Shown: piece after piece, positions 1-64,000 of the stretch
Layout of the letters: every line of letters starts with the position of its first letter
How positions within the stretch are numbered: position 1 is the first letter of the stretch
NCBI RefSeq assembly: GCF_014207985.1
Contig: NZ_JACHMI010000001.1
Location: 8,787,001-8,851,000 of the forward strand
Source: Nonomuraea rubra
GTDB lineage: Bacteria > Actinomycetota > Actinomycetes > Streptosporangiales > Streptosporangiaceae
Direction: 5' to 3'
Length of the DNA stretch: 64,000 bases
Notes under the pieces: generated by a model
Databases searched by the model: none
Told to the model about the DNA's origin: nothing
The model's input: the letters and a program-made list of their open reading frames with translations, nothing else
Translations under genes and position numbers: made by a program

Positions 1-105
1 ATGCTGCTGGCGCCGGTGACGCTGCAGACCGGCGTGGTCACCGCGTTCGTCGGCGCGCCGGTGTTCCTGCTGCTCGTGCTCTGGTCCCGCCGGAGGGCAC
101 TGTGA
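1..105 (+). CDS. FecCD-family permease, C-terminal end (partial)
   Basis: The last 34 residues of a membrane protein enter from the left edge. They end in a hydrophobic segment followed by a basic WSRRRAL tail, which is how FecCD/BtuC-type permeases of iron-siderophore, heme or cobalamin importers end. The assignment rests on this tail and on the two genes that follow, an ATPase overlapping its stop codon and a FecB-type binding protein, which complete the usual permease-ATPase-binding protein order. The start lies outside the window. Confidence 0.72.
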   Translation: MLLAPVTLQTGVVTAFVGAPVFLLLVLWSRRRAL

Positions 106-875
106 TCACGATCGACGGCCTGCGGGTCGAACTGGACCGGGCGGTGATCCTCGACGGCGTCGCGCTGACCGTGCCCGCCGGCCGCATGGTGGGCCTCGTC
201 GGCCCCAACGGCGCCGGCAAGTCCACCCTGCTGCGCACGATCGCCGGGCTGCACCGCCCCAGCCGCGGCCGGGTGCTGGTAGACGGCCGCCCGGTGCACG
301 CCCGGCGGCCCCGGGAGCTCGCCCGCATGATCGCCTACCTGCCCCAGGACACGGCGCTGTCGTTCCCCTTCACCGCCTACCAGGTGACGCTCATGGGCCG
401 GCACCCGCACGTGGGCCGCTTCGCCATGGAAAGCGCGGCCGACCACCGCGAGGCCGAGCGGGCCATGGCCGCCACCGGCACCACTCATCTGGCCGGGCGA
501 AGCGTGGCCACGCTCTCGGGCGGGGAGCGCCAGCTCGTGCTCCTGGCCAAGGCGATCGCCCAGGACTCCCCCGTGCTGCTGGCCGACGAGCCGGTCTCCG
601 CCCTGGACCTGCGCCACCAGCTCGACGTCCTGCGGCTGCTGCGCGCCTGTGCCGACGCCGGCCGGACGGTGCTGGTCGTGCTGCACGACCTCAACCTCGC
701 CGCCCGCTACTGCACCGAGCTGGCCCTGCTGGCCGGCGGCCGCGTCGTCGCCGACGGCGAGCCGGCGCGCGTTCTCACCCCCGGACACCTGGCCGACGCC
801 TACGGGGTGCGCGCGGTGGTACGCCCCGACGACCTCACCGGATCCCTCACCGTAACCACTCTGGAGAATCAGTGA
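102..875 (+). CDS. FecE/HmuV-type ABC transporter ATP-binding protein
   Basis: ATPase of a metal-chelate importer, acting on the inner face of the membrane with the FecCD permease. The 257-residue protein has Walker A (GPNGAGKSTLL, about residues 34-44), a Q-loop (LPQDT), the signature LSGGERQ near residue 138, Walker B VLLADEP and a switch histidine (VLHD). Its length is normal for FecE/HmuV proteins. The GTG start overlaps the permease stop by 4 bases, and the stop overlaps the next GTG start, so the three genes are translationally coupled. The substrate (siderophore, heme, cobalamin or a zinc chelate) cannot be read from the ATPase. The neighbouring zinc-starvation genes favour a metallophore. 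Confidence 0.92.
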   Translation: MITIDGLRVELDRAVILDGVALTVPAGRMVGLVGPNGAGKSTLLRTIAGLHRPSRGRVLVDGRPVHARRPRELARMIAYLPQDTALSFPFTAYQVTLMGRHPHVGRFAMESAADHREAERAMAATGTTHLAGRSVATLSGGERQLVLLAKAIAQDSPVLLADEPVSALDLRHQLDVLRLLRACADAGRTVLVVLHDLNLAARYCTELALLAGGRVVADGEPARVLTPGHLADAYGVRAVVRPDDLTGSLTVTTLENQ

Positions 876-1861
876 ACCGCATCCTCATCCGGCTCGGCGC
901 CGCCGTGCTCGGACTCAGCCTTCTCACCGCCTGCGCCCAGGAACCCGCCGCCGCCCCGGCCCCACAACGGGCGGGAACCGCGTCCTATCCACGCACGGTC
1001 CAGGTGCCCGGCGAGCCCGCACAGCAAGTGACGATCCCGGCCCAGCCCAAGCGGATCGCCGCCCTGTCGGCGGACGCAGCCGAGGCCGCCCTGGAGCTGG
1101 CCGGCGCCGGACGGCTCATCGCCGTCCCCGCCTCGGCCGCCAACGCGTCGCTGTCCAGCCACGCCAAGGAGATGGCCACCGTCGCGACCAAGCTGCCCCC
1201 GGGCACCGATCCCGACCCCGAACAGATCATCTCCCTCAACCCCGACCTCATCCTCATCACCACCAGGCACGGCGGCGAGCGGGACGCCCAGGCCACGCTC
1301 GCCCAGGCCGGCATCCCCATGATCGCCATCGGCAACAACTGGGGCACCCTGGAGGAGGTCAAGCAGAACCTGACCATGCTCGGCACGGCTCTCGGCGCCG
1401 AGGCCAAGGCCGGCGAGCTGATCGCCGAGCTCGACCGACGCGCCGCCGGCGTGGCAGAGAAGCTCGGCGACCCGACCAGCAGGCCCAGCGTGGCGATCCT
1501 GTCCAACCAGGCCGGCCGCCCCTTCATCAACGCCGCCGACGTGCTCACCTCCGACCTGGTCAAACGTGCCGGCGGGGACCTGGTGGCCGAGCGGATCGGC
1601 CTGCGCGCCACCGCGCCGGTCACCGCCGAGCAGCTCATCGCCGCCAAGCCGGACGCCATCCTGCTGATCGACGTCACCGGCAAGGGCCAGGCCTCTTTCG
1701 CGAGCGTCATGAGCAACCCGGCCGTGGCCGAACTGGCCGCCGTCCGCGACGGCCGGGTCAAGCTGATGCCGGCGCGGATCTCGTACGGAACCGGCAGCGT
1801 GCACATCGCCGACGGGCTGGAGGAGATCGCCCGCTGGCTGCACCCCGAGGCGATGCGATGA
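872..1861 (+). CDS. FecB/BtuF-type substrate-binding lipoprotein
   Basis: Extracellular binding protein of the importer encoded just upstream. The N-terminus has a basic start, a hydrophobic stretch and the lipobox LTAC (Cys about residue 21), followed by a Pro/Ala-rich linker, so it is a lipid-anchored receptor. The body has features of the periplasmic-binding-protein family 2: PKRIAAL near the first strand, DPEQIISLNPDLILI, and a late AAKPDAILLID stretch. At 329 residues it has the usual family size. It starts with GTG inside the end of the ATPase gene and ends ATGA-overlapped with the next gene, so all five genes from the window edge to 5252 form one transcription unit. The ligand is unknown. 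Confidence 0.9.
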   Translation: MNRILIRLGAAVLGLSLLTACAQEPAAAPAPQRAGTASYPRTVQVPGEPAQQVTIPAQPKRIAALSADAAEAALELAGAGRLIAVPASAANASLSSHAKEMATVATKLPPGTDPDPEQIISLNPDLILITTRHGGERDAQATLAQAGIPMIAIGNNWGTLEEVKQNLTMLGTALGAEAKAGELIAELDRRAAGVAEKLGDPTSRPSVAILSNQAGRPFINAADVLTSDLVKRAGGDLVAERIGLRATAPVTAEQLIAAKPDAILLIDVTGKGQASFASVMSNPAVAELAAVRDGRVKLMPARISYGTGSVHIADGLEEIARWLHPEAMR

Positions 1862-3552
1862 ACCGGACGGCGGCGCCCGCACGGCGGCTCGACCTGCCGG
1901 TGAGGTCTCACGTCCTGGCGGCGGTGGGGTGCGGCTGGCTCGTCGCGGTGGGTCTGTGCGTGTGTTACCTGGGCGTCGGCCGGCTCATCGATGACGTCAC
2001 GGGCGCAGGGGACCGGCCATGGCAGGCGCTGGTGATGATGGGGACCGGGATCGTCCTCGCCGCGGCCGGAGCCGTCGGCCAGGGTGTCGCGAGCGGGCGT
2101 GGTGAGGCCGTGGCCGAGGTCAGCGTGCGGGCTCGGATCCATCGGTTCGTCCTCGCCGGCGGAACGCGCCGGGAAGCTTCCGGAGCCGGGAGTCCGGTGA
2201 CGGGTGCGCTCTCCTCCCTGGCCACCGAGGGGGCCGCCAAGGTCGCCGCCTGGCGGGGCGGATTCCTCGGCCGGCTCGTCTCCTCGGTCACCACCCCGCT
2301 GGTCGTGGTGGCGGTCGTGGCGCTGGTCGTCGATGTGACGGCCGCGCTCGTGCTGCTGGCGGTCGTGATGACGGTGCCGCCGGTGGTCGCCGGCTTCCAG
2401 CGGTTGTTCCGTGCCTCCTCAGCCGGTTACCAGGCCCAGTCCAGGCGGCTGGCCGCGCACTTCCTGGAGTCCGTCCAGGGCTTGCGGCTGCTCACCCTGC
2501 TGGGCGCTGCCGGACGGCAGTCGCGGCTGCTGGCCGGCGAGAGCGAGCGGCAGCGCCGCGCCACCATGCGGCTGCTGGCCGGCAACCAGCTCGTTCTGCT
2601 CGTCACCGACGTGGTGTTCTACGGCGGGCTGATCGGCACCGGCACCGCGCTGGCACTGTCACGGTACGCGTCGGGCGCGATCTCCGCGGGAACGGCCGTG
2701 GCGCTGGTGCTGATCTCGCTGCTGCTGACGGAGCCGATCAGCGTCGTGGGCCAGTTCTTCTACATCGCCATGACGGGACGGGCCGCCGACCGCCAGATCG
2801 TCGGCGCCCTCGCCGGCGGTCGTCCTGGCCCGCGTGCCGTCCCGGGCGCGACCTCGGATGAGGGCGGCAGAGTCGCGGCGGAGCCGGCCGAGGTCACCCC
2901 TCACCACGGTGAGGGAGCCGTGGTCGAGCTGGCGGCGGTCACCGCCGGTCATGGCGCCGGGCCCGCCGTCGTGGAGGGCAGCACGTTCGGCGTCCGCCAC
3001 GGCGAGATGGTGGCACTCATAGGCCCCTCAGGTGCGGGCAAGTCCACGCTGCTGTCGGTGATCGCCGGCGAGCTGGCACCCCGCGGCGGCACGGTCCGGG
3101 TGCCGGTGGCCGAGGGCGGCGCGCCGGATCTGGCGCTCGTCCCCCAGCACAGCTGGCTATTCACCGGCACCATCGCCGAGAACCTGCGGCTGGCCGACCC
3201 GGCGGCGAGCGAGCAGCGGTTGTGGCAGGCCCTGCGGCAGGCGCGGCTCGCGGCCGAGGTGGAGGCGATGCCGGGCAGGCTGGACGCGCGCGTCGGTGAG
3301 GAGGGACTCACTCTGTCGGGTGGGCAGGCGCAGCGGCTGGCGCTGGCCCGCGCTCTGCTCCTCGACGCCGCCGTCCTGCTGCTCGACGAGCCGACGAGCC
3401 ATGTGGACGCACGCTCCGAGCAGCTCATCATCGAGTCCCTGCGCCGCCTGCACGGCACCCGGGCGATCATCGTCGCCACTCACTCACCGGCGTTGAGCGG
3501 GGTCGCGGACCGGATCGTCGAGGTCACCGGCGCACGGGCGGTGGCCCGGTGA
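1858..3552 (+). CDS. Exporter-fold ABC half-transporter (membrane + ATPase), first subunit
   Basis: A 564-residue fusion of an ABC type-1 six-helix membrane domain (about residues 15-300) and an ATPase domain (about 365-560). The ATPase has Walker A GPSGAGKSTLL, signature LTLSGGQAQRLALA, Walker B AVLLLDEP and an H-loop (VATHSP). A low-complexity linker separates the two domains. It overlaps the binding-protein gene upstream and the second half-transporter downstream by 4 bases each, so the two half-transporters probably form a heterodimer. CydDC, drug exporters and the mycobacterial siderophore importer IrtAB share this architecture. The company of a FecBCD importer makes handling of a metallophore the best guess; direction of transport is not determinable from sequence. 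Confidence 0.86.
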   Translation: MNRTAAPARRLDLPVRSHVLAAVGCGWLVAVGLCVCYLGVGRLIDDVTGAGDRPWQALVMMGTGIVLAAAGAVGQGVASGRGEAVAEVSVRARIHRFVLAGGTRREASGAGSPVTGALSSLATEGAAKVAAWRGGFLGRLVSSVTTPLVVVAVVALVVDVTAALVLLAVVMTVPPVVAGFQRLFRASSAGYQAQSRRLAAHFLESVQGLRLLTLLGAAGRQSRLLAGESERQRRATMRLLAGNQLVLLVTDVVFYGGLIGTGTALALSRYASGAISAGTAVALVLISLLLTEPISVVGQFFYIAMTGRAADRQIVGALAGGRPGPRAVPGATSDEGGRVAAEPAEVTPHHGEGAVVELAAVTAGHGAGPAVVEGSTFGVRHGEMVALIGPSGAGKSTLLSVIAGELAPRGGTVRVPVAEGGAPDLALVPQHSWLFTGTIAENLRLADPAASEQRLWQALRQARLAAEVEAMPGRLDARVGEEGLTLSGGQAQRLALARALLLDAAVLLLDEPTSHVDARSEQLIIESLRRLHGTRAIIVATHSPALSGVADRIVEVTGARAVAR

Positions 3553-5252
3553 TCGCCCGCCTGGCCGCGTTCGCCCGGCCCTTCGCGGCCGCGCTGGCGC
3601 TGTCCGCGGCGCTACGCGTGCTGCAGCTGGCGTGCGGGATCGCGATCCTGGCGGTCGCGGTGAGCGCGATCGCCCGCATCGGCGAGGCCAGCATCGCCGC
3701 AACGGCCGGCCTGATCGCCGTACTTGCCGTCGCCAAAGGCGCCGCGCACTACGGGGAACAGTATCTCGGCCACTGGGTCGCCTTCACAGTGCTGGCCCGG
3801 CTGCGCATCGCCTTCTTCGACGCCCTCGCCAGGCTGTCTCCCAGCGTGCTCCACCAGCACCGCTCCGGCGATCTCACCGCTCGCGCCACCGCCGACGTCA
3901 ACCGCGTCGAGGTGTTCTACGCCCACACGATCGCACCCGCGCTCGCCGCCGCCCTCGTCTTGCTCGGCTCGGCCGCCTACCTCGCTGTCGCCGTCCACCC
4001 GGCACTGGCGGCGATCCTGCTGGTGGGCGCGGCAATCTCCGGTCTAGCCGTACCGCTGCTCGGCCGCCACCGGGCCGGGCAGGCGGCCCGGCGGCGCCAG
4101 CACACCCGCGGGCAGATCGCCGCGCACGTCACCGACACCATCGCAGGGCTGCGTGACCTCACCTTGCTCCGGGCGATCGGGCAGTGGCAGGGGCGGCTCG
4201 ACGCGCTGGATGCCCGCGCCGCCGCCGACACCCATGCGCTGGCCGCCCGCATCGCAGGCCGCCGCGCCGCGAACACCGCCGTCCTCGCGGCGACCGTGTG
4301 CGCGGTCGCGCTCACCGGCGCGTACTTGTGGCGCGGCGGCGGGATCGGCTTGCAGGCGTGGTGGACCGCGATCGCGATCGCGCTCGCCATGGCGCCCGCC
4401 CTGACCGCGGTCGAGGCGTTCGCCGCCGAGTTCGGCACCACCCTGGCCGCTGCCCGGAGACTGTTCGTGATCATCGACACGCCGCCCGCGGCCGTCCGCG
4501 CGGAGCTCGCCCCGTCGGCCGGGGCGAGCGCAGGGGGCCTATACCGTCGGGCGGGTGTGGCGGTTTCCATGCGCGGGGTGCGCTTCGCCTTTCCCGGCTC
4601 GGCCGACAACGCGGCACCGGTCCTCGACGGCATCGACCTCGACCTACCGCCGGGATCGACCACGGCCGTCCTCGGGGTGACCGGCAGCGGCAAATCCTCT
4701 CTCGGATACCTGCTGGCCGCCGCCCTCACCCCCACGGAGGGCATCATCACCCTCGACGGCACCGACCTGCGCCGCATCCCCGACGATGAACTCCGCCGCA
4801 AGGTGGCCCTCGCCGACCAGCGCCCGTTCGTCTTCTCGGGCACCGTCGCGAGCAACCTCCGGCTCGCCCGGCCCGGCGCCGACGAGGGCGAGCTGTGGCA
4901 CGTCCTCGAGGTCGTCGCGCTGGCCGACACCGTACGAGCACTTCCCGAGCAGCTTCACACGCGGCTCACCGAGCGCGGCGCCAACCTGTCCGGCGGCGAG
5001 CTGCAGCGCCTGTCACTCGCCCAGGCGCTGCTCCGGCGCCCCGCGCTACTGATCTGCGACGAGGTCACCAGCCAGCTCGACGCCGCCACCGAAGCCCAGC
5101 TCCTTGAACGGCTACGCCGGGAACTGGCCGGATCCACCACCGTATGGATCACTCATCGACCGGCGACTCTGCACGCCTCCGACCAGATCGTCGTACTCGA
5201 CGGCGGTCGCATCATTCGAGGCGAACCGCCCGGTGACCGCCTTCTCAGGTGA
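3549..5252 (+). CDS. Exporter-fold ABC half-transporter, second subunit
   Basis: A 567-residue partner of the preceding gene: membrane domain about residues 1-310 and ATPase about 335-560. The Walker A region reads GVTGSGKSSLGYL, the signature ANLSGGELQRLSLAQ. The residue after Walker B is conserved glutamate (LLICDEVTSQ). In both subunits the catalytic motifs look intact, so the pair would have two active sites. The gene begins 4 bases before the end of its partner. It is the last gene of the plus-strand unit that starts left of the window. Downstream lies a methyltransferase remnant and then convergent ribosomal protein genes. Confidence 0.86.
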   Translation: MIARLAAFARPFAAALALSAALRVLQLACGIAILAVAVSAIARIGEASIAATAGLIAVLAVAKGAAHYGEQYLGHWVAFTVLARLRIAFFDALARLSPSVLHQHRSGDLTARATADVNRVEVFYAHTIAPALAAALVLLGSAAYLAVAVHPALAAILLVGAAISGLAVPLLGRHRAGQAARRRQHTRGQIAAHVTDTIAGLRDLTLLRAIGQWQGRLDALDARAAADTHALAARIAGRRAANTAVLAATVCAVALTGAYLWRGGGIGLQAWWTAIAIALAMAPALTAVEAFAAEFGTTLAAARRLFVIIDTPPAAVRAELAPSAGASAGGLYRRAGVAVSMRGVRFAFPGSADNAAPVLDGIDLDLPPGSTTAVLGVTGSGKSSLGYLLAAALTPTEGIITLDGTDLRRIPDDELRRKVALADQRPFVFSGTVASNLRLARPGADEGELWHVLEVVALADTVRALPEQLHTRLTERGANLSGGELQRLSLAQALLRRPALLICDEVTSQLDAATEAQLLERLRRELAGSTTVWITHRPATLHASDQIVVLDGGRIIRGEPPGDRLLR

Positions 5253-5262
5253 CGCGGAGGCG

Positions 5263-5373
5263 ACGAACTGGGACAACGAGCAGTGCCGGACGATCCTCGG
5301 CAACTGTGCGAGCGCCATGCCCTCCGGCGCGGGTCTGCTGGTGATCGAGCGGATGATCCCCGCACCGGGTACG
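5263..5373 (+). pseudogene. O-methyltransferase (family 2) remnant
   Basis: Directly after the second ABC half-transporter, one frame reads WDNEQCRTILGNCASAMP and then LLVIERMIPAPG. This is the conserved C-terminal block (usually DWDDE..ILRNC..AMPPGGRLLVVE) of acetylserotonin/hydroxyneurosporene-type O-methyltransferases. No start, no SAM-binding region and no continuation in frame is present, so it is a fragment of a lost gene. The remaining stretch to 5558 has no feature I can support. Confidence 0.55.
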
Positions 5374-5558
5374 CCGAGCTGCTCGTCAAGGCCAGACTGG
5401 TCCCGGAAGAGCTGGCCGAGCTGCCGGTGCGCCTGTCCCTGCTGCCGGCTCGCAACCCCGAGGTACGCCGCTTCTGCCCAGGCCACCGGGTGCCCGCCGT
5501 GCCGCCGCGCCGGCTGTCTCTGGCACGGCGGGACGCCCCGGTGGCCGGCCTGGTGGCT

Positions 5559-5726
5559 TCAGTCGATGGTGATCAGCCCGCGCTGGTAGGCGCGGACGAG
5601 GCGGCGCGGGACGAGCGCCTCCCGCCCGTTGACGGTGATCGGCACGAGGTCGGGAACGGTGGCCTTCCACTGGCTGCGGCGGTGCCGGGTGTTGCTGCGG
5701 GAGGTCTTCCTCTTGGGGACGGCCAT
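5559..5726 (-). CDS. rpmF: 50S ribosomal protein L32, zinc-independent paralogue
   Basis: A 55-residue protein beginning [20 protein letters not shown], the standard L32 N-terminus. It contains no cysteine at all, whereas the housekeeping actinobacterial L32 carries a Cys4 zinc ribbon. It therefore belongs to the C-minus set that replaces zinc-binding ribosomal proteins during zinc limitation. It is the last of five minus-strand genes (L33-L31-L28-S14-L32) separated by zero to a few bases, and it lies 2 bases downstream of rpsN. Confidence 0.93.
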
Positions 5727-5728
5727 GG

Positions 5729-6028
5729 CTACCAGCTCGCCTTCGTGATGCCGGGCAGTTCGCCGCGGTGCGCCATCTCGCGGAAGCGCACCCGGGAGAG
5801 CCCGAACTTGGTCAGATGCCCGCGGGGCCGGCCGTCGACGGAGTCGCGGTTGCGGATGCGGGTGGCGCTGGCGTCGCGCGGCTGGCGGGCCAGCTCGCGC
5901 GCGGCGTCCGCACGCTCCTGGGATGCGCCGGTGCGGATGATCTCTTTCAGCACGGCGCGCCGTTCGGCGTAGCGGGCGACGACGGCCCTGCGGCGCTCGT
6001 TGGCGGCGATCTTGCTCTTCTTCGCCAT
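5729..6028 (-). CDS. rpsN: 30S ribosomal protein S14, zinc-independent paralogue
   Basis: A 99-residue protein starting [14 protein letters not shown] and ending LPGITKASW. This matches long-form (type C-minus) S14, which lacks the CXXC...CXXC zinc ribbon; no cysteine is present. The start codon overlaps the stop of rpmB by one base. Within the operon it would supply a zinc-sparing S14 when Zur derepresses the promoter at about 6.7 kb. Confidence 0.93.
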
Positions 6029-6264
6029 CAGACCTTCTCTCCCCTGGCGCGGATCCGCGCGACGGCGGCCTCGACGCCGATCTTGTCGACCGTCTTGATC
6101 GCGCGGGCGCTGAGCGTGAGCCGGACGAAGCGGTCCTCGCTGGGCAGCCAGTAGCGGCGTTGCTGGATGTTGGGGTTCCAGCGGCGCCGGGTGCGGCGGT
6201 GGGAGTGGGAGACGTTGTTGCCGAAGACCGGCTTGACGCCGGTGAGCTGGCAGTGCGCGGACAT
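6028..6264 (-). CDS. rpmB: 50S ribosomal protein L28, zinc-independent paralogue
   Basis: A 78-residue L28 with the hallmark block [19 protein letters not shown] at about residues 14-32. It has a single cysteine (Cys5) and no CXXC pairs, so it is the C-minus form. The start was placed at the ATG that overlaps the last base of the L31 gene, which gives the standard [10 protein letters not shown]-terminus; a longer upstream reading has no L28 similarity. Confidence 0.93.
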
Positions 6265-6509
6265 CAGGTCCTTCCGTAGCGCTGGTTGAACCGCTCGACC
6301 CGGCCTGCGGTGTCCAGGACGCGGCTGCGGCCGGTGTAGAAGGGGTGGCTCGCCGACGACACATCGACGTCCACCACCGGGTACGTCCTGCCGTCGGTCC
6401 ACTCGATCGTCTTGTCGCTGCTGATCGTCGAACGGGTGAGAAAGGCGAAGTCCGCGCCGGGATCGCGGAAGACGACCGGGCGGTAGTCGGGGTGGATGCC
6501 GTTCTTCAT
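6264..6509 (-). CDS. rpmE2: 50S ribosomal protein L31 type B (zinc-independent)
   Basis: An 81-residue L31 beginning [16 protein letters not shown] and containing the type B signature SHPFYTG. It has no cysteine; the zinc-binding type A form would carry CXXC. Type B L31 is the classic Zur-controlled paralogue. The ATG overlaps the stop of rpmG by three bases, second in the minus-strand operon. Confidence 0.95.
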
Positions 6510-6670
6510 CGCTCCTCCCTGAACAGCACGTGCCGGCGGATCCTGGGGTCGTACTTGCGCAGGGTGAGCCGGTCGGGGTCGTTACGCCGGTTCTTCGTCG
6601 TCACATAGGTGTAGCCGGTGCCGGCCGTGGACTTGAGTTTGATCACGGGGCGCACCTCATTTCTGGCCAA
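6506..6670 (-). CDS. rpmG: 50S ribosomal protein L33, zinc-independent paralogue
   Basis: A 54-residue L33: [20 protein letters not shown] followed by [15 protein letters not shown]. It lacks the Cys4 ribbon of the C-plus form. The start is a TTG preceded by AGGAG at 5-6 bases spacing; no ATG or GTG gives the standard N-terminus. It is the promoter-proximal gene of the five-gene ribosomal operon, and a Zur-box-like sequence lies 37 bases upstream. Confidence 0.9.
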
Positions 6671-6706
6671 AGCGGCTCCTTTCGGCGTGCAATACTGTGC
6701 CAGGAT

Positions 6707-6725
6707 AACGATAATGGTTTTCGTT
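6707..6725. promoter_or_regulatory. Probable Zur box between rpmG and the MRF-like gene
   Basis: A near-palindrome, AACGATAATGGTTTTCGTT, pairs in 7 of 9 half-site positions. On the minus strand it contains GAAAACCATTATC, which matches the core at 11142-11154 and 16558-16570 in 11 or more of 13 positions. It lies between the divergent starts of zinc-free ribosomal proteins and an MRF-like protein. In actinobacteria both are known Zur targets, so one site probably controls both directions. Confidence 0.75.
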
Positions 6726-6743
6726 TCGCCAACTGGAGGCTCG

Positions 6744-7865
6744 GTGCCAACCCCCGTCGTCCTCGTCGCAGGCCTGCATCCCGCGGCTCGCACCGCCACC
6801 GCCGACGAACTGCTGGCCCGGCATCCGGGCTCCATAGCCATTCACCACGACCTCGGCGACGTCACCCATGGCCGCGTGCGGTGCACCGTCCGCGACACCG
6901 GCCGCGTACTGGACACGACCGACGTACACCTCACCCACGGCTGCGTCACCTGCACCGTCCGCGAGGACCTGCTCCCCCGACTCGCCCTCCTGGCACACAC
7001 CGCGACCCTGCTGATCGTGGACCTGTGGGACACGGTCGAGCCACGATCGGTCGCCGAGGCCATCGACTGCGACGAAGCCCGCGAGACCCTGCGGCTCACC
7101 GCCGTGCTCACCGCCCTGGACGCCGAGGCCATGCCCGACGACATCACCCGCGGCGAACCCCTCGGTGAAGTCGGCAAACCCGCGGCTGCGGGCGACCAGC
7201 GCTACCTGGCCGAGGTCCTGGCCCGCCAGCTCGAGTACGCCACCGGCCTGGTGCTGGACGGCGGGGATGAAGACGACCACGAGCTGTCCCTGCGGGTGCT
7301 CACCCACCTCGCCCCGGTCACCCCGGTGCACAGCACGGCGGCCCTGCCGGCGGTCACCGGCCCGGCCCTGTGCACGGCCGAGCTGGCCGAACGCGTGGAC
7401 CCCAGCACCGCCCGCCTCCCCGCCGACGCCCGGACGGAGGAGATCGTCACGACGGTCTGGCGCAGCCGCCGCCCGCTGCATCCCGGCCGCTTCTTCGAGG
7501 CCGTGGACGAGCTGGTCACCGAATCCGTACGCTCACGCGGCCGCTTCTGGCTGGCCACCCGGCCCGGGCAGATGCTCGCGTGGGACGCCGTCGCCGGCAT
7601 CGTCTCGGTCGAGGACGCCGGCCCCTGGCTGGCCGCCCTGCCCGAAGCCGCCTGGGACCTCGTTTCCCCCACCCGCCGCGCGGCGGCCGCCCTCGACTGG
7701 GACCCCGAGCACGGTGACCGTGTCCAGCACCTGGTCTTCACCGGCCCCGACCTCGACGTCGAACGCCTGCACGCCCTGCTCGACTCCTGCCTGCTGGCCG
7801 ACGGCGAACGCCCAGGCCACGACGACCCCTTCGCCCCCATCCTCGACCTCAAGGAGATCGCGTGA
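6744..7865 (+). CDS. CobW/COG0523-family protein, MRF-like (ribosome hibernation factor recruiter)
   Basis: A 373-residue CobW-family protein. It keeps the metal-site motif [10 protein letters not shown] (Cys67 and Cys70), a DLWDTVEP block where the GTPase family has its Walker B region, and a C-terminal CobW domain ([22 protein letters not shown]). The N-terminal strand [13 protein letters not shown] does not contain a readable GXXXXGK[ST] P-loop, so GTP binding is doubtful. Mycobacterial MRF, encoded with C-minus ribosomal proteins, recruits a hibernation factor to ribosomes under zinc limitation; the setting here is the same. The GTG start at 6744 has GGAGG seven bases ahead. The gene overlaps rpsR by 4 bases. 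Confidence 0.8.
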
Positions 7866-8089
7866 AGCCCCGCCGCGCCCCGCGCAAGAAGCCCAACCCA
7901 CTGCTCAACGTAGACCGCATCGACTACAAGGACACCGCGCTGCTGCGCAAGTTCATCTCCGACCGCGGCAAGATCCGCAGCCGCCGCGTCACCGGCGTCA
8001 CCGTCCAGCAACAGCGCCGCATCGCCCAGGCCATCAAGACCGCCCGCGAGATGGCCCTGCTCCCCTACGCCTCCCGGCCCAGCGCATGA
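7862..8089 (+). CDS. rpsR: 30S ribosomal protein S18, zinc-independent paralogue
   Basis: A 75-residue S18 with typical blocks [19 protein letters not shown] and [18 protein letters not shown]. It lacks cysteines, so it is the C-minus paralogue. The GTG start overlaps the stop of the MRF-like gene, as expected for co-transcription from the Zur-controlled promoter at 6.7 kb. Confidence 0.93.
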
Positions 8090-8153
8090 CCGGGCCGCCA
8101 CGGACATCTCCACGACCGAACGGCCATCGCCGTCTCGGAGAAGGGCTCCTCCG

Positions 8154-9386
8154 GTGCGAAAATCGTTGATCCCGCTGCTCATCGCCGTCCTGGTGGTGTT
8201 CTCGGCACAACAATTACTGACCCCGGTCCTGGCGCCACTCTCCCGAGAGCTGACGCTGACCGAGACCCAGCTGGGCCTGGTCATCACCGTCGCCGCCACG
8301 GCCCTGACCATCGCCAGCCCACTGTGGGGCCACGCCCTGCACAAGATCGGGCTACGCCTCGTCCTGCTGTCAGGGCTCGGCCTGACCACCGTCGGACTGA
8401 CCGGATTCGCGGCGGTGGCCGCCCTGGGGCTCGACGACACCATGCCCCCACCCCTTGTCTTCGCGCTGATGCTCATCACCCGCAGCATCCTCTTCGGCGC
8501 GGGAGTCGCCGCCCTGCCGGTCGCCGCCCTGGCCGTGGCCGGCACCGCCACCACCACGGAGGCCGAACGCACCCGCGCCACCGGCCTGGTCGGCGCGGCG
8601 CAAGCCGCCTCCATGGTCCTGGGCCCCGCCGGAGGCGGCGCGCTGGCCGCGGTGTCACTGATGCTTCCCCTCTACCTCGCCCCGGTCCTGTGCCTGCTCC
8701 TGTCCCTCTGGGTCCTGGCAGCCGTACGCCCGCCGGCCGCGAGCGCACCCGCCACGCACAACGGCCCAGGACTGCGCCCATGGGACGCGCGGCTGTGGCC
8801 CCTCCTGGTCATCGGCTTCTTCCTCTACCTGTCCCTCGGCCTCGTCCAAGTGATCATCGGTTTCCTCGTCGCCGACCGCCTCCACCTCGGACCACAACAG
8901 ACCGCAGGCGCGGTCGGCATCGTGCTCTTCGCCGCCGGGGTGGTGCTCGTCGCGGTGCAGGGTGCCGCGGTCCCGGCGCTCGGCTGGCCGGTCCTGCGCC
9001 TGCTGCGCGTCGGCACGCCCATCGCCATCGCCGCCTTCGCGCTGCTGTCCCTCTCGCAGAGCCTGTGGCTGATCGCCACGGCATTCGCCCTGCTCGCCCT
9101 CGGGCTCGGCCTGGCAATCCCCGGTTTCACCGCCGCGGCGACCATGGTCGCCGAGCCGTCGCGGCAAGGCTCGATCTCGGGACTGGTGAACGCCACCCTC
9201 GGCGCCACCTTCATCGTCGGCCCCCTTCTGGGCACCGCCCTGTATGAGATCGGCCCTGCCATCCCCATCCTCACCGCGCTCGGTGCCGTCACGACCGCAC
9301 TCGTCCTGGCGTGGATGTCACCCGCCGCCCGGCGCGCCCAAGCCGCCACGGTGGCGGTGCCGCCGGGCACCCCGGCAGAACCGTAG
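8154..9386 (+). CDS. MFS transporter
   Basis: A 410-residue integral membrane protein with about twelve hydrophobic segments. It has an MFS-type loop between helices 2 and 3 (LWGHALHKIGLRLVLL) and ordinary length for the superfamily. The GTG start lies 64 bases after rpsR, so it may extend the Zur-regulated transcript. Its substrate is unknown. In this setting export of a zinc-binding metallophore is a reasonable hypothesis because an Opp/Nik-type importer with a Zur box lies 5 kb away. No metallophore biosynthesis enzymes are visible apart from the methyltransferase at 9854. Confidence 0.82.
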   Translation: MRKSLIPLLIAVLVVFSAQQLLTPVLAPLSRELTLTETQLGLVITVAATALTIASPLWGHALHKIGLRLVLLSGLGLTTVGLTGFAAVAALGLDDTMPPPLVFALMLITRSILFGAGVAALPVAALAVAGTATTTEAERTRATGLVGAAQAASMVLGPAGGGALAAVSLMLPLYLAPVLCLLLSLWVLAAVRPPAASAPATHNGPGLRPWDARLWPLLVIGFFLYLSLGLVQVIIGFLVADRLHLGPQQTAGAVGIVLFAAGVVLVAVQGAAVPALGWPVLRLLRVGTPIAIAAFALLSLSQSLWLIATAFALLALGLGLAIPGFTAAATMVAEPSRQGSISGLVNATLGATFIVGPLLGTALYEIGPAIPILTALGAVTTALVLAWMSPAARRAQAATVAVPPGTPAEP

Positions 9387-9394
9387 GAGGAACA

Positions 9395-9757
9395 ATGACC
9401 GAACGGCCCTTCACCGTGGCGCTCTGCCAAGCGGGGCCATGCCGCTCCTCCGAGCCCGGCCTGGACATGGTGCCCCGGCTCGCGGCCGCCGTCCGGCGCT
9501 GTCCCCACGGAGTGCTCCTCCGTACCGGCTGCCTGCTTCGCACGCCGCGCTGCCGGCCGGGCGCCGCCCACGACAACGGCTGCCATCTGATCGTCCAGCC
9601 CTGCGACATCGATCGCAGCCCCCGCGGCGCAGCCATTCCCATCGGGCCGATCCTCAGCCAGGCCGACGCCGAGGCCGTGGAGACGTGGCTCACGGACGGC
9701 GACCTGGACGCCGACCGGCTCGATCCGCGGCTGCGTGTGGGCCGGCAACCCGCGTGA
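9395..9757 (+). CDS. Small cysteine-rich protein, possibly (2Fe-2S) ferredoxin-like
   Basis: A 120-residue protein with eight cysteines: CQAGPC near residue 10, then CPHG, TGC, PRC, GC and QPCD. The spacing suggests a thioredoxin-like (2Fe-2S) ferredoxin or a metal-binding protein, but I do not recognise the exact family. AGGAGG lies 5 bases before the ATG, 8 bases after the MFS stop, so it is co-transcribed with the transporter. Its place among zinc-responsive genes makes a metal-handling role likely but unproven. Confidence 0.6.
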   Translation: MTERPFTVALCQAGPCRSSEPGLDMVPRLAAAVRRCPHGVLLRTGCLLRTPRCRPGAAHDNGCHLIVQPCDIDRSPRGAAIPIGPILSQADAEAVETWLTDGDLDADRLDPRLRVGRQPA

Positions 9758-9820
9758 CGGCGAAGCCACACCTTAATGCGGACATCGTGACGCCGACTCC
9801 GCCGCCCCAGGGTCCGCGAT

Positions 9821-9839
9821 GCACATGAGTACCATCACG
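9821..9839. promoter_or_regulatory. Weak Zur-box-like sequence
   Basis: GCACATGAGTACCATCACG matches the box at 11142-11160 (minus strand) in about 10 of 19 positions, with the centre TGA-GTACCAT conserved. It is 15 bases before the methyltransferase start. The match is weak and could be chance. Confidence 0.22.
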
Positions 9840-9853
9840 AACGAGGAGTAAGC

Positions 9854-10582
9854 GTGGTCGATCAGTACGAGAAGTCCGCCGAGTTCATCGACATCATGCT
9901 GGGACCGCATTGGTCCGCTCTCAGCTCCCCGCTCGCGGAAGCTCTGCGCGGGACCCCCGGTCCGATCGTGGACGTGGGAGCCGGCGGCGGGCACGGCACA
10001 AGGGTGATCGCACAGGCGGTGCCGGACGCGGACATCGTGGCCGTCGAGCCGTCCTTCGCGCTCCGCTCCGTCCTGCTCGCCCGGGTATACGAGGACGCCG
10101 GACTGCGCGACCGGGTCACCGTACTCCCGGAGGGATTCCTGCAGGCCGCCCTTCCCGATCGAATCGGCGCCGTGGTCGCGATGAACGTCATCGGCCATTT
10201 CCCCGCCGCGGACCGAGACAGGATCTGGAACATGCTGGCCATGCGACTCCTTCCCGGCGGCCGGGCCGTGCTCAACCTTCAGCCGCCGACCGAGCCCGTC
10301 GCCGTCCCGGAGTTCAGGGGAGCCGATGTGCACATCGGCCGACGCAGATACGAGGGCTGGGGTAGGGCAGAACCCGCCGGCCCCGACCGGCTCCTCTGGC
10401 ACATGATGTACCGCACCTACCAGGACTCGGACATGGTCGCCGAACTGGAGGTCAGCTACGACTGGTGGCTCCTCGACGAGAAGACGCTCGAGGTGGAACT
10501 CCATGGACACGGCCTCAACCTCAAGCAGACCGGCCCGGCCGAACTCCGCATGTACACCATCCAGTCCCGCGTACGCGGGTAG
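9854..10582 (+). CDS. Class I SAM-dependent methyltransferase
   Basis: A 242-residue methyltransferase. Motif I is IVDVGAGGGHGTRVIAQ (about residues 38-54), followed by an acidic strand end (IVAVEPS). A motif IV-like VVAMNVIGHFP follows. The GTG start follows AGGAG. It lies 96 bases downstream of the Cys-rich gene, and a sequence resembling half a Zur box (TGAGTACCAT) lies at 9825-9834, so it might have its own promoter. The substrate is unknown; modification of a metallophore is possible. Confidence 0.8.
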   Translation: MVDQYEKSAEFIDIMLGPHWSALSSPLAEALRGTPGPIVDVGAGGGHGTRVIAQAVPDADIVAVEPSFALRSVLLARVYEDAGLRDRVTVLPEGFLQAALPDRIGAVVAMNVIGHFPAADRDRIWNMLAMRLLPGGRAVLNLQPPTEPVAVPEFRGADVHIGRRRYEGWGRAEPAGPDRLLWHMMYRTYQDSDMVAELEVSYDWWLLDEKTLEVELHGHGLNLKQTGPAELRMYTIQSRVRG

Positions 10583-10723
10583 AGGGCACACGTCCCGTTG
10601 GTCATGACGGAGTGCTGGCAGCCGGCTTCGTGCTTGCGCATGTTGCCGACCTCAAGGTGCGCTCAGACGTGACCGCCCCAAGTACGTCTTGCGTGAGTTG
10701 TGGACGATATCTGAGATCAGGAT

Positions 10724-11119
10724 TCAAGGCGTTATCTCAGGAGAAGCACAGGCGGCACAGGTGCCATATACCTCTTCGGCCCGGAATCCAGCCATGACGT
10801 CTTCCTCGACCCGTTCGATCACCAGGCCGCATACCCGGCAGATCAGATGGTGGTGCTTGGCGGGGCCGCACAGCCGGTAAACGGTCTCCTCTGTCCGGGT
10901 GAACGTGTGCACGAGCCCTGCCGCAGCCATGGAGGTGAGCGCCCGGTAGACGGTGGTGAGCCCGATCCGCGCCCCCCGCTCGTGCAGCTCGGCGTGAATC
11001 TGCTGCGCTGAGATCGGTTGTCGGTGACAGGCCAGGACATCGAGCACCAGGAGCCGGTGTCTGGTCGTCCGGATGCCCGCCTCCTCCAGCATCCGATCCC
11101 ACCGCGCGAGGTCGATCAT
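10724..11119 (-). CDS. zur: Fur-family regulator, probably Zur, with a shortened C-terminal domain
   Basis: A 131-residue metal-sensing repressor. The winged helix has the family block GLTTVYRALTSMAAAGLV (residues 53-70), then YRLCGPAKHHHLICRVCG with Cys94 and Cys97, and YGTCAAC with Cys121 and Cys124: the structural Cys4 zinc site. Only about 23 residues separate the two CXXC pairs, whereas Fur/Zur proteins usually have about 35-40, so a helix and some regulatory-site histidines appear to be missing. The ATG at 11119 gives the usual start; the longer reading runs into the operator. A strong palindrome lies 23 bases upstream, suggesting autoregulation. Zur is preferred over Fur because of the surrounding C-minus ribosomal genes. 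Confidence 0.82.
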   Translation of the reverse strand: MIDLARWDRMLEEAGIRTTRHRLLVLDVLACHRQPISAQQIHAELHERGARIGLTTVYRALTSMAAAGLVHTFTRTEETVYRLCGPAKHHHLICRVCGLVIERVEEDVMAGFRAEEVYGTCAACASPEITP

Positions 11120-11141
11120 CCTGCCCCACAATGTGCATAAT

Positions 11142-11160
11142 GACAATGGTTATCATTGTC
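11142..11160. promoter_or_regulatory. Probable Zur box upstream of the Fur-family gene
   Basis: GACAATGGTTATCATTGTC is palindromic in 8 of 9 positions per half. Its minus-strand core GATAACCATTGTC differs by one base from the core upstream of the Opp-type importer. It lies 23 bases ahead of the regulator start, in the promoter region. Confidence 0.78.
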
Positions 11161-11560
11161 TTACCGGATTGCGGGTCGCTGCACAAGCCTTTCGGAGGAC
11201 AGAGCACTTGGTTAAGCACCGCGTGCTGGTCACCGGAGATCTTCCCGGCCAGCCTTCGAGGCCACCGGCCGCAGGATGGCCACCAACCGTCTATGCCGAG
11301 GTAACCTCCTGGGGCTTCACGGACAAGAGGGCCGAAGGCAGCACCTTGGGATTCCTTCCGGCCATGACTGTTCGTTCTGAGATTCGTGGGCCTGTGCCGA
11401 CGCTCGCAGGCTTGGCCGCGAGCATGCCCGGCTGCGTCCGGACGCCGTGACGGCACCGTTGCCGGGTCGAACCCACCACAACTGGCACGCCACCGGCGTG
11501 GGCCGGGCCGATCTCATCGTCCTCGACGTTCTCAGCCTCCGCCCAGCCACACTCGCTGAG
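11161..11560. other. About 400 bases without a convincing gene
   Basis: An open stretch from about 11210 to 11450 reads VKHRVLVTGDLPGQPSRPPA, but I could not relate it to a family and codon use is not decisive. It could be the remnant of a gene that was divergent to the Fur-family gene and shared the box at 11142-11160. Confidence 0.4.
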
Positions 11561-12166
11561 TCATCGGAAACGCTCGACGGCGAGCTGCTCGTCGCAGAGC
11601 CGGTCGAGTAGCGCCGGCTCGTGGCTGATGACGACCATACCGAGGCCGCGTTCACGCACGATCCCGGTGAGTGCGTGCCAGATCTGCGCTTGCGTGATCG
11701 CGTCGAACATGGCGGTCATCTCGTCGGCGATGAGATACCTGGTGGCGGGATGAAGCGCGCGGGCGATGCAGAAGCGTTGCACCTCGCCTCCGGAGAGCTC
11801 GGCCGGCCAGCGGTCGAGCCACTCGCTCCTGATGCCGAGCAGGTCAAGCGTCTGCTGGGGCACTTCATGCGATTCCCTCAGCACCGAGCGCATCCGCCAC
11901 TTGTGGTTGACCGCCCGTTCAGGATGCTGGTGGATCAGTTGCACCGGGCGGGCCCCACGCCTGGGCAGCCGGACGCCGTCGACCGAGATCTCACCGGATC
12001 GTGCCCGGACGTCTCCCGCCAAGAGGGCGCCGAGCGTCGACTTACCAGTGCCGCTCGGCCCGGTGATGCCCACCACGGTGCCGGCTTCCACGCGGAAGGA
12101 GGCGTCGCGATACAAGATCTCCCCGCCTGGATGTCCGTAGCTGAGGCCGCTGACTACCAGTGCCAC
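11561..12166 (-). CDS. Opp/Nik-type ABC transporter ATPase, second ATPase
   Basis: A 201-residue ATPase of a peptide/nickel-type importer (DppF/NikE/CntF position). It has Walker A GPSGTGKSTLG, signature LSGGEVQRFCIARAL, Walker B YLIADEMT and an H-loop (ISHEP). It is short because the C-terminal oligopeptide-transporter extension is absent. The start was set at the GTG at 12166, which has GGAGG six bases ahead and overlaps the preceding gene by 13 bases. It is the last gene of the minus-strand importer operon headed by the binding protein at 16481. Confidence 0.87.
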   Translation of the reverse strand: MALVVSGLSYGHPGGEILYRDASFRVEAGTVVGITGPSGTGKSTLGALLAGDVRARSGEISVDGVRLPRRGARPVQLIHQHPERAVNHKWRMRSVLRESHEVPQQTLDLLGIRSEWLDRWPAELSGGEVQRFCIARALHPATRYLIADEMTAMFDAITQAQIWHALTGIVRERGLGMVVISHEPALLDRLCDEQLAVERFR

Positions 12167-12957
12167 TCCACACCTCCGACGGAGAACCGGTTCTGCGGCA
12201 GCGCGCGCCACAGATCGCGCGCGAAGGGATGGCTGAGTCTGTCGCCTTCCCCGGTGAATGCGGAGGCGGGCTCGACGGTGACGAGGCGCCCGCCGTTCAT
12301 CACCGCCACCCGCTCGGCCACGGACACTGCCGAGAGAATGTCGTGGGTGATGAGCAGTACAGCGACCCCGTCCGCAGCGAGTTCGCGCAGGTGCCGTAGC
12401 ACCTCCTCGACGGCCTCGGCGTGCAGGCCCGGGGTCGGCTCGTCAGCGATGACCAGCCGGACACCGTCCCGGACGCTGGTGGCGAAGAGCACTCGCCTGA
12501 GCATCCCCCCGGAGAGCTCGAACGGATAGAGCCTCGACGTCTCACTCGCCAGGCCATAGCGAGCGAACAGCCGACTCTGCTCCTGCTGCGCCGTCCTCGC
12601 ATCGAGACCGATCCGCACCTGCTTACCGACCGGCATCAGCGGATCGAGGTTCGTCACCGATTGCGGGATGTAGGAGATCTCCCGGCCGACCGACCGCCGC
12701 CGCCTGACGGCCGTCAGCCGTTCGCCGCGGAACCGGATCTCGCCAGTGACCTGCGCGTTGCGCGGCAGGATGCCGAGGATCGCCTGCGCGAGCAAGGTCT
12801 TCCCGGAGCCGCTCGCGCCAATGACGGCCAGCACCTCCCCCTCGCGGACCTCGAGATCCAGACCGGTGAGGCCGGTGACCACCCGCGTGCGCAGTCTGCT
12901 CGCGTACTGCATGAAGCTGACGTTGAGCTCGGAAATCGTCAAGATAGGCGAGTCCAT
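12154..12957 (-). CDS. Opp/Nik-type ABC transporter ATPase, first ATPase
   Basis: A 267-residue ATPase (DppD/NikD/CntD position). It has Walker A GASGSGKTLLAQAILGILP, IPQSVTNLDPLMPVGKQ as Q-loop, signature FELSGGMLRRVL and Walker B LVIADEPTPGL. The ATG at 12957 is preceded by GAGGG; another ATG five codons upstream has no good ribosome site. The pair of ATPases and two permeases is the standard set for this family. Family members import peptides, nickel, or metal-opine complexes. Confidence 0.9.
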   Translation of the reverse strand: MDSPILTISELNVSFMQYASRLRTRVVTGLTGLDLEVREGEVLAVIGASGSGKTLLAQAILGILPRNAQVTGEIRFRGERLTAVRRRRSVGREISYIPQSVTNLDPLMPVGKQVRIGLDARTAQQEQSRLFARYGLASETSRLYPFELSGGMLRRVLFATSVRDGVRLVIADEPTPGLHAEAVEEVLRHLRELAADGVAVLLITHDILSAVSVAERVAVMNGGRLVTVEPASAFTGEGDRLSHPFARDLWRALPQNRFSVGGVEWHW

Positions 12958-12964
12958 CTGGCCC

Positions 12965-13810
12965 TCATCCATTCGCTGTCGCCGGGTCGAGCACCGTGCG
13001 CACCCGGTCGCCGAGCCGCGCGAAGCTGAGCACAAGCAGCAGGAGCGCGATACCGGGGAACACCGCGAGCCACCACATCCCACTGGAGATGTGCGGCATT
13101 CCTTCCGACAGGAGAATGCCGACCGCCGGCGTCTGCGGCGAGAACCCGAACCCGAGGAACGTGAGCGCGGCCTCGTGCAGGATAACGTGCGGGAACATGA
13201 GAACGAATCCCACCAGGAGTTGAGGTAGGACGAGCGGCAGGACGTGCTTCCATGCGATGAAGAGCACTGACCTGCCGAGTCCACGTGAGACGAGGATGAA
13301 CTCCGAGCTGCGGATCTGCTTCACATCGGCCCTGACCAGCAGCGCGAGCGACATCCAGTGGGTGAACGCGATGCCGAGCACGATGCCCGGGATCCCGCCT
13401 CCGACGGTGAAGGCGAGCAGGATCATGAAGATCAGGTGCGGGATGCCGATGGAGAGGTCGATGAGCCACGAGATGAAGCCGTCGACCCGCTTGCCGAGGA
13501 GCGCGGCACCGATGCCGAGCACCGCGGAGATCACCGTGCTGATCGCAGCTGTCAGCACGCCGATCCCCAAGGAGAGCGCGAGCCCCTTCACCACTCGCGT
13601 GAAGAGATCCCGGCCCAGGTGATCGGTGCCGAACGGGTGCTCGAAGCTTGGCGGCAACAGCCGCGGCGCGGAGTTCGGCCGCAACGAGGCGTCATTCAGG
13701 AAGAAATAGCCTGCGATCACGCAGGTGGTAAGGAGCGCCACGACGGAGAGCGAGACGACGACGTCCCGGCGTCCGCGCAACTGCGGAGGGTGATCGGCCG
13801 ACATACTCAT
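12965..13810 (-). CDS. Opp/Nik-type ABC transporter permease, DppC-like
   Basis: A 281-residue permease with a short N-terminal membrane segment and LLPPSFEHPFGTDHLGRDLF, the DppC-type block (PFGTDxxGRD). The later region carries the EAA-like loop (ILVSRGLGRSVLFIAWKHVL) and the conserved EAALTFLGFGFSPQTPAVG stretch. It overlaps the upstream permease by 4 bases and ends 8 bases before the next ATPase. Confidence 0.9.
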   Translation of the reverse strand: MSMSADHPPQLRGRRDVVVSLSVVALLTTCVIAGYFFLNDASLRPNSAPRLLPPSFEHPFGTDHLGRDLFTRVVKGLALSLGIGVLTAAISTVISAVLGIGAALLGKRVDGFISWLIDLSIGIPHLIFMILLAFTVGGGIPGIVLGIAFTHWMSLALLVRADVKQIRSSEFILVSRGLGRSVLFIAWKHVLPLVLPQLLVGFVLMFPHVILHEAALTFLGFGFSPQTPAVGILLSEGMPHISSGMWWLAVFPGIALLLLVLSFARLGDRVRTVLDPATANG

Positions 13811-14775
13811 GCTCTCCTCCGGACCCGCGGGTCGATCGCGGCGTTGATGACGTCCGCGATCATGTTTCCGGTGAAGACGAACACCGCGCTGACCAGCACG
13901 ATGCCCAGGAGCAACGGAACGTCGCCGCCGAGCGCGGCCTCGGTCAGGGTGGAGCCGAGCCCCGGATAGGAGAACACCGTTTCGGCGAGCACCGAGCCTC
14001 CGAAGAGTTCTGCGAAGTAGGCGAACTGCAGGGTCACCGCCGGGACGACGGAGTTCCGGAATCCGTGATTGCGGAAGATCTGGGCGTCGGTCTCGCCCCT
14101 GGCACGGGCGAACGCCACATACTCACTGTTCAGGACATCCGTCATCTTCTCCCGGGTGTGCATGGCGATGTTCGCGACGCCGATCGCGGAGAGGGTGAGG
14201 GCCGGGAGCACGAAATGGTGGATCCGCTGAGCGAACGTGACCTCGGCCGCCGGGACACCCTGCGGCCCTGCGAGCCCCACGGGGAACCAGCCGAGCCATA
14301 CGGAGAAGACGACGAGGAAGACGATGCCGAGCCAGAAGGCGGGCGTGGCGGACAGGGTGTAGCTGTACCACGAGATGACCCGGTCAGCGAGCCGCCCGCG
14401 ACGCATCGCCGCGGCCGCCCCGAGCAGGTATCCGAGGACCCCGGACATGGTCCATGCGACCCCCATGAGCGCGAGCGACGCACCGAAGCGGGCTCCCATG
14501 ACATCGATCACGGGAGCCTTGTAGAGCGTCGACACGCCGAAGTCGCCCTGGATCATCTCGCGAGCCCAGGCGAGGTACTGCTCCACCGGTGAGCGATCCA
14601 GGCCCCAGTGCTCGCGAAGCTTCGCCAGTTGCTCCTCCGTGAGGTCCACGTCGGTGCCGATGTACGCCTGGATCGGATCGATGGGCGAGTTGTAGACCAG
14701 GGTGAAGGCGAGCACCGACACCCCGACCAGCAGGGTCGCCAGGCGCAGCGCACGCAGCAGGATCAATCTCAGCAT
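13807..14775 (-). CDS. Opp/Nik-type ABC transporter permease, DppB-like
   Basis: A 322-residue six-helix permease. The N-terminus MLRLILLRALRLATLLVGVS matches DppB/NikB proteins, and the EAA-like loop NSEYVAFARARGETDAQIFR sits before helix 5. The ATG at 14775 gives the family N-terminus; earlier in-frame starts at 14784 (GTG) and 14796 (ATG) cannot be excluded, and none has a strong ribosome site. It lies 32 bases after the binding protein gene. Confidence 0.88.
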   Translation of the reverse strand: MLRLILLRALRLATLLVGVSVLAFTLVYNSPIDPIQAYIGTDVDLTEEQLAKLREHWGLDRSPVEQYLAWAREMIQGDFGVSTLYKAPVIDVMGARFGASLALMGVAWTMSGVLGYLLGAAAAMRRGRLADRVISWYSYTLSATPAFWLGIVFLVVFSVWLGWFPVGLAGPQGVPAAEVTFAQRIHHFVLPALTLSAIGVANIAMHTREKMTDVLNSEYVAFARARGETDAQIFRNHGFRNSVVPAVTLQFAYFAELFGGSVLAETVFSYPGLGSTLTEAALGGDVPLLLGIVLVSAVFVFTGNMIADVINAAIDPRVRRRA

Positions 14776-14807
14776 GACAGGCACCGCCCCGGCCATCCCG
14801 TGGGCAT

Positions 14808-16481
14808 TCAGTCCTTCCAGTGCCACTGGACCAGGCTGTTGAACAGCGCCCACTCGTGGCCGTGCCCGTGGATCGGCTGGTCGCCGAGGCTCAGCCCGTC
14901 ACGGACGAAGTAGAGGTGGTCGATCCGGACCAGCCAGATGATCGGCGCGTCCCCGGCCTCCCCGGCGAAGCCGGTTTCCCCGTCCCACTGTGCTCGCTTC
15001 CAGTGCTTGTTCGCCTCGTCCTGGGTGGCGGCGGACAGAGCACGGTCGAGATGAGCGTCGACCGTCGAGTTGGAGTACTGCGGCATGTTGTTGTAGCCGG
15101 TGTCGATGCCCTTCGACGAGTACATCGAGTGCAGCTGGTGTGCGTGGTGCCGCCCGCCGCCCCAGGTCACGGCGTTCGCCTTGCCGTCAAGGTAGATGCC
15201 GTCCCATGTGCTGCCCTTGGTGGTGATCTCGATGCCGAGCGTGCGCGCCTGCTCCGCCACCACCAGGGCCAGGTCGCTGCGGAGCTTGTCGTCCGAGGGG
15301 TACATCAGGGTGAACTGGGCCTTGCGGCCGTCTTTCTCCACGATTCCGTCACCGTCGGAGTCGCGCCAGCCGGCCTCGGCGAGGATGCGCTTCGCGTCCT
15401 CGGCCCGGCCGTCCTCGAACACCGCCTCCTCGTTGAACCACGGGAGGCTGTCAACGAGGGTGTAGGCCGGGCGGCCGTGTCCCTGCAGCACGATCTTGGT
15501 GATCTCTTCGCGATCGAAGCCGATGTTCAGTGCCTTGCGGATCGCCGGGTCCGCGGTCACGTCGTTGCCGACCGAGACGTCGTTGCCCTGGATCTTCCCC
15601 CGGTTGCCGGCCGGGAGCGTTGGCAGGGACAGGCCGCGGGAGTCGATGCTTTCGAAGCTCTGCAGTGTCATGCCGGCGATTCTCTGGTCGGCGAAGGTCG
15701 GAGGGACGTAGGCGATGTCGACCGATCCCGCCCTCGCGGCGGCGAGCGCGGCGTCCTCGCCGAGGAAGAGGAAGGTGAGCTTGGTGAACTGCGGCCGCTG
15801 GCCGTACCAGTGAGGATTCGCCTTGAGGATGAGCTGCTGCCCCTGCTGGTAGTCGGCCACGGTGTACGGACCGGACCCGATGGGGTTGCGCGAGTAATTC
15901 GTGTCGTAGTGCTTGGCGGGCAGGATCGGGATCTCCGAGAGCTGGCTGACGAAGGTCGATCGCGGCGTCTTCAGATGGAAGGTGACCTGGGTCTCGCCGG
16001 CGGCGACGATCCGATCGACGAACGTCAGGTCGAAACGCGTGCCGTCCTTCTTCAGCGTCTCGTAGGTGAAGACCACGTCCTGCGCGGTAACCGGCTCGCC
16101 GTTCGACCAGCGGGCGCCGTCCCGGATCGTGAAGCTCCAGGACATGGCGTCGTCACTCACGGAGTACTTCGAGGCCAGGTCGCCGACGAAGTTGACGTCC
16201 TTGTCGATGGTGAGCAACGAGCTGTGGATCAGCCGGATCTGTGCCGGCCTGGAACCCCAGCCTTTCAACGGATCGAACTCGCCCCCGGCGACGTCCCCGA
16301 CAGCGACGACGAGTTCGCTGCCGCGACTCTTCGCCTCGCTGGGGGATGACGTGCTCCGGTCTCCCCGGCCCCAGCCGGTCGCAACACCAACGGTCACTCC
16401 TAGGACCACGACCAGCGCGGCTGCTGCGGCGATCCACATGCGCCGGCCCTTGCGGGGGGCGACTTCCTCATCTTGCGGCAA
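14808..16481 (-). CDS. Family 5 extracellular solute-binding protein (peptide/metal-chelate type)
   Basis: A 557-residue receptor of the importer. The mature region has the SBP family 5 pattern: LIHSSLLTID, WSFTIRDGARWSNGEPVTAQ and DVVFTYETL at about residues 100-150. The N-terminus is a hydrophobic segment (residues 15-37) followed by a Ser-rich region, but no lipobox cysteine is present, so it would be held by an uncleaved membrane anchor rather than a lipid, which is unusual for a Gram-positive receptor. It heads the operon, and a Zur-box-like core lies 77 bases upstream. This points to import of a zinc-metallophore complex rather than a nutrient peptide. Confidence 0.88.
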   Translation of the reverse strand: MPQDEEVAPRKGRRMWIAAAAALVVVLGVTVGVATGWGRGDRSTSSPSEAKSRGSELVVAVGDVAGGEFDPLKGWGSRPAQIRLIHSSLLTIDKDVNFVGDLASKYSVSDDAMSWSFTIRDGARWSNGEPVTAQDVVFTYETLKKDGTRFDLTFVDRIVAAGETQVTFHLKTPRSTFVSQLSEIPILPAKHYDTNYSRNPIGSGPYTVADYQQGQQLILKANPHWYGQRPQFTKLTFLFLGEDAALAAARAGSVDIAYVPPTFADQRIAGMTLQSFESIDSRGLSLPTLPAGNRGKIQGNDVSVGNDVTADPAIRKALNIGFDREEITKIVLQGHGRPAYTLVDSLPWFNEEAVFEDGRAEDAKRILAEAGWRDSDGDGIVEKDGRKAQFTLMYPSDDKLRSDLALVVAEQARTLGIEITTKGSTWDGIYLDGKANAVTWGGGRHHAHQLHSMYSSKGIDTGYNNMPQYSNSTVDAHLDRALSAATQDEANKHWKRAQWDGETGFAGEAGDAPIIWLVRIDHLYFVRDGLSLGDQPIHGHGHEWALFNSLVQWHWKD

Positions 16482-16551
16482 GGGAACAACCTCGGTTTCT
16501 GACGGCCATCACAAAGGGGATCGTTGCCGCCAAACGGACAACGGCGATAAC

Positions 16552-16570
16552 CATACTGATAATCATTGTC
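16552..16570. promoter_or_regulatory. Probable Zur box upstream of the Opp-type importer
   Basis: CATACTGATAATCATTGTC contains the core GATAATCATTGTC, one base different from the core at the Fur-family promoter (GATAACCATTGTC). A second GATAACCAT half-repeat lies immediately before it (16546-16554). It lies about 70 bases upstream of the solute-binding protein start. Confidence 0.72.
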
Positions 16571-16602
16571 GCTCCTCAAATCTTGACTCATCCGGTCTGC
16601 AC

Positions 16603-16905
16603 TCATCTGAGCTGACTCTGCTCCGCACGAGCCGGTCTGCGCGGATGCGGGTTGGCCGACCGCTTCATCCGCTGGAGGGCCAAGAGAAGTGCCCCGGCGA
16701 GCACGGCGAGACCTGCGGTGATCACGACGTCGCGCATGCCGGTGTCGTACAAGCCGCGAAAGGTCATCGGGTCCGCACCGGCACGGCTGTGGGAGAGGAT
16801 CGTGCCGAGTATGGCTATGCCCAGCGCGCTGCCTGCTTGGCGTGCGGTGTTCACCGTGGCGGAGACGATGCCCGACCTTTGGCGAGGAACCTGTCCCGCT
16901 CGAAA
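16603..16905 (-). pseudogene. DHA2-type MFS transporter, C-terminal fragment
   Basis: The minus strand reads RQRSGIVSATVNTARQAGSA and then LGIAILGTILSHS, the conserved block near helix 11-12 of DHA2-family drug exporters, followed by a last helix and a basic tail. Everything N-terminal to this (about 400 residues) is missing. The breakpoint near 16905 abuts transposase debris, so a rearrangement removed the gene body. Confidence 0.75.
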
Positions 16906-16931
16906 ATTGTGTTACGTGTCCTGAGCTGCGG

Positions 16932-17520
16932 TTAAGCGGCGCGGTGGTACTCGCTGATCATGCCGGCAACTACGGTTTTCGACGGATGGATTGCAGGTCG
17001 TTGAGTTCGGCCACGTCGCGAAAGGGCTGTGTCGCGACGTCTGGTGGCCGTTGCTGCCGGGATTGGGGCGGCCGGTGCCCGTTGTAGCGGATCAGGTACT
17101 CCTGGAGCACGAGGGCCAGTGGCGTTCGTTGAGGATCACGACACGGTCCAGGAGTTCACGGCGCAGGGTGCCGATGACCCGCTCGCAGATGGCGTTCATC
17201 CTCGGGGTCCGCGGCAGCGTGGTAATGAACCGCAGCCCTTCAGCTGTGAACACCTCCCGAAAAGCAGAGGTGAAGAGCAGATCCCGATCGTGGATCACCA
17301 ACCGCAGCTCGGCGATGCGATCCCCCAGGTCCATCGCCAGGTTGCGGGCCCGCTGCACGGTTCATGCTCCGGTCGGGTTCGCGGTCACTCCGGCCAGGTG
17401 CAGTCGCCGGGTGCCGTGCTCGATGAAGACCAGCACATACAGCCGTTTGAGCAGCACCGTCTCGACCACCAGGAAGTCACACGCGACAATCGTGTGGGCC
17501 TGAGCAGCCAGGAACCGCCG
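16932..17520 (-). pseudogene. IS3-like integrase-core transposase remnant
   Basis: The catalytic half of an rve-type transposase in pieces. The strand reads AHTIVACDFLVVETVLLKRL, then HRARNLAMDLGD-like text (QRARNLAMDLGDRI), IHDRDLLFTSAF and MNAICERVIGTLRREL, and ends with RKPVVAGMISEYHRAA. A TGA replaces the usual tryptophan near 17360 and a frameshift occurs near 17110. The N-terminal part is missing. It joins directly to the broken XRE gene, so it probably inserted there or arrived by recombination. Confidence 0.82.
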
Positions 17521-18605
17521 ACGAGTTGCCAGCGGTAGCCGGCCTCTGAGGCCATCTCGGCTTGGTCGAAGCTGTCCTTCCAGGAGAGGCCGCGGCCCGT
17601 GGTGTCGCGAGCGAAGGCGGTCTCCGCCTCCGCCAGCAGTCGTCCCACCGCGCCGATCGTGTGGGCATCGCGCCGGTTCCCGTCACTGTCAGCGGAAACG
17701 GCGGGGGCGCGAGCTTGGCGGACCAGGAGCTCGGCCATCACCTGAGACGGAGCCCCGGCCTTGCCCGCAGCCTCGACGGCTGCGCCGGCCAGGCGGATGG
17801 CCCAGCGTCGCTGGCCGAGATCGCAGGCCTGCTGGGCAAGGGTGGCCAGCGCCCAGGCGCCGGTCAAGCCGTCCTCGGCTTGCTTGGCCAGTTTCAACGC
17901 CTGGCCGAGGTGCAGCTGGGCCTGGCCGTGCCGGGACAAATCGAACGCCATCCATCCAGCCAGCCGAGCCATTGGGGAGGCGGCCGTGAACAGCTCCGTC
18001 CGAACGTCGTCATCTGCTCTGCCGCGCAATAGCGGAGCCACCTTCGAGGCCAGGAAGTCGATGACCGCCGGGCGGAGCAGTCCGGCTCCGAATTGGTGAT
18101 CCATGCGGGTGAATGCCTCATGTGCCTCTTGAATGGCGCGTACGTCGCTAACGCCGACGCGTACGTTGCCGGCGTTGCCGCTGCTGGGGGCGTGCGGGTC
18201 GAAGCTCCAGGACACCAGCCATTCGCCCAGCACCGTGGGGGTGAAGGGCAGTGCGGCCAGCAGTTGTCGTCGTGACGTGTCGATCTCCCGCCTCCACAAC
18301 CGGCCCGCCGACTCGGCACAGCAGCCCACCGCGAGCCCGCTCACCTCCGTCTCGGGCGCCGGCTCGACGACAGGTTGGGGGACGGCCAGCCAGCGTTCCA
18401 CTTCTTCCACCGGTACGTGCCACGCGTGAGCGATGCGAACCCGATAGGCGGGCCGCATCCTCTGCTCGCCCCGTTCCCAGCGAGCCTAGGTGGTCACCGC
18501 GACGCCGATCAGCTCGGCGGCCTCCTCCTGCGTGAGGCCCTTGCGCTCGCGCGCCCGAACGAAGCCGGGACGGCCGTTGCCGGGTTGCCGTTCGGGCTGG
18601 TTCAC
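17507..18605 (-). pseudogene. XRE-family transcriptional regulator, disrupted
   Basis: An actinobacterial XRE regulator. The helix-turn-helix reads ARERKGLTQEEAAELIGVAV followed by TT, a TAG codon, then ARWERGEQRMRPAYRVRIA; the TAG at about 18488 stands where these proteins have tryptophan. Beyond it a long open region (AHEAFTRMDHQFGAG, GWMAFDLSRHGQAQLHLGQA) shows the TPR-like sensor domain. The C-terminus is cut by transposase sequence near 17510. Two independent lesions indicate a non-functional gene. Confidence 0.78.
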
Positions 18606-19222
18606 CGCGTGTCACGCTCCCTCACCGTCCAGGGGACCACACAGTGTGCGCCGCCAAAACCCGTTGCTCCAGTCGATTCCCGAAACGACCAGCAAACGAC
18701 CAGCCCGCTAGCGCGATTCGCGCTCTGGCACGGCAAACGTATAGATGACGCCGTGTACGGCAGGCATCGATGCCGGATTGCATGGACGCCGTCACAGCGC
18801 GTGACCTCGCGGGTCGCCACGCCCCGCGCTGTGACCAACGGGGAAACCTCGCCCGGCCGCTCCTGCCGAACCTGCGGCAGGGCGAGCTCCCTACCCCACC
18901 AGGAGGTGTCGAGCATGCGGCATGAGCGCTCGATCGGGACACGGTAAGGGAAGAGTGCTGGATGCCGCCCAGGGCTGGCCAGCTTGAGAGGAGGCGGTGG
19001 CATGACCTTTCCCCGCCACCAACTCCTTGAGCGTCACGGACGGATACGACTCAACGGGATATTGCCGCATCCCTGCGACGCCCCTTTCCGTGGCGATCGT
19101 TCGAGCTGGCCAGCCCTTCATCGACGGCCAGTCAACGACAGGAGCCCGCGCCTGCTGCGCCGTCTTCTAAAAGCCGGATCCGGCCGCGCTCCTTGGCCTA
19201 CCGACGTTGCAGGCATAGCACC
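18606..19222. other. About 600 bases without a supported gene
   Basis: No reading frame here resembles a known family. The short overlapping frames on both strands lack good ribosome sites. The 5' part would have been the promoter region of the broken XRE gene; AACGACCAGC is repeated directly at about 18687-18708. Confidence 0.5.
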
Positions 19223-19474
19223 GTGACCGACTGGAGGCCCTACCACCGCTACACCGGCAACGCGGCTCGGATCAGGGGCATCTGCTGCTGTGACACCTAC
19301 CAGTTCCTCTGCGAAGGCGGCCAATACGTGATCCTGCGCCGAAACTCCCTCGGCGATCTTGAAGAGACCGCCCGAGGCTGCCACCCGCGGGCTCGTGCGG
19401 TCTGGATGCAACTACTCCTGATGCATGCCGAGAAGTGCCAGCGCGGCAACCCGAAAATGGATCTCTGGCTGTAA
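19223..19474 (+). CDS. Small hypothetical protein
   Basis: An 83-residue protein starting with GTG (VTDWRPYHRYTGNAARIRGI) with cysteines clustered as CCCDTYQFLC. It is basic and has no membrane segment or signal peptide. Small proteins of this general look occur near actinobacterial HTH regulators, but I cannot name a function. Codon use is typical of the surrounding genes, so it is probably real. Confidence 0.5.
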   Translation: MTDWRPYHRYTGNAARIRGICCCDTYQFLCEGGQYVILRRNSLGDLEETARGCHPRARAVWMQLLLMHAEKCQRGNPKMDLWL

Positions 19475-19563
19475 GACGAGCGCCCCAGGAAGGGTGTGGG
19501 CCCGTGAAATAGTTCCAGCGAGCCCACCCCTTCATCAACCGGAACTGGCGGCCGGCATCAGCC

Positions 19564-19872
19564 TCACCCTGCCGGAGCCGTCCGGGCCTCTTCCTGCCCT
19601 TCCTCGCAGGCGTCGTGGGAATCGTCATAGCCCAGCAGTATCCGCAGGCCGTGCCGCGGGACTGCGTACCGACCACCGATCCTGAGCACCGGGCAGGGGA
19701 ACGTACCGGCTCTTGCCAGCCGGTACGCCGTCGTCCGTCCCATTCCCAGGAGCCGAGCGGCCTCCATCAGGCTGACCACGAGCGGCTCGTTCGCCCCGCC
19801 GACCACCTGCCGATCCGCCGGCCTCATCGAGTCCGCGGTGTCAAGCACCGCCGCGAGTGTCTGATCGTTCAT
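19564..19872 (-). CDS. Helix-turn-helix protein (excisionase/MerR-like)
   Basis: A 102-residue protein with LMEAARLLGMGRTTAYRLAR (about residues 35-54) and VLRIGGRYAVPRHGLRILLG. This is the DNA-binding pattern of excisionase-family proteins. It overlaps the end of the methyltransferase gene by 4 bases and is thus the last gene of a three-gene minus-strand unit. In a mobile element it could be an excision or copy-control factor. No integrase gene was found next to it. Confidence 0.75.
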   Translation of the reverse strand: MNDQTLAAVLDTADSMRPADRQVVGGANEPLVVSLMEAARLLGMGRTTAYRLARAGTFPCPVLRIGGRYAVPRHGLRILLGYDDSHDACEEGQEEARTAPAG

Positions 19873-20792
19873 CGACGTTCTCCCATGGATGGGCCGCGTT
19901 CTCCAGCTATTTGGGCCGGCTGGTTGCTCATGTCTTCGGTGTCGGTGACCGTCAACGGCTTGACGAGAATCAGCAGATCTTCGTGCGCGGTGGCGTGGAT
20001 GGGCAGCCCACGTGTCCAGCCCTTGCGGGCCTCGTGCATCTGGAAGAACGACGCCCGGTTGAGCAGCTTGCCGTGACCGAGCCCGCAGAGCAGGCACACG
20101 ATCCGGTCGGCGAGCACCAGCCCGGCCCGCGCGGCGACCTTCTGCACGTGGCCGGGCAGGTCGATGAGTTCGCCCTGCTGCCGGTACGGGCGCACCGTCA
20201 CCGCGACCACGCCGCCGGGCCGCAGCAGTTCGGTGCAGCCGGCGAGGATCTGGGCGAACCCGTCCAGCAGCACCGGCAGCCGCTGATGAGCCAGGTTGGC
20301 GCGGTCGCGGGAGTAGCGTTGGTTGTGCTTGCGGATGCCGGGCTCGCCGCTGTCACGAGTGGAGCGGACATGGCCGTGGGTGGCCGCCCCGTACGGCGGG
20401 GAGGTGAGCACCAGCGCCGCCTGTCCCGTCAGGCCGTGCAGCAGGCCGGTGATGCCGCGCGCGTCCCCGGCGAACACGGTGCCGGTGCCGGTGGCGCCCT
20501 GGCGGCGGGCGTGCGCGAGGTTGGCGACCGCGAGCTCCGCCCAGCCCTGCTCGTACTCCACCCCGGCAGCGTCGCGGCCCAGATGCACGGCCTCGACCAG
20601 GGTGGTGCCGATCCCGCACATCGGGTCGATGACGAGCTCGCCCGGCCGGGTGTAGGTGTCGATCACCTGGGCGGCGATCGCGGGCAGCATCTTGCCCGGG
20701 TGCTTCATGGATTCCGGCAGGTACCGGCCCTGCCGCTGGGAGCGGGACGGCTGCTGGCCCGTCGCCCATACCGAGGTCGTCGTCGTAGTCAT
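19869..20792 (-). CDS. Site-specific DNA methyltransferase
   Basis: A 307-residue amino-methyltransferase. Motif I DPMCGIGTT (residues 56-64) precedes the catalytic motif IV TSPPYG (residues 130-135). TSPPY is typical of N4-cytosine methylases and of some N6-adenine ones. The recognition domain between and after these motifs is small. No restriction endonuclease is encoded nearby, so it is either an orphan or a mobile-element-protecting enzyme. It overlaps the upstream methylase-like gene by 4 bases. Confidence 0.82.
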   Translation of the reverse strand: MTTTTTSVWATGQQPSRSQRQGRYLPESMKHPGKMLPAIAAQVIDTYTRPGELVIDPMCGIGTTLVEAVHLGRDAAGVEYEQGWAELAVANLAHARRQGATGTGTVFAGDARGITGLLHGLTGQAALVLTSPPYGAATHGHVRSTRDSGEPGIRKHNQRYSRDRANLAHQRLPVLLDGFAQILAGCTELLRPGGVVAVTVRPYRQQGELIDLPGHVQKVAARAGLVLADRIVCLLCGLGHGKLLNRASFFQMHEARKGWTRGLPIHATAHEDLLILVKPLTVTDTEDMSNQPAQIAGERGPSMGERR

Positions 20793-21703
20793 GCCTGCTC
20801 TCCCTCCAGCCAGGCCTGCTCGCCCAGCAGCGGATGATCCTCTGAATCGTCGGTGTTCCTGGAGCCGGACGTGGGCGGGGAGCTCTCGGGGCGCTGTTTG
20901 GTGAAGATGAACACGTCGCTGTGCACGCGGGCGCTGAGGGGCAGGCCGGCGACGGGTGTACCGGTCTTCGACATCCCCCAGGTGATCGGCGCCTCGATGG
21001 ACGCGCCACGGAGCGGGACGCGCAGGGCGACGATGTGCTGCAGGTACAACAGCCCCGCCCGTTGTGCCGCGGCGATCAGGGTTGGGGCCGGGTCGAGGAG
21101 TTCCTGCCCGTGCCGGTGCAGGCCGGTGACGACGACCAGGTGGCCTCCGGGCTTCAACAGCGCCGCCGATTCGGCCAGGTCAAATGTCGTCCGGTTGGTC
21201 GGGTTTGCCGGTTCGGTCGCTTGTGCGTCTTGCTGGGACGGGCAGGTGTGAGTGCGTACGACCAAGGCGGCAGTCCCGATGAGATCTTGAATGTCGGTGG
21301 GCCAGGTGTCGGGTCGGGTGAGACGGAGGTCGGCCACCTCCAGGTCGTGGTCGGGATGGAGCCTGGCCAGCGTCTTGCCGATGACGGTGAGCAGGTCGGG
21401 GTCGGTGATGGTGGCGGTGGCCTGGCAACCCATGGCCAAAGCGGTGGAGATGACGTGGTGGTCGGCGGCGTCCAGGTCGATCACGAGGTCGCCGAGCCGA
21501 GTGCACGCGGTGACCAGGTGGCGGACCAGCGGTCCACTCACCGGGACGCAGCAGCCGGTGCGGCAGGCGGGAACGGTTTCGGTGTCGGCGGCTGCCGGCC
21601 AGACGCTCAGCGGCAGATGGCGTGCGTCCACCTCGCGGACGGTCTGGGCGGGAGCGAGCGGGCGGGCGGTGTGGGAGCGGTCGGCAGGTGCAGGTGGTGT
21701 CAC
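20789..21703 (-). CDS. Methyltransferase-fold protein, probably catalytically inactive partner
   Basis: A 304-residue protein whose second half has the layout of a Rossmann methylase: LVIDLDAADHHVISTALAMG in motif I position, SAALLKPGGHLVVVTGL as the late beta-hairpin block, and a C-terminal SARVHSDVFIFTKQ. The C-terminal layout resembles the DNA methylase encoded immediately downstream (PIHATAHEDLLILVK). It lacks a [ST]PP[YF] motif and the glycine pattern of motif I, so catalysis is unlikely. The ATGA overlap suggests that the two are made in equal amounts and may form a complex. Confidence 0.6.
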   Translation of the reverse strand: MTPPAPADRSHTARPLAPAQTVREVDARHLPLSVWPAAADTETVPACRTGCCVPVSGPLVRHLVTACTRLGDLVIDLDAADHHVISTALAMGCQATATITDPDLLTVIGKTLARLHPDHDLEVADLRLTRPDTWPTDIQDLIGTAALVVRTHTCPSQQDAQATEPANPTNRTTFDLAESAALLKPGGHLVVVTGLHRHGQELLDPAPTLIAAAQRAGLLYLQHIVALRVPLRGASIEAPITWGMSKTGTPVAGLPLSARVHSDVFIFTKQRPESSPPTSGSRNTDDSEDHPLLGEQAWLEGEQA

Positions 21704-22294
21704 GATGATGTGGCCCGATCACCCGGGCCGGCTGGTTCCTGTCACTCAGCTAAATACCGGTGTCCAGGACCGATTTGGGACACGACGACAAGCAAAGAAT
21801 CCGTCACCTGTCTCGGCCGTCTTACGGCTCGAAGAGGACTCCACCTCATCGGATCCCAGTCCCGACGCTGGCGGGTATTTCGGAGCTCGGAGTTCCGTAC
21901 ACGATCCGGACAACGTCCGGACAGAAACCGGACAACGGCCTCAACAACCCCCTGTCGGCCCGGATTCGCAGCGAGGAGATCCCCGTAGGCCGCACCCCAG
22001 TGTCGCGAGACAAGCATGCGGCCGTGGTGGGCGAGAAGGGCCGAGGCGAGTCAATGTTCCCCGGCGAGTGTCCGTGGAACGGCTCTGCGCGCTTACGCCG
22101 GATATCCCGGACATACGGAATGGATTACACCTGGTGCCTGAAGACCGCAGGACGATCTGGCTGTCCTGTACCGGCGCTCCCCTCTACTCTCGACGGTGAC
22201 GGCACTGACGCCGCCGGACCAACGAGGCCTACCTTCGAGACGGTGATGATCGCCATCGCTCAGCCCCTCACGCCCAGCAGCTGGCGAGGCCGGC
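21704..22294. other. About 590 bases between divergent units, no supported gene
   Basis: This gap separates the minus-strand methyltransferase unit from the plus-strand STAS genes, so it must hold promoters for both directions. The small frames on either strand have no recognisable similarity. It contains the triple CCGGACA repeat listed separately. Confidence 0.5.
21906..21937. repeat. Three direct CCGGACA repeats
   Basis: CCGGACAACG at 21906-21915, CCGGACA at 21917-21923 and CCGGACAACG again at 21928-21937: three direct copies at 11-base spacing, about one helical turn. Such spacing is typical of regulator or iteron binding sites. No binding protein can be named. Confidence 0.5.
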
Positions 22295-22729
22295 GTGACG
22301 TCCTTGCACCTTGACTGCCGCCCGGCCCCCCTCGGCGTGGTGATCACGGTCGGCGGCGAACTCGACGCGACCAACGCCGACGACCTGGAGACCTATGTCG
22401 GCCGGATGCGGCAGCCGGGCCAGCCCGTGGTACTCGATCTCGGCGGCCTCACCTTCATGGACAGCTCTGGCCTACATGTCCTGTTGCGTGTCCACGCTGA
22501 GATCCGCAAGCAAGGCAGTACCCTGCACCTGGCCGCCGTACGGGATCTCCCTGCCCGCCTGCTGCAAATCACCGAAGTATGGGATGCCCTCAACATCCAT
22601 CCCACAGCCGAAGCCGCCATCGCAACGCTGCTCGACCCCCCCCTGCACCGACGCCGCGCCTGTGGAGACTGCCATGAGACTGACCCACCGGTACCTGCCA
22701 GGCGCGAGCATCATCACGATCGACGGTGA
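22295..22729 (+). CDS. STAS-domain anti-sigma factor antagonist
   Basis: A 144-residue protein with a STAS domain over residues 1-110. It includes GELDATNADDLETYV and FMDSSGLHVLLRVHAEI, where the serine pair is the usual phosphorylation site of SpoIIAA/RsbV proteins. Such antagonists bind an anti-sigma kinase when dephosphorylated. Its tail after residue 120 is His/Arg-rich and overlaps the next gene by 56 bases, so the true end may have drifted by frameshift. A possible kinase partner, the HATPase at 41902-43374, lies far away. Confidence 0.83.
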   Translation: MTSLHLDCRPAPLGVVITVGGELDATNADDLETYVGRMRQPGQPVVLDLGGLTFMDSSGLHVLLRVHAEIRKQGSTLHLAAVRDLPARLLQITEVWDALNIHPTAEAAIATLLDPPLHRRRACGDCHETDPPVPARREHHHDRR

Positions 22730-23042
22730 GGTGGACATCACCACCTCCCGCGAACTGGAGAACTACATCGACCTGGTACGCCGCAGCCTCGACGACCAAC
22801 TGATCATCGACGCCACCAGGTTGTCCTTCCTGGACAGCTCCGGGCTGGCCGTGCTGCTCGCCGCCGCAGTCCTCGCCCAGGCCCGCGGCGTCGCCGTGCA
22901 CCTCGCCGGCCTGCAGCCGCGAGTCGCTCGCATCCTGGAGATCACCGGCGCCATGCCAGCCATTCGCGCCTACGACCACGTGGAGCAGGCGCTAGCCGCC
23001 GTTGAATGCACCGGCGGGGTCCCCTTCACTGAGCCCGTCTGA
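22674..23042 (+). CDS. Second STAS-domain anti-sigma factor antagonist
   Basis: A 122-residue STAS protein in a different frame from the first. It has IITIDGEVDITTSRELENYI and LSFLDSSGLAVLLAAA with the conserved serine pair. The ATG has GGAG eight bases upstream, within the tail of the previous gene. Two adjacent antagonists with different surfaces suggest that they act on different partners or as a heterodimer. The two STAS domains are clearly related and may have arisen by duplication. Confidence 0.84.
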   Translation: MRLTHRYLPGASIITIDGEVDITTSRELENYIDLVRRSLDDQLIIDATRLSFLDSSGLAVLLAAAVLAQARGVAVHLAGLQPRVARILEITGAMPAIRAYDHVEQALAAVECTGGVPFTEPV

Positions 23043-23368
23043 GCGTCCCGCCGCATCCGCACCAGCCGCTGCAAGGCGGTACGGCAGCCTTGGAACATTT
23101 TTGACCTCGTGATCTCGGCCTGGCGCTGTTCTGCCAGGTCAGGCCGTTTTCGGTCGAGGTTCGGACACCGACCGGTCTCCACCGCTCTGCGCCATCGAGA
23201 CATCCCCAGAGCCGCGTTACCGCAGGTCAGACGCGGTTTCGGCATGTTCTCAGTCTTTGGGTGATCTTTGTCCGGGCCGAAGTCTGCCCGGAAGATGTCC
23301 GGTTCCTGTACGGAACCTCTGGCGGCATGAGCAGCATCCGATCCGCTCACCCGCCTTCGGGGGCTGCC
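23043..23368. other. About 325 bases upstream of the transfer region
   Basis: No gene is supported here. A possible longer start of the following gene reaches into it (in-frame starts at 23261 and 23327). The stretch probably carries the promoter of the conjugation operon. Confidence 0.4.
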
Positions 23369-24205
23369 ATGTACGACACCCGCTCGACCGACGCCACCGC
23401 TCCGATCGCCGCGCCTGCTCACGAGACCTGCCTCGGCATGACGGACACCTCGCGCGACGCCTCGACAGCGTCCGCGCAAGGGCGTCCACTCGATCTGGCC
23501 GAGCGTGCCTTCCGGCTGCTCATGCAGGGACCGCAACCGCTGGCCGTGGACGGAACCGCCCTCGGGCCTGGTCTGCCCGTCAGGCCGATCCCGCTCGATG
23601 AGCTCGGCACCCTCCTCCTGCACCCGTCCTGCCCTCGGGCCACCCGCGACGAGGTCTGGCGGCACCTCATCGAGCAAGCCCGCACCCACCGAGGCGCGTG
23701 GATGGTGGCCGCCGTCGCGCTCGCCACTCCCATGCTGCGCCGCCTGCTCAAGACCCTCGCCCAGACGCTACCGGTCGAGCGCGAGGAACTGGAGGCCGAG
23801 ATGCTGGCCTGCTTCATGGAGGCGCTGGGCCGAGTGGAGCTGTCCTGGTCGCACCTGGTGCTGCGGCTTTCGCGGCTGACCCAGTTCGCCGTCCTGCGCG
23901 CCCATGCCATCGACCGAGCCGACCTGCTGCCAGAGCCGGACATGAGCGACGGCCAACAGGCGCTGCGCTACCCGTCCGGGCACGTCGACGAGCTGCTGGA
24001 GCGGGCGGTCGAGCTGGGCGTCATCACCGCGCAGGCGGCCGAACTGATTTCCATGACCCGCCTGGACAGCATCTCGCTCAGCACCTACTGCCGGGCCCGC
24101 GGCCTGCTGTACTGCACCGAGCTCAAACGCCGCCAGCGTGCCGAAGCGCGCCTTCGGCAGGCCCTGCTTGGCGGTGATTTGTCGCTGTCCGGCAATGCCG
24201 AGTGA
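23369..24205 (+). CDS. Hypothetical protein at the head of the conjugation block
   Basis: A soluble, largely helical protein of about 278 residues. Blocks such as EVWRHLIEQARTHRGAWMVA and LRLSRLTQFAVLRAHAID, together with a C-terminal helix-rich part (YCRARGLLYCTELKRRQRAE), give it the look of a sigma-factor-like or DNA-binding protein, but no definite motif was found. Similar proteins sit upstream of pilin genes in actinobacterial conjugative elements as far as I know. The start is uncertain: ATG at 23369 has GGGGG upstream, while 23327 and 23438 are alternatives. Confidence 0.6.
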   Translation: MYDTRSTDATAPIAAPAHETCLGMTDTSRDASTASAQGRPLDLAERAFRLLMQGPQPLAVDGTALGPGLPVRPIPLDELGTLLLHPSCPRATRDEVWRHLIEQARTHRGAWMVAAVALATPMLRRLLKTLAQTLPVEREELEAEMLACFMEALGRVELSWSHLVLRLSRLTQFAVLRAHAIDRADLLPEPDMSDGQQALRYPSGHVDELLERAVELGVITAQAAELISMTRLDSISLSTYCRARGLLYCTELKRRQRAEARLRQALLGGDLSLSGNAE

Positions 24206-24496
24206 AGCCCACACCCCGGCTTTCGTCATACGTCGAGACGGACAGTCATGAACGGGCAAATTCCACCGGCCCCGGTGTCTGATTTCGGCCCTTGACCCCG
24301 GTCTTTTAGCAGGTGAAAGGCAGCGCGGACGGCACCGAGCCCGGACAGGCCGCACCCGGCCACCGGTTCCTGTCACCACCGGACCGCCATCCGCATCCAG
24401 CACCGAAGGAGGACGCCCACCCGGCCTCGCCCGGGCCCGAGCCTCCGCGCCGCCTTCCACATCGAACCTCGCGTCCATCTGCCCGGGGAGGCAGCC

Positions 24497-24895
24497 GTGA
24501 TCCAACGTTCCCGCTTCACCACCCGCAAGAGCCTGCTTATTACTGCCGTCATCGTCGCCGCCGTGACGCTCGGCACCCTGCTGGAACTCGCCCTGGCCCA
24601 CTTCGCCCAGGCCACCGCCGCAGGCCTGCCCACCGAGGCGCTCGCCGACGGCGGCAAGGGGCCAGACTCGCTCAACGCGGTGATCGACAATCTGCGCAAC
24701 GTCATCGTCGGCCTGCTGGTGGCCCTGGCCACCCTGTTCCTCACGGTGGGCGGGGTCCGCTACATCCTGGCCGGCGGCGACCCGGGCGAGGTCGAGGCGG
24801 CCAAGAAGACCCTGCGCTACGCCGCGCTCGGCTACGGCATCGCCGTGCTGGCGCCGCTGCTGGTCAGCGTCCTCAAGGGCATCGTCGGAGCTTGA
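24497..24895 (+). CDS. TrbC/VirB2-like pilin
   Basis: A 132-residue protein with an N-terminal signal-like helix (LLITAVIVAAVTLGTLLELA) and two further hydrophobic segments. Between them is YILAGGDPGEVEAAKKTLRY, the loop conserved in Gram-positive VirB2/TrbC-type pilins. This would be the pilus or surface subunit of the type IV secretion machine. The GTG start follows the gap after 24205, and the stop is 2 bases before the next gene. Confidence 0.8.
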   Translation: MIQRSRFTTRKSLLITAVIVAAVTLGTLLELALAHFAQATAAGLPTEALADGGKGPDSLNAVIDNLRNVIVGLLVALATLFLTVGGVRYILAGGDPGEVEAAKKTLRYAALGYGIAVLAPLLVSVLKGIVGA

Positions 24896-24897
24896 CC

Positions 24898-26655
24898 GTG
24901 ACCCGCCACCCGCCGCCTCGCCCACCCACGGCAAACGTGCTCTCGCCCATCCCGCGCCGCTTGGCGCAGATCCTCACCATCGTCGCCATCACGCTCACCG
25001 TCACCGCCACCCCAGCCGCCACCGAACCGAACCCGCCGTCAATACCCTCGCCAACGGCGAACTCCCAGCCCACGCCACCCGCCACACCCGCTCCGAAAGC
25101 GACTCCGTCCACGCCGACGGGACCGATGCTCACACCACCACCGCACCCGCACCCGAGCACCGGACCCACCTCTCCCGCCTCGGAGCAGCCGCCCGCCGCC
25201 GAGCCGGCGCCGCAACCGGGCGGCGGGGCGGAGGAGTGCGGCTGGCTGGACTTCGGCTGCAAGATCAACCGCGCGTTGAACGGCTGGTTCGGGTCGATCG
25301 TCACCGAGGCGATCCAGCCCGCCTTCCAAACCATGGGCACGCTGCTGCTGTCCTCGCCGCCACCGGACATGCTGCAACGGGTGCAGGAGCTGTCCGCGCA
25401 CGTGCGGGTGGTGGCCAACGCACTGCTGGCGCTGTTCGTGCTGGCTGGCGGAGTGATCGTGATGGCCTACGGCAGCGTGCAGACCTCCACCACCGCCGCC
25501 GAGGTCGCGCCCCGCGTGCTGGTCGCCGCCATCGCGCTCAACTTCTCGCTCACCGTCTGTCAGTACGCCATCGAGCTGGCCAACGGCCTGGTCGCAGCAC
25601 TACTCGAGAACGGCGTTGACGGTCGGCGGGCCGGCGACCTGATCGCCAACAAGCTCGCCAACCCGGTCGGGCAGCTGGCGGCCCCGCACATGTTCTTCAT
25701 CTGGATGGTCGCGATCGCGGTGGTGATGGGCCTCATCCTGGCCTTCATCGCGGTCGTGCGGATCGCGCTGCTGCTGTTCCTGATGGTCGCGGCGCCGCTC
25801 GCGCTGCTGTGTCACGCGCTGCCGCAGACCGAGCACATCGCCCGGCTGTGGTGGCGCGCCTTCACCGGCGTCCTGGTCATGCAGGTCCTGCAGGCGCTGG
25901 TGCTGCTTCTGGCGTTCAAGGTGTACTTCACCGACGCCTCCGACGCCTTCACCACCGGCCCCGACCAGCTGGTCCTGGCGGCAGTGAAGCCGATCGTGAT
26001 GCGCGCCATCGACACCCTGGTGCTGATCGGCCTGCTGTTCCTGCTGATCAAGATTCCTGGCTGGGTGGCCCGCTCCGTCGGGCAGCCCGCCCAGCCTCAG
26101 CTGCTGACCCGCCTGGTCAAAGGCTTGATCGTCTACAAAACCATGGGCTTGGCCAGAACTGCCCTGGTCAGGAGCGGCAGAGCCGCCCGCGCGGCGAGAA
26201 GCGCTTCGAGCAGGCGGCGTCGGCCGCCCGGCAGGCCAGGCGCGGGCCGCTCCGCTGCCCGGCCGCGCGGCGGACCGTCGGGAGCGCGGCCGACAGGCCG
26301 ATCCACCAGCACGGGAGGAACAGCACCGGTGAACACGCCCAACCCGTCCGGCCAGCGCGGCCACCAGCAGCTCCAGCTCCCGCTCAATCTTCCGTCCACA
26401 CCGGCGACAGGTGCTCGTCGGGCGGGATCCGTAGCCGGGCAGGGACGCCAACTCGCCTTGCCGTTCCCGGTCACCCCCGTGCCGCGCCAGCCCACACCAG
26501 CTCCCCCGGCCGCGCGTACAGGCCCATGGATCCGGCCGAAACCGCCCTGGAGTCAGCCGATGCTGCCTGGCATGCCCACCCGCCCGGCCCGGCCCCGGCA
26601 ATTGCTGCTCCGCCTTGATCCGCCGCCGAACCGCACGCGCAGAAGAGACCGATGA
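24898..26655 (+). CDS. VirB6/TrbL-like conjugal transfer membrane protein
   Basis: A 585-residue protein. It has a signal-like N-terminus, a Pro/Thr-rich segment (about residues 40-110), then CGWLDFGCKINRALNGWFGS and at least five membrane helices up to about residue 410, as in VirB6/TrbL channel proteins of conjugation systems. The last 170 residues are a basic, low-complexity Arg/Pro/Gln-rich tail presumably in the cytoplasm. The GTG start was placed 2 bases after the pilin gene; longer in-frame sequence upstream overlaps the pilin and is not coding. Confidence 0.82.
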   Translation: MTRHPPPRPPTANVLSPIPRRLAQILTIVAITLTVTATPAATEPNPPSIPSPTANSQPTPPATPAPKATPSTPTGPMLTPPPHPHPSTGPTSPASEQPPAAEPAPQPGGGAEECGWLDFGCKINRALNGWFGSIVTEAIQPAFQTMGTLLLSSPPPDMLQRVQELSAHVRVVANALLALFVLAGGVIVMAYGSVQTSTTAAEVAPRVLVAAIALNFSLTVCQYAIELANGLVAALLENGVDGRRAGDLIANKLANPVGQLAAPHMFFIWMVAIAVVMGLILAFIAVVRIALLLFLMVAAPLALLCHALPQTEHIARLWWRAFTGVLVMQVLQALVLLLAFKVYFTDASDAFTTGPDQLVLAAVKPIVMRAIDTLVLIGLLFLLIKIPGWVARSVGQPAQPQLLTRLVKGLIVYKTMGLARTALVRSGRAARAARSASSRRRRPPGRPGAGRSAARPRGGPSGARPTGRSTSTGGTAPVNTPNPSGQRGHQQLQLPLNLPSTPATGARRAGSVAGQGRQLALPFPVTPVPRQPTPAPPAARTGPWIRPKPPWSQPMLPGMPTRPARPRQLLLRLDPPPNRTRRRDR

Positions 26656-27611
26656 TGAACGAGCCGGAGCCGCTTGTCGCGCGCATCCCCGCCGACATCA
26701 ACACCCCGGACAAGATGGCCTACGGGCTGACCTTCCGCCAGATCCTCATCGTCACCTTGACCGGCGGCATCGCCGCCGCCATCTACTACCTGTTCCATCG
26801 CCTTCTGCCCGTCATCATCCTCGCGGCCATGGTGCTGCCGCTCCTGGCGCTCGGCCTCACCATCGCCCTCGGGCGGCGTGACGGGCTCAGCCTGGACCGC
26901 TTCGCCTTGGCCGCGCTGCTCCACGCGCGCGCCCGCAAGCACCTGGTGTCCGCATCTGAGGGGATCGCCGAGCCGCCCCGGTGGTGCCGGGTGCGAGGCA
27001 AGCTGCCCTGCCCGCTGCGCCTGCCGGTCCGGGCGATCCGCACCGACGGTGCGCTCGAACTCGCCGACGGCGGCGTCGCCGTCCTCGTCGAAACCAGCAC
27101 CCTGTCCTTCCACCTGCGCACCACCGGCGAGCAGGCCGCGCTGGTGGGAGCGTTCGGCCGGTGGCTGAACTCGCTCGAAGCACCCGTGCAGATCCTCGCC
27201 CGAGCTCGCCCCGCCGACCTCGCTGATCTGGTCGAGACCGTCGAACGGCAGGCAGACACGCTGCCGCATACCGCGCTTGCCCACGCCGCCCGCGAACACG
27301 CCGGCTACCTGGCCGAGCTGAACAGCTCACGCGAGCTGCTGGCCCGGCAGGTGCTCATCGTCCTGCGTGACCAGCCCGCCACCGGCCGGGGACGGCGCGC
27401 ACTACGCCGGGACGCCTGCGCCGCCGTCGTCCTGCGCCGAGCCGCCGAAGCCGAGCGCAGCCTGGCCGCGCTCGGGGTCGCCACCCGCGTGCTCGACGCC
27501 GACGCCGCCAACCAGGCGCTGGCCGAATGTCTCGACCCCGGCGGCCGACACCCGCACGGCCAGGCCCTGCCCGACGAACTGATCACTTCGACCACCGGGA
27601 GCACATCGTGA
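26652..27611 (+). CDS. PrgI-family protein (VirB3-like)
   Basis: A 319-residue protein. Residues 1-75 match PrgI proteins: VARIPADINTPDKMAYGLTF is followed by two membrane helices (RQILIVTLTGGIAAAIYYLF and a second). The cytoplasmic part has ALELADGGVAVLVETSTLSF and a repeat-rich C-terminal domain (LLARQVLIVLRDQ). PrgI partners with the VirB4 ATPase, whose gene overlaps its stop by 4 bases. Confidence 0.85.
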   Translation: MMNEPEPLVARIPADINTPDKMAYGLTFRQILIVTLTGGIAAAIYYLFHRLLPVIILAAMVLPLLALGLTIALGRRDGLSLDRFALAALLHARARKHLVSASEGIAEPPRWCRVRGKLPCPLRLPVRAIRTDGALELADGGVAVLVETSTLSFHLRTTGEQAALVGAFGRWLNSLEAPVQILARARPADLADLVETVERQADTLPHTALAHAAREHAGYLAELNSSRELLARQVLIVLRDQPATGRGRRALRRDACAAVVLRRAAEAERSLAALGVATRVLDADAANQALAECLDPGGRHPHGQALPDELITSTTGSTS

Positions 27612-29449
27612 AGCCACACCGCCGCCACCGCAACCACGAGCCCAGCGCCCTCGCCCACCCGGGAGCGGCACACGTCGGCGCCCGGACCCTGGCCCTGCCC
27701 AATGCGGTCTGTGCGTCATTCGCGGTGACCGGCTACCCGCGAGAGGTCGGCGCGGGATGGCTGGAACCGCTGCTCACCTACCCCGGCCACCTCGACGTCT
27801 CGCTGCACATCGAGCCGATCCCGCAAGCCGTGGCGGCCATGCGGCTGCGCCGCCAGCTTGCCCGGCTGGAATCGGCCAGCCGCTCCGACGCCGCCCACGG
27901 CCGCCTGGCTGACTTCGCCGCCGAGGCCGCCGCCGACGATGCGACCGACCTGGCCGCCCAGCTCGCCCGGGGCCATGGCCGGCTGTTCAGCGTCGGTCTC
28001 TATCTGACCGTCACGGCCGCTACGGAGCTCGAGCTGGCCGCCGAGGTGGAGCGGGTCCGGGCGCTGGCATCGTCCCTGCTCCTCGACGCGCAACCAGCCA
28101 CCTTCCGCGCCCTGCAAGGCTGGACCACTGGCCTCCCGCTCGGGGTCGATTCGCTCCAGCAGACACGGACGTTCGACACCACCGCGCTGGCGGCGGCCTT
28201 CCCCTTCACCTCTCCCGACCTTCCGACGACTGCTGGCGAGACTGGGGTGTTGTACGGGTTGAGCGCCACCGGCTCCGGCGTCGTGGTGTGGGACCGCTTT
28301 GCACAGGACAACCACAACTCCGTCGTCCTGGCCCGCTCCGGCGCCGGTAAGAGCTTCTTCACCAAGCTCGAAGCCCTGCGCCTGCTGTACCAGGGCGTCG
28401 AGGTCGCCGTCGTCGACCCCGAAGACGAGTACGCCCGCCTCGCCTGCGCGGTCGGCGGCACGCATCTGCGGCTCGGCGCATCCGGAGTGCGGTGGAACCC
28501 CTTCGACCTGCCCGCCAGCCACGGCCCGCACGATGATGTGCTGTCCCGGCGGGCCATGTTCCTGCAGACCTTGATCGCCACCATGCTCGGCGGCACCCAG
28601 CTCACCCCGCAGACCCGGGCGACCCTGGACACCGCCCTGCTCGCCACGTACGCGGCGTCCGGGATCACCCGCGACCCGAACACCTGGACCCGGCCCGCCC
28701 CGCTGCTGGCGGACCTGGTCACCGCGTTGAAGGCGGACAAGCACGGCGCGGACCTGGCCGCGCAGCTCGCCCCGTACGTCACCGGCTCCTACCGGGAGCT
28801 GTTTGACGGCCCCACCACCACCCATCCGGCCGGGCACCTGATCGTCTTCTCTCTGCGTGACCTGCCCGAGGAGATGAAGGCGATCGGCACCCTGCTGGCG
28901 CTGGATGCGATCTGGCGGCGGGTCGCCAACCCGCGCGACCGCAAGAAGCGCCTGGTCGTCGTGGACGAGGCCTGGCTGCTGATGAAGGAACCCGAGGGCG
29001 CCCGCTTCCTGTTCCGGATGGCCAAGGCCGCGCGCAAGCACTGGGCCGGGCTCGCCGTCGTCACCCAGGACGCCGCCGACCTGCTCGGCTCCGAGCTCGG
29101 GCAGGCGGTCGTGGCCAACGCCGCCAGCCAGGTCCTGCTGCGCCAGGCGCCGCAGGCCATCGGCGCAGTCGGTGACGCCTTCGATCTGACCGACGGCGAA
29201 CGCCAGTTCCTGCTGACTGCCGAAAGAGGAGAAGCCCTCCTGGTCGCCGGCCCCGCCTGCCGGACGGCCTTGAGCATCGTCTCCTCACCAGCCGAGGCGA
29301 TCTTGGTCACGACCGACCCGAAGGTCCTCGCCGAGCTCGAACAGCACCACCCCCAGCCAGGCCAGCCCCCGCCGCCGCGACCTCCCGTCCCGCAGGACAC
29401 CGACCAGATCAGCACCAGCCACCAGGACGAGGAGAGCGACCCGCTATGA
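27608..29449 (+). CDS. VirB4/TraC-like conjugation ATPase
   Basis: A 613-residue ATPase that powers type IV secretion. Walker A LARSGAGKSFFTKLEAL lies at about residue 241 and Walker B RLVVVDEAWLLMKEP at about residue 446. The motifs VVDPEDEY and AVVTQDAADLLGSELG are typical of the VirB4/CagE family. The N-terminal part (residues 30-200) is the usual VirB4 accessory domain. GTG start at 27608, overlapping the PrgI gene, and ATGA overlap with the coupling-protein gene. The C-terminal tail is Pro-rich. Confidence 0.92.
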   Translation: MKPHRRHRNHEPSALAHPGAAHVGARTLALPNAVCASFAVTGYPREVGAGWLEPLLTYPGHLDVSLHIEPIPQAVAAMRLRRQLARLESASRSDAAHGRLADFAAEAAADDATDLAAQLARGHGRLFSVGLYLTVTAATELELAAEVERVRALASSLLLDAQPATFRALQGWTTGLPLGVDSLQQTRTFDTTALAAAFPFTSPDLPTTAGETGVLYGLSATGSGVVVWDRFAQDNHNSVVLARSGAGKSFFTKLEALRLLYQGVEVAVVDPEDEYARLACAVGGTHLRLGASGVRWNPFDLPASHGPHDDVLSRRAMFLQTLIATMLGGTQLTPQTRATLDTALLATYAASGITRDPNTWTRPAPLLADLVTALKADKHGADLAAQLAPYVTGSYRELFDGPTTTHPAGHLIVFSLRDLPEEMKAIGTLLALDAIWRRVANPRDRKKRLVVVDEAWLLMKEPEGARFLFRMAKAARKHWAGLAVVTQDAADLLGSELGQAVVANAASQVLLRQAPQAIGAVGDAFDLTDGERQFLLTAERGEALLVAGPACRTALSIVSSPAEAILVTTDPKVLAELEQHHPQPGQPPPPRPPVPQDTDQISTSHQDEESDPL

Positions 29450-32007
29450 CAATGAACCCATCACTCCGCCAGGATGGCTCGTGCCTGCTGTGCGGCATCG
29501 ACGACCACGACGTACAGACCGCTCTGGACTTTCTGGCCGAGCTACCGGCCCGCCTGCCCGAACTCACCCTCGCCTACGGGCCCCGGCTCGCCCTGGCCCT
29601 CGCCGTCATCTGGACCGTGACCGCCGCTGTGCGCTACCTGCTCGGCTGGCTTCACCACGCCGACATGACCCCCGAGGCCCGCCTGATCGAGATCTCCAGC
29701 CCGCCGCGCAGCGATCCCGAAGGCGCGCTCGTGCTATGGCGGCAGCTCGTCGGCCTGCTCCGACCCGCCTGGAAACGCGCCTTCACCGGCCAACCCCACC
29801 TGGTGTGGGAGTACTGCGGCAGCGACGCGGGCGTCCGGATCCGCCTGTGGGTACCTGGCACCATCCCGCCAGGCATCGTGGAGAAGACCGTCCACGCCGC
29901 CTGGCCGGGCGCGACAACCACCACCAGCCCGGCCACCTCGCCACTCCCCGACGAAACCGAGGTCGCCGGGGGACGGCTTGTCCTGGCCGCGCCCGAACAC
30001 CTTCCCCTCAGGACCGACCACGACCACGACCCCGTCCGCTCCCTGCTGGAGGCGATGGGCGGGCTCCGCGAGGGCGAACACGCCGTCGTCCAAATCCTGG
30101 CCCGCCCGACCACCGGCAGGCGGCTACGCCACGCCTATCGCGCAGCCGCTCACCTACGCGGCGGAGGCAGCCGCCCTCTCTTCGGCCGCGTCCTCGACGA
30201 GCTTCTCCCCCTGCCCGACGCCCGCCGCGACCGGCACCCCAGCGGCGATCTCGCTCGCGACTTTCCCGAACGCGCCGAACAAGTCCGCGCCATCCTCACC
30301 AAGGCAGGCCAGCCGCGCTACACCGTGGCGATCCGCTACGCCGTCGCCACCACCCGCGAACCCATCTCCACGGCGTCCGCGAAGGTCCGCCGGGAGCCGG
30401 CTGATCTGGTTCGTGGCTGGCTGCGCGGCCACGCGCACACGCTGGCCGGCGTCTTCGCCTTGTACACCGCAAGCCACCAGTACCTGCGCCGAGCCCGCCT
30501 CTGGCGCGCCCGCCGGGCGGTCGGCTCGCGGCGCCTCGACGCCGGATATCTGTTGTCCGTTGCCGAGCTGGCCGCGCTCGCCCACCTGCCCTGGGACATC
30601 GACGCCCCCGGCATCACCCGCGCCGGAGCCCGCCCCATCGCGCCGTCCCCGGCCGTACCCCGCACCACGGCTGGTGGAACGGCCCGCGTCCTGGGCGACG
30701 CCGACAGCGGCCCACCGCGCCCCGTAGCGCTACCGGTGGCCGACGCCCGCCACCACACGCACGTCCTGGGCGGCACCGGCGTCGGCAAATCCACCCTGCT
30801 CGCCAACCTCGTCCTCACTGACGCCGCCGCAGGCCGAGGCGCCCTGGTCATCGACCCGAAAGGCGACCTGATCACCGACATCCTCCACCGGCTGCCCCAG
30901 CGGGCGATCGGCAGAACCGTCGTCTTCGACCCACAAGACCCGGCCCCGCCGCCATCGATCAACATTCTCGCCGGGCCCGACCCCGCCTTCGCCGTCGACT
31001 CCGTCGTCACCATCTTCCACCGCTGCTTCTCCACCGCCTGGGGACCACGCGTGGATGACCTGCTCCGCTCCACCTGCCTCACCCTGACCAGCGTCCTGGG
31101 CCGCAAGGCGACCCTGGCCGAGGTGCCCCGGCTACTCACCGACGCCGCGTTCCGCGCCCAGATCGTCACCCGGCTGGAGGACAGCCTGCTGGGCGGATTC
31201 TGGGACTCCTACGAAGCCCTCACCCCAGCCGGGCAAGCGACCGTGATCGGCCCGGTGATGAACAAGCTCCGCGCCGTCCTGCTCCGCCCGTTCGTCCGCC
31301 AGGCGCTGGCCAGCCCAGAAACGACTGTCCCCATCGGCCGGCTTCTCGATCAAGGCGGCCTGGTTTTGGCCCGGCTCCCGAAGGGAGTGCTCGGCGATGA
31401 CGCTGCCCGCCTGTTCGGCTCCATCCTGCTCGCCCACACCTGGCAGGCCACCACCCGCCGCACTCAGCTCGCCGAAGCTGACCGGCCGGACGCCTCGCTG
31501 GTGATCGACGAGTGCCACAACTTCCTGAACTTGCCTGGCCACATCAACGACGTGCTGGCCGAGGCGCGCGGCTACCGGCTCTCTCTCGTGCTCGCCCACC
31601 AGCACCTCGACCAGTTGCCGGGCGACCTGCGTGAGGCGCTGTCCGCTGACGCGCGCAACAAGATCTACTTCAATGCCTCGCCCAAGGACGCGAACGAGTT
31701 GAAGCACCACACTGCGCCGCTGATCAGCCCGCACGACCTCACCCACCTGGGCGCGTACCAGACGGCCGCCCGCCTCATCGTCGACGGCCAGCAGATCTCC
31801 GCCTTCACCCTGCGCACCCGCCCCCTCCCCGGCCTGATCGAGGGGCGTGCCGAGGAAATCCGGCAGGCATCACGCGAGCAGTACACCCAGCCGGACGACG
31901 CGACCCAGCACCCCGCCCGCAGGCCACTCCGCCAGATCGGCCACGCACCCGACCTGCGCACCGACCTGCGCAGCGGACCTCCCGACCAGCACGAAGAGCC
32001 CGCCTGA
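29446..32007 (+). CDS. VirD4/TraG-type coupling ATPase
   Basis: An 853-residue conjugative coupling protein. It has a membrane helix near residues 40-70, Walker A LGGTGVGKSTLLANLV at about residue 442, LVIDPKGDLITDIL just after, and Walker B DASLVIDECHNFLNL at about residue 683. HTYQFLAHQ-like text (LSLVLAHQHLDQLPGDL) precedes the C-terminal ISPHDLTHLGAYQTAARLI block. It would bring the relaxase-DNA complex to the channel. The N-terminal 400 residues form a large soluble domain typical of actinobacterial versions. Confidence 0.92.
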   Translation: MTMNPSLRQDGSCLLCGIDDHDVQTALDFLAELPARLPELTLAYGPRLALALAVIWTVTAAVRYLLGWLHHADMTPEARLIEISSPPRSDPEGALVLWRQLVGLLRPAWKRAFTGQPHLVWEYCGSDAGVRIRLWVPGTIPPGIVEKTVHAAWPGATTTTSPATSPLPDETEVAGGRLVLAAPEHLPLRTDHDHDPVRSLLEAMGGLREGEHAVVQILARPTTGRRLRHAYRAAAHLRGGGSRPLFGRVLDELLPLPDARRDRHPSGDLARDFPERAEQVRAILTKAGQPRYTVAIRYAVATTREPISTASAKVRREPADLVRGWLRGHAHTLAGVFALYTASHQYLRRARLWRARRAVGSRRLDAGYLLSVAELAALAHLPWDIDAPGITRAGARPIAPSPAVPRTTAGGTARVLGDADSGPPRPVALPVADARHHTHVLGGTGVGKSTLLANLVLTDAAAGRGALVIDPKGDLITDILHRLPQRAIGRTVVFDPQDPAPPPSINILAGPDPAFAVDSVVTIFHRCFSTAWGPRVDDLLRSTCLTLTSVLGRKATLAEVPRLLTDAAFRAQIVTRLEDSLLGGFWDSYEALTPAGQATVIGPVMNKLRAVLLRPFVRQALASPETTVPIGRLLDQGGLVLARLPKGVLGDDAARLFGSILLAHTWQATTRRTQLAEADRPDASLVIDECHNFLNLPGHINDVLAEARGYRLSLVLAHQHLDQLPGDLREALSADARNKIYFNASPKDANELKHHTAPLISPHDLTHLGAYQTAARLIVDGQQISAFTLRTRPLPGLIEGRAEEIRQASREQYTQPDDATQHPARRPLRQIGHAPDLRTDLRSGPPDQHEEPA

Positions 32008-32059
32008 CCCGCCACTCAGCCCACTCGCGCAGTACCGATCACCTTGAGGAGATTCCGCC

Positions 32060-33007
32060 ATGCCCGCAGCTCGTATCCCGCTTGGCCTGCCACGTTTCAA
32101 CGCCGACACCATGGCCACCATCGCCGCCCGGCTCACGCCCCGCGACTACCAGCTCCTGGAGCACCTCCTGCACCACCGTGTCCTGACCACCCACCAACTC
32201 CAGCGGCTGTTCTTCACCAAGCCGCAGCCCACCCGCCGCCGCCTGGGCATCCTGCACAAGCTGCACACCATCACCCGCTACCGCCCCTGGACCCCCTACG
32301 GCGGTTCCGCCCCCTGCCACTGGGTCCTCGGCCGCGCCGGAGCCGAACTCCTCGCCCTACGCAGCCACACCACCGTCAAAGAGCTCGGCTACCATCCCGA
32401 CCTGGCCATGTCGATCTCCGTCTCGGACAAGAGCGGCCACCAGATCGGCGTCAACGACTTCTTCACCGACCTGCACTACCGGGCCCGCCACACTTCAGGA
32501 GCTCGTCTGCGGGCGTGGCTGTCGGAAAAGCAGTGCGCCAGCATCTGGGGCGGCCTTGCTCGTCCGGACGCCTTCGGCTGCTGGTCCGAGAACGGCCGCC
32601 AGATCGACTTCTTCCTCGAACACGACACCGGCAGCATGACCTTGGCCAAGGTCGCCGACAAACTCGCCTCCTACGCCGACCTCGCCGAGACCACCCAGAT
32701 CACTACCCCGGTCCTGTTCTGGCTGCCCAGCCGAAAACGCGAGACCCATCTCCGCGCCGTCATCAAGGCCACCGAGATACCCATCGCCACCGCCGTCCAG
32801 ACGGAACTCGACGATGGCCCCGCCGGGCCCTGTTGGCTCCCGCTCCCCAGCCGGGCGGGTCAGCCTCGAATGAGGCTCGCCGAACTCGGCACCGCCTGGC
32901 CCCACCTCATCCTCGGCCGAAGCCCAGAGCAGCCCGCCACCACCAGCGTCAGCACCTCCTACGACGATCTCGATAGCTCGTTGCTCAAGGAGAACGAGAG
33001 CAGGTGA
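32060..33007 (+). CDS. Replication-relaxation family protein
   Basis: A 315-residue protein with the winged-helix start of the Replic_Relax family: LTPRDYQLLEHLLHHRVLTT, HQLQRLFFTKPQPTRRRLG. A nuclease-like region GRQIDFFLEHDTGSMTLAKV with D...E...K follows. Such proteins are encoded with coupling ATPases in actinobacterial conjugative elements and plasmids, and are thought to replace or assist the relaxase and initiator. Because no classical relaxase gene is present in the window, this is the best candidate for the DNA-processing step. Confidence 0.82.
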   Translation: MPAARIPLGLPRFNADTMATIAARLTPRDYQLLEHLLHHRVLTTHQLQRLFFTKPQPTRRRLGILHKLHTITRYRPWTPYGGSAPCHWVLGRAGAELLALRSHTTVKELGYHPDLAMSISVSDKSGHQIGVNDFFTDLHYRARHTSGARLRAWLSEKQCASIWGGLARPDAFGCWSENGRQIDFFLEHDTGSMTLAKVADKLASYADLAETTQITTPVLFWLPSRKRETHLRAVIKATEIPIATAVQTELDDGPAGPCWLPLPSRAGQPRMRLAELGTAWPHLILGRSPEQPATTSVSTSYDDLDSSLLKENESR

Positions 33008-34125
33008 AGGCCGCCGCGGCCGGCGCCGCCCTCCTGCTGCTCCTCGTCTCGGCTCTCGTCGCAGCCGCCACCAGCATCCTGACCTCCTCTGGAACGCCCG
33101 GCGGCGGCGCCTGCGCGATCACACCCAGCACAGTGAGCAGCATGGCAAGCACGCCGGTCGCGGCCCCGGCATCCCGCGGCGCCGCCTCCACCTTGGACAG
33201 CGAGCAGCAAACCCATGCCGCCCTCATCGTCCAGATCGCGATGGAGCGCGGCCTGCCCGTCCGGGCCGCCGTGATCGCGGTCGCCACCGCCATGCAAGAA
33301 GCCCAGCTCCGCAATCTGCGTTACGGCCATCTCGACAGCCTCGGGCTGTTCCAGCAACGCCCCTCACAGGGCTGGGGAACACCCGAGCAAATCCTCGACC
33401 CCCGCTACGCCATCACTGCCTTCTACGACCGGCTGGGCGCAGTACGGCGTTGGGAGCAACTCCCGCTCACGCGGGCCGCCCAGGCCGTCCAGCGCTCCGG
33501 CCGCCCGGACGCCTACGCCCAATGGGAGCCACTTGCCCAACGCCTTGTTGACGCTCTCGCCGGCACCTGCGTTCCTCCCATTCCAGGCGAGACGATCGCT
33601 GCCGTGCTCGCGTACGCGCATGCCCAGCTCGCGAAGCCGTACCTGTGGGGAGCCGAAGGCCCTTACGCCTTCGACTGCTCCGGCCTGACCATGCGCGCCT
33701 ACCAAGCAGCCGGCATCGTCATCCCCCGCGTCGCGGCCGACCAATGGCGCCACGGCCCACCCATCCCCGCAGGCCAGGAACAGCCCGGCGACCTCGCCTT
33801 CTTCAACATGCAAGCCGACGGCCCCGGACACGTCGGCCTCGTCATCGGCAACGGGCAGATGATCCACGCACCCAACCGGCGCAGTGTCGTCAGGATCGAC
33901 ACCTACCAGCGCCGCGACCTGATCAGCTTTTCCCGCCCGATCGCCCGCGCCGCCAGCACCAGCCCGATACAGGCTGACCGCCCGCCACGGCTCCGGCCAC
34001 CGACCGCCCGCACCGACCGTGGACGTACCTCCGGCGAACGGGTCCGGCTGACCGCATGGGATGAGGTCCGTGACACCGTCCGAACGGTTCCGCTCAGCGG
34101 CGGGAAGACCCTATCCGCTGGGTGA
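33004..34125 (+). CDS. Secreted NlpC/P60 peptidoglycan hydrolase of the transfer system
   Basis: A 373-residue exported hydrolase. Residues 1-25 form a signal/anchor helix. Residues 60-170 are a lytic-domain-like region (GHLDSLGLFQQRPSQGWGTP). Residues 195-310 are an NlpC/P60 domain with catalytic Cys in AFDCSGLTMRAY, His in GHVGLVIG and a third polar residue in MIHAPN. It would open the wall for the conjugation channel (VirB1-like role). It overlaps the replication-relaxation gene by 4 bases. A basic C-terminal tail extends past the domain. Confidence 0.9.
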   Translation: MKAAAAGAALLLLLVSALVAAATSILTSSGTPGGGACAITPSTVSSMASTPVAAPASRGAASTLDSEQQTHAALIVQIAMERGLPVRAAVIAVATAMQEAQLRNLRYGHLDSLGLFQQRPSQGWGTPEQILDPRYAITAFYDRLGAVRRWEQLPLTRAAQAVQRSGRPDAYAQWEPLAQRLVDALAGTCVPPIPGETIAAVLAYAHAQLAKPYLWGAEGPYAFDCSGLTMRAYQAAGIVIPRVAADQWRHGPPIPAGQEQPGDLAFFNMQADGPGHVGLVIGNGQMIHAPNRRSVVRIDTYQRRDLISFSRPIARAASTSPIQADRPPRLRPPTARTDRGRTSGERVRLTAWDEVRDTVRTVPLSGGKTLSAG

Positions 34126-34223
34126 GCTGCACGTTTCTTCTCCAAACCACGATTACGCACAGCGATGCCTCCGATACTGTTCGAGACAGTTTTCCCGTAA
34201 CACCAGGCGAAGGAGACGCTCTC

Positions 34224-34961
34224 GTGTGTGCGATACGGTTCGCCCCGTCCCAGCTCATCGTCAGCCTCTCCTACGACCTGAACAACCCGATGAAGATCCG
34301 CGCCAAGCACAAGGTCGCCGGCATGCTTCTGCTCGACCGCGATCACGCCAACCGCCTCGAAAAAGGCTGGAATGTGCCCGGCGTCTACCTTCTGCTCGAC
34401 CGGCCCGACCACGAGGGCCGGTGGGGAGCCTACGTCGGCAAGGCGACCACACCCGGCCTTCGCCACCGTGTGCTGCAGCAGCTCAGGGACCGCGCGCACT
34501 GGTATCGGGCGCTGCTCATCCGCTACGAGTCCAACGAGGATGAGACGCTCAACAGCAGCGAGGCCGGGTGGCTGGAAGGGCGCCTCTATGACCATCTCGT
34601 CAAGGCGGGGCAGGTCGACCTGCACAACCGCAACCGGCCCCGCGACCCCACGCTCTCGGATGACGACGAGACCAGTCTCATCGACTACCTGCTGCCCATC
34701 GAGTCCGTGCTCCGGCTCATCGGCCACACCCTCTACCCCCGGCCAGCAGGCGCGCCCGACGGCGGCGGCCCCCTCTTCAGGAGAATCGAGCCGGAGCCCA
34801 AGCCGGACAAGCCTGCCCCCTACGTGAGCCCGCTCGGTCTGGGGCCCAACCCGTACCTGATGCGCGACCCCACGCCCGAGAAGGTGAGGAAGAAGGTCGC
34901 GCTCATCATGGCGGGCAAGCACCCTCCGGTCATGGACAAGGGGCCGGGCAGACAGGCCTGA
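34224..34961 (+). CDS. GIY-YIG-like nuclease domain protein
   Basis: A 245-residue protein. The middle region reads PGVYLLLDRP, then WGAYVGKATTPGLRHRV, HWYRALLIRYE and NSSEAGWLEGRLYDHL. These fit the GIY-YIG nuclease layout: GVY and YVG strands, an arginine in the first helix and a glutamate in the second. It follows the wall hydrolase by about 100 bases. The GTG at 34224 was preferred because GAAGGAGA lies seven to fourteen bases ahead. Its role at the end of a conjugation operon is unknown: DNA nicking, defence or toxin activity are possible. It ends before a strong hairpin terminator. Confidence 0.68.
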   Translation: MCAIRFAPSQLIVSLSYDLNNPMKIRAKHKVAGMLLLDRDHANRLEKGWNVPGVYLLLDRPDHEGRWGAYVGKATTPGLRHRVLQQLRDRAHWYRALLIRYESNEDETLNSSEAGWLEGRLYDHLVKAGQVDLHNRNRPRDPTLSDDDETSLIDYLLPIESVLRLIGHTLYPRPAGAPDGGGPLFRRIEPEPKPDKPAPYVSPLGLGPNPYLMRDPTPEKVRKKVALIMAGKHPPVMDKGPGRQA

Positions 34962-34977
34962 TCCGGTGGTGCAGGAG

Positions 34978-35022
34978 GTATGCCCCGGCCAGCACACTTC
35001 ACTTGTGCTGGGCGGGGCATGC
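34978..35022. terminator. Bidirectional hairpin terminator
   Basis: The arms at 34978-34996 and 35004-35022 pair in 17 of 19 positions around a 7-base loop, with TGCCCCG and AGCACA as key parts. The hairpin sits between the convergent ends of the GIY-YIG gene (stop 34961) and the minus-strand gene ending at 35039, so it can stop transcription from both sides. Confidence 0.82.
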
Positions 35023-35038
35023 CACCTACGTCACCGGC

Positions 35039-35470
35039 TCAGGCGCTACCGGCCATGTCCTCCTCCGCTACCGGCTCTTCTCCGCCGCAGATCCGGCAGG
35101 CGCGTTCCTCCTCGGCGGTGAGCACCACGGCGTACAGCTCCGGAAGGCCGATGGTCACGGCCTTGCAGAGGCGGTGCCAGCCGTCGATGATCAGGATGCC
35201 GCCGGTCGGGACCGTGGCCACGATCAGCGGCTCCGACAGGTCCACCTGGGCCGCGTGCTCGGCGTCGATGGCGATCAGGTTGAGCATCGCCGCCCACCAT
35301 TCGGTCACGATCAGCCCGTCCGCGGCCCGGCCCTGGATGAGCTTCTTGGCCTTGGTGATGTCCCAGCGCCAGCCGAGCATCTGGAAGACCTCCACACCCG
35401 TGCTATCCGACCGGTCCAATCTGGACGTGGCGTCGCCGGTGCGGTGGGGGTTGGGGTGGGGGTGGGTCAT
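35039..35470 (-). CDS. ParB-nuclease-fold-like hypothetical protein
   Basis: A 143-residue protein. Its centre reads LIVATVPTGGILIIDGWHRL followed by CKAVTIGLPELYAVVLT, which resembles the ParB N-terminal/sulfiredoxin-like pattern (a DGWHR box). A C-terminal CRICGG adds a possible metal site. It is the last of a minus-strand series and overlaps the preceding gene by 4 bases. A DNA or nucleotide-binding role is inferred only from the fold-like motif. Confidence 0.62.
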   Translation of the reverse strand: MTHPHPNPHRTGDATSRLDRSDSTGVEVFQMLGWRWDITKAKKLIQGRAADGLIVTEWWAAMLNLIAIDAEHAAQVDLSEPLIVATVPTGGILIIDGWHRLCKAVTIGLPELYAVVLTAEEERACRICGGEEPVAEEDMAGSA

Positions 35471-36048
35471 GCCGTGGCCTCCTGCCCGGCTGAAGTATCG
35501 GGGGTCTGCTGGCGGAAGCAGGCCGGCGCGAGTGTCTCGGCTTGGGTGAGGAAGGCGCGGGCGGCGTTCTGCCGTACGAGTGCCAGGCTGCGCTCGAGGT
35601 GGTCGAGGGCGGCGGCGCGCTCGGTGTCCGCCCCGGGTGCTGGTGCCTGGGTCGCGGGTTCGGGTGGGGTGGGGTCGGTGGCGTAGGGGGCGATCCAGGA
35701 GATGAACCGGGCGATGGCCTGGGCCGGGCGCAAGCCGCCGCTGTCGGCGTACTCGATGTGCCGGGCTACCAGCAGCCACCAGGTGCACACGGTGTGCGCG
35801 TGCAGGGTGTCGTAGATCTGCTCGGCGCTCAGCCGCTCGCCTCGGCCCAGACGCCGGAAGGTGTCCTCGGTGTGATGCTGGCGGGCCTTGCGGGCCTGCT
35901 CGATGATCGCCTCCAGCGCAGCCGGGGCCGCCGGGGGCGGTGCGCCGGTGGCGGGGGGCTGCTGAGCGTCGTTCATGACGGTGCTGTCCTTTCCTGCGGG
36001 GTTCGCGTCAGCGCCGGGATGCGCTCGCGCGGTGGGTTGCTCGGTCAC
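35467..36048 (-). CDS. WW-motif helical hypothetical protein (paralogue 1)
   Basis: A 193-residue soluble protein of unknown function. Residues 66-95 contain RLGRGERLSAEQIYDTLHAH and then a tryptophan pair (W90-W91), and near residue 165 is QNAARAFLTQAETLA. The same two blocks occur in the next two upstream genes (36045-36620 and 36721-37173). The start is a GTG overlapping the previous stop; an ATG at 35976 is an alternative. Pro/Ala-rich linkers flank the domain. Confidence 0.66.
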   Translation of the reverse strand: MTEQPTARAHPGADANPAGKDSTVMNDAQQPPATGAPPPAAPAALEAIIEQARKARQHHTEDTFRRLGRGERLSAEQIYDTLHAHTVCTWWLLVARHIEYADSGGLRPAQAIARFISWIAPYATDPTPPEPATQAPAPGADTERAAALDHLERSLALVRQNAARAFLTQAETLAPACFRQQTPDTSAGQEATA

Positions 36049-36620
36049 GGCGCCACCACCGTCGGTACGGGCGGGGTGGGGCTGACCGGTCGAGGGTGAT
36101 CGTGTTCTGCGGGCGTGGCGGAGGTGGCCGCCGGATGGGCTGCCTGGTGGATGAGGTGCTGGGTGAGCAGGTGGCCGCTGTCGCTAAGGAAGTCGCGGGC
36201 GGCCATGCGGGCGGCGTGGGCGAGGGCGTGATCGAACAACGTGCCCGGCCGGGCGGCCGGAGGTTCGGCGGTGAGGTAGTGGCGGGCCCAGGAGCGCACC
36301 CGCCGCAGCGCGTGATCGGAGGCCAGCTGCTTGCTGGTGATCTCCTCCTCCACTAGATCCCACCAGGCGCGTGCTGCCTGGGCGTGGACGGTGACGAACA
36401 GCTGCTCGCCGGTCAGCCGCTGTCCGTTCTGCAAGGCGAAGATCGCTTTGGCTGCTGCGGTGTAGCAGGCGTGGCGGACAGTGGTGATCTTCTCGGTGGT
36501 CAGCTGATCGCAGGAGGGCCACGCTTGTTCGTGCTGGCCGGTGACGGTGTCCTCCGTCGGGGTGATGCTGTCCGGCGGATGGAGCGGGGGCAGGGTGCCG
36601 GGCTGGGGGATGTCATGCAT
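36045..36620 (-). CDS. WW-motif helical hypothetical protein (paralogue 2)
   Basis: A 191-residue protein that shares the layout of its neighbours. NGQRLTGEQLFVTVHAQAAR precedes the tryptophan pair W86-W87 (about residue 86), and ARMAARDFLSDSGHLLTQ lies about residue 140-157. It is mostly helical and ends in a Pro/Thr-rich tail. It overlaps paralogue 1 by 4 bases, so the two are co-translated. No known domain was recognised. Confidence 0.66.
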   Translation of the reverse strand: MHDIPQPGTLPPLHPPDSITPTEDTVTGQHEQAWPSCDQLTTEKITTVRHACYTAAAKAIFALQNGQRLTGEQLFVTVHAQAARAWWDLVEEEITSKQLASDHALRRVRSWARHYLTAEPPAARPGTLFDHALAHAARMAARDFLSDSGHLLTQHLIHQAAHPAATSATPAEHDHPRPVSPTPPVPTVVAP

Positions 36621-36720
36621 CGGGTGTCGTCCTTTCGCTGAGTTGCAGGGATGGGTGAGGGGTGGGTCATGGGGTGGCCGCCCGGCTGGCGGCTCGACGC
36701 CGCGCCCGCCGGGCGCGGCG

Positions 36721-37173
36721 TCACGGACGGCGGCCCTCGGCCGGGGCCTGCTCGATCGCGGGCGTGATCCCTTCGGCCGGGCGGGTGTCGTGATCGGAGA
36801 GGAGAGCCAGCGCGTCGGCGAGCTTCTCGGTCGCGTCGAGGAAGGCGCGTGCGCCGCCCCTGCGGCATTCGGCCATGGCCAGGGTGAACAGGCCGCCGTT
36901 GTTCACCGGGCGGGCGTTGATCAGCAGGTCCTGGGCGCGTTGCCGCACGGTGAGCAGGGCGGTCGCGCCGTCGATCGGTTCCTCGCGGCCGTGGGTGAGG
37001 TCGGTGACCTGCTGCCACCACGACATCCGCTGGTAGGCGTAGGCGATCCGGCCTAGGTCCTTGTCGTGCAGTGTGCCCTCGTCGTCCAGGGTGGCGATGC
37101 GGTTGAGCGCCTGGCTCAGTTCCCAGCGGGCGGTGTTGGCGTAGTGAACGGCTAGATCTTCGAGTCGTCCCAT
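36721..37173 (-). CDS. WW-motif helical hypothetical protein (paralogue 3)
   Basis: A 150-residue protein, the shortest of the three. LHDKDLGRIAYAYQRM leads into W52-W53, and GGARAFLDATEKLADALALL near residue 109 matches the second block of its neighbours. It lacks the Pro-rich N-terminal region. It probably is the first gene of the cluster, separated from paralogue 2 by a 100-base gap. Confidence 0.64.
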   Translation of the reverse strand: MGRLEDLAVHYANTARWELSQALNRIATLDDEGTLHDKDLGRIAYAYQRMSWWQQVTDLTHGREEPIDGATALLTVRQRAQDLLINARPVNNGGLFTLAMAECRRGGARAFLDATEKLADALALLSDHDTRPAEGITPAIEQAPAEGRRP

Positions 37174-37353
37174 GACGGTCTCCTTCGGTAAGCGGTTGAC
37201 GACATGCGCGGCGTGAGGCCTGGCGTGGCCGACCCGGCAGCCCGGGGCCGGGCGCAGCCGAGGTCACGCCGGACGGTCTGTGCGGCGGGTTCGGGGGTGG
37301 TGTCCGGTACGGCCCCCGGGCTGGGGCCTGTACCGGATGCCACGGGCTGTGGG

Positions 37354-38358
37354 TCAGGCGGTGGCCAGGAGCCGGAACGCGCGGGTCTTGATCTTGGCGT
37401 GCTCGTGGTCGTCGAGCAGGGCCCGCTCCGCCCGCACGGCCGCCACGTCCCGGCTGCCGAACACGGGGCTGCGGTGGTCCAGCCGCTCGGTCACCGCGTT
37501 GTAGGCGGCCCAGCGGGTGTTGCGGATCGGCTCTTGGGTGGGCGCGTGCGCGAACAGGTGCTCCAGCTGGCGCAGCGTCAGCTCGCGGTTCTTGCGCGCC
37601 AGATCCTTCGCGCCCGCCGGGATCGGGTACAGCACGTTGGTGAACTGGCGGAACTCGGAAAAGTTCATCGGGGTCGCGAGGAGCTTTTCGGCCTCGGCGG
37701 CAAACGCTTCCCCGTGCCGCCAGGTCAGCTTGAGCGCATCGCGGGCCTCGGCGATGCGCCCAGCCATCCGGCCCGTGTGCCGGACGGTGAACTTCGAGGC
37801 GTGATTGGCCAGCGCCGCCCGTTCGGTGTTGGCGCACACCACCCGGACCGGGGTCGCCACGGTCACGAACGACCCCCACCCGTCATGCCGGGAGAACGCC
37901 GCCAGATACAGGTCCACCTGATCGAACCCGCCGACCATGAGCGGCTCGGGCAGCCGCATGGTGACGAAGATGCGCCGCCCGTTGTTCAGCGACCCGCCGG
38001 TGTCGAACACCGCCCCCGACTCATCCACCAGGGTCTGCAGGAACGCGGTCACCTCCTCGTTCTGCAACACCTCGTACTCCTTGCCGACACGGCCGAGCCG
38101 TTCCGGCTGACCGGTGACCGGGTTGGTGCGCACCACCAGGAAGTCCTCATCCGTGGTGACCGGCTGGCCGGTGACAGGGTCGGTCACCTGGCCGACCGGC
38201 ACCTTGCGCACGTTCCATCCAGCGAGCTGGGCGTTGGACAGCAGGTCCTCGGCGGTCATCGGGCCGGGCGCGGTGTAGCCGAGCCCGTGCCAGCCGGGCT
38301 TACCGGCGGCGGCGAACCCGGCCGAACCGTTGGCGAAGATCTCGATTTCGTGAGCCAT
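37354..38358 (-). CDS. DUF932 (phage/plasmid-like) protein
   Basis: A 334-residue protein of the DUF932 family. The marks are PGWHGLGYTAPGPMTAEDLL at about residue 21, GRVGKEYEVLQNEE at about residue 91, and RVVCANTERAALANHASKF at about residue 172, followed by RHTGRMAGRIAEAR. Members are common on phages and plasmids, and are sometimes next to replication or anti-defence genes; the biochemical role is unknown. It is a likely cargo or maintenance gene of the mobile region. Confidence 0.85.
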   Translation of the reverse strand: MAHEIEIFANGSAGFAAAGKPGWHGLGYTAPGPMTAEDLLSNAQLAGWNVRKVPVGQVTDPVTGQPVTTDEDFLVVRTNPVTGQPERLGRVGKEYEVLQNEEVTAFLQTLVDESGAVFDTGGSLNNGRRIFVTMRLPEPLMVGGFDQVDLYLAAFSRHDGWGSFVTVATPVRVVCANTERAALANHASKFTVRHTGRMAGRIAEARDALKLTWRHGEAFAAEAEKLLATPMNFSEFRQFTNVLYPIPAGAKDLARKNRELTLRQLEHLFAHAPTQEPIRNTRWAAYNAVTERLDHRSPVFGSRDVAAVRAERALLDDHEHAKIKTRAFRLLATA

Positions 38359-38603
38359 GACAGGGCCTTTCTGATGTGTGGGCAGGCGAAACAGACGCGA
38401 TGACGAACAGATGTGGGGCTGGCCCCTCAGCGTCGGGGCCGGTGGAGCGGGGATCGATGGAGGTGGCCCGGGTGGGTCGGACGGTGCTGCCGCCCGGCGT
38501 GTGAGCCAGGGGTGGGTCGTGGGTTGCGGTGGGTCGGTAGGGCGACCGGCCGGGCTACGGGTCCGGGGCGGGCCGATATGGGATGGCCCGCCCTGACCCT
38601 CGT

Positions 38604-39824
38604 TCAGCCGGTGTAGGTGTCCGCCGCGCTGGCCTCGGACGGGACGCCGGTGGGGGCGTCGGTGGGCGCGAGAGCGAACCGGCGGGGCCGCTCACAGGTC
38701 AGCACCGCCAGGCCGAGGTTGACCAGCCGGTCCAACGCGTTGGCCACCGCACCGGACGAGGCATCCAGCACCTTCCCGATCTCGTACGGGGTGAAGTCCT
38801 TGCCCGGGTACTCGATCAGGTGCGCGTACACCCGATCCCGCAACGCCCCCGGCCGCACCCCGCCCCCCATGCCGCCGCTGGCACCGCCCGGCCGGGCGCC
38901 CGGCACGGCGCGGGCCGGGGCGGCGTCGATACCGGTCAGCACCGCGCGCGCGTCACGGTGCACCGAGGCGATCCTGGCCATCGCCATCTCCAGGCACCCC
39001 AACGCCATCACGTCGTTACCGTCGTCTTTGGCCAGGGCGACCCCGCCGAGCAGGTCGATCAGTTCCGCCAGTTCGGCCCGCACGCGCGCCCACGCCGGAT
39101 CATCCACCACCGGCCCAGACACCGACTCGGACACAGGCTCGGACGGGTCAGCGCCGGGGACCGAGACGTGGGCCTGGTCCGGACCCTCATCGGGCGCTTC
39201 GTCGCCGAGCTCCTCCGGCTGATCATGCGCCCCCTCGACCGGCTCCCCTTCGTCGCGCCGAGCGGCCACCGGGCCGGGCGCGGCCGTCCCGTCGGCAGCC
39301 GGAAGCGTCTCCTCGTCCGCTGCTTCTACGGTGTCACCCAGCGGGGTGTCAGCGTCGGGGGTATCAGCGTCCGGCACGGCGGGCGCGGTGCCCGGCGTTT
39401 CGGCATCCGGGGTGTCCGAGGCGGACGTGTCCGGGGCGGTGGTGTCGGCGTTGATCGGGTACCACCGGTCAGCGGCGCGGCCCCGCGTCTGACCGTCGTT
39501 CGTGCCCAGCTCGCGGCGAGCGCGCCCGTCGGAATCGAGTTGGTTGAGGATCTTGCCCGCCACCATCCGGCTCAGCCCGGCCGCCGCCCCGATCGCCGTG
39601 GCGGTCGCGCCCGGCTCGGCGTTCAGCGCCGCCCACACCGCCTCCGCACGGGTATCGGTGCCCACCGTGGGGTCGGTGTCCGGGGCGGCGGTGCCGGGGC
39701 GGTCAGGGGCGGTCAGGGGCGCGGCGTGGGCGGCCGGGACGGCGGTATTCGCGTTATTGATAGCGGCGTCGGTGTCAGCGGGAATGTTTTCGGTCCCGGT
39801 GTTTTCCCGCGTAGTGATAGCCAT
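38604..39824 (-). CDS. HTH-domain protein with two winged-helix-like regions
   Basis: A 406-residue protein. It has a first helix-turn-helix-like stretch (EPGATATAIGAAAGLSRMVA, about residues 70-90) and a second at the C-terminus (FTPYEIGKVLDASSGAVANA followed by LDRLVNLGLAV). An acidic low-complexity linker rich in Asp, Thr, Pro and Ala, with DADTP and SDTP repeats, lies between them. This looks like a MarR/GntR-like DNA-binding regulator on an accessory element. The ATG at 39824 gives a coding start just downstream of GGAAAGGGACG. Confidence 0.68.
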   Translation of the reverse strand: MAITTRENTGTENIPADTDAAINNANTAVPAAHAAPLTAPDRPGTAAPDTDPTVGTDTRAEAVWAALNAEPGATATAIGAAAGLSRMVAGKILNQLDSDGRARRELGTNDGQTRGRAADRWYPINADTTAPDTSASDTPDAETPGTAPAVPDADTPDADTPLGDTVEAADEETLPAADGTAAPGPVAARRDEGEPVEGAHDQPEELGDEAPDEGPDQAHVSVPGADPSEPVSESVSGPVVDDPAWARVRAELAELIDLLGGVALAKDDGNDVMALGCLEMAMARIASVHRDARAVLTGIDAAPARAVPGARPGGASGGMGGGVRPGALRDRVYAHLIEYPGKDFTPYEIGKVLDASSGAVANALDRLVNLGLAVLTCERPRRFALAPTDAPTGVPSEASAADTYTG

Positions 39825-40235
39825 GGCATGCGTCCCTTTCCGGTCGCGTTTCCCGGCCCCGTTCCGGGCCGATGTTTTTGTTTGTGCGACGACCATCCCT
39901 CGCATGGATAACGACTGGCAAGCCGATCCGGGAACATTTTCCGTCACCGGAACGGCTGGAGAGGCTACCCTCATAAACAATCGTTGATCTGCGGAAACAT
40001 CTCGAAGATGGATCGCTATATCGGCTTGACATCCGCGGCCGGCCCGACTCTTCACGCATTTCACCGGACGACGGCGAACGACCCCTGATTGTCCGATTCC
40101 CAGTTGTGGAATCTCAGATATTAATGCGCGTCCGGGTTGACATTGATGCGCGATGGAGCGTCCATGGAATTAGGCGGTGAATCGCCGCTGAAAACCACCC
40201 GGGATGACGCGCCGGGGGAACGAAAGGGAAACCGC
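39825..40235. other. About 410-base divergent regulatory region
   Basis: Between the divergent starts at 39824 and 40236 no convincing gene is present. The stretch is lower in GC than its surroundings and holds the promoters of both genes. An in-frame extension of the plus-strand gene to 40137 exists but has no ribosome site. Confidence 0.5.
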
Positions 40236-41201
40236 ATGGCACCCACGATGGCCGCCGACGACATCACGGTGGACGCCGCCCACCTACGCGGCCTGGCCGC
40301 CTACGGCCCCGGATGGGCGCTCATGTGGGACGAACACGACGTGTTCGCCGCCCCCACCCACCTGGCCGACCACGGGGACATTTTCGAGATCATCGACCAC
40401 GCCGGATACACCGCCATCCACGATCAGCACGCCCAGCACGGCCAACCGGACGGCCCCGCCGCCATCGCTGTCACCGTCGCCGCCGTCATCACCGGCCAGG
40501 CCCGTATCCGCCTGCGACAATGGCCGCACACCGCCCACATGATGGCCGCCACCGGCCCCTACACCACCGCGCTACGCCCCTACGGCATCCATCGCCACCA
40601 GGCCAGCCGCCCCGACGCCGACGGCCGCCACATCACCACCGACTACCGGATCACCCGCACCGGCGCGACCGCATCGATCACCATGCCGTACGCCACCGAC
40701 TCAACCGTACCCATCACGATCACCATCACCGACCCCCACCCCGCACACAGCGTCCCCACGTACACGGTGACCGTGCCCCGCCAAACGCCGCCCGCCGCTG
40801 TCGCTGCCCTGATCGCCGCTGCCGGAGGCCTCCCCCCACACACCGCCACCGGCTACCGCCACGCCCACGACACCGGCTTTCCCGAAACCCCCCGCTACAT
40901 CACCGTGGAACCGGCCGACGTCCGCGCGTTGGCCGCCCACGGCCCCGGCTGGGCCCTCATGTGGCACGACGACCACACCCAACCCGTCATCACCCGCCAT
41001 GACCGCGACGACGACGCACTCCTCGAAATTTGCACCCACGAGCACATGATCAACCTGGGCAGCCACCACCCGGACTATGACGCCATCGCCGCCTACCTGA
41101 CCGACACCCTCGGCGACTTCGACCCCGGCCAGGACAACACCACCGCCACCACGGACGCCACACGCCCGGCCGACATGAACGACACACACGCCCCGGCCTA
41201 A
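40236..41201 (+). CDS. Hypothetical protein with duplicated N- and C-terminal modules
   Basis: A 321-residue His- and Asp-rich protein of unknown function. Residues 12-35 (VDAAHLRGLAAYGPGWALMW) and about 224-245 (VEPADVRALAAHGPGWALMW) are clearly the same module, separated by a beta-rich region with TYTVTVPRQTPPA. The ATG has AAGGGAA seven bases upstream. It is followed by a strong hairpin terminator. It lies in the mobile region and may be an element-specific structural or defence-related protein, but nothing in the sequence fixes its role. Confidence 0.6.
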   Translation: MAPTMAADDITVDAAHLRGLAAYGPGWALMWDEHDVFAAPTHLADHGDIFEIIDHAGYTAIHDQHAQHGQPDGPAAIAVTVAAVITGQARIRLRQWPHTAHMMAATGPYTTALRPYGIHRHQASRPDADGRHITTDYRITRTGATASITMPYATDSTVPITITITDPHPAHSVPTYTVTVPRQTPPAAVAALIAAAGGLPPHTATGYRHAHDTGFPETPRYITVEPADVRALAAHGPGWALMWHDDHTQPVITRHDRDDDALLEICTHEHMINLGSHHPDYDAIAAYLTDTLGDFDPGQDNTTATTDATRPADMNDTHAPA

Positions 41202-41224
41202 CAACCGGTCCCCGGCAAGGGAAC

Positions 41225-41258
41225 GGCCCCGGCACCGCCCAACAGCGGTACCGGGGCC
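41225..41258 (+). terminator. Hairpin terminator after the duplicated-module gene
   Basis: Arms GGCCCCGGCACCGC and GCGGTACCGGGGCC pair with one mismatch around a CCAACA loop, 24 bases after the stop at 41201. No long T-run follows, as is common for actinobacterial terminators. Confidence 0.78.
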
Positions 41259-41339
41259 CACCCATGCCCGCGCACAGCGCCCCCATCACACGCGATCACG
41301 CGATCACGCGGGCGGCGATCACGCGGGCGGCGGGCGGCG

Positions 41340-41402
41340 GGCGGCAGGCGGCAGGCGGCAGGCGGCAGGCGGCAGGCGGCAGGCGGCAGGCGGCAGGCGG
41401 CA
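41340..41402. repeat. Tandem 7-base repeat, nine copies
   Basis: GGCGGCA is repeated exactly nine times, with two degenerate CGGGCGG copies just before it and ATCACGCG repeats further left. It lies in a non-coding stretch between the terminator at 41258 and the hairpin at 41823. It looks like a slippage-prone simple repeat. Confidence 0.85.
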
Positions 41403-41822
41403 GGACGAACCTGCTCACCCAGGGCCTTCTCGGCAAGCCTCACCAGGGCTGGCCAGCCGGCACCCTGCAACACACCAGCCAAAATGCAGCGAGACGGGAC
41501 GGGAAGGCAGCCGACGACGGGAACCACACCGGCGTAGGAGCACGCAGCACGCCAACGTACCCACACACATCTTCCAGGAGTCGCCTTAAGGCGACTCGGG
41601 GCGGCCATCGCAACAGCCGAAACCCACCTGACCTGAGCAAACGGCACATCGACGGGTGAGGCGCTCTCAGCGGCAACACCGAGCGCGACAACAAAACGCG
41701 ACACCGAAGACAACACCGGACAACGCCCCGTCCATGAACCCGCAACAGCGAACGCGACGCTCCACGTCCTCCCGATCTCGGCTCGTCCCTCACCGGCAGA
41801 GGTACCTCAGCCTCGAGGCTTG
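41403..41822. other. About 420 bases without a supported gene
   Basis: Short frames on both strands are low in complexity and match no family. The region follows the 7-base repeat and ends at the terminator of the HATPase gene. Confidence 0.5.
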
Positions 41823-41857
41823 CCCGCCTTCCGGCGCCCTCCGCGCCGGAAGGCGGG
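41823..41857. terminator. Perfect 15-bp hairpin terminator
   Basis: Arms CCCGCCTTCCGGCGC and GCGCCGGAAGGCGGG pair perfectly around a CCTCC loop. It lies 45 bases past the stop of the minus-strand HATPase gene and would end that transcript. Confidence 0.85.
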
Positions 41858-41901
41858 ACCAGAATCGACGCCCATCTGCGCCCCAGGTGTCAAGCCCCGC
41901 A

Positions 41902-43374
41902 TCACGCCGCGGATGCTTGTCCTTGGGCGGCGACAGCGACCACCGCGACGGTCTTCGACCGAACCCGGCGATGGCGAGGGCCACCCCCACCAGGCCAACC
42001 TCTCGGATCAGCCCGACGGTCCCCTTCAGACACTCGTGCGCCTGCCCGCGAGCGGCCCCGCCGCCACACCGGCCACCCGCGCGGCCACCACGCCGCCCGC
42101 GCCGGGCCCGCGCCGACAACCGCCCACGTGCCCGTCTCCGACCGTTCGGCGGCCACTACCCCTGACGGCGGCGCAACCGCCGCCAGCGTGCCGCTCACCC
42201 CCGCCCCGGCGCCCTCTTTCCCGCGCACCCCACCCATGCCCGCGCACGCACCCGGCGTGGGCGCTGGCGGGGATGACGTGCCTGCCCGCCCCCGGCCGTT
42301 GTACGGCTCCGTCCCCAGCGGCTCGGAGAAGGTCAGCACCGGCGGGTCAGGCGCCATCGCGCAGTGTTCATGCAGACTGGATGCACCGGATCCAGCGTCG
42401 GCCGAGATGGGTTTTCGCGGGATCGGCGGCAAGGCCTGGCGCAGTTCCTTTGGACCAGCCGCGGTGATCACCACCTGGGGGCCGCGCATGGCGAGCCACC
42501 GATACTGCACCACCAGGAAGGCCCAATCGGGCCAGTCCCGGCGCAGCTCGGCCAGCGCCAGCTGCGCCCACGGTTCCTGACCGAAGGCCGACCTCTGGTC
42601 CGCCTCCCACCTCATCGTCGCGTTGCCTTGCGGGGAGGGATGCGGGCCAGCCGCCAGATCACTGGGGGTTCCTCCGCAGTCCACCGGCGAGGAGCCGACA
42701 CCAGTGATCGCGTGTCCCGTTTCCTTCGTGACCTTCCTGAAGGGCATTGGCATCCGCTCGTGCAGGCCGACCGGCTCCGGCCGTTCCCCGCCAGCACCGG
42801 CCGCGTCGTCGGCTGTGGCGGCTTGAGCCGCCTGCTCGGGCAGAGCGAGGTCCGCCCAGACCGCATGCCCGGTGCTCGGATCACCCGCCGCCCCGTACCG
42901 GGACGCCAGCTTTGCCACTCCGGCCAGCCCGCGACCGTGCTCAGCCAGTCCTGGTATGGAGTCTGGCGTCCGGGAGAAGTCCGGAACCGAACTCCCGCCC
43001 AGGTCATAGACCACGATGCGCGCCACGTCCGCACCGCGCAGCACCTCCACCACGAAGAACCCCCGCGCTTGCCCCGAGCGCGAGTGCCGCAGGCTGTTGC
43101 TGACGAGCTCGGCCGTCACCCACTGCGCATCCCCCTCCCGGCCGGTGTCGGCCAGCAACCAGCCCACCATGCGGCGCGCGGGGGCCGACTGATCCTCCCG
43201 CCCGGGAAACGCCCGTCGCCACGCCATCCCACCCCACACCTGCGGGGAGCGGAACGTCGACATCACCAGGCCCGGCGCCAGATCCGGAAACTCCTCCCCC
43301 AGCGGCTGCCCGGGCGTCCGCAGTCCCAGAGGGCAGCTCGGCTCGACTGAAGTGCGCTGCTCGCGGTGGCTCAT
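41902..43374 (-). CDS. HATPase_c (anti-sigma kinase-like) protein with long C-terminal tail
   Basis: A 490-residue protein. Residues 40-180 are an RsbW/SpoIIAB-type ATPase: N-box TAELVSNSLRHSRSGQARGF (residues 88-107), VVYDLGGSSVPDF and GRGLAGVAKLASRYG. A second region (about residues 255-320, WAQLALAELRRDWPDWAFLV) is of unknown function, and the last 150 residues are Gly/Ala/Arg-rich with poor complexity. It may be the anti-sigma partner of the STAS proteins at 22.3-23.0 kb, which is only an inference. The tail may contain a frameshifted or non-native end. Confidence 0.75.
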   Translation of the reverse strand: MSHREQRTSVEPSCPLGLRTPGQPLGEEFPDLAPGLVMSTFRSPQVWGGMAWRRAFPGREDQSAPARRMVGWLLADTGREGDAQWVTAELVSNSLRHSRSGQARGFFVVEVLRGADVARIVVYDLGGSSVPDFSRTPDSIPGLAEHGRGLAGVAKLASRYGAAGDPSTGHAVWADLALPEQAAQAATADDAAGAGGERPEPVGLHERMPMPFRKVTKETGHAITGVGSSPVDCGGTPSDLAAGPHPSPQGNATMRWEADQRSAFGQEPWAQLALAELRRDWPDWAFLVVQYRWLAMRGPQVVITAAGPKELRQALPPIPRKPISADAGSGASSLHEHCAMAPDPPVLTFSEPLGTEPYNGRGRAGTSSPPAPTPGACAGMGGVRGKEGAGAGVSGTLAAVAPPSGVVAAERSETGTWAVVGAGPARAAWWPRGWPVWRRGRSRAGARVSEGDRRADPRGWPGGGGPRHRRVRSKTVAVVAVAAQGQASAA

Positions 43375-43656
43375 GCTGAGTGTCCCTTCCGGTCACGCCC
43401 CGGCGCATCCGGGAACGGCCAGCACCATCACCCACCTCGCCGCCCGAATCACATCCCCAACCCGCAACCCCGCCCCGGTACCGCTTCGATCAGCACCATC
43501 GCCATCCACACGCCCACCGAACGCCCGTAGTACCTCCGGCGATCACCCCACGCAGAAGCTTGAGCCCCTCGGCCCAGCCCACCTACCGTTCCTCGTCCCC
43601 GCCCCCCGCTGAGGCGACACAACGCCGCGGTCAGAATAGAAAGGACACCTCGCCGC

Positions 43657-44049
43657 ATGACCAGCACCGGCTACCAGACGCTCCTCGACTGCCGCCGCCG
43701 CAGCCGATACCTGCGCCAGCACGGCTTCACCATCGACCAGATCGCCATCATCCTCGCCCTTGATCACCCCGCCAGCCCACTCCGCCTCTACCGCCACGCC
43801 GCCGGCCTCACCGCAGCGCAGACAGTCGACGCCTTCCACCGGCTCGCCGCCACCACCGGCGCAGGACTACGAGAATCCCGCCTCTACGACCACGAGACCT
43901 GGCCCCAGACAGGCCGACGCCCCTCCGTCCACACCCTGCACCTGCTGGCCCGCATCTACGGCACCCAGCCCGCCCACCTGCTCACCCCCGCCATGCTCGC
44001 CACCTACACCCCGCGCGACCAGCACGCCCTCCGCCAAGGAAACAGATGA
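43657..44049 (+). CDS. Helix-turn-helix regulator, XRE-like
   Basis: A 130-residue protein. RRRSRYLRQHGFTIDQIAII forms a first helix-turn-helix, and SPLRLYRHAAGLTAAQTVDA and HETWPQTGRRPSVHTLHLLA resemble the DNA-binding part of actinobacterial XRE regulators that lack their sensor half. AAAGGA lies about ten bases ahead of the ATG. It is the start-proximal half of a longer family, so it may be a complete small version or a shortened gene. Confidence 0.65.
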   Translation: MTSTGYQTLLDCRRRSRYLRQHGFTIDQIAIILALDHPASPLRLYRHAAGLTAAQTVDAFHRLAATTGAGLRESRLYDHETWPQTGRRPSVHTLHLLARIYGTQPAHLLTPAMLATYTPRDQHALRQGNR

Positions 44050-44287
44050 CACTTCGACCAGGTGTCTGGCGTCGCTGAACATGACAGCGGGCATGCGGCC
44101 GACCTGGGCACCGTCCTTTAGATCAGCATCTATCCAGGTGACCGAACGACATTCAAAATGACGGTGCGATCCCAAGTGTGGTTCTTGCAAACTGCCTGGG
44201 AGGTCGCGGCCCCGACGCCACGCGCCGGCTGGCCCGCCTCGAATCCTCGGCACACATTGGGGTTCCCAGGAAGTCTCGATCGAGACG

Positions 44288-44842
44288 TCAGTCCACGCCA
44301 CACCAGTAGGCGAGCTGGTGGCTCGTGCTCTTAACCACACGCGATGGGGACTCAGGCTGCGGCCAGATCTGCAGCAGGTAGCGGTCAACGACGGCATCTC
44401 CGGTGGCCAAGCTGTTCACGTTGGCACCTTCGTCCATGTTTACGGCGTGATATCGCAACCGATACCACCCTGGTCCCGAGGGCAACTCGGGCAGCAGATG
44501 ATCGCCTTCGCCCGACCATTCGGCTATGCGGAGCGATTCCGACTGGGCCAAGAAGCTGATCTCCACGATGTCCTCATATCCGTCGGTGTCCGCTCCGGGG
44601 TCCTCGTCTGCCACTGTCACTGAGAAGCCGACCGGTCCTGTATGGAGACCCGTGATGAGATGAGCCTTTCCCTCCTCCACTGCCACTCTGACAATCCCCA
44701 CGGGGTGCTCAGGATTGTCAGGACGGCGCTCCACGGTCGGAAACTCGTCGTATGCGTCGGCGAGGTAGGCCTGCCGGTAATGGACGTGGAGACCGAACAA
44801 CACGGTCTCAGCAGTGGTCACGGTTGCCCAGACTACGATCAC
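44288..44842 (-). CDS. Hypothetical protein
   Basis: A 184-residue acidic protein with a beta-rich pattern: GYEDIVEISFLAQSESLRIA, WYRLRYHAVNMDEG and DRYLLQIWPQPESPSRVVKS. Related-looking proteins occur in many Streptomyces-type genomes, but no function is known to me. The start is uncertain: GTG codons at 44842, 44821 and 44803 are possible, and the family N-terminus (FGLHVHYRQAYL) lies just after the last. It lies upstream of the end of a monooxygenase gene on the same strand. Confidence 0.55.
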   Translation of the reverse strand: MIVVWATVTTAETVLFGLHVHYRQAYLADAYDEFPTVERRPDNPEHPVGIVRVAVEEGKAHLITGLHTGPVGFSVTVADEDPGADTDGYEDIVEISFLAQSESLRIAEWSGEGDHLLPELPSGPGWYRLRYHAVNMDEGANVNSLATGDAVVDRYLLQIWPQPESPSRVVKSTSHQLAYWCGVD

Positions 44843-44890
44843 GAACCGACGTTGCCCATGGTCTGCCCCTCTCGAGACGTTATGTGAAAC

Positions 44891-46192
44891 CTACGGCTTG
44901 GCCGACGAGATCATCGGTAGTCCGGCCCACGCCCCGGTGTCCGGCACCCCTGCGTAGTCGGGCAGCTCGACGCCGTTGATCGCACGCTCGACCAGGTCGG
45001 TGAACCATTCGCCGGCGAAATCGGGGCTCGGCTCGGCGTCCGGCCCCGGGACCTCGAGGCTGTGTACGTGCAACCGGCCGATCTCCTGGTTGGCCTCCAC
45101 GAACGGGCGCATCCGAGCCTCGTAGCCGGCGAACCCGGCCTCCGGGTCCCACCCGGCGGCGGCCAGCTCTCCGGCCAGCAGGTAGGCGCCGACCAGGGCC
45201 AGCCCGGTGCCCGCCCCGGACATCGGCGACGCGCTGAACGCCGCGTCCCCGAGCAGCCCCACCCGTCCGCTCGACCAGCGGTCCATTACCACCTGAGCGA
45301 CCTGGTCCAGATAGAAGTCCGGGGTGTCGTCCACGTGCGCGAGGATGCGCTGGGTCAACCAGCCGAAACCGTCCATCCGCTCGCGCAGCAGGCGCTTCTG
45401 CGCCGCGACGTCGCGGTAATCGACGTCGAAGTCGGCCGCGGGGAAGGAGAGCATGGCCATCGCCCGGGTGGCGTCCGGGATGGGCCGCAGGCCGGCGGAC
45501 CGTCCGGCCTCCTGATAGTCGATCATCCAGCGGTCCACTCCGAACTCGTTGGGCACGCTGTAGAAGGCCAGCACGAGCCCGAGATGCCGGATGAAGTGCT
45601 CGCGCGGCCCGAAGACCATCGCTCGCAACTGCGAGTGCAGCCCGTCGGCCCCGATCACCAGGTCGAAGCGCCGCCGGTCGCCGCCGGCGAAGACCACGTC
45701 AACCCCGTCCGCGTCCTGGCTGAGCTCGGCGATCCGGTCATCGAAGACGTACTCGACGCCGTCTCGGGTGTCGTCGTAGAGCACCTGGGACAGGTCCCCG
45801 CGCAGGATCTCGATGTCCGCGATGAACCCATCGCCGCCGTGGTCGTCCGCGCGGTGGGTCTCCAGCACGTTCCCGTCCGCGTCCACGATGTACGCGCCGG
45901 CGGTATCGGTGCGGGCCGCGCGTACCGCCGCGTCCAGCCCCATGCGCCCGATGACCTCCTTGGCGACCCCGCGCGCGTCCACCGCCTGCCCGCCGGGGCG
46001 CAGCCCGGGGGCGCGCTCCACCACGGTCACCTCGGCCCCCCGCCGTCGCAGCCAGTGGGCCAGCGCCGGCCCCGCGATGCTCGCCCCCGCCACCAACACC
46101 CTGGGACCGCTCACCCGCATCCCCTGCTCGCCAGTCCGGATGGTGTGCTCCTGCTCCTGCTTGGAGTCGTCGACGCTCATCACTGCCCCCAT
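44891..46192 (-). CDS. FAD-dependent monooxygenase (PHBH-like)
   Basis: A 433-residue flavoprotein. VLVAGASIAGPALAHWLRRR (about residues 32-51) is the N-terminal FAD-binding fold, DLVIGADGLHSQLR the DG motif, and GRVGLLGDAAFSASPMSGAG the GD motif that holds the ribityl chain. Such enzymes hydroxylate aromatic compounds or antibiotics (rifampicin or tetracycline type). The ATG at 46192 was chosen because GGAGG lies six bases ahead. Its substrate is unknown, and no biosynthetic cluster is adjacent. Confidence 0.9.
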   Translation of the reverse strand: MGAVMSVDDSKQEQEHTIRTGEQGMRVSGPRVLVAGASIAGPALAHWLRRRGAEVTVVERAPGLRPGGQAVDARGVAKEVIGRMGLDAAVRAARTDTAGAYIVDADGNVLETHRADDHGGDGFIADIEILRGDLSQVLYDDTRDGVEYVFDDRIAELSQDADGVDVVFAGGDRRRFDLVIGADGLHSQLRAMVFGPREHFIRHLGLVLAFYSVPNEFGVDRWMIDYQEAGRSAGLRPIPDATRAMAMLSFPAADFDVDYRDVAAQKRLLRERMDGFGWLTQRILAHVDDTPDFYLDQVAQVVMDRWSSGRVGLLGDAAFSASPMSGAGTGLALVGAYLLAGELAAAGWDPEAGFAGYEARMRPFVEANQEIGRLHVHSLEVPGPDAEPSPDFAGEWFTDLVERAINGVELPDYAGVPDTGAWAGLPMISSAKP

Positions 46193-46451
46193 GTGCTTCC
46201 TCCAGCGCTGGGACGTTCCCAGCACAGGCCACCGCTGCCGGTATCTCCAGCCGTATCGACCACGGATCCGCACAAAAATCATCGGCACGACCGAAATCGC
46301 GTCCACGCTATTGATGAGAAACGCCAACTCCGATGACGCTCACGTCAGCCCAGACTGGTGCAAACATGGCGAACCAGGCTGTCAGCTAGGCCCGCCGCCT
46401 GAAATGCACCAGATCTCCGCGCTGCGCTATCTCCCCCGCCCCCGCAGCCGG

Positions 46452-48233
46452 CTACGTAGCGAGAAACCGCTCACATACCTGACGCACTTCGCTGCTCGGA
46501 CTCGCGTCGATCTCCGCCAAGCGCTCCTTCAACAGCCCGAACGAGCGCCGTACGGCTGACGTCCGGCCCAGTTCCCCCTGGATCGTCATCAGCTGACACC
46601 ACAACAGCTCGCTGTACGGGTCGATGCGCTCCACCGCCAACCGCAACACATCCAACGCCCGATCCGGGTCGCCCCCGCGCACCAGTTCGGCCAGCCGCTC
46701 GGCCGCATCGACCGCCTGCCGCTGAGCAGCCTGCCGCAGCGGGAGGATCCACAGAGCATCCCGCCCAGCCAGCAACGGTCCCTGATACAGGGTCAGCATC
46801 TCCTGCAGTGCAGCAAGCCGATCCGGCTCCTCTCCCGTGCTGTTCGCCCGGATGAAGGCCCTCTCGAATCGCCAGTAGTCCACATCGAAGTAGGCGGAGG
46901 CCAAGTGGCGCCGCTGCCGCGTCTTCGCCACGAACTTCACGCTCGCCGCAAGACCGGACGCCTGCCGCATCACCTGGTTGAGTTGCCGAACCGCCGACTC
47001 CAACGAGCGAACACCCCGGTCATCATCGCCCGGCCACAAGGTGTCGATGATGCTCTCCGTCGGCAGCCCTTCCTGCGAGGTCGACAGCAAGGCGAACAGG
47101 TCGGACGCTACGGCACGGCCGAAGGAGACCTCCACTCCGTCATACGACAACCGCAGCCCTCCGAGCACCTCGGCTTTCCCCTTGCCTGGCTCCGCTACGA
47201 ACCCCGCATCTACCAACTCCGCAGAACGAGAAGCTGATGTGGCGTCCTCCAGGTCAACGACACTCGGCTCACCGGCGTTTTCCTGGGTCATGCCCAGCCC
47301 AGACGCCGCGACGTCCGCTTCCTCGGGAGCGCCGGCCGTGGGACCAGCCATGCCAGCGTCCGTCACTGACGCCTGGACAGGGGCTGCAGCCGCCACATCA
47401 CCGTCTGTCTCCTCAGCAGGGCGCCCGTCGGCAAGCACACCCGAAGAGGCGGCAATCACCGATCCCGTCCGACGACGCCAACGGAGGACCAGCACAGCGC
47501 CCAAGAGCATGACCATCAGCCCGAACAGCAGCGCAGCGCCAAGCTGCCCCTGCACACCGGACGAACCCGCCGCGCGCTGCCACGTCGCAGCCGCCTCACC
47601 ACGGGGCGCCGCAGGCAAAGGAGAGGACGGAGAAGGCAGGGGCGAAAGCATCGGCGGCGAAGAGGGAGAGCCGAGTTCGTCACGACGACGTGGCGCCCGA
47701 ACGTTGTGGTGGCGACCATGCCGACGATGGTCGTTCCTGGCGTTGCGCCACCGATCCGCGACGGGTTTCGATGGCCGCTCCGTCCGCGAATCCAGCTCAC
47801 GCCAGCCGCGCGGTCCGCCTTCCTCTCGATCGGTACGTGCTACGGGCGTAGGGCTCGACGGCCGCTCTCTGGGGGTCGGTCGCTCTCTGGAAGTCGGGCG
47901 CTCTCGGAAGGTCGGGCGCTTCGGCGTCGAACGCACTTGTGGCCTCGGAGACGACGCCGTTCCCGCAGGTACACGCTGAGACTCTCCCAGCCGCTCACTG
48001 AGATTGGAAAGCCCGCGTCCCTCAGCCACATCCCGGTGTACCAATGCGCACAACTTCTCCATATCGAACATCTGGCGCGTTTCCTCTGGAACCGGCGGAC
48101 AATACGGCTCAGCAGCGGCCAAAGCCGTACCCGACCCATCCAGCAATGCCGCCACCAAGGCGCCCGCGAAGGCAATTCGGCTAAAGCTACCGGAATTTCT
48201 CTTCCGGTCGTCGGGAAGGCATCCCTGAAGCAC
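46452..48233 (-). CDS. Membrane-anchored BTAD/SARP-like regulator
   Basis: A protein of about 593 residues. The order is: signal-like helix (FAGALVAALLDGSGTALA), a Pro/Arg-rich extracytoplasmic region containing RPTFRERPTSRERPTPRERP, a single membrane helix at about residues 231-251 followed by RWRRR, and a C-terminal SARP-type domain (LFALLSTSQEGLPTESIIDT, FDVDYWRFERAFI, YSELLWCQLM). BTAD regulators are usually soluble, so this layout suggests a one-component receptor with an outside sensor. The GTG at 48233 has GGAG upstream and was preferred to 48257. It faces an SSI-type inhibitor gene. Confidence 0.72.
   Translation of the reverse strand: MLQGCLPDDRKRNSGSFSRIAFAGALVAALLDGSGTALAAAEPYCPPVPEETRQMFDMEKLCALVHRDVAEGRGLSNLSERLGESQRVPAGTASSPRPQVRSTPKRPTFRERPTSRERPTPRERPSSPTPVARTDREEGGPRGWRELDSRTERPSKPVADRWRNARNDHRRHGRHHNVRAPRRRDELGSPSSPPMLSPLPSPSSPLPAAPRGEAAATWQRAAGSSGVQGQLGAALLFGLMVMLLGAVLVLRWRRRTGSVIAASSGVLADGRPAEETDGDVAAAAPVQASVTDAGMAGPTAGAPEEADVAASGLGMTQENAGEPSVVDLEDATSASRSAELVDAGFVAEPGKGKAEVLGGLRLSYDGVEVSFGRAVASDLFALLSTSQEGLPTESIIDTLWPGDDDRGVRSLESAVRQLNQVMRQASGLAASVKFVAKTRQRRHLASAYFDVDYWRFERAFIRANSTGEEPDRLAALQEMLTLYQGPLLAGRDALWILPLRQAAQRQAVDAAERLAELVRGGDPDRALDVLRLAVERIDPYSELLWCQLMTIQGELGRTSAVRRSFGLLKERLAEIDASPSSEVRQVCERFLAT
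47865..47912. repeat. Short tandem repeats encoding RERPT units
   Basis: Three or four imperfect 18-base units encode R-P-T-x-R-E in the regulator above. They lie in the low-complexity extracytoplasmic region and may vary in number between strains. Confidence 0.6.
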
Positions 48234-48397
48234 CAGGCTTCTCCAGAGGGTTGACACTCAGCCGATTTACCACCACGGCCTTCGTGGCACGCTCCGGAGA
48301 AGGAATAAAAATCACAAAAGTTGAGATCGTGCCGCGCTCTGTGGACGCAGACCTCCCCCCGCATGCCGAATCAGGGCGGCAGCACCGCGTCCCCTCC

Positions 48398-48784
48398 TCA
48401 GAAGCGGAAGACCGGACCCGTCTTGGCAGCGAGCGCACAGGCGTTGGGGTAAGTCTTCTGCCAGCCAATGGTCCGGTTCCGCCACAGGCCGTACATGGTC
48501 GCCGTGACAGGGTCGTATCTCTCGCTGCACCTGCGACGCGGGTCGCCGGGAAGACGGTCGAGGTTGCCACGCACGGCATCGATGACGACGCACACGACCT
48601 CACCGTACGGGTGTCCCTCTGTCATGCCAGGACACCGCAGGGTGACCATCTTCAGACTGCTGTTCCCATGCGCCGTGACGGTGAGAACGACCGCGTTCGG
48701 CCGGGCAGCTCCATGGGCCGGGATGGCAGCGAGAACCAGGCCAGCGCTAAGACCGGCGCCGGCGATCAGCAGGGGCAGGCGCAT
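48398..48784 (-). CDS. SSI-family (subtilisin inhibitor-like) secreted protease inhibitor
   Basis: A 128-residue secreted protein with a signal peptide (residues 1-26) and the SSI pattern: LTVTAHG, TLRCPGM (Cys51), VVCVVIDAVRGNLDRLPGDP (Cys65), CSERYDPVTATMYGLW (Cys86), TYPNACALAAKTGPVF (Cys116). The four cysteines match the two SSI disulfides. The reactive loop reads Cys-Ser-Glu-Arg-Tyr where SSI has Cys-Pro-Met-Val-Tyr, so P1 would be Glu88. The ATG at 48784 has GGAG five bases ahead. The inhibitor may control a secreted protease. Confidence 0.9.
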   Translation of the reverse strand: MRLPLLIAGAGLSAGLVLAAIPAHGAARPNAVVLTVTAHGNSSLKMVTLRCPGMTEGHPYGEVVCVVIDAVRGNLDRLPGDPRRRCSERYDPVTATMYGLWRNRTIGWQKTYPNACALAAKTGPVFRF

Positions 48785-48799
48785 CGACGCTCCAGACAC

Positions 48800-49192
48800 C
48801 TCGGCAACTTAAAGTAATTGCAATACTACAGTAAGCCACCACGCGTCGTCCGGTATCCAACCAGTAAGCCCAGTGATGCAAGAGCACTCTTCTTTAAGAG
48901 CACATCTCCACACATCCACGGCGTGGCCCGATGGGCGAAGCAGACATTCACACCATCCCCGATGGTCAGACGTGTTGCGTGACCCTTTACGGAAGCGGCT
49001 GCCTTCCAAATCCAATCGCAGCCGTCGATACACACAGAAGACAGGACCCTTTCATACGCGGTGCAGTTGCCGGAGTGAACCGGGTGCGACTCCAGAGTCA
49101 TGAATCATCAAGCGAAGATCAAAGCCCGCAGAATAGCCGAAGCACCACAGGTACGCTTCACCGCAAGCATCAAAGGCATGGGGGAGCCAGGA
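48800..49192. other. About 390 bases without a supported gene
   Basis: Small frames on both strands match no family. GC is lower around 48810-48900. It separates the inhibitor gene from the truncated exported protein. Confidence 0.45.
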
Positions 49193-49360
49193 ATGCCCGA
49201 AAAGGGTGAACCACCGCGTGGACGCGTACGCGCCAGAACGCTGCTGCAGGCGGGCGGAGCCGCCGCCGTCATAGCCACCGCGGTAGCCATAGGCAGCGTA
49301 GGGGTAAGCAATCCCGGCAACCAGCACGTGTCGGGCCACGTCCACGGACGTGGTGTATGA
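49193..49360 (+). pseudogene. Truncated Tat-exported protein, N-terminal fragment
   Basis: A 55-residue frame (MPEKGEPPRGRVRARTLLQA then GGAAAVIATAVAIG) looks like the N-terminus of an exported protein with an RxRxLL region and a hydrophobic core. It stops at 49360, four bases before the terminal repeat of the IS256-type element. The rest of the protein is absent, so the insertion or an associated deletion removed it. Confidence 0.45.
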
Positions 49361-49391
49361 ATCGATCTTCGCGTGATCCTGTTTCTGCAGG

Positions 49392-49864
49392 TTAAGCGGT
49401 AAGTGTGTGCGGAAGTGGATTTGGGGTCGGTGTGTCGCCGGTGATCAGCCGGACGCGGGCTTTGGCGAGGATGTCCAGGCCCATGTAGCGGCGGGCTTCG
49501 GTCCATTCGTCGGTCTGTTCGGCCAGCACCGCGCCGACCAGCCGGATGATCGAGGGCCGGTCGGGGAAGATGCCCACCACGTCGGTGCGGCGGCGGATCT
49601 CTTTGTTCAACCGTTCCTGCGGATTGTTCGACCAGATCTGCCGCCAGGTCTCACGCGGGAAGGCAGCGAAGGCGAGCAGGTCCTCGCGGGCGGCGTCCAG
49701 ATGTTCACATGCGGCCGGATACTTCGCCTCCAGGGCGTCGATGACCCAGGCGTGCTGGGCGCGAACTTGCTCGGCGGCAGGCTGGTCGAAGATGGTGCGC
49801 ACCAGGGTGGCCACCCACGGCTGGGCCGACTTGGGCACGGTGGTGAGCAGATTGCGCAGGTAGT
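49392..49864 (-). pseudogene. IS256 transposase, C-terminal half
   Basis: Reads YLRNLLTTVPKSAQPWVATL, then WRQIWSNNPQERLNKEIRRR and TDVVGIFPDRPSIIRLVGAV, the end of Mutator-family transposases. It joins in frame to the N-terminal half once the inner element and one copy of the AGT duplication are removed (RTH-YLRN). Confidence 0.9.
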
Positions 49865-52032
49865 GGAGCCGTCAAGAAATAAGGCGTTGCTTTTCGATCT
49901 TGAACTCGTTGGCCTGGTATGGGCATACCGGACGAAGTCCGCGATCAGCTTTCCTTGCGGTTCAGGGTGCTGTTTCCGCATTTGAACGAGCGGCAGCGGC
50001 GTCTGGTGATGGGCCAGGAGGCTCGGCTGCTCGGACATGGTGGGGTGCGGGCGGTGGCGGCAGTGGCCAGAGTGTCCGAAACGACGGTCCGTGCCGGCGT
50101 GTTCGAGCTGGAGGCCGGTGAGGATCCGCTGCCGGATGGCCGTGTCCGTCGTCGTGGTGGCGGTCGCAAGACGGCTGAAGCTCAGGACCCGGATCTGGTG
50201 CTGGCACTGCTGGCGCTGGTGGAGCCGGATGAGCGCGGGGATCCGGCCTCGCCGCTGCGCTGGACTACCAGGTCGCTGCGTGATCTGGCCCAGGAACTGA
50301 CCCGGCAGGGCCGTCCGGTCTCGGCTCCGACGGTGGGCCGGCTGTTGAAGGACCAAGGCTTCAGTTTGCAGGCCAATGCCAAGACGCTGGAAGGCAAGCA
50401 GCATCCGGACCGGGACGCGCAATTTCGTTACATCAACGAGCAGGTCAAGGCTCATCAGGCGGACGGTGAGCCGGTGATCAGCGTGGACACGAAGAAGAAG
50501 GAGTATCTGGGCGATCTGCCGAACCCCGGCCGACAATGGAGGCCCAAGGGCGACCCGGTCCGGGTTGAGGACCACAGCTTCTTCTTCACCGGTCCGCACG
50601 TGCCGCACGCGATCCCGTACGGAATCTACGACATGGCCCGCAACACGGGCTGGGTGAACGTCGGGATCGACCACGACACCTCGGCGTTCGCGGTGGAATC
50701 GATCCGGCGCTGGTGGCGCGGCCGCGGCAGCCTGGACTACCCGAACGCGAACCGGCTGCTCATCACGGCGGACTGCGGAGGCTCCAACAGCTATCGCTTC
50801 CGGTTATGGAAGGCCGAGCTGGCTGGCTTCGCCGCCGAGACCGGGCTGACGGTGACCGTCTGCCACTTCCCGCCGAGCACCAGCAAGTGGAACAAGATAG
50901 AGCACCGGCTGTTCTCGCACATCACCATGAACTGGCGCGGCAGGCCGCTGACCAGCCACGAGGTCGTGGTCAACAGCATCGCCGCGACCCGCACCCACAC
51001 CGGGCTGACCGTCACGGCCGAACTGGACACCAACGCCTACCCGCTGGGCGTGTCGGTGTCGGCCGAGCGGATGAGCATGCTGCCCATCGTCCCGCATACC
51101 GAGCGCGGCGCCTGGAACTACACAATCAGCCCGGCAGACGGCCACCCGCCCCTGTCCCCATGCGATGACCAGGCGCGCATCCGGTCCGAAAGCCTGCATG
51201 CTCTGGCCGATCCCCGGCTGACTGGGATGAGCCGCCAGGAGCTGAACGAGCTGGCCGCATGCCTGGCTCCGGGTCAGGCGGCCCTGGCCGAGCAGCGCAA
51301 CTTCGAAATCCGTGGTGGCCCACGCCGGCAGGCCAAGGCTAACCACGGACGCCCCCTGCTCACCGACGCCGACAAGACCCTGATCGCCATTGTCTATCTC
51401 CGCCAGATCTGCTCCCAGCGCGTCCTGTCGGAGATGCTCGAGATCAGCCAGCCGCCGATCGGTCAGGCGATCACCGAGACCGGCAAGCTCCTGGCCGCCC
51501 GCAAACTCACGATCAAGCCCACCGTGCTGCGCTTCACCAGCGCCGGTGCGCTGCGCGACTTCCTGGACAGCAACACCGTCCCGGCACGGCCGAACCGGCT
51601 GGCGCTGCTCGCCGATCCGGCACTGACCGGGATGAGCCGCCCGGAACTGGCCGCGCTGACCGAGCGCCTGTCGCTGCGGCAGGCCGCCGAGGCCGAGCAG
51701 CGCAAGCATCGCCAGCGCGGCGGTGACCGGCAGGCCAGCGCTCGTGGAGGCATCTTCCAGGAGAAGATCACCGACGCCGAGCGCGTCCTGGCGGTCATCC
51801 TTGGCATGCGCAAGGTCTGCACCTGGCAAGTCGTGGCCGAGCTGTTTCAGGTGAGCCGGCGAACCATCGGAAACGCGCAGATCTGGGTCCGCCCGCTGCT
51901 GGAGGAGACCGACTACACCGTCACCCGAGCCGCAACCCGCTACTCCAGCGCCGACGCGCTCCTGAACGCCCTCACACCACACGACGACAACCCAGCAGTC
52001 ACAGAATCGACACCTTGATTTTTTACGGCTCC
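49865..52032 (+). mobile_element. ISAzo13-type insertion sequence (2168 bp)
   Basis: Terminal inverted repeats begin GGAGCCGT on both ends (left GGAGCCGTCAAGAAAT, right complement GGAGCCGTAAAAAATC). It is flanked by a 3-base AGT duplication (49862-49864 and 52033-52035). It carries a single transposase gene. The intact ends and open reading frame suggest a recent insertion. Confidence 0.85.
49919..52018 (+). CDS. ISAzo13-family transposase with duplicated C-terminal extension
   Basis: A 699-residue transposase. The first 400 residues are ISAzo13-like: RTVSAPTVGRLLKDQGFSLQ-like text (PVSAPTVGRLLKDQGFSLQA) and catalytic acidic residues in VISVDTKKKEYLG, LLITADCGGSNSYRF and STSKWNKIEHRLFS. Two further modules follow. 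One starts at TGMSRQELNELAACLAPGQA (about residue 435), the second at TGMSRPELAALTERLSLRQA (about residue 570), each with a helix-turn-helix-like stretch (LEISQPPIGQAI; FQVSRRTIGNAQ). Family members I know are shorter, so the extension is unusual. Confidence 0.88.
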   Translation: MGIPDEVRDQLSLRFRVLFPHLNERQRRLVMGQEARLLGHGGVRAVAAVARVSETTVRAGVFELEAGEDPLPDGRVRRRGGGRKTAEAQDPDLVLALLALVEPDERGDPASPLRWTTRSLRDLAQELTRQGRPVSAPTVGRLLKDQGFSLQANAKTLEGKQHPDRDAQFRYINEQVKAHQADGEPVISVDTKKKEYLGDLPNPGRQWRPKGDPVRVEDHSFFFTGPHVPHAIPYGIYDMARNTGWVNVGIDHDTSAFAVESIRRWWRGRGSLDYPNANRLLITADCGGSNSYRFRLWKAELAGFAAETGLTVTVCHFPPSTSKWNKIEHRLFSHITMNWRGRPLTSHEVVVNSIAATRTHTGLTVTAELDTNAYPLGVSVSAERMSMLPIVPHTERGAWNYTISPADGHPPLSPCDDQARIRSESLHALADPRLTGMSRQELNELAACLAPGQAALAEQRNFEIRGGPRRQAKANHGRPLLTDADKTLIAIVYLRQICSQRVLSEMLEISQPPIGQAITETGKLLAARKLTIKPTVLRFTSAGALRDFLDSNTVPARPNRLALLADPALTGMSRPELAALTERLSLRQAAEAEQRKHRQRGGDRQASARGGIFQEKITDAERVLAVILGMRKVCTWQVVAELFQVSRRTIGNAQIWVRPLLEETDYTVTRAATRYSSADALLNALTPHDDNPAVTESTP

Positions 52033-52804
52033 AGTGGGTGCGGCAGCGCTGCCAGCACGCGCCCGGCAGGGCGGCGCCGATCGCCTCGACCAGGCCGCGG
52101 TGCGCGTCGGAGATGACCAGCTGCACCCCGGACAGGCCGCGGGCGACCAGGCCGCGCAGGAACGCCAGCCAACCGGCGCCGTCCTCGGCCGAGGTGACCT
52201 CCAGGCCGAGCACCTCGCGCTGGCCGTTGGCGTTGACGCCGGTGGCCACCAGCGCGTGCACGTTGATCGTGCGGCCGCCCTCACGCACCTTCTGGGTCAA
52301 GGCGTCGATCCAGACGAAGGTGTACGGGCCGGCGTCCAGGGCGCGTGTGCGGAAGGCTTCGACCTGCTCATCCAGCACCTTGGCCATCTGCGAGACCTGG
52401 CTCTTGGAGATGTGCTTGATGCCGAGCTGCTCGACCAGCTTGTCCACCCGCCGGGTGGAGACGCCGAGCAGGTAGCTGGTGGCCACCACGCTGATCAGCG
52501 CCTGCTCGGCCCGCCGCCGTCGCTCCAGCAGCCAGTCCGGGTAGTACGAGCCCGAGCGCAGCTTCGGAATCGCCAGCTCGATCGTGCCCGCCCGGGTGTC
52601 CCACTCGCGCGCCCGGTAGCCGTTACGGGAGTTGGTCCGCTCGTCGCTGCGCTGCCCGTAGGCGGCCCCGCACAGGCTGTCGGCCTCGGCCGACATCAAC
52701 GTCTCGGCCATGGTCTTCACCATGGATCGCAACAGATCCGGGTCACCGGTCTCGATCTGCTGCGCCAGCCACCGCTCAGGCGACACACTGTTGTCCGCGG
52801 TCAT
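52033..52804 (-). pseudogene. IS256 transposase, N-terminal half
   Basis: Begins MTADNSVSPERWLAQQIETG and contains SRNGYRAREWDTRAGTIELA, VSTRRVDKLVEQLGIKHISK and the first DDE part FVWIDALTQKVREGG followed by LVISDAHRGLVEAIGAALPG. Cut at CRTH by the inner element. The ATG is at 52804. Confidence 0.92.
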
Positions 52805-52853
52805 CGCCGTTCTCCTTCTTGGAATCGTTGCTACGAAGGATCACGCGATGACC

Positions 52854-53464
52854 GTTCTCATTTCACGACGCCACACCTGCTGACCAGGTCAAACTCGTAC
52901 ACCACTTCCGCGGACGCAACCACGTGTCGCTGCCTCAAGCCAAGGACGCCTCGCAACAGCCCGCCGACAATCATGTTGGCCCCGACTCTGCTCCGTCGCA
53001 GCGCACGGCGAGCATCTCAACGGCCTCCTTGACCGGCACCGCCGGTTCCTCACGCCGAAAGACCGGCGAGCGTGACAGCGGCAGCCGCGGTGCCAAGCAC
53101 GTGGGCGCAGTCAAGAACCGTACACACGTCGATGAGCGACCTGCTCGCCGCGAACTCGTACGGCCGCGACGGCCGACCGACACCGCAGACGACCGTCACT
53201 CGTCTCGGCCGGCCCCTCGATCAAAGCGCGCACAGAACGGGCCTTCCTCGTACTCACGGGCGCCCCTCGGGGGCGATCAAGGCACATCACTACTCGGCAT
53301 GAAGTGCGATGAGATGTTCCCACCCCACAAGTGGGAGTTCCTGGTGCGCAACGTCGCATGCCATCGCCTCTTGGGCTGATAAGCCCGTCAACACCTCTGC
53401 GCGGTACCTCACCAACAGCAATTCGCTCTGTACGGGTGGGATTCTGCGCCGGATGACGTGCCCC
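52854..53464. other. About 600 bases downstream of the transposon, no clear gene
   Basis: A minus-strand frame around 53040-53200 reads PYEFAASRSLIDVCTVLDCA and then HVLGTAAAVTLAGLSA before a stop, which looks protein-like but has no partner on either side. It may be a fragment of a gene broken by the transposon. Other frames are not convincing. Confidence 0.35.
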
Positions 53465-53983
53465 TCAACCCTGCTTGTACTGGCGCATGTGCCGGTCGTA
53501 CTCGGCGTGAGGCTCCAGCCCCATCTCAGCGCGGCGCTCGTCAAGGTGCTCACGGTCCTCGATGGGGTGCGGGCCGAACCCGCCTTCGGCGGTCTGCAGG
53601 TACTGGGTGCCGTACACCTGAGGACGTCCTTCGCCCACCCGCACCCGGTCGACCAGGTACGCCAGGTGCCGCGCAGCCGCCTGCCCTCGGGCAACCGCAT
53701 CGCGCAGCAGCGGCAGGCAGCGGCGCTGGAAGTCGCGATCGCGGTCGGCGTGCTGAGCCAGCAGCCAGGCCGCCTGGGCGGCGCGCTCGCCGACCAGGTC
53801 GTGGCCGGGCCAGCCGTGTTCGTCGATGACCCGCTTGAGGAACGCGGTGTTGCCGGTGTCCACCCGGTCCCACTCCTCCAGCAGCTCCGCCGACAACGGC
53901 TCCCCCACCGGAACACTCAGCCGGACGTGCTGATCACGCTCCATCCGCGCCAGCAGCTCATCGCGTAACTCGGGATCGAGCAC
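53465..53983 (-). CDS. DUF6624-family protein
   Basis: A 172-residue soluble protein. VDTGNTAFLKRVIDEHGWPG, AAQAAWLLAQHADRDRDFQR, HLAYLVDRVRVGEGRPQVYG and a following TQ match the DUF6624 pattern. Function is unknown; members are scattered in many bacteria. It ends RHMRQYKQG. It has no close partner gene here. Confidence 0.72.
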   Translation of the reverse strand: MLDPELRDELLARMERDQHVRLSVPVGEPLSAELLEEWDRVDTGNTAFLKRVIDEHGWPGHDLVGERAAQAAWLLAQHADRDRDFQRRCLPLLRDAVARGQAAARHLAYLVDRVRVGEGRPQVYGTQYLQTAEGGFGPHPIEDREHLDERRAEMGLEPHAEYDRHMRQYKQG

Positions 53984-54105
53984 GTCCGCTCCCCTCGAAA
54001 CGTCTAGGCACCCTCACCTCGTGACATGTTCGAAGCGGGACCTTCGGCGTTTCCGGCCATGCGCCCGCCTCCGTAAGGCGTGCCCGTTCTGCTGCAGGGT
54101 GCACC

Positions 54106-55356
54106 TCAGCCGCTGGCCATGCCCTGATGGCTGCTCGCCCGGAGGCGGCGAACCTCTCGCAGGCTGACGACGCCAACAGCCCCCGCCACGACCACACCCC
54201 CGCACCCCGCCAGGACGGCCCGCACGCCCACCACGTCAGCCAGCGGCCCCGTCACCGCGTACGCGACGGGCACCAGTAGGCTGCCGACGGTGGCGTTGGC
54301 CGCCACGATCCGGCTGAGCTGTTCCTCCGGGATGGTCTCCTGCAGGAACGACGTCCAGACGATCAGGTTGAGTGTTCCCGCGGCGCCGGTGAGCGCTCCG
54401 GTCACGGCCAGGACCGGCAGCCAGGCGTCGGCCGCCATCCCGGCCAGAAGCAGCGCCTCTGGGATGGCGCCAGCGCACAGCACCAGCCCGACGCGGACGG
54501 GCGGGAACAGCAGCGAGGTGATCGAGCCGCACGCCAGCCCGACGCCGATCGCGGAGTTGACCAGGCCCCAGCCGGCCGCGCCGCCCAGGTGCTGGGTGGC
54601 GTAGATCGGGCCGAGCACGCTCATTCCTGCCGCCCAGCAGGACGAGGTCACCATGCTCAGGACGGTCAGCGCCCACAGCCACCGGCGCGCGACGAAGGCG
54701 GTCCATCCCTCGGCGAGGTCGGCCAGGAAGCGTCGCCGCTCCGGGCGCCCGCCAGGTGAAGGGCGCAGGGTGAGAAACAGCGCGGCGGACACTGCGAAGC
54801 TGATGCCGTCCCAGGCGAGGATGAGCCCGGGACTGCTCGCGGCGATCACCAGGCCGGCCAGTCCAGGTCCGAGGATCGCGACGGCGTTGAAGCAGATCTG
54901 GAGGAGTGCGTTGGCCTGCACCAGCATCGGCCCCGGCGGCACCAGCTGCGGCACCAGCCCTTTGGCGGCCGGTTGGAAGAACGCGCCCGCCGCGCCCGCG
55001 ACCATGGTCAGCCCGGCCAGCGCCCCCGCTGTGGCGGTGCCCGTCAGCACCATCCCGGCCGCGAAGAGCTGGGCCGCGCCGCTGACGAGCTGGCAGGCCA
55101 CGATGATGGACAGCCGCGGCAGCCGGTCGGCCAGCACGCCGGCGACCGGCGTGACCACGAGGAAGATCAGCAGTCCGCTCATCAGCACCAGGCCGAGCGC
55201 CGTGGCGCCGCCGCCGAGGTCCACGACCGCGAACGCCAGTCCCAGGGGTGCGACGGTGCTGCCGATCGTGGAGGAGATCCGGGCGAGCGCGTACCGGCGA
55301 TAACGAGGGTTGGTACGCAGGAGTTCGACGGCGGCGGCCAGGCGGGGATGCGTCAC
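54106..55356 (-). CDS. MFS transporter (EntS/drug-exporter type)
   Basis: A 416-residue permease with about twelve membrane helices. It has NPRYRRYALARISSTIGSTV at the N-terminus, the DRLPRL loop (GVLADRLPRLSIIVAC) and ARRWLWALTVLSM at mid-protein. This subfamily includes siderophore and antibiotic exporters. It starts with GTG at 55356, 26 bases after the FxLD-type methyltransferase gene on the same strand, so the two are probably co-transcribed and may handle one product. Confidence 0.85.
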   Translation of the reverse strand: MTHPRLAAAVELLRTNPRYRRYALARISSTIGSTVAPLGLAFAVVDLGGGATALGLVLMSGLLIFLVVTPVAGVLADRLPRLSIIVACQLVSGAAQLFAAGMVLTGTATAGALAGLTMVAGAAGAFFQPAAKGLVPQLVPPGPMLVQANALLQICFNAVAILGPGLAGLVIAASSPGLILAWDGISFAVSAALFLTLRPSPGGRPERRRFLADLAEGWTAFVARRWLWALTVLSMVTSSCWAAGMSVLGPIYATQHLGGAAGWGLVNSAIGVGLACGSITSLLFPPVRVGLVLCAGAIPEALLLAGMAADAWLPVLAVTGALTGAAGTLNLIVWTSFLQETIPEEQLSRIVAANATVGSLLVPVAYAVTGPLADVVGVRAVLAGCGGVVVAGAVGVVSLREVRRLRASSHQGMASG

Positions 55357-55381
55357 AAGCGGACTCTCCCCCTGCGGAGGG

Positions 55382-56674
55382 TCACGTCCAAGCCATGACC
55401 AGCTGGGTGTGACGCTTGGGGAAGACCCGGCCGATAGCCGGCGCCGGCACGGTGGCGTCGATCGGGTGCAGGGTGAAGTCCGGGTCCGGGTGCTGGCGCC
55501 AGTCGCGGTCCCAGGTCACCACCTCGTCGGCGAGCTGCCGGGCCAGGGCGTCGCCGTGCTTGCCGTAGCCGTGGACGCCGAGCTCGTAGCGGCGTTCCCC
55601 GCTCTCGCCGTCCCGCCGCTCCGGGCCCATGGTGAGGTAGGCGAAGCTGTCCGGGGTGATCAGTGCGGGGGTGAACCAGCGCATGGCGGGCTCGATGCGG
55701 TCGCTGCCGCGCTGCGGGTCGGCCCAGATCACGCCGAAGGTCTCGGTCTGGGCCGCGACCCACAGGTGAAGGGTGTCGAAGGGATCGTTGTGGCCGACCG
55801 TGACGCCGGTCCAGCGTTCGGTGCGGTCGCCGTCCAGCGCTCGGTCGAGCGCCGCGGTGTCGAGGTCGGGGCCGGCGTCGATGAGCAGGTTCACCGTCCC
55901 GCCGGCCAGGGCCGCCACGTGCTCCTGGTGGGCGCCCGCGCCCTGGATGGGGATGAACCCGCACACCGTGGGGTCGAGGCCGGCGAAGTGGTCGCCGTCG
56001 CGGACGAAGGTGAAGGAGCGGGTGAGCCCGCAGAAGCGCAGCGGGACGATCATTCGGCCGCCGGGCGCCAGCAGGTGGCCCCAGGGGCAGTCCCACGCGC
56101 CGATCGTGACGAGGATGACGTCGAACGGCCCCAGCTCGTCGGCAGCATGCTCGGCGTCCCCGAGCACCACCTTCACCTGCGGGTAGCCGCTCTCGGCGAG
56201 GAAGCGGGTGGCGCGGTCGGTGACGAACGGGTCGATGTCCACGCTGATCACCAGCCCGTCCGGGCCGACGAGCTCGGCGATGAGCGCCGCGTTGTAGCCG
56301 CCGCTGCCGATCTCCAACACCCGCATCCCGTGCTGCAGGCGGGCTGCTTCGAGCATCTCGGCCTGTAGCCAGGGGGCGCTGATCGAGCTGGTGGCCTTGC
56401 CATCGGCGTTGCGCCTGGTGACCACGGTGTCGCGGGTGGAGTAGGCGGCGGAGACGGGCGCTTCGGGAGCGAACTTCTCGCGGGGCACCTTGGCGAAGGC
56501 GGCGGCGATCTCGGATGAGCGGATGGCGCCGCGCTCTCGCAGCTCGGCGACCATCGCGTCGCGGAGGAATTCGGGGGACTCAACTGATGACGGATTGTCA
56601 GATGGCACTTGCTCTATGTTAGCGAGCTTGGCTGTGCGGCCCTGCGTGTCGTCGTTCTCGCAACTACTGAACAT
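55382..56674 (-). CDS. FxLD-type methyltransferase (PCMT-like)
   Basis: A 430-residue protein. Residues about 40-240 are a protein-L-isoaspartate methyltransferase-like domain: IAAAFAKVPREKFAPEAPVS, MRVLEIGSGGYNAALIAELV (motif I) and GPFDVILVTIGAWDCPWGHL. The C-terminal 190 residues are an extra domain ending GRVFPKRHTQLVMAWT. This architecture matches the methyltransferases named for the FxLD system, which are associated with modified peptides. No lanthipeptide precursor, dehydratase or cyclase gene was found in the window. The start could also be the GTG at 56608. Confidence 0.8.
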   Translation of the reverse strand: MFSSCENDDTQGRTAKLANIEQVPSDNPSSVESPEFLRDAMVAELRERGAIRSSEIAAAFAKVPREKFAPEAPVSAAYSTRDTVVTRRNADGKATSSISAPWLQAEMLEAARLQHGMRVLEIGSGGYNAALIAELVGPDGLVISVDIDPFVTDRATRFLAESGYPQVKVVLGDAEHAADELGPFDVILVTIGAWDCPWGHLLAPGGRMIVPLRFCGLTRSFTFVRDGDHFAGLDPTVCGFIPIQGAGAHQEHVAALAGGTVNLLIDAGPDLDTAALDRALDGDRTERWTGVTVGHNDPFDTLHLWVAAQTETFGVIWADPQRGSDRIEPAMRWFTPALITPDSFAYLTMGPERRDGESGERRYELGVHGYGKHGDALARQLADEVVTWDRDWRQHPDPDFTLHPIDATVPAPAIGRVFPKRHTQLVMAWT

Positions 56675-56706
56675 GCTGGGTCATCGCAGTCAGGCCAGCT
56701 CGTCCG

Positions 56707-57075
56707 CTAGGCACTGTTCTCGATGTGTTCGAAGATGTCGGCATCGGTCTCGCGCTGCCACTCGGGAAGCTCGTCCCAGTCGGCCACGTAAGACGGCTTG
56801 GGGTTGTCGATGTGCTTATGGATCTGGGTGATCCAGCACAAAGCGACGAATCTGCCCTTCTGCTCGCGGGTCAGCTTGGCCGTATGGCCGGCGCTGATCT
56901 CGACGAAGGAACGCACTTGACTGCAGACAGCGGCGGCGGCCTGGCGTTCCCACTCGGGTGTCTCCTCCCACGGGGTGATGTAGGAGGGCTTGGGCTCTCC
57001 CGGGAAGTGCTTGTGCACTCCCGCGATCCAGGCCTCGCGGAAGATGCGGCCCTGCTCGTCCGTCGTGCTCTGCAT
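56707..57075 (-). CDS. Tandem RyR-like domain protein
   Basis: A 122-residue protein made of two related halves. IAGVHKHFPGEPKPSYITPW then EETPEWERQ (residues 17-45) corresponds to ITQIHKHIDNPKPSYVADWD then ELPEWQRE (residues 82-109). The W-x-ELPEWQRE pattern resembles RyR domains. Function is unknown; such domains are thought to bind ligands or proteins. It lies between the methyltransferase and the XRE regulator on the same strand, 32 bases from the upstream gene. Confidence 0.7.
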   Translation of the reverse strand: MQSTTDEQGRIFREAWIAGVHKHFPGEPKPSYITPWEETPEWERQAAAAVCSQVRSFVEISAGHTAKLTREQKGRFVALCWITQIHKHIDNPKPSYVADWDELPEWQRETDADIFEHIENSA

Positions 57076-57091
57076 CGTGATCCTGATCCTC

Positions 57092-58399
57092 TCAGTGTGG
57101 GGCGGGGGCCGACAGGTGGGCGATGCGGTCGTTCAGCTGTACCACCCGGCTGTCGGAGAGAAGGGGCTGGAGCTGCTGTTGGATGCCGTGCAGTTTCCTG
57201 CCGACGTAGCCCGCGGATTGGGTCTGCTCGGCCAGGTCCACGGCGTCGCCGGCGAAGTGCAGGAACTGGTCCAGGTCACGGCGCTGGAGGCCGAGGGCTG
57301 CGAGGTCGGTGAGGAGGCTCCCCCGGCGCCGGAGCGAGGTGGCTTGATCGAGAGCGGCGAGGAGTGAGGCCTCGGCCGCATCGGCCCGGCCGAGAGTCAG
57401 GTAGCAGGTACCACGTTGATCAGCCAGGCGAGAGCCGTCGAAGCGGAGCCACCCTCCAGGACTGGCGGGATCGGCGAGATCAAGGACTTCGTCCGCGACG
57501 GCGAGAGCACGTTCGCATGCCGCCTGGTCGCCGTGTCCGGCGTGGGCCTCAGCATGCACGGCGGCGACCCAGTGCCGTGTGGACAGTCGGCTGTCACCCC
57601 GCTGGGCGATGCGTGCGGCCGCGGACAGCACCGCGGTGGCCTGGGGATACTCATGCTCGTACAGGTTGACGAACGCCTGCCGGGTGAGAGCGCAGGCCCA
57701 GCGGTCGTAGCAGCGAGCTTCGCGACCGGCGCTGACGGCCATGGTGTAGCAGTAGGCGGCGTCGGTGTAGCGGTTGCTGTCGAAGCAGATCTCTCCCGCG
57801 AGCTGGAAAAGATCACAGGCCACCACGCACAGTTGCTGGCGGGCTCGCGCTGAATGAGCCTGGTCCAGGTGCTTGACCAGGAGCTTGAGCTGGTCATGGA
57901 CCAGCGGATAGACCAGCCGTTTCGACTTGGACAAGGCGAAGACCTGCCAGAGGTGGCCGCTGAGCAGCACGTGCTGCTCGACGTCGTCGGCCTCGTCGGA
58001 TGGGCCGACCCATTCCTGGACGTCGGCGTTGGCCGGCTGGGGAAGCACCATGAGCGTGCCGGCGATGCTCAGCAGGCGGAGAAGTTCACGACGGTACATG
58101 TCGTCACCTTCACCCGTCAGCGGGGCTTCAGTCACGACCCTGCCGATGACGACCGGGGTTGAGGTGGCGACGGACGCTTGCGGGTGTTCCTCACGAAGGG
58201 CGAGGAGGTCATCTAGTTCGTCCGGGGTGACCTTCAGCAGGTCGCACATCTTGGGCCGGATGTAGGGGCAGGGCTCGGTCTTGCCCAGTTCCCACCGTCC
58301 GGCCGTGGTGCGGTCGATGCCAAGCTGGTCGGCGAAGAATTCCTGGCTGTAGCCGAGCGCCTTCCTCCGTTCGGCAAGGCGCCTGCGTTTGGCCGCCAA
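57092..58399 (-). CDS. XRE-family regulator with TPR-like sensor domain
   Basis: A 435-residue regulator. The helix-turn-helix is LGYSQEFFADQLGIDRTTAG then RWELGKTEP (about residues 15-43). The rest is TPR-rich (FQLAGEICFDSNRYTDAAYC, YEHEYPQATAVLSAAARIA, YLTLGRADAAEASLLAALDQ). The start is a TTG at 58399 with GGAGG six bases ahead, giving the normal N-terminus. It is divergent to the folE-queD-queE cluster, and a perfect 22-bp palindrome lies between. It is therefore the probable controller of that cluster and of itself. Confidence 0.88.
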   Translation of the reverse strand: MAAKRRRLAERRKALGYSQEFFADQLGIDRTTAGRWELGKTEPCPYIRPKMCDLLKVTPDELDDLLALREEHPQASVATSTPVVIGRVVTEAPLTGEGDDMYRRELLRLLSIAGTLMVLPQPANADVQEWVGPSDEADDVEQHVLLSGHLWQVFALSKSKRLVYPLVHDQLKLLVKHLDQAHSARARQQLCVVACDLFQLAGEICFDSNRYTDAAYCYTMAVSAGREARCYDRWACALTRQAFVNLYEHEYPQATAVLSAAARIAQRGDSRLSTRHWVAAVHAEAHAGHGDQAACERALAVADEVLDLADPASPGGWLRFDGSRLADQRGTCYLTLGRADAAEASLLAALDQATSLRRRGSLLTDLAALGLQRRDLDQFLHFAGDAVDLAEQTQSAGYVGRKLHGIQQQLQPLLSDSRVVQLNDRIAHLSAPAPH

Positions 58400-58475
58400 G
58401 GCGCACCTCCGCCCGCGTCGTTCCGTCAAGTGCAGCGTACGGCACATGCACGATCACCGGCTGCGATGCCGCAAA

Positions 58476-58497
58476 GGTGCCGCATCGATGCGGCACC
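58476..58497. promoter_or_regulatory. Perfect 22-bp palindrome between the XRE regulator and folE
   Basis: GGTGCCGCATCGATGCGGCA followed by CC is its own reverse complement, and half-copies GATGCCGC and GATGCCG flank it. The position in a 171-base divergent intergenic region fits an operator of the XRE protein controlling both directions. Confidence 0.78.
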
Positions 58498-58570
58498 GAT
58501 GCCGTGGCCTGGCGCTTTACCGGACGGTTGGCTTGGGGTGCCCGCCGGAACCTCGATCGGAGGACATCAG

Positions 58571-59197
58571 GTGCTCATCGCACACCCCGAAAACCATCGC
58601 CTGCCCGCGACCTTCATCCCAGGATCGCCAGGCATCGACGTCGCAGCAGCCGAACAGGCCGCCGCAGCCCTTCTCACGGCCATCGGCGTGAGCGACGGCA
58701 GTGAGGCCGCCGACCGGACACCGGCTCGGATGGTGGCCGGGCTGGCCGAACTGCTCAACTGCCCGGCTTGGGAGTTCACCACCTTCCCCAACCGGGAAGG
58801 GCAGCACGAGCTGGTGCTGGCGCGCGACGTGCCGTTCACCTCGCTGTGTGCGCACCATCTGCTTCCGTTCTCAGGGGTCGCGCACGTCGGCGTGCTGCCC
58901 GCTGCTCGGATCGCCGGTCTGTCGAAGCTGGCCCGGGCCGTGGAGGCCTTCGCGGCGCGCATGCAGGTACAGGAGGAGCTCGGTCAGCAGATCGCGGCTT
59001 TCCTGGAGGAGCGGCTGGAATGCCGCGGGGTGGGTGTCGTCCTGGCGGCCGAGCATCTGTGCATGACCAGGCGCGGAGTTCGTGCTCAGGGTGCTGAGAC
59101 GGTCACGATCGCCTGCCGAGGTGATCTGCGGGACGATCCCGGCGCTCGCGCGGAGTTCCTGCAACTCGCCGCACCACAGACGCGGAGAGCCGCATGA
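58571..59197 (+). CDS. folE: GTP cyclohydrolase I (FolE)
   Basis: A 208-residue FolE, converting GTP to dihydroneopterin triphosphate, first step of folate and of 7-deazapurine synthesis. The zinc and active-site block is FTSLCAHHLLPFSGVAHVG with Cys93 and the histidine pair; AAEHLCMTRRGVRAQGAETV holds Cys164. The GTG start at 58571 follows GGAGG. The gene overlaps queD by 4 bases, so in this cluster it feeds deazapurine production rather than folate, for which a second copy should exist elsewhere in the genome. Confidence 0.93.
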   Translation: MLIAHPENHRLPATFIPGSPGIDVAAAEQAAAALLTAIGVSDGSEAADRTPARMVAGLAELLNCPAWEFTTFPNREGQHELVLARDVPFTSLCAHHLLPFSGVAHVGVLPAARIAGLSKLARAVEAFAARMQVQEELGQQIAAFLEERLECRGVGVVLAAEHLCMTRRGVRAQGAETVTIACRGDLRDDPGARAEFLQLAAPQTRRAA

Positions 59198-59565
59198 CCT
59201 TCCGTATCGGCAAGCGATTCACCTTCGAGGCCGCCCACCAGCTGGCCGGCCTGCCCGAGGGACACAAGTGCGGCCGCCTGCATGGCCACTCCTACACCGT
59301 CGAGGTGGTGGTGACGGCCACCGAGCTGACCGGTCCCGGCTTCGTCGCCGACTTCGCCGACCTCGCTCCGGTCAAGCAGCATCTGGCTGAGCACTTCGAC
59401 CACCAAGCGCTCAACACCGGTCTCGACGTGGAGCCGACCAGCGAGAACCTCGCTCGATGCCTGTTCGAGTGGTGCGCCACGAACCTCCCGCTGCCCACGA
59501 CCGCAGCTCTCGAAGCGGTCCGGGTCAGCGAAACGCCCGCCACCTGGGCCGAATACCGACCCTGA
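59194..59565 (+). CDS. queD: 6-carboxytetrahydropterin synthase (QueD)
   Basis: A 123-residue QueD/PTPS-family enzyme. It has FEAAHQL with His15 and HKCGRLHGHSYTVEVVV with the catalytic Cys26 and metal-binding His30 and His32. VADFADL and FDHQALN follow, and PTSENLARCLFEW near the end. It converts dihydroneopterin triphosphate into 6-carboxy-5,6,7,8-tetrahydropterin. Translation is coupled to folE (ATGA overlap). The next gene is 58 bases downstream. Confidence 0.94.
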   Translation: MTFRIGKRFTFEAAHQLAGLPEGHKCGRLHGHSYTVEVVVTATELTGPGFVADFADLAPVKQHLAEHFDHQALNTGLDVEPTSENLARCLFEWCATNLPLPTTAALEAVRVSETPATWAEYRP

Positions 59566-59623
59566 CCCAGGGGCTTCCCCCCGGACGCGTAACCCGCATC
59601 TCGATCCCACCGAGAGGAAACCC

Positions 59624-60427
59624 ATGTCCGCCGACCTGCTGCCGATCGCCATCCCGACCGGACAGCGGCCCGCTCCGATCGCCGAACTGTTCTACTCCTT
59701 CCAGGGCGAAGGAGTGAACCTCGGCCGTCGCGCCCTCTTCGTCCGCTTCCTGGGCTGCAACCTGACCTGCGGCTACACCGACGCGCCGACCAGCCGTCAC
59801 AGTCCAGCGCAAGGCTCGATGCTGTGCGACACCGAATACACCTGGAACAGCGCCAAGCACGACCTCTCCGCAGGTGCACGACATTTGACACCACAGGCGA
59901 TCTGGGACGAGCTGATCCAACTCGACCCCACCACGGCCGACCCGACCCTCCCCCCGATCGACCTGATCGTCATCACCGGCGGGGAACCGCTCCTCCACAA
60001 AGACGCCGTCCTGCACCTCGCGCACCAGGCCCGGCTTGCCGACCGGCACGTCGAGATCGAGACGAACGCGACGATCAAGCCCGGCCCCGACCTGGTCGCC
60101 GCGGGCGTGGCCTTCAACGCCGGCCTCAAACTCGCCAGCTCCGCGGTGCCGCGCAAGAAGCGCATCAAACCGGACGCTATCAGGCAGCTCGAAGCAAGCG
60201 GCCGAGCCAGATGGAAGTTCGTCGTCAGCACTGTGGACGACCTGGCGGAGGTCGCCACACTTCAGGCTGAGTTCGGGCTCACCGAGATCTGGCTGAGCCC
60301 CGAGGGCACCACCCCCGAGCGCGTGATGGAGCACATGCGCATGGCCGCGGCCCCCGCGCTTCAGCACGGCTGGAACCTGACCACCCGTGAGCACGTGCTG
60401 ATCTGGGGCGGTCAGCGTGCCAGGTAG
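59624..60427 (+). CDS. queE: 7-carboxy-7-deazaguanine synthase (QueE), unusual cysteine spacing
   Basis: A 267-residue radical SAM enzyme. LFYSFQGEGVNLGRRALFVR and FLGCNLTCGY are standard for QueE, as are IVITGGEPLLHKDAV and HVEIETNATIKP. The cluster loop is not: Cys45 and Cys49 are in the normal C-x3-C, but the third cysteine (Cys68, in CDTEYTW) is 18 residues further, not 2, so about 16 residues are inserted. The remainder matches QueE. It should make 7-carboxy-7-deazaguanine. Overlaps the TGT-like gene by 11 bases. Confidence 0.88.
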   Translation: MSADLLPIAIPTGQRPAPIAELFYSFQGEGVNLGRRALFVRFLGCNLTCGYTDAPTSRHSPAQGSMLCDTEYTWNSAKHDLSAGARHLTPQAIWDELIQLDPTTADPTLPPIDLIVITGGEPLLHKDAVLHLAHQARLADRHVEIETNATIKPGPDLVAAGVAFNAGLKLASSAVPRKKRIKPDAIRQLEASGRARWKFVVSTVDDLAEVATLQAEFGLTEIWLSPEGTTPERVMEHMRMAAAPALQHGWNLTTREHVLIWGGQRAR

Positions 60428-61250
60428 CCGCACCCCGTTGCACGGCATCAGCTTCTCCGTCATCGCTCCCGCCGCCTATCTGCGGGAGTTCGTCGCTCAG
60501 ACGCCCGCCACGGTCCACCACGTGGCGGCCCAGCGCGTCCTGCTCGATCCGGCCTACCGGGCGTTCTTCCTCGAAGAGGAACGCCGCGGCGCCACGATCA
60601 TCCTCGACAACGGCGTCTTCGACCTGGGCCAGTCGCTCAAGCCGTGCGAGCTCCTCCGAGCCGCCCGAGCGGTGAACGCCGCAGAGATCATCCTGCCGGA
60701 TGTCATCGGTGACGCCTCCGCCACCATGCGCGCCAGCGACCTGGCGGCGGCACAGATCCTCGACCTGAGCGAAAAGTTCCGGCTGTGCGCGGTCGTCCAG
60801 GCCGCCACCGACGAGGACTGGCACCGCTGCTACGACCACTTCATCACGCGCGACTACGTCGGCGCGATCGCCTTCCCCGCCTCCCGTGGCAAGGAGCCAA
60901 GCCGCGCGCTTTCCAAGAACCGCCTCACCGCAACAGAGCACCTCGAAGCCCACGGCATGGTCGACCCCGGACGGATCTACCGGCTGCTGGGCCTGGGCCG
61001 GACCGGTCATCTGGAGCTCTTCGAACAACGCCGGCACGAATGGATCAGCTCGGTCGACGCCGCCGCGCCGGTCCTGCTCGGCGCCATGGGCATCCGCATG
61101 CTGCCCGACGGACCCTACGAGAAGATCCGGACTCCGCGCGTCGAGACCGTGCAACACATCGAACCGGGCCGGTTCTCATTGATCAAAGACAACATCAAGG
61201 CCGTCCGGTACGCCACCGGCTGCCCCATCGAGATCCGGACACCCACATGA
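60417..61250 (+). CDS. TGT/DpdA-like TIM-barrel protein
   Basis: A 277-residue protein with similarity in layout to the tRNA-guanine transglycosylase superfamily and the DNA-modifying DpdA proteins. GATIILDNGVFDLGQSLKPC is in the position of the catalytic-acid loop, AAEIILPDVIGDASATM follows as the second acidic region, and GAIAFPASRGKEPSRA is a later loop. No C-x-C-x2-C zinc site is visible, and the protein is shorter than bacterial TGT. It starts with GTG inside queE and ends ATGA-overlapped with the next gene. It may exchange a base in nucleic acid for a 7-deazapurine, or use another acceptor. Confidence 0.7.
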   Translation: MPGSRTPLHGISFSVIAPAAYLREFVAQTPATVHHVAAQRVLLDPAYRAFFLEEERRGATIILDNGVFDLGQSLKPCELLRAARAVNAAEIILPDVIGDASATMRASDLAAAQILDLSEKFRLCAVVQAATDEDWHRCYDHFITRDYVGAIAFPASRGKEPSRALSKNRLTATEHLEAHGMVDPGRIYRLLGLGRTGHLELFEQRRHEWISSVDAAAPVLLGAMGIRMLPDGPYEKIRTPRVETVQHIEPGRFSLIKDNIKAVRYATGCPIEIRTPT

Positions 61251-62347
61251 CGAGCCCGACACTCATCGATCACGCGTCCGAGCAAAGGGCTCTCGCAGCA
61301 TCCCCCATCGACTTCTACCGGCACACCATGAACACTGCGAGCCTGCTGCGCTACCTCAAGATCAAGGTCCATCACCTGATCCAGGACTACGACTGGGCCC
61401 GCATCTCGGTCGTCGCCGGCTACGACCGCCACTGCCTGATCTCAGCCCACGAGAAGAACGACAAGCTGTTCAACTGGCAACGCCCCACCGCACAAGTCCA
61501 AGGCACCCACCTGATCATCAAGTGCTTCCCCGGCGTGGACTACGTCCACCACTACGCCCTCATCATCGCGACCTACCTGAACATGGTCGGCCGCTACCGC
61601 GGCCAAGTCGACTACACGCTCCCCTCCGAACACACCTGCCGGGCCGCCGTCGACCGGCTGGACATCGACGCCTCGGCAGACGACCTCATCGTCGTCGGCT
61701 GGGGCCTCGAACGGTTCGCCAACGCCACCACCTGGACCCACGGCCCCGGCCACGCCTGGCAACGCACCAACGTCGACGGACGGCGCGTGCTCTACCTCGG
61801 CTACCTGCACAGCATCTGGGGCGACGTGGCCGGCCGCGTCGTAGCCCGCCTGGCCGCCCTGGGCGCCCGCCGCATCGTCTACGTCGGCAAGGTCGGCTCT
61901 CTCGACCCGCACATCGCACCGAACACCTGCCTGGCCACCGGCCACACCAGCGTCCTGCCCGACGGCCGCGTGACCTGGCCGGACTTCTTCGGCGACCTCG
62001 CCGCAGGCCAACCGGACGTCCGCTCCGGCACCCACGTCACCTCGCCCTCCATCCTGTTCGAGGACACCAACTGGCTGGCCCGCCAGCACGGCCACCACTT
62101 CGTCGACCCGGAGATCGGCCACATGGGACGCGCCGCCCACACCTCCGGCATCGAGTTCGGCTATCTCCACGTCGTCTCCAACAACCTGGCCCGCCCCTAT
62201 CCCGCCGACCTGTCCAACGAACGACTTCCCACCGTCATCGAACAGCGGGCCGTCCTCCTCGACCGCATCCACGAGATCATCCGGCTCCGGCTACGGAGCA
62301 TGCCCACGACACGAACCAGCGAAGGAACCAACGCGTGCACATCCTGA
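61247..62347 (+). CDS. Nucleoside phosphorylase-like protein
   Basis: A 366-residue protein of uncertain type. The segment RIVYVGKVGSLDPHIAPNTC then LATG resembles the base-binding loop of the nucleoside phosphorylase/nucleosidase family, and DPEIGHMGRAAHTSGIEFGY then LHVVSNNLA resembles the ME-x-A ribose-binding and late strand region. It would add or remove a sugar from a base, which fits the step after QueE. ATG start at 61247, coupled to the TGT-like gene. The N-terminal 130 residues have no clear family match. Confidence 0.58.
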   Translation: MTSPTLIDHASEQRALAASPIDFYRHTMNTASLLRYLKIKVHHLIQDYDWARISVVAGYDRHCLISAHEKNDKLFNWQRPTAQVQGTHLIIKCFPGVDYVHHYALIIATYLNMVGRYRGQVDYTLPSEHTCRAAVDRLDIDASADDLIVVGWGLERFANATTWTHGPGHAWQRTNVDGRRVLYLGYLHSIWGDVAGRVVARLAALGARRIVYVGKVGSLDPHIAPNTCLATGHTSVLPDGRVTWPDFFGDLAAGQPDVRSGTHVTSPSILFEDTNWLARQHGHHFVDPEIGHMGRAAHTSGIEFGYLHVVSNNLARPYPADLSNERLPTVIEQRAVLLDRIHEIIRLRLRSMPTTRTSEGTNACTS

Positions 62348-63024
62348 CCGGCGCACCCGGCAAGCTCATCACGGTGACCGGCATCGACGGCGCCGGCAAA
62401 TCAACGCTGGCCGCCGCCCTCCACACGGCGCTCAAGGACGCCAACAAGAACGCGATCCTCGTCGGCAAGCACACCACCGAGGTCCCGATGAGCGCCGAGC
62501 TATCCGCCTACGTGGACAGCGTCAACACGGTCGTCTACCGCCGCGATCCGACCGTGGGCGCCGCCTGCGGCAATCACTACTGGCTCTGCGCTCTGGCCGC
62601 CTGGTACGCCCTCCAGGACCGGCTGATCATCCAGCCTGCCCTGCGAGCGGGGGTCCACGTCATCCTCGACAATGCCCACCACAAGATCCTCGCCCGCTAC
62701 GCCGTCTGTCCCGACGTCCCCACCGACCTGGCCCGCCAGCTCTTCGCCCGCCTCACCCCGCCCGACCTCATCCTGTTCCTCCGCATCAGTGCCGATGAGG
62801 CCCTACGCCGACGCAACGGCGACTTCACCGCCCTGGAGGCAGGCCGCATCGGCTCCACCAGCGAGGCGTTCGTCTCCTACCAAACGGACGTCACCGAGGA
62901 ACTGCGCCGGCAGGCGACCGATGCGACCTGGGCATCCATGGACGTCACTCACAAGGACGCGGACGCCGTCCTGGCCGAGACGATCACGCTACTGTCCGAA
63001 CGCCTCGACATCCAGATTCCCTGA
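62335..63024 (+). CDS. dTMP-kinase-like nucleotide kinase
   Basis: A 229-residue P-loop kinase. VTGIDGAGKSTLAAALH (about residues 15-31) is a thymidylate-kinase-type Walker A. DNAHHKILARYAVC is where the DRY/DRH motif is normally found. PDLILFLRISADEALRRRNG is the lid-associated block. It is co-transcribed and overlaps the previous gene by 13 bases. Its position suggests that it phosphorylates a modified nucleoside or nucleotide made by the cluster; a housekeeping Tmk should be elsewhere. Confidence 0.82.
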   Translation: MHILTGAPGKLITVTGIDGAGKSTLAAALHTALKDANKNAILVGKHTTEVPMSAELSAYVDSVNTVVYRRDPTVGAACGNHYWLCALAAWYALQDRLIIQPALRAGVHVILDNAHHKILARYAVCPDVPTDLARQLFARLTPPDLILFLRISADEALRRRNGDFTALEAGRIGSTSEAFVSYQTDVTEELRRQATDATWASMDVTHKDADAVLAETITLLSERLDIQIP

Positions 63025-63038
63025 ATCAGGAAGGCCGC

Positions 63039-63959
63039 ATGCAGCTCGAACCCGACCGGCGATACCTGTGGCACGGCGTCACCTGGGCCACCGGCAGGCC
63101 CACCCTTCTCCTGGCGGACACCACGACCGGCACCCTCGGGCAGATCGAGGTCGTCGGGCGGCACCTGGGGCTGAAGGTGGTCGACTCGGCCCGATTCTGC
63201 ACCAGCCGCTACGCCTTCACCGACACCGTCCATGTCGTGCCCCTGTCCTGCCCGCAGCAGGCCCTCGCCGAGCGCGGCGGCCAATGCGCCAACTGCCTGG
63301 AGCGGGACGACTTCCGTTTCGCCCACCAGATCCACCAGGGCGGTCACACCCCACCAGCCCTCGCCGCTTACATGGCTCAACCCCACTGGCTCTACATCGC
63401 CACCTTCGCCAACGCGGTCAGCAAGGTCGGAACGGCGGCGGCCTCCCGTCGCAAGTCCCGGCTGGATGAGCAAGGCCCGATCCGCGCCACCTACCTCGCC
63501 CAGGCACCGGACGGGCGCGCTGTTCGTCACCTGGAAGACGCCCTCAGTCGTGAACTCGGCCTCACCCAGGCCATCCGTGCCACGGCAAAACTCGCGGCGC
63601 TGGTCTCCTTCGATCCCGGCCACGTCGATGACGCACATGCGAAGGCCGTCGACCAGGCGATCACCACGCTGGCCGCCCTCGGGATAGCTTCCGAACGCGA
63701 GGCATGGCTGCCATCGGCCGAGAGCTGTGCCGTGCGTGACCCCCGACGCTCACCAGAACGAGCCCTCTACCCCCATGACCTACGTACCGGCGAGCACGGG
63801 TTCAGCATCGAAGCCTGCTCCGGACCGCACGCCCTGGCACGGCTGTCAGCCGGAGACGAGATCCTCTACGTCCTCGACCTCAACGCGCTCAAGGGGCACC
63901 GCGTCTTGATCGGCAACTACGCCTCGCCACCGACCACCGTCCAAGAATCGCTCTTCTGA
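63039..63959 (+). CDS. DUF2797-family protein
   Basis: A 306-residue protein. QCANCLERDDFRFAHQIHQG, PHWLYIATFANAVSKVGTAA and a later QGPIRATYLAQAPDGRAV match the DUF2797 pattern (Cys pair, then KVG strand and QG motif). Function is unknown. It is the last gene of the cluster and ends 41 bases before the window edge, so more genes of the cluster may follow. Confidence 0.75.
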   Translation: MQLEPDRRYLWHGVTWATGRPTLLLADTTTGTLGQIEVVGRHLGLKVVDSARFCTSRYAFTDTVHVVPLSCPQQALAERGGQCANCLERDDFRFAHQIHQGGHTPPALAAYMAQPHWLYIATFANAVSKVGTAAASRRKSRLDEQGPIRATYLAQAPDGRAVRHLEDALSRELGLTQAIRATAKLAALVSFDPGHVDDAHAKAVDQAITTLAALGIASEREAWLPSAESCAVRDPRRSPERALYPHDLRTGEHGFSIEACSGPHALARLSAGDEILYVLDLNALKGHRVLIGNYASPPTTVQESLF

Positions 63960-64000
63960 CCACGACCGCAGCCCGCAATGCACCCACACCAGCCCATACG

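Follow-up and report, generated by a model that had tools for sequence, protein, structure and literature searches.

An actinomycete operon joining 7-carboxy-7-deazaguanine synthesis to a short phage-type TGT-fold protein: a candidate route to a modified nucleotide

The window, a 64,000-nucleotide stretch of the Nonomuraea rubra genome (GCF_014207985.1, contig NZ_JACHMI010000001.1, positions 8,787,001 to 8,851,000 of the forward strand), carries a single operon of genes for FolE, QueD, QueE, a TGT-like protein, a PNP-like protein, a TMK-like kinase, and a DUF2797 protein (Table 1). An eighth gene of the operon, for a SAM methyltransferase (MT), stands directly past the end of the window, correcting the seven-gene set of the sequence-only reading. 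FolE, QueD, and QueE, which are encoded together here, convert GTP into free 7-carboxy-7-deazaguanine (CDG). The folE gene, one of three GTP cyclohydrolase I matches in a profile search of the genome, starts with GTG, with a further in-frame GTG at 58430, and queD provides the genome's only PTPS match. Scores against the specific models fall slightly below the cut-off for QueD (TIGR03367, 2.4e-25) and below it for QueE (TIGR03963, 1.1e-21); the alignment shows that QueE keeps C45, C49, and C68 in a CX3CX18C spacing, an insertion within the usual CX3CX2C. PADLOC matches to pVip (QueE), VakA (kinase), and mad2 (MT) were judged to be shared superfamily signal.

Table 1. Operon genes within the window, in window coordinates
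Gene or product	Position	Strand	Evidence or remark
folE, GTP cyclohydrolase I, extra copy	58571..59197	+	PF01227, E 3.5e-51
queD, 6-carboxytetrahydropterin synthase	59194..59565	+	PF01242, E 1.6e-32
queE, 7-carboxy-7-deazaguanine synthase	59624..60427	+	phrog_2076, E 2.2e-49
Short TGT-fold protein, 277 aa	60417..61250	+	AF2 model, fold searches, phage short-TGT profile E 1.4e-28
PNP-superfamily protein, 366 aa, Asn312	61247..62347	+	PF01048 in 17/21 aligned family members
dTMP-kinase-like P-loop kinase, 229 aa	62335..63024	+	PF02223, E 2.7e-8; phrog_761, E 2.6e-9
DUF2797 protein, four invariant Cys	63039..63959	+	centre (residues about 106-225) possibly GIY-YIG-like

The grouping read from this one locus holds well beyond it. 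The eight-gene set is complete in 42 of 45 actinomycete loci, with the order TGT-PNP-TMK-DUF2797-MT kept in all 42; the three incomplete loci are two contig ends and one variant (L040) with Gat-QueC inside the cluster, a guanylate-kinase-like gene just before the TGT-like gene (PF00625, 4.6e-7), and an MFS transporter gene. By raw counts that ignore shared ancestry, the TGT-like gene is present in all 44 loci with queE and in none of the 10 without queE beside it (L060 was entered by reading its genes, and L027, cut by a contig end, was omitted). The co-occurrence of the downstream families with queE, first proposed as a check, holds for the TGT-like gene, whereas the PNP-like and DUF2797 genes, together with the TMK-like gene in L060, are also found without adjoining deazaguanine genes. 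In these counts, genes for which tblastn fragments hint at breakage or mis-sequencing (the kinase of L023, the DUF2797 protein of L032, and the PNP-like proteins of L045 and L054) were scored as present, and gene absence carries little weight in L042 and L049, which are contigs of less than 10 kb. The operon occurs in numerous soil bacteria across many genera and is sporadic, occurring in 4 of 296 genomes of the class. PNP-like genes lie on four Streptomyces plasmids, one of which also carries phage capsid and portal genes; across the phylum of G297, they were found in the starting genome only, among 299. CYTH genes adjoin the PNP-like genes of L042 and L046 (by Pfam) and of L048 (by alignment to those two). 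Downstream of 17 actinomycete operons lies a gene with an ELEIKYTL motif; a CYTH identity for it was rejected, there being no Pfam match and a negative profile comparison (prob 0.45). Among the papers listed by searches of an open-access library, none was recognized as describing the operon as a gene set, in agreement with the earlier statement that no described set has exactly this composition.

The AF2 model, fold searches, and alignment place the TGT-like protein in the TGT superfamily, with a predicted TGT fold in which D64, D95, and D214, the putative nucleophilic Asp among them, are kept. Its nearest relatives are phage short TGTs, the best named-phage structural match being phiST (TM 0.77), and profile searches found no sequence-family match to TGT, nor did sequence search find a solved structure. 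Compared with the long 9g DpdA, the actinomycete set alone gives no match (E 0.09, local); once phage short TGTs are added to the set, the score is E 1.6e-7 (prob 90, global). By sequence, the protein is assigned as a short phage-type TGT, neither Tgt nor bacterial DpdA; the TGT identity first proposed is borne out by fold and by linkage to queE. A phage origin of the operon as a whole was considered and set aside, as 50,697 phage records contain no PNP-like or DUF2797 relative, the TMK-like protein has one partial phage match only, and no relative was confirmed when viral contigs were pattern-scanned with a profile of the PNP-like protein or of the actinomycete TGT-like protein.

A TGT fold might suggest an enzyme that puts CDG into tRNA or other RNA, and a weak profile alignment does pair the nucleophile region with its tRNA TGT counterpart. 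This is highly improbable, given the missing family match, a length of 277 aa against 371-417 aa in five cellular TGTs, and a single invariant Cys in the family, hence no zinc set; it would also leave the kinase and the PNP-like partner unexplained. No tRNA TGT match (PF01702) was found in any of six operon-bearing genomes, the window's and five others, whereas the same profile detects 14 of 14 controls. The searches of the window's genome for the other genes named by the sequence-only reading likewise returned nothing: no match to QueC (TIGR00364, which detects 12 of 14 control genomes), to DndB-like dpdB, or to DUF6884 dpdC. The absence of QueC noted for the locus extends to the whole genome but is not a rule among its relatives, since three of the five other operon-bearing genomes give a strong QueC match, G304 through the Gat-QueC of L040, and G307 and G308 elsewhere in the genome.

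The phage relatives offer a closer comparison. Clusters in Cellulophaga phi13:1/phiST, Flavobacterium immuto, Bacillus BSP7, Brevundimonas StAshley, and Campylobacter CP20 resemble the operon in combining a short TGT with a nearby small P-loop kinase, and all but CP20 (none in the stretch examined) share FolE, QueD, and QueE with it. They differ from it in that the 50,697 phage records hold no PNP-like or DUF2797 relative, and in having QueC (BSP7 and StAshley) or QueF (immuto). The small kinase-like gene directly adjoins the short TGT in phi13:1, BSP7, CP20, and MA9V-3, and is the third gene on in immuto and the fifth in StAshley; the BSP7 kinase and the TMK-like protein of the window both match phrog_761. 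Of the 18 kinase-like ORFs listed within two genes of a short TGT, ten were scanned: AAA_28 matches eight of them, and AAA_18 the other two at a score below its cut-off. For a count, we took the best 80 of 279 short-TGT loci and the best 80 of 541 long-DpdA loci, and scored as kinase-like any ORF of 110-300 aa with a Walker A motif. Three of 80 loci per set without a recovered TGT ORF (shorter ORF cut-off), redundant loci (at least 70% identity), and loci without both neighbors were dropped, leaving 37 short-TGT and 19 long-DpdA contigs. A small P-loop ORF lies within two genes of the short TGT in 16 of 37 and of the long DpdA in 0 of 19 (Fisher p 4e-4), a contrast that may partly mirror phage gene content, because other genes on the same contigs have a kinase-like ORF within two genes in 40 of 194 and 0 of 86 cases, respectively. 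For immediate adjacency, the difference (4/37 vs 0/19) is not significant (p 0.29).

These relatives also bear on the alternative that the TGT-like protein is a DpdA placing CDG in DNA, the MT modifies the base further, and the DUF2797 protein, if GIY-YIG-like, cuts DNA lacking (or bearing) the mark. Short TGTs stand in phage 7-deazaguanine clusters, with a DNA polymerase gene in the stretch examined of phi13:1, immuto, BSP7, and StAshley; one relative is annotated DpdA / DNA guanine transglycosylase, and CDG has reportedly been found in phage DNA (2023). The DUF2797 center resembles the GIY-YIG domains of Slx1 and, less, of UvrC (a protein truly of GIY-YIG type would point to a nucleic acid), and the sporadic distribution and the plasmid-borne PNP-like genes fit such a system, as does an ISP-type restriction-methylase gene 8.7 kb downstream in the window's genome. 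We nevertheless consider this reading unlikely: searches of the window's genome for DndB and DUF6884 were negative, polymer-level exchange leaves a PNP-like enzyme and a nucleotide kinase without an evident function, the PNP-like and DUF2797 genes also stand apart from deazaguanine genes, and no long DpdA had a kinase-like ORF nearby. Bacterial dpd genomic islands do combine 7-deazaguanine genes with a TGT-superfamily protein, and the open-access literature joining CDG, DpdA, and Streptomyces concerns these islands, from which the operon differs in its short TGT and in the lack of a dpdB or dpdC match in the genome. For DUF2797 itself, a language-model association with peptidase domains, without experiment, has been published.

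The PNP-like protein adds a further clue. PF01048 matches were counted at E ≤ 0.01, with the window protein itself below the cut-off, and sequence search against solved structures gave weak uridine phosphorylase matches (best E 0.014); the family profile and the conserved active-site motifs GKVG/GKLG, VDPEIG, [ST]-[ND]-[NS], and ER assign it to the PNP superfamily, hexameric PNP type. We take Asn312 to occupy the position of the catalytic Asp of hexameric PNPs, the motifs presumably corresponding to Asp204/Arg217 of Escherichia coli PNP. By raw counts that ignore shared ancestry, with the residue of L022 scored by eye, all 44 queE loci have Asn at this position, whereas 9 of the other 10 have Asp; the exception, L042, has Asn without queE beside it. 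Asn in place of Asp is what a base without N7 would lead one to expect.

Taken with the conserved co-occurrence, the linkage of the TGT-like gene to queE, the phage kinase neighbors, and the lack of a tRNA TGT match, this residue is consistent with a pathway at the nucleotide level, and the modified guanine probably goes into a small nucleotide rather than the cell's own tRNA. On tRNA, TGTs exchange bases through a covalent Asp intermediate. FolE, QueD, and QueE would turn GTP into free CDG; the short TGT-like enzyme would then swap the guanine of a guanine mononucleotide for CDG by a covalent Asp214 intermediate, and the TMK-like kinase may add a phosphate to the CDG nucleotide. The MT could decorate the product, and the PNP-like enzyme, its active site presumably no longer suited to protonating N7, may make or break the deaza-nucleoside N-glycosidic bond. 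Neighboring NUDIX enzymes might trim or clear the product, for which TubG of the tubercidin pathway is a precedent. We give about an even chance to this whole chain, with a small-molecule CDG nucleotide as candidate product. Of the nucleoside, nucleotide, and DNA/RNA destinations first envisaged for CDG, the nucleotide is favored over DNA or tRNA because the enzyme is a short phage-type TGT, and in phages the genes of its relatives are often close to those of small kinases. Against it stand the presence of two candidate glycosidic-bond enzymes, TGT-like and PNP-like, whose division of labor is a guess, the DNA guanine transglycosylase annotation of one relative, and the Asn of L042.

Known actinomycete clusters make related molecules. 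Those for huimycin, toyocamycin, and sangivamycin yield 7-deazapurine nucleosides, and the huimycin cluster is preQ0-based and needs QueC. The toyocamycin and sangivamycin clusters, as described in PMC6112128, are also preQ0-based, with QueC (ToyM) needed, unlike the operon. Closer is the tubercidin (tub) cluster of Streptomyces tubercidicus, which, in the same account, has FolE/QueD/QueE-type enzymes, a Nudix enzyme, a kinase family gene, and no QueC among TubA-TubI, and in which TubE joins CDG to a ribose phosphate from PRPP, so that such a linkage is known chemistry (PMC6112128). The PRPP transferase, the GMP-reductase-like TubD, the UbiD-type TubF, and the MFS protein TubI described there are absent from the eight operon genes (Pfam found neither a TubE-like CDG phosphoribosyltransferase nor a UbiD decarboxylase among them), and the TGT-like, PNP-like, TMK-like, DUF2797, and MT genes stand in their place. 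CDG is also used outside tRNA in type IV CBASS (PMC13279940). In this type IV CBASS/Qat deazaguanylation, Cap9 attaches it to protein via a QueC-like enzyme, unlike in the window's genome, which has no QueC match.

Cadeguomycin is the CDG ribonucleoside, and a secreted nucleoside antibiotic of this kind could be what the operon makes, the first three enzymes supplying the needed base. Streptomyces hygroscopicus, one strain of which (L021) has the operon, is named as a cadeguomycin producer in PMC6112128, a 2025 review lists cadeguomycin among compounds without identified clusters (PMC12648386), and variant L040 has its MFS transporter gene. We regard this as quite improbable, as the conserved eight genes include no exporter, the wide genus spread suggests a more general role, and nucleoside synthesis needs no TGT fold.

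The operon is thus a conserved enzyme set in antibiotic-producing bacteria that would start from CDG, with no QueC of its own. Members of the short TGT family also occur in CP220 and CPt10, two Campylobacter phages from a group that contains dADG and is listed without DpdA, with a modified dGTP mentioned as a proposal for dADG phages (PMC6884629); the family supplies a concrete candidate enzyme for this published gap. Tentatively, and at less than even probability, we propose that short TGTs are mononucleotide-level guanine to 7-deazaguanine transglycosylases, which in phages such as CP220 would yield a modified dGTP replacing dG, and which in actinomycetes would have been captured by a CDG-nucleotide operon, as the first cellular base-exchange route, on an older PNP-like/DUF2797 (and kinase) core handling an ordinary purine in other bacteria. 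Given that the family occurs both in dADG phages, with a kinase-like neighbor in CP20, and in the operon, one type of in vitro assay would test both. If true, a mononucleotide-level TGT would widen the known activities of the TGT fold and could be useful in making deaza-nucleotides.

The operon of Nonomuraea rubra is real and conserved, and, as judged by protein family, its predicted chemistry is well supported as far as 7-carboxy-7-deazaguanine (CDG). Its first seven genes, folE, queD, queE and those for a short TGT-fold protein of 277 aa (TGT-like), a PNP-superfamily protein (PNP-like), a dTMP-kinase-like protein (TMK-like) and DUF2797, span 58571..63959, and the overlaps described at most junctions were counted at four of six. 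Right of 63959, where further genes had been anticipated, the same strand carries one more operon gene, for a SAM methyltransferase (L001, the window's locus extended, 8021-8833; Pfam Methyltransf_25, E 7e-14), followed by a NUDIX gene on the opposite strand. Searches of the 12.9-Mb genome matched QueD once and FolE three times, and returned nothing for QueC, already noted as absent from the set, nor for tRNA TGT, DndB or DUF6884, the outcome of a proposed check for tgt and dpdB/dpdC; the operon is not a dpd island. The nearest named copy examined, in Nonomuraea cypriaca (L002), has eight operon proteins that are 88–94% identical. The window's QueE (59624-60427) has 16 extra residues between cluster cysteines 2 and 3 (CX3CX18C), an insertion common to loci L003, L005 and L006 and absent from the other operon QueE type.

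A single scan of genome contigs with the PNP-like profile gave 53 loci, to which the window's own was added. Actinomycetes account for 45, the window's included, from genera such as Nonomuraea, Acrocarpospora, Frankia, Dactylosporangium, Lentzea, Prauserella, Amycolatopsis, Microbispora, Streptomyces, Kitasatospora and Actinokineospora. The complete eight-gene set was recovered in 42 of these (tblastn, E ≤ 1e-5), counting L023, L032 and L045, each with one gene in pieces; the co-occurrence of the downstream families with queE sought by the sequence-only reading is thereby borne out. The remaining three are L007 and L027, cut by contig ends, and L040, without folE and the methyltransferase gene. 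Across the 42, genes for the TGT-like, PNP-like, TMK-like, DUF2797 and methyltransferase proteins always come in that order, while folE, queD and queE differ in order and type. Two NUDIX-like gene families (one member scanned) adjoin 30 and 25 of the loci. The set is sporadic: sampling 296 genomes from the class turned up the PNP-like gene in four, the window's included, and in one of them (G197) deazaguanine genes are not beside it. Four Streptomyces plasmid records carry the PNP-like gene, with the entire operon in both records examined; one of these two additionally encodes phage capsid and portal proteins.

Around the operon (see table), the 122-aa family (c24) and the NsdA-like regulator family each occur at eight operon loci, and the downstream region of L001 is possibly a defence region. 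A broken mutator-like transposase, recognized by eye, overlaps the ISAzo13-type gene on the other strand. About a dozen Streptomyces and Kitasatospora loci have conservon-like genes (a GTPase and partners, named by eye; families c12, c16-c18) ahead of the operon; in L018 and similar Streptomyces loci, these stand upstream of queD.

Features of the operon, its surroundings and its relatives
Feature	Location	Remark
FxLD-system methyltransferase, 122-aa gene with internal repeat, NsdA-like regulator	window 55382-58447	
ISAzo13-type transposase gene (PF07592)	window 49919-52804	
Large protein with sub-threshold HEAT-repeat match, and ISP-type restriction-methylase gene	L001 12165-20000	downstream of operon
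Amycolatopsis saalfeldensis locus	L040 6016-16803	divergent operon variant
Locus in genome of same family as the window's	L060 5401-11251	relative without deazaguanine genes
PNP-like beside CYTH-domain gene	L042 3594-5218; L046 219-2793; L048 8018-10604	
P-loop gene two ORFs after short TGT	L063 5905-7909; viral contigs L100, L110, L112, L116, L118, L125, L127, L134, L135, L143, L160, L162	

Two features correlate with queE, in raw counts that ignore ancestry and include the near-copies L046, L048 and L049: the TGT-like gene is present at 44/44 loci with queE vs 0/10 without (L042, L043, L046, L048, L049, L050, L052, L053, L054 and L060; L027, being cut, is omitted), in terms of gene neighbourhoods only, and the PNP-like active site reads S-N-N at all 44 and S/T-D-N (or S-D-S) at nine of the ten others, L042 being the sole exception to the Asp pattern. 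Five genomes behind queE-less loci (G297, G299, G300, G302, G303) have an ordinary tRNA TGT elsewhere. In hexameric PNP, the catalytic Asp protonates purine N7; because 7-deazaguanines lack N7, Asn would be expected for such a substrate. Asn is also used by trimeric PNPs. L049, labelled an Actinomycetes MAG, appears near-identical in DNA to the gut loci L046 and L048 (proteins compared by eye), and its label is probably a binning error.

Among the relatives, L060 encodes PPDK_N-like, unknown (296 aa), TMK-like, PNP-like (Asp form), DUF2797, HIT and APH proteins, flanked by genes that by eye resemble cobalamin synthesis. The PNP-like and CYTH pairing, a second partnership, comes from Komeilibacteria and gut Bacilli/Bacillota MAGs; L046 and L048 additionally hold DUF2797. 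L040 encodes a Gat-QueC fusion, guanylate-kinase-like, TGT-like, PNP-like, HIT, TMK-like, QueE, QueD, DUF2797, PqqD-like, nucleotidyltransferase-like and MFS proteins, the guanylate-kinase-like gene preceding the TGT-like one, and resembles a biosynthetic cluster based on a different 7-deazaguanine.

The nearest described chemistry is tubercidin biosynthesis, in which TubE joins CDG to PRPP and no QueC is listed among TubA-TubI (PMC6112128); the tub-specific enzymes are all absent from the operon. No description of this gene set was found in the open-access literature searched, in agreement with the sequence-only reading, which knew of none with exactly this composition.

The short TGT family, to which the window's protein belongs, also occurs in phages, including Campylobacter phages CP220 and CPt10, for which dADG is listed in PMC8306585; in PMC6884629, such phages are grouped with those without DpdA, and modified dGTP is mentioned as a proposal. 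A small kinase-like gene (AAA_28) directly adjoins the short TGT in Campylobacter CP20, and kinase-like genes are also adjacent in Cellulophaga phi13:1, Bacillus BSP7 and MA9V-3 and farther off in Flavobacterium immuto (third gene on) and Brevundimonas StAshley (fifth, annotated dNMP kinase). No kinase is annotated beside the long, 9g-type DpdA in eight annotated phages (9g and seven more), and two larger unknown neighbours of long DpdA gave no Pfam match. Among non-redundant viral-contig loci, drawn from the best 80 of 279 short-TGT and the best 80 of 541 long-DpdA loci, 16/37 short TGTs vs 0/19 long DpdAs have a small P-loop ORF no more than two genes away (Fisher p 4e-4), and 4/37 vs 0/19 have one directly adjacent (p 0.29); since other genes of the same contigs have such an ORF within two genes at 40/194 and 0/86, respectively, phage gene content may account for part of the contrast. 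Twelve viral contigs share one arrangement, a small P-loop gene two ORFs (≥100 aa) past the short TGT; the intervening gene of immuto is annotated formyltransferase.

CDG had been suggested to reach a nucleoside, a nucleotide or a DNA/RNA position. Of these, modification of DNA is the main rival and a rather unlikely one, and the nucleotide level is favoured, because of the kinases near phage short TGTs, the guanylate-kinase-like gene of L040 and the window's own TMK-like gene. A CDG-nucleotide step, at about even odds, is thus the best inference for the operon, whose enzymes would exchange the base of a mononucleotide and then phosphorylate the product.
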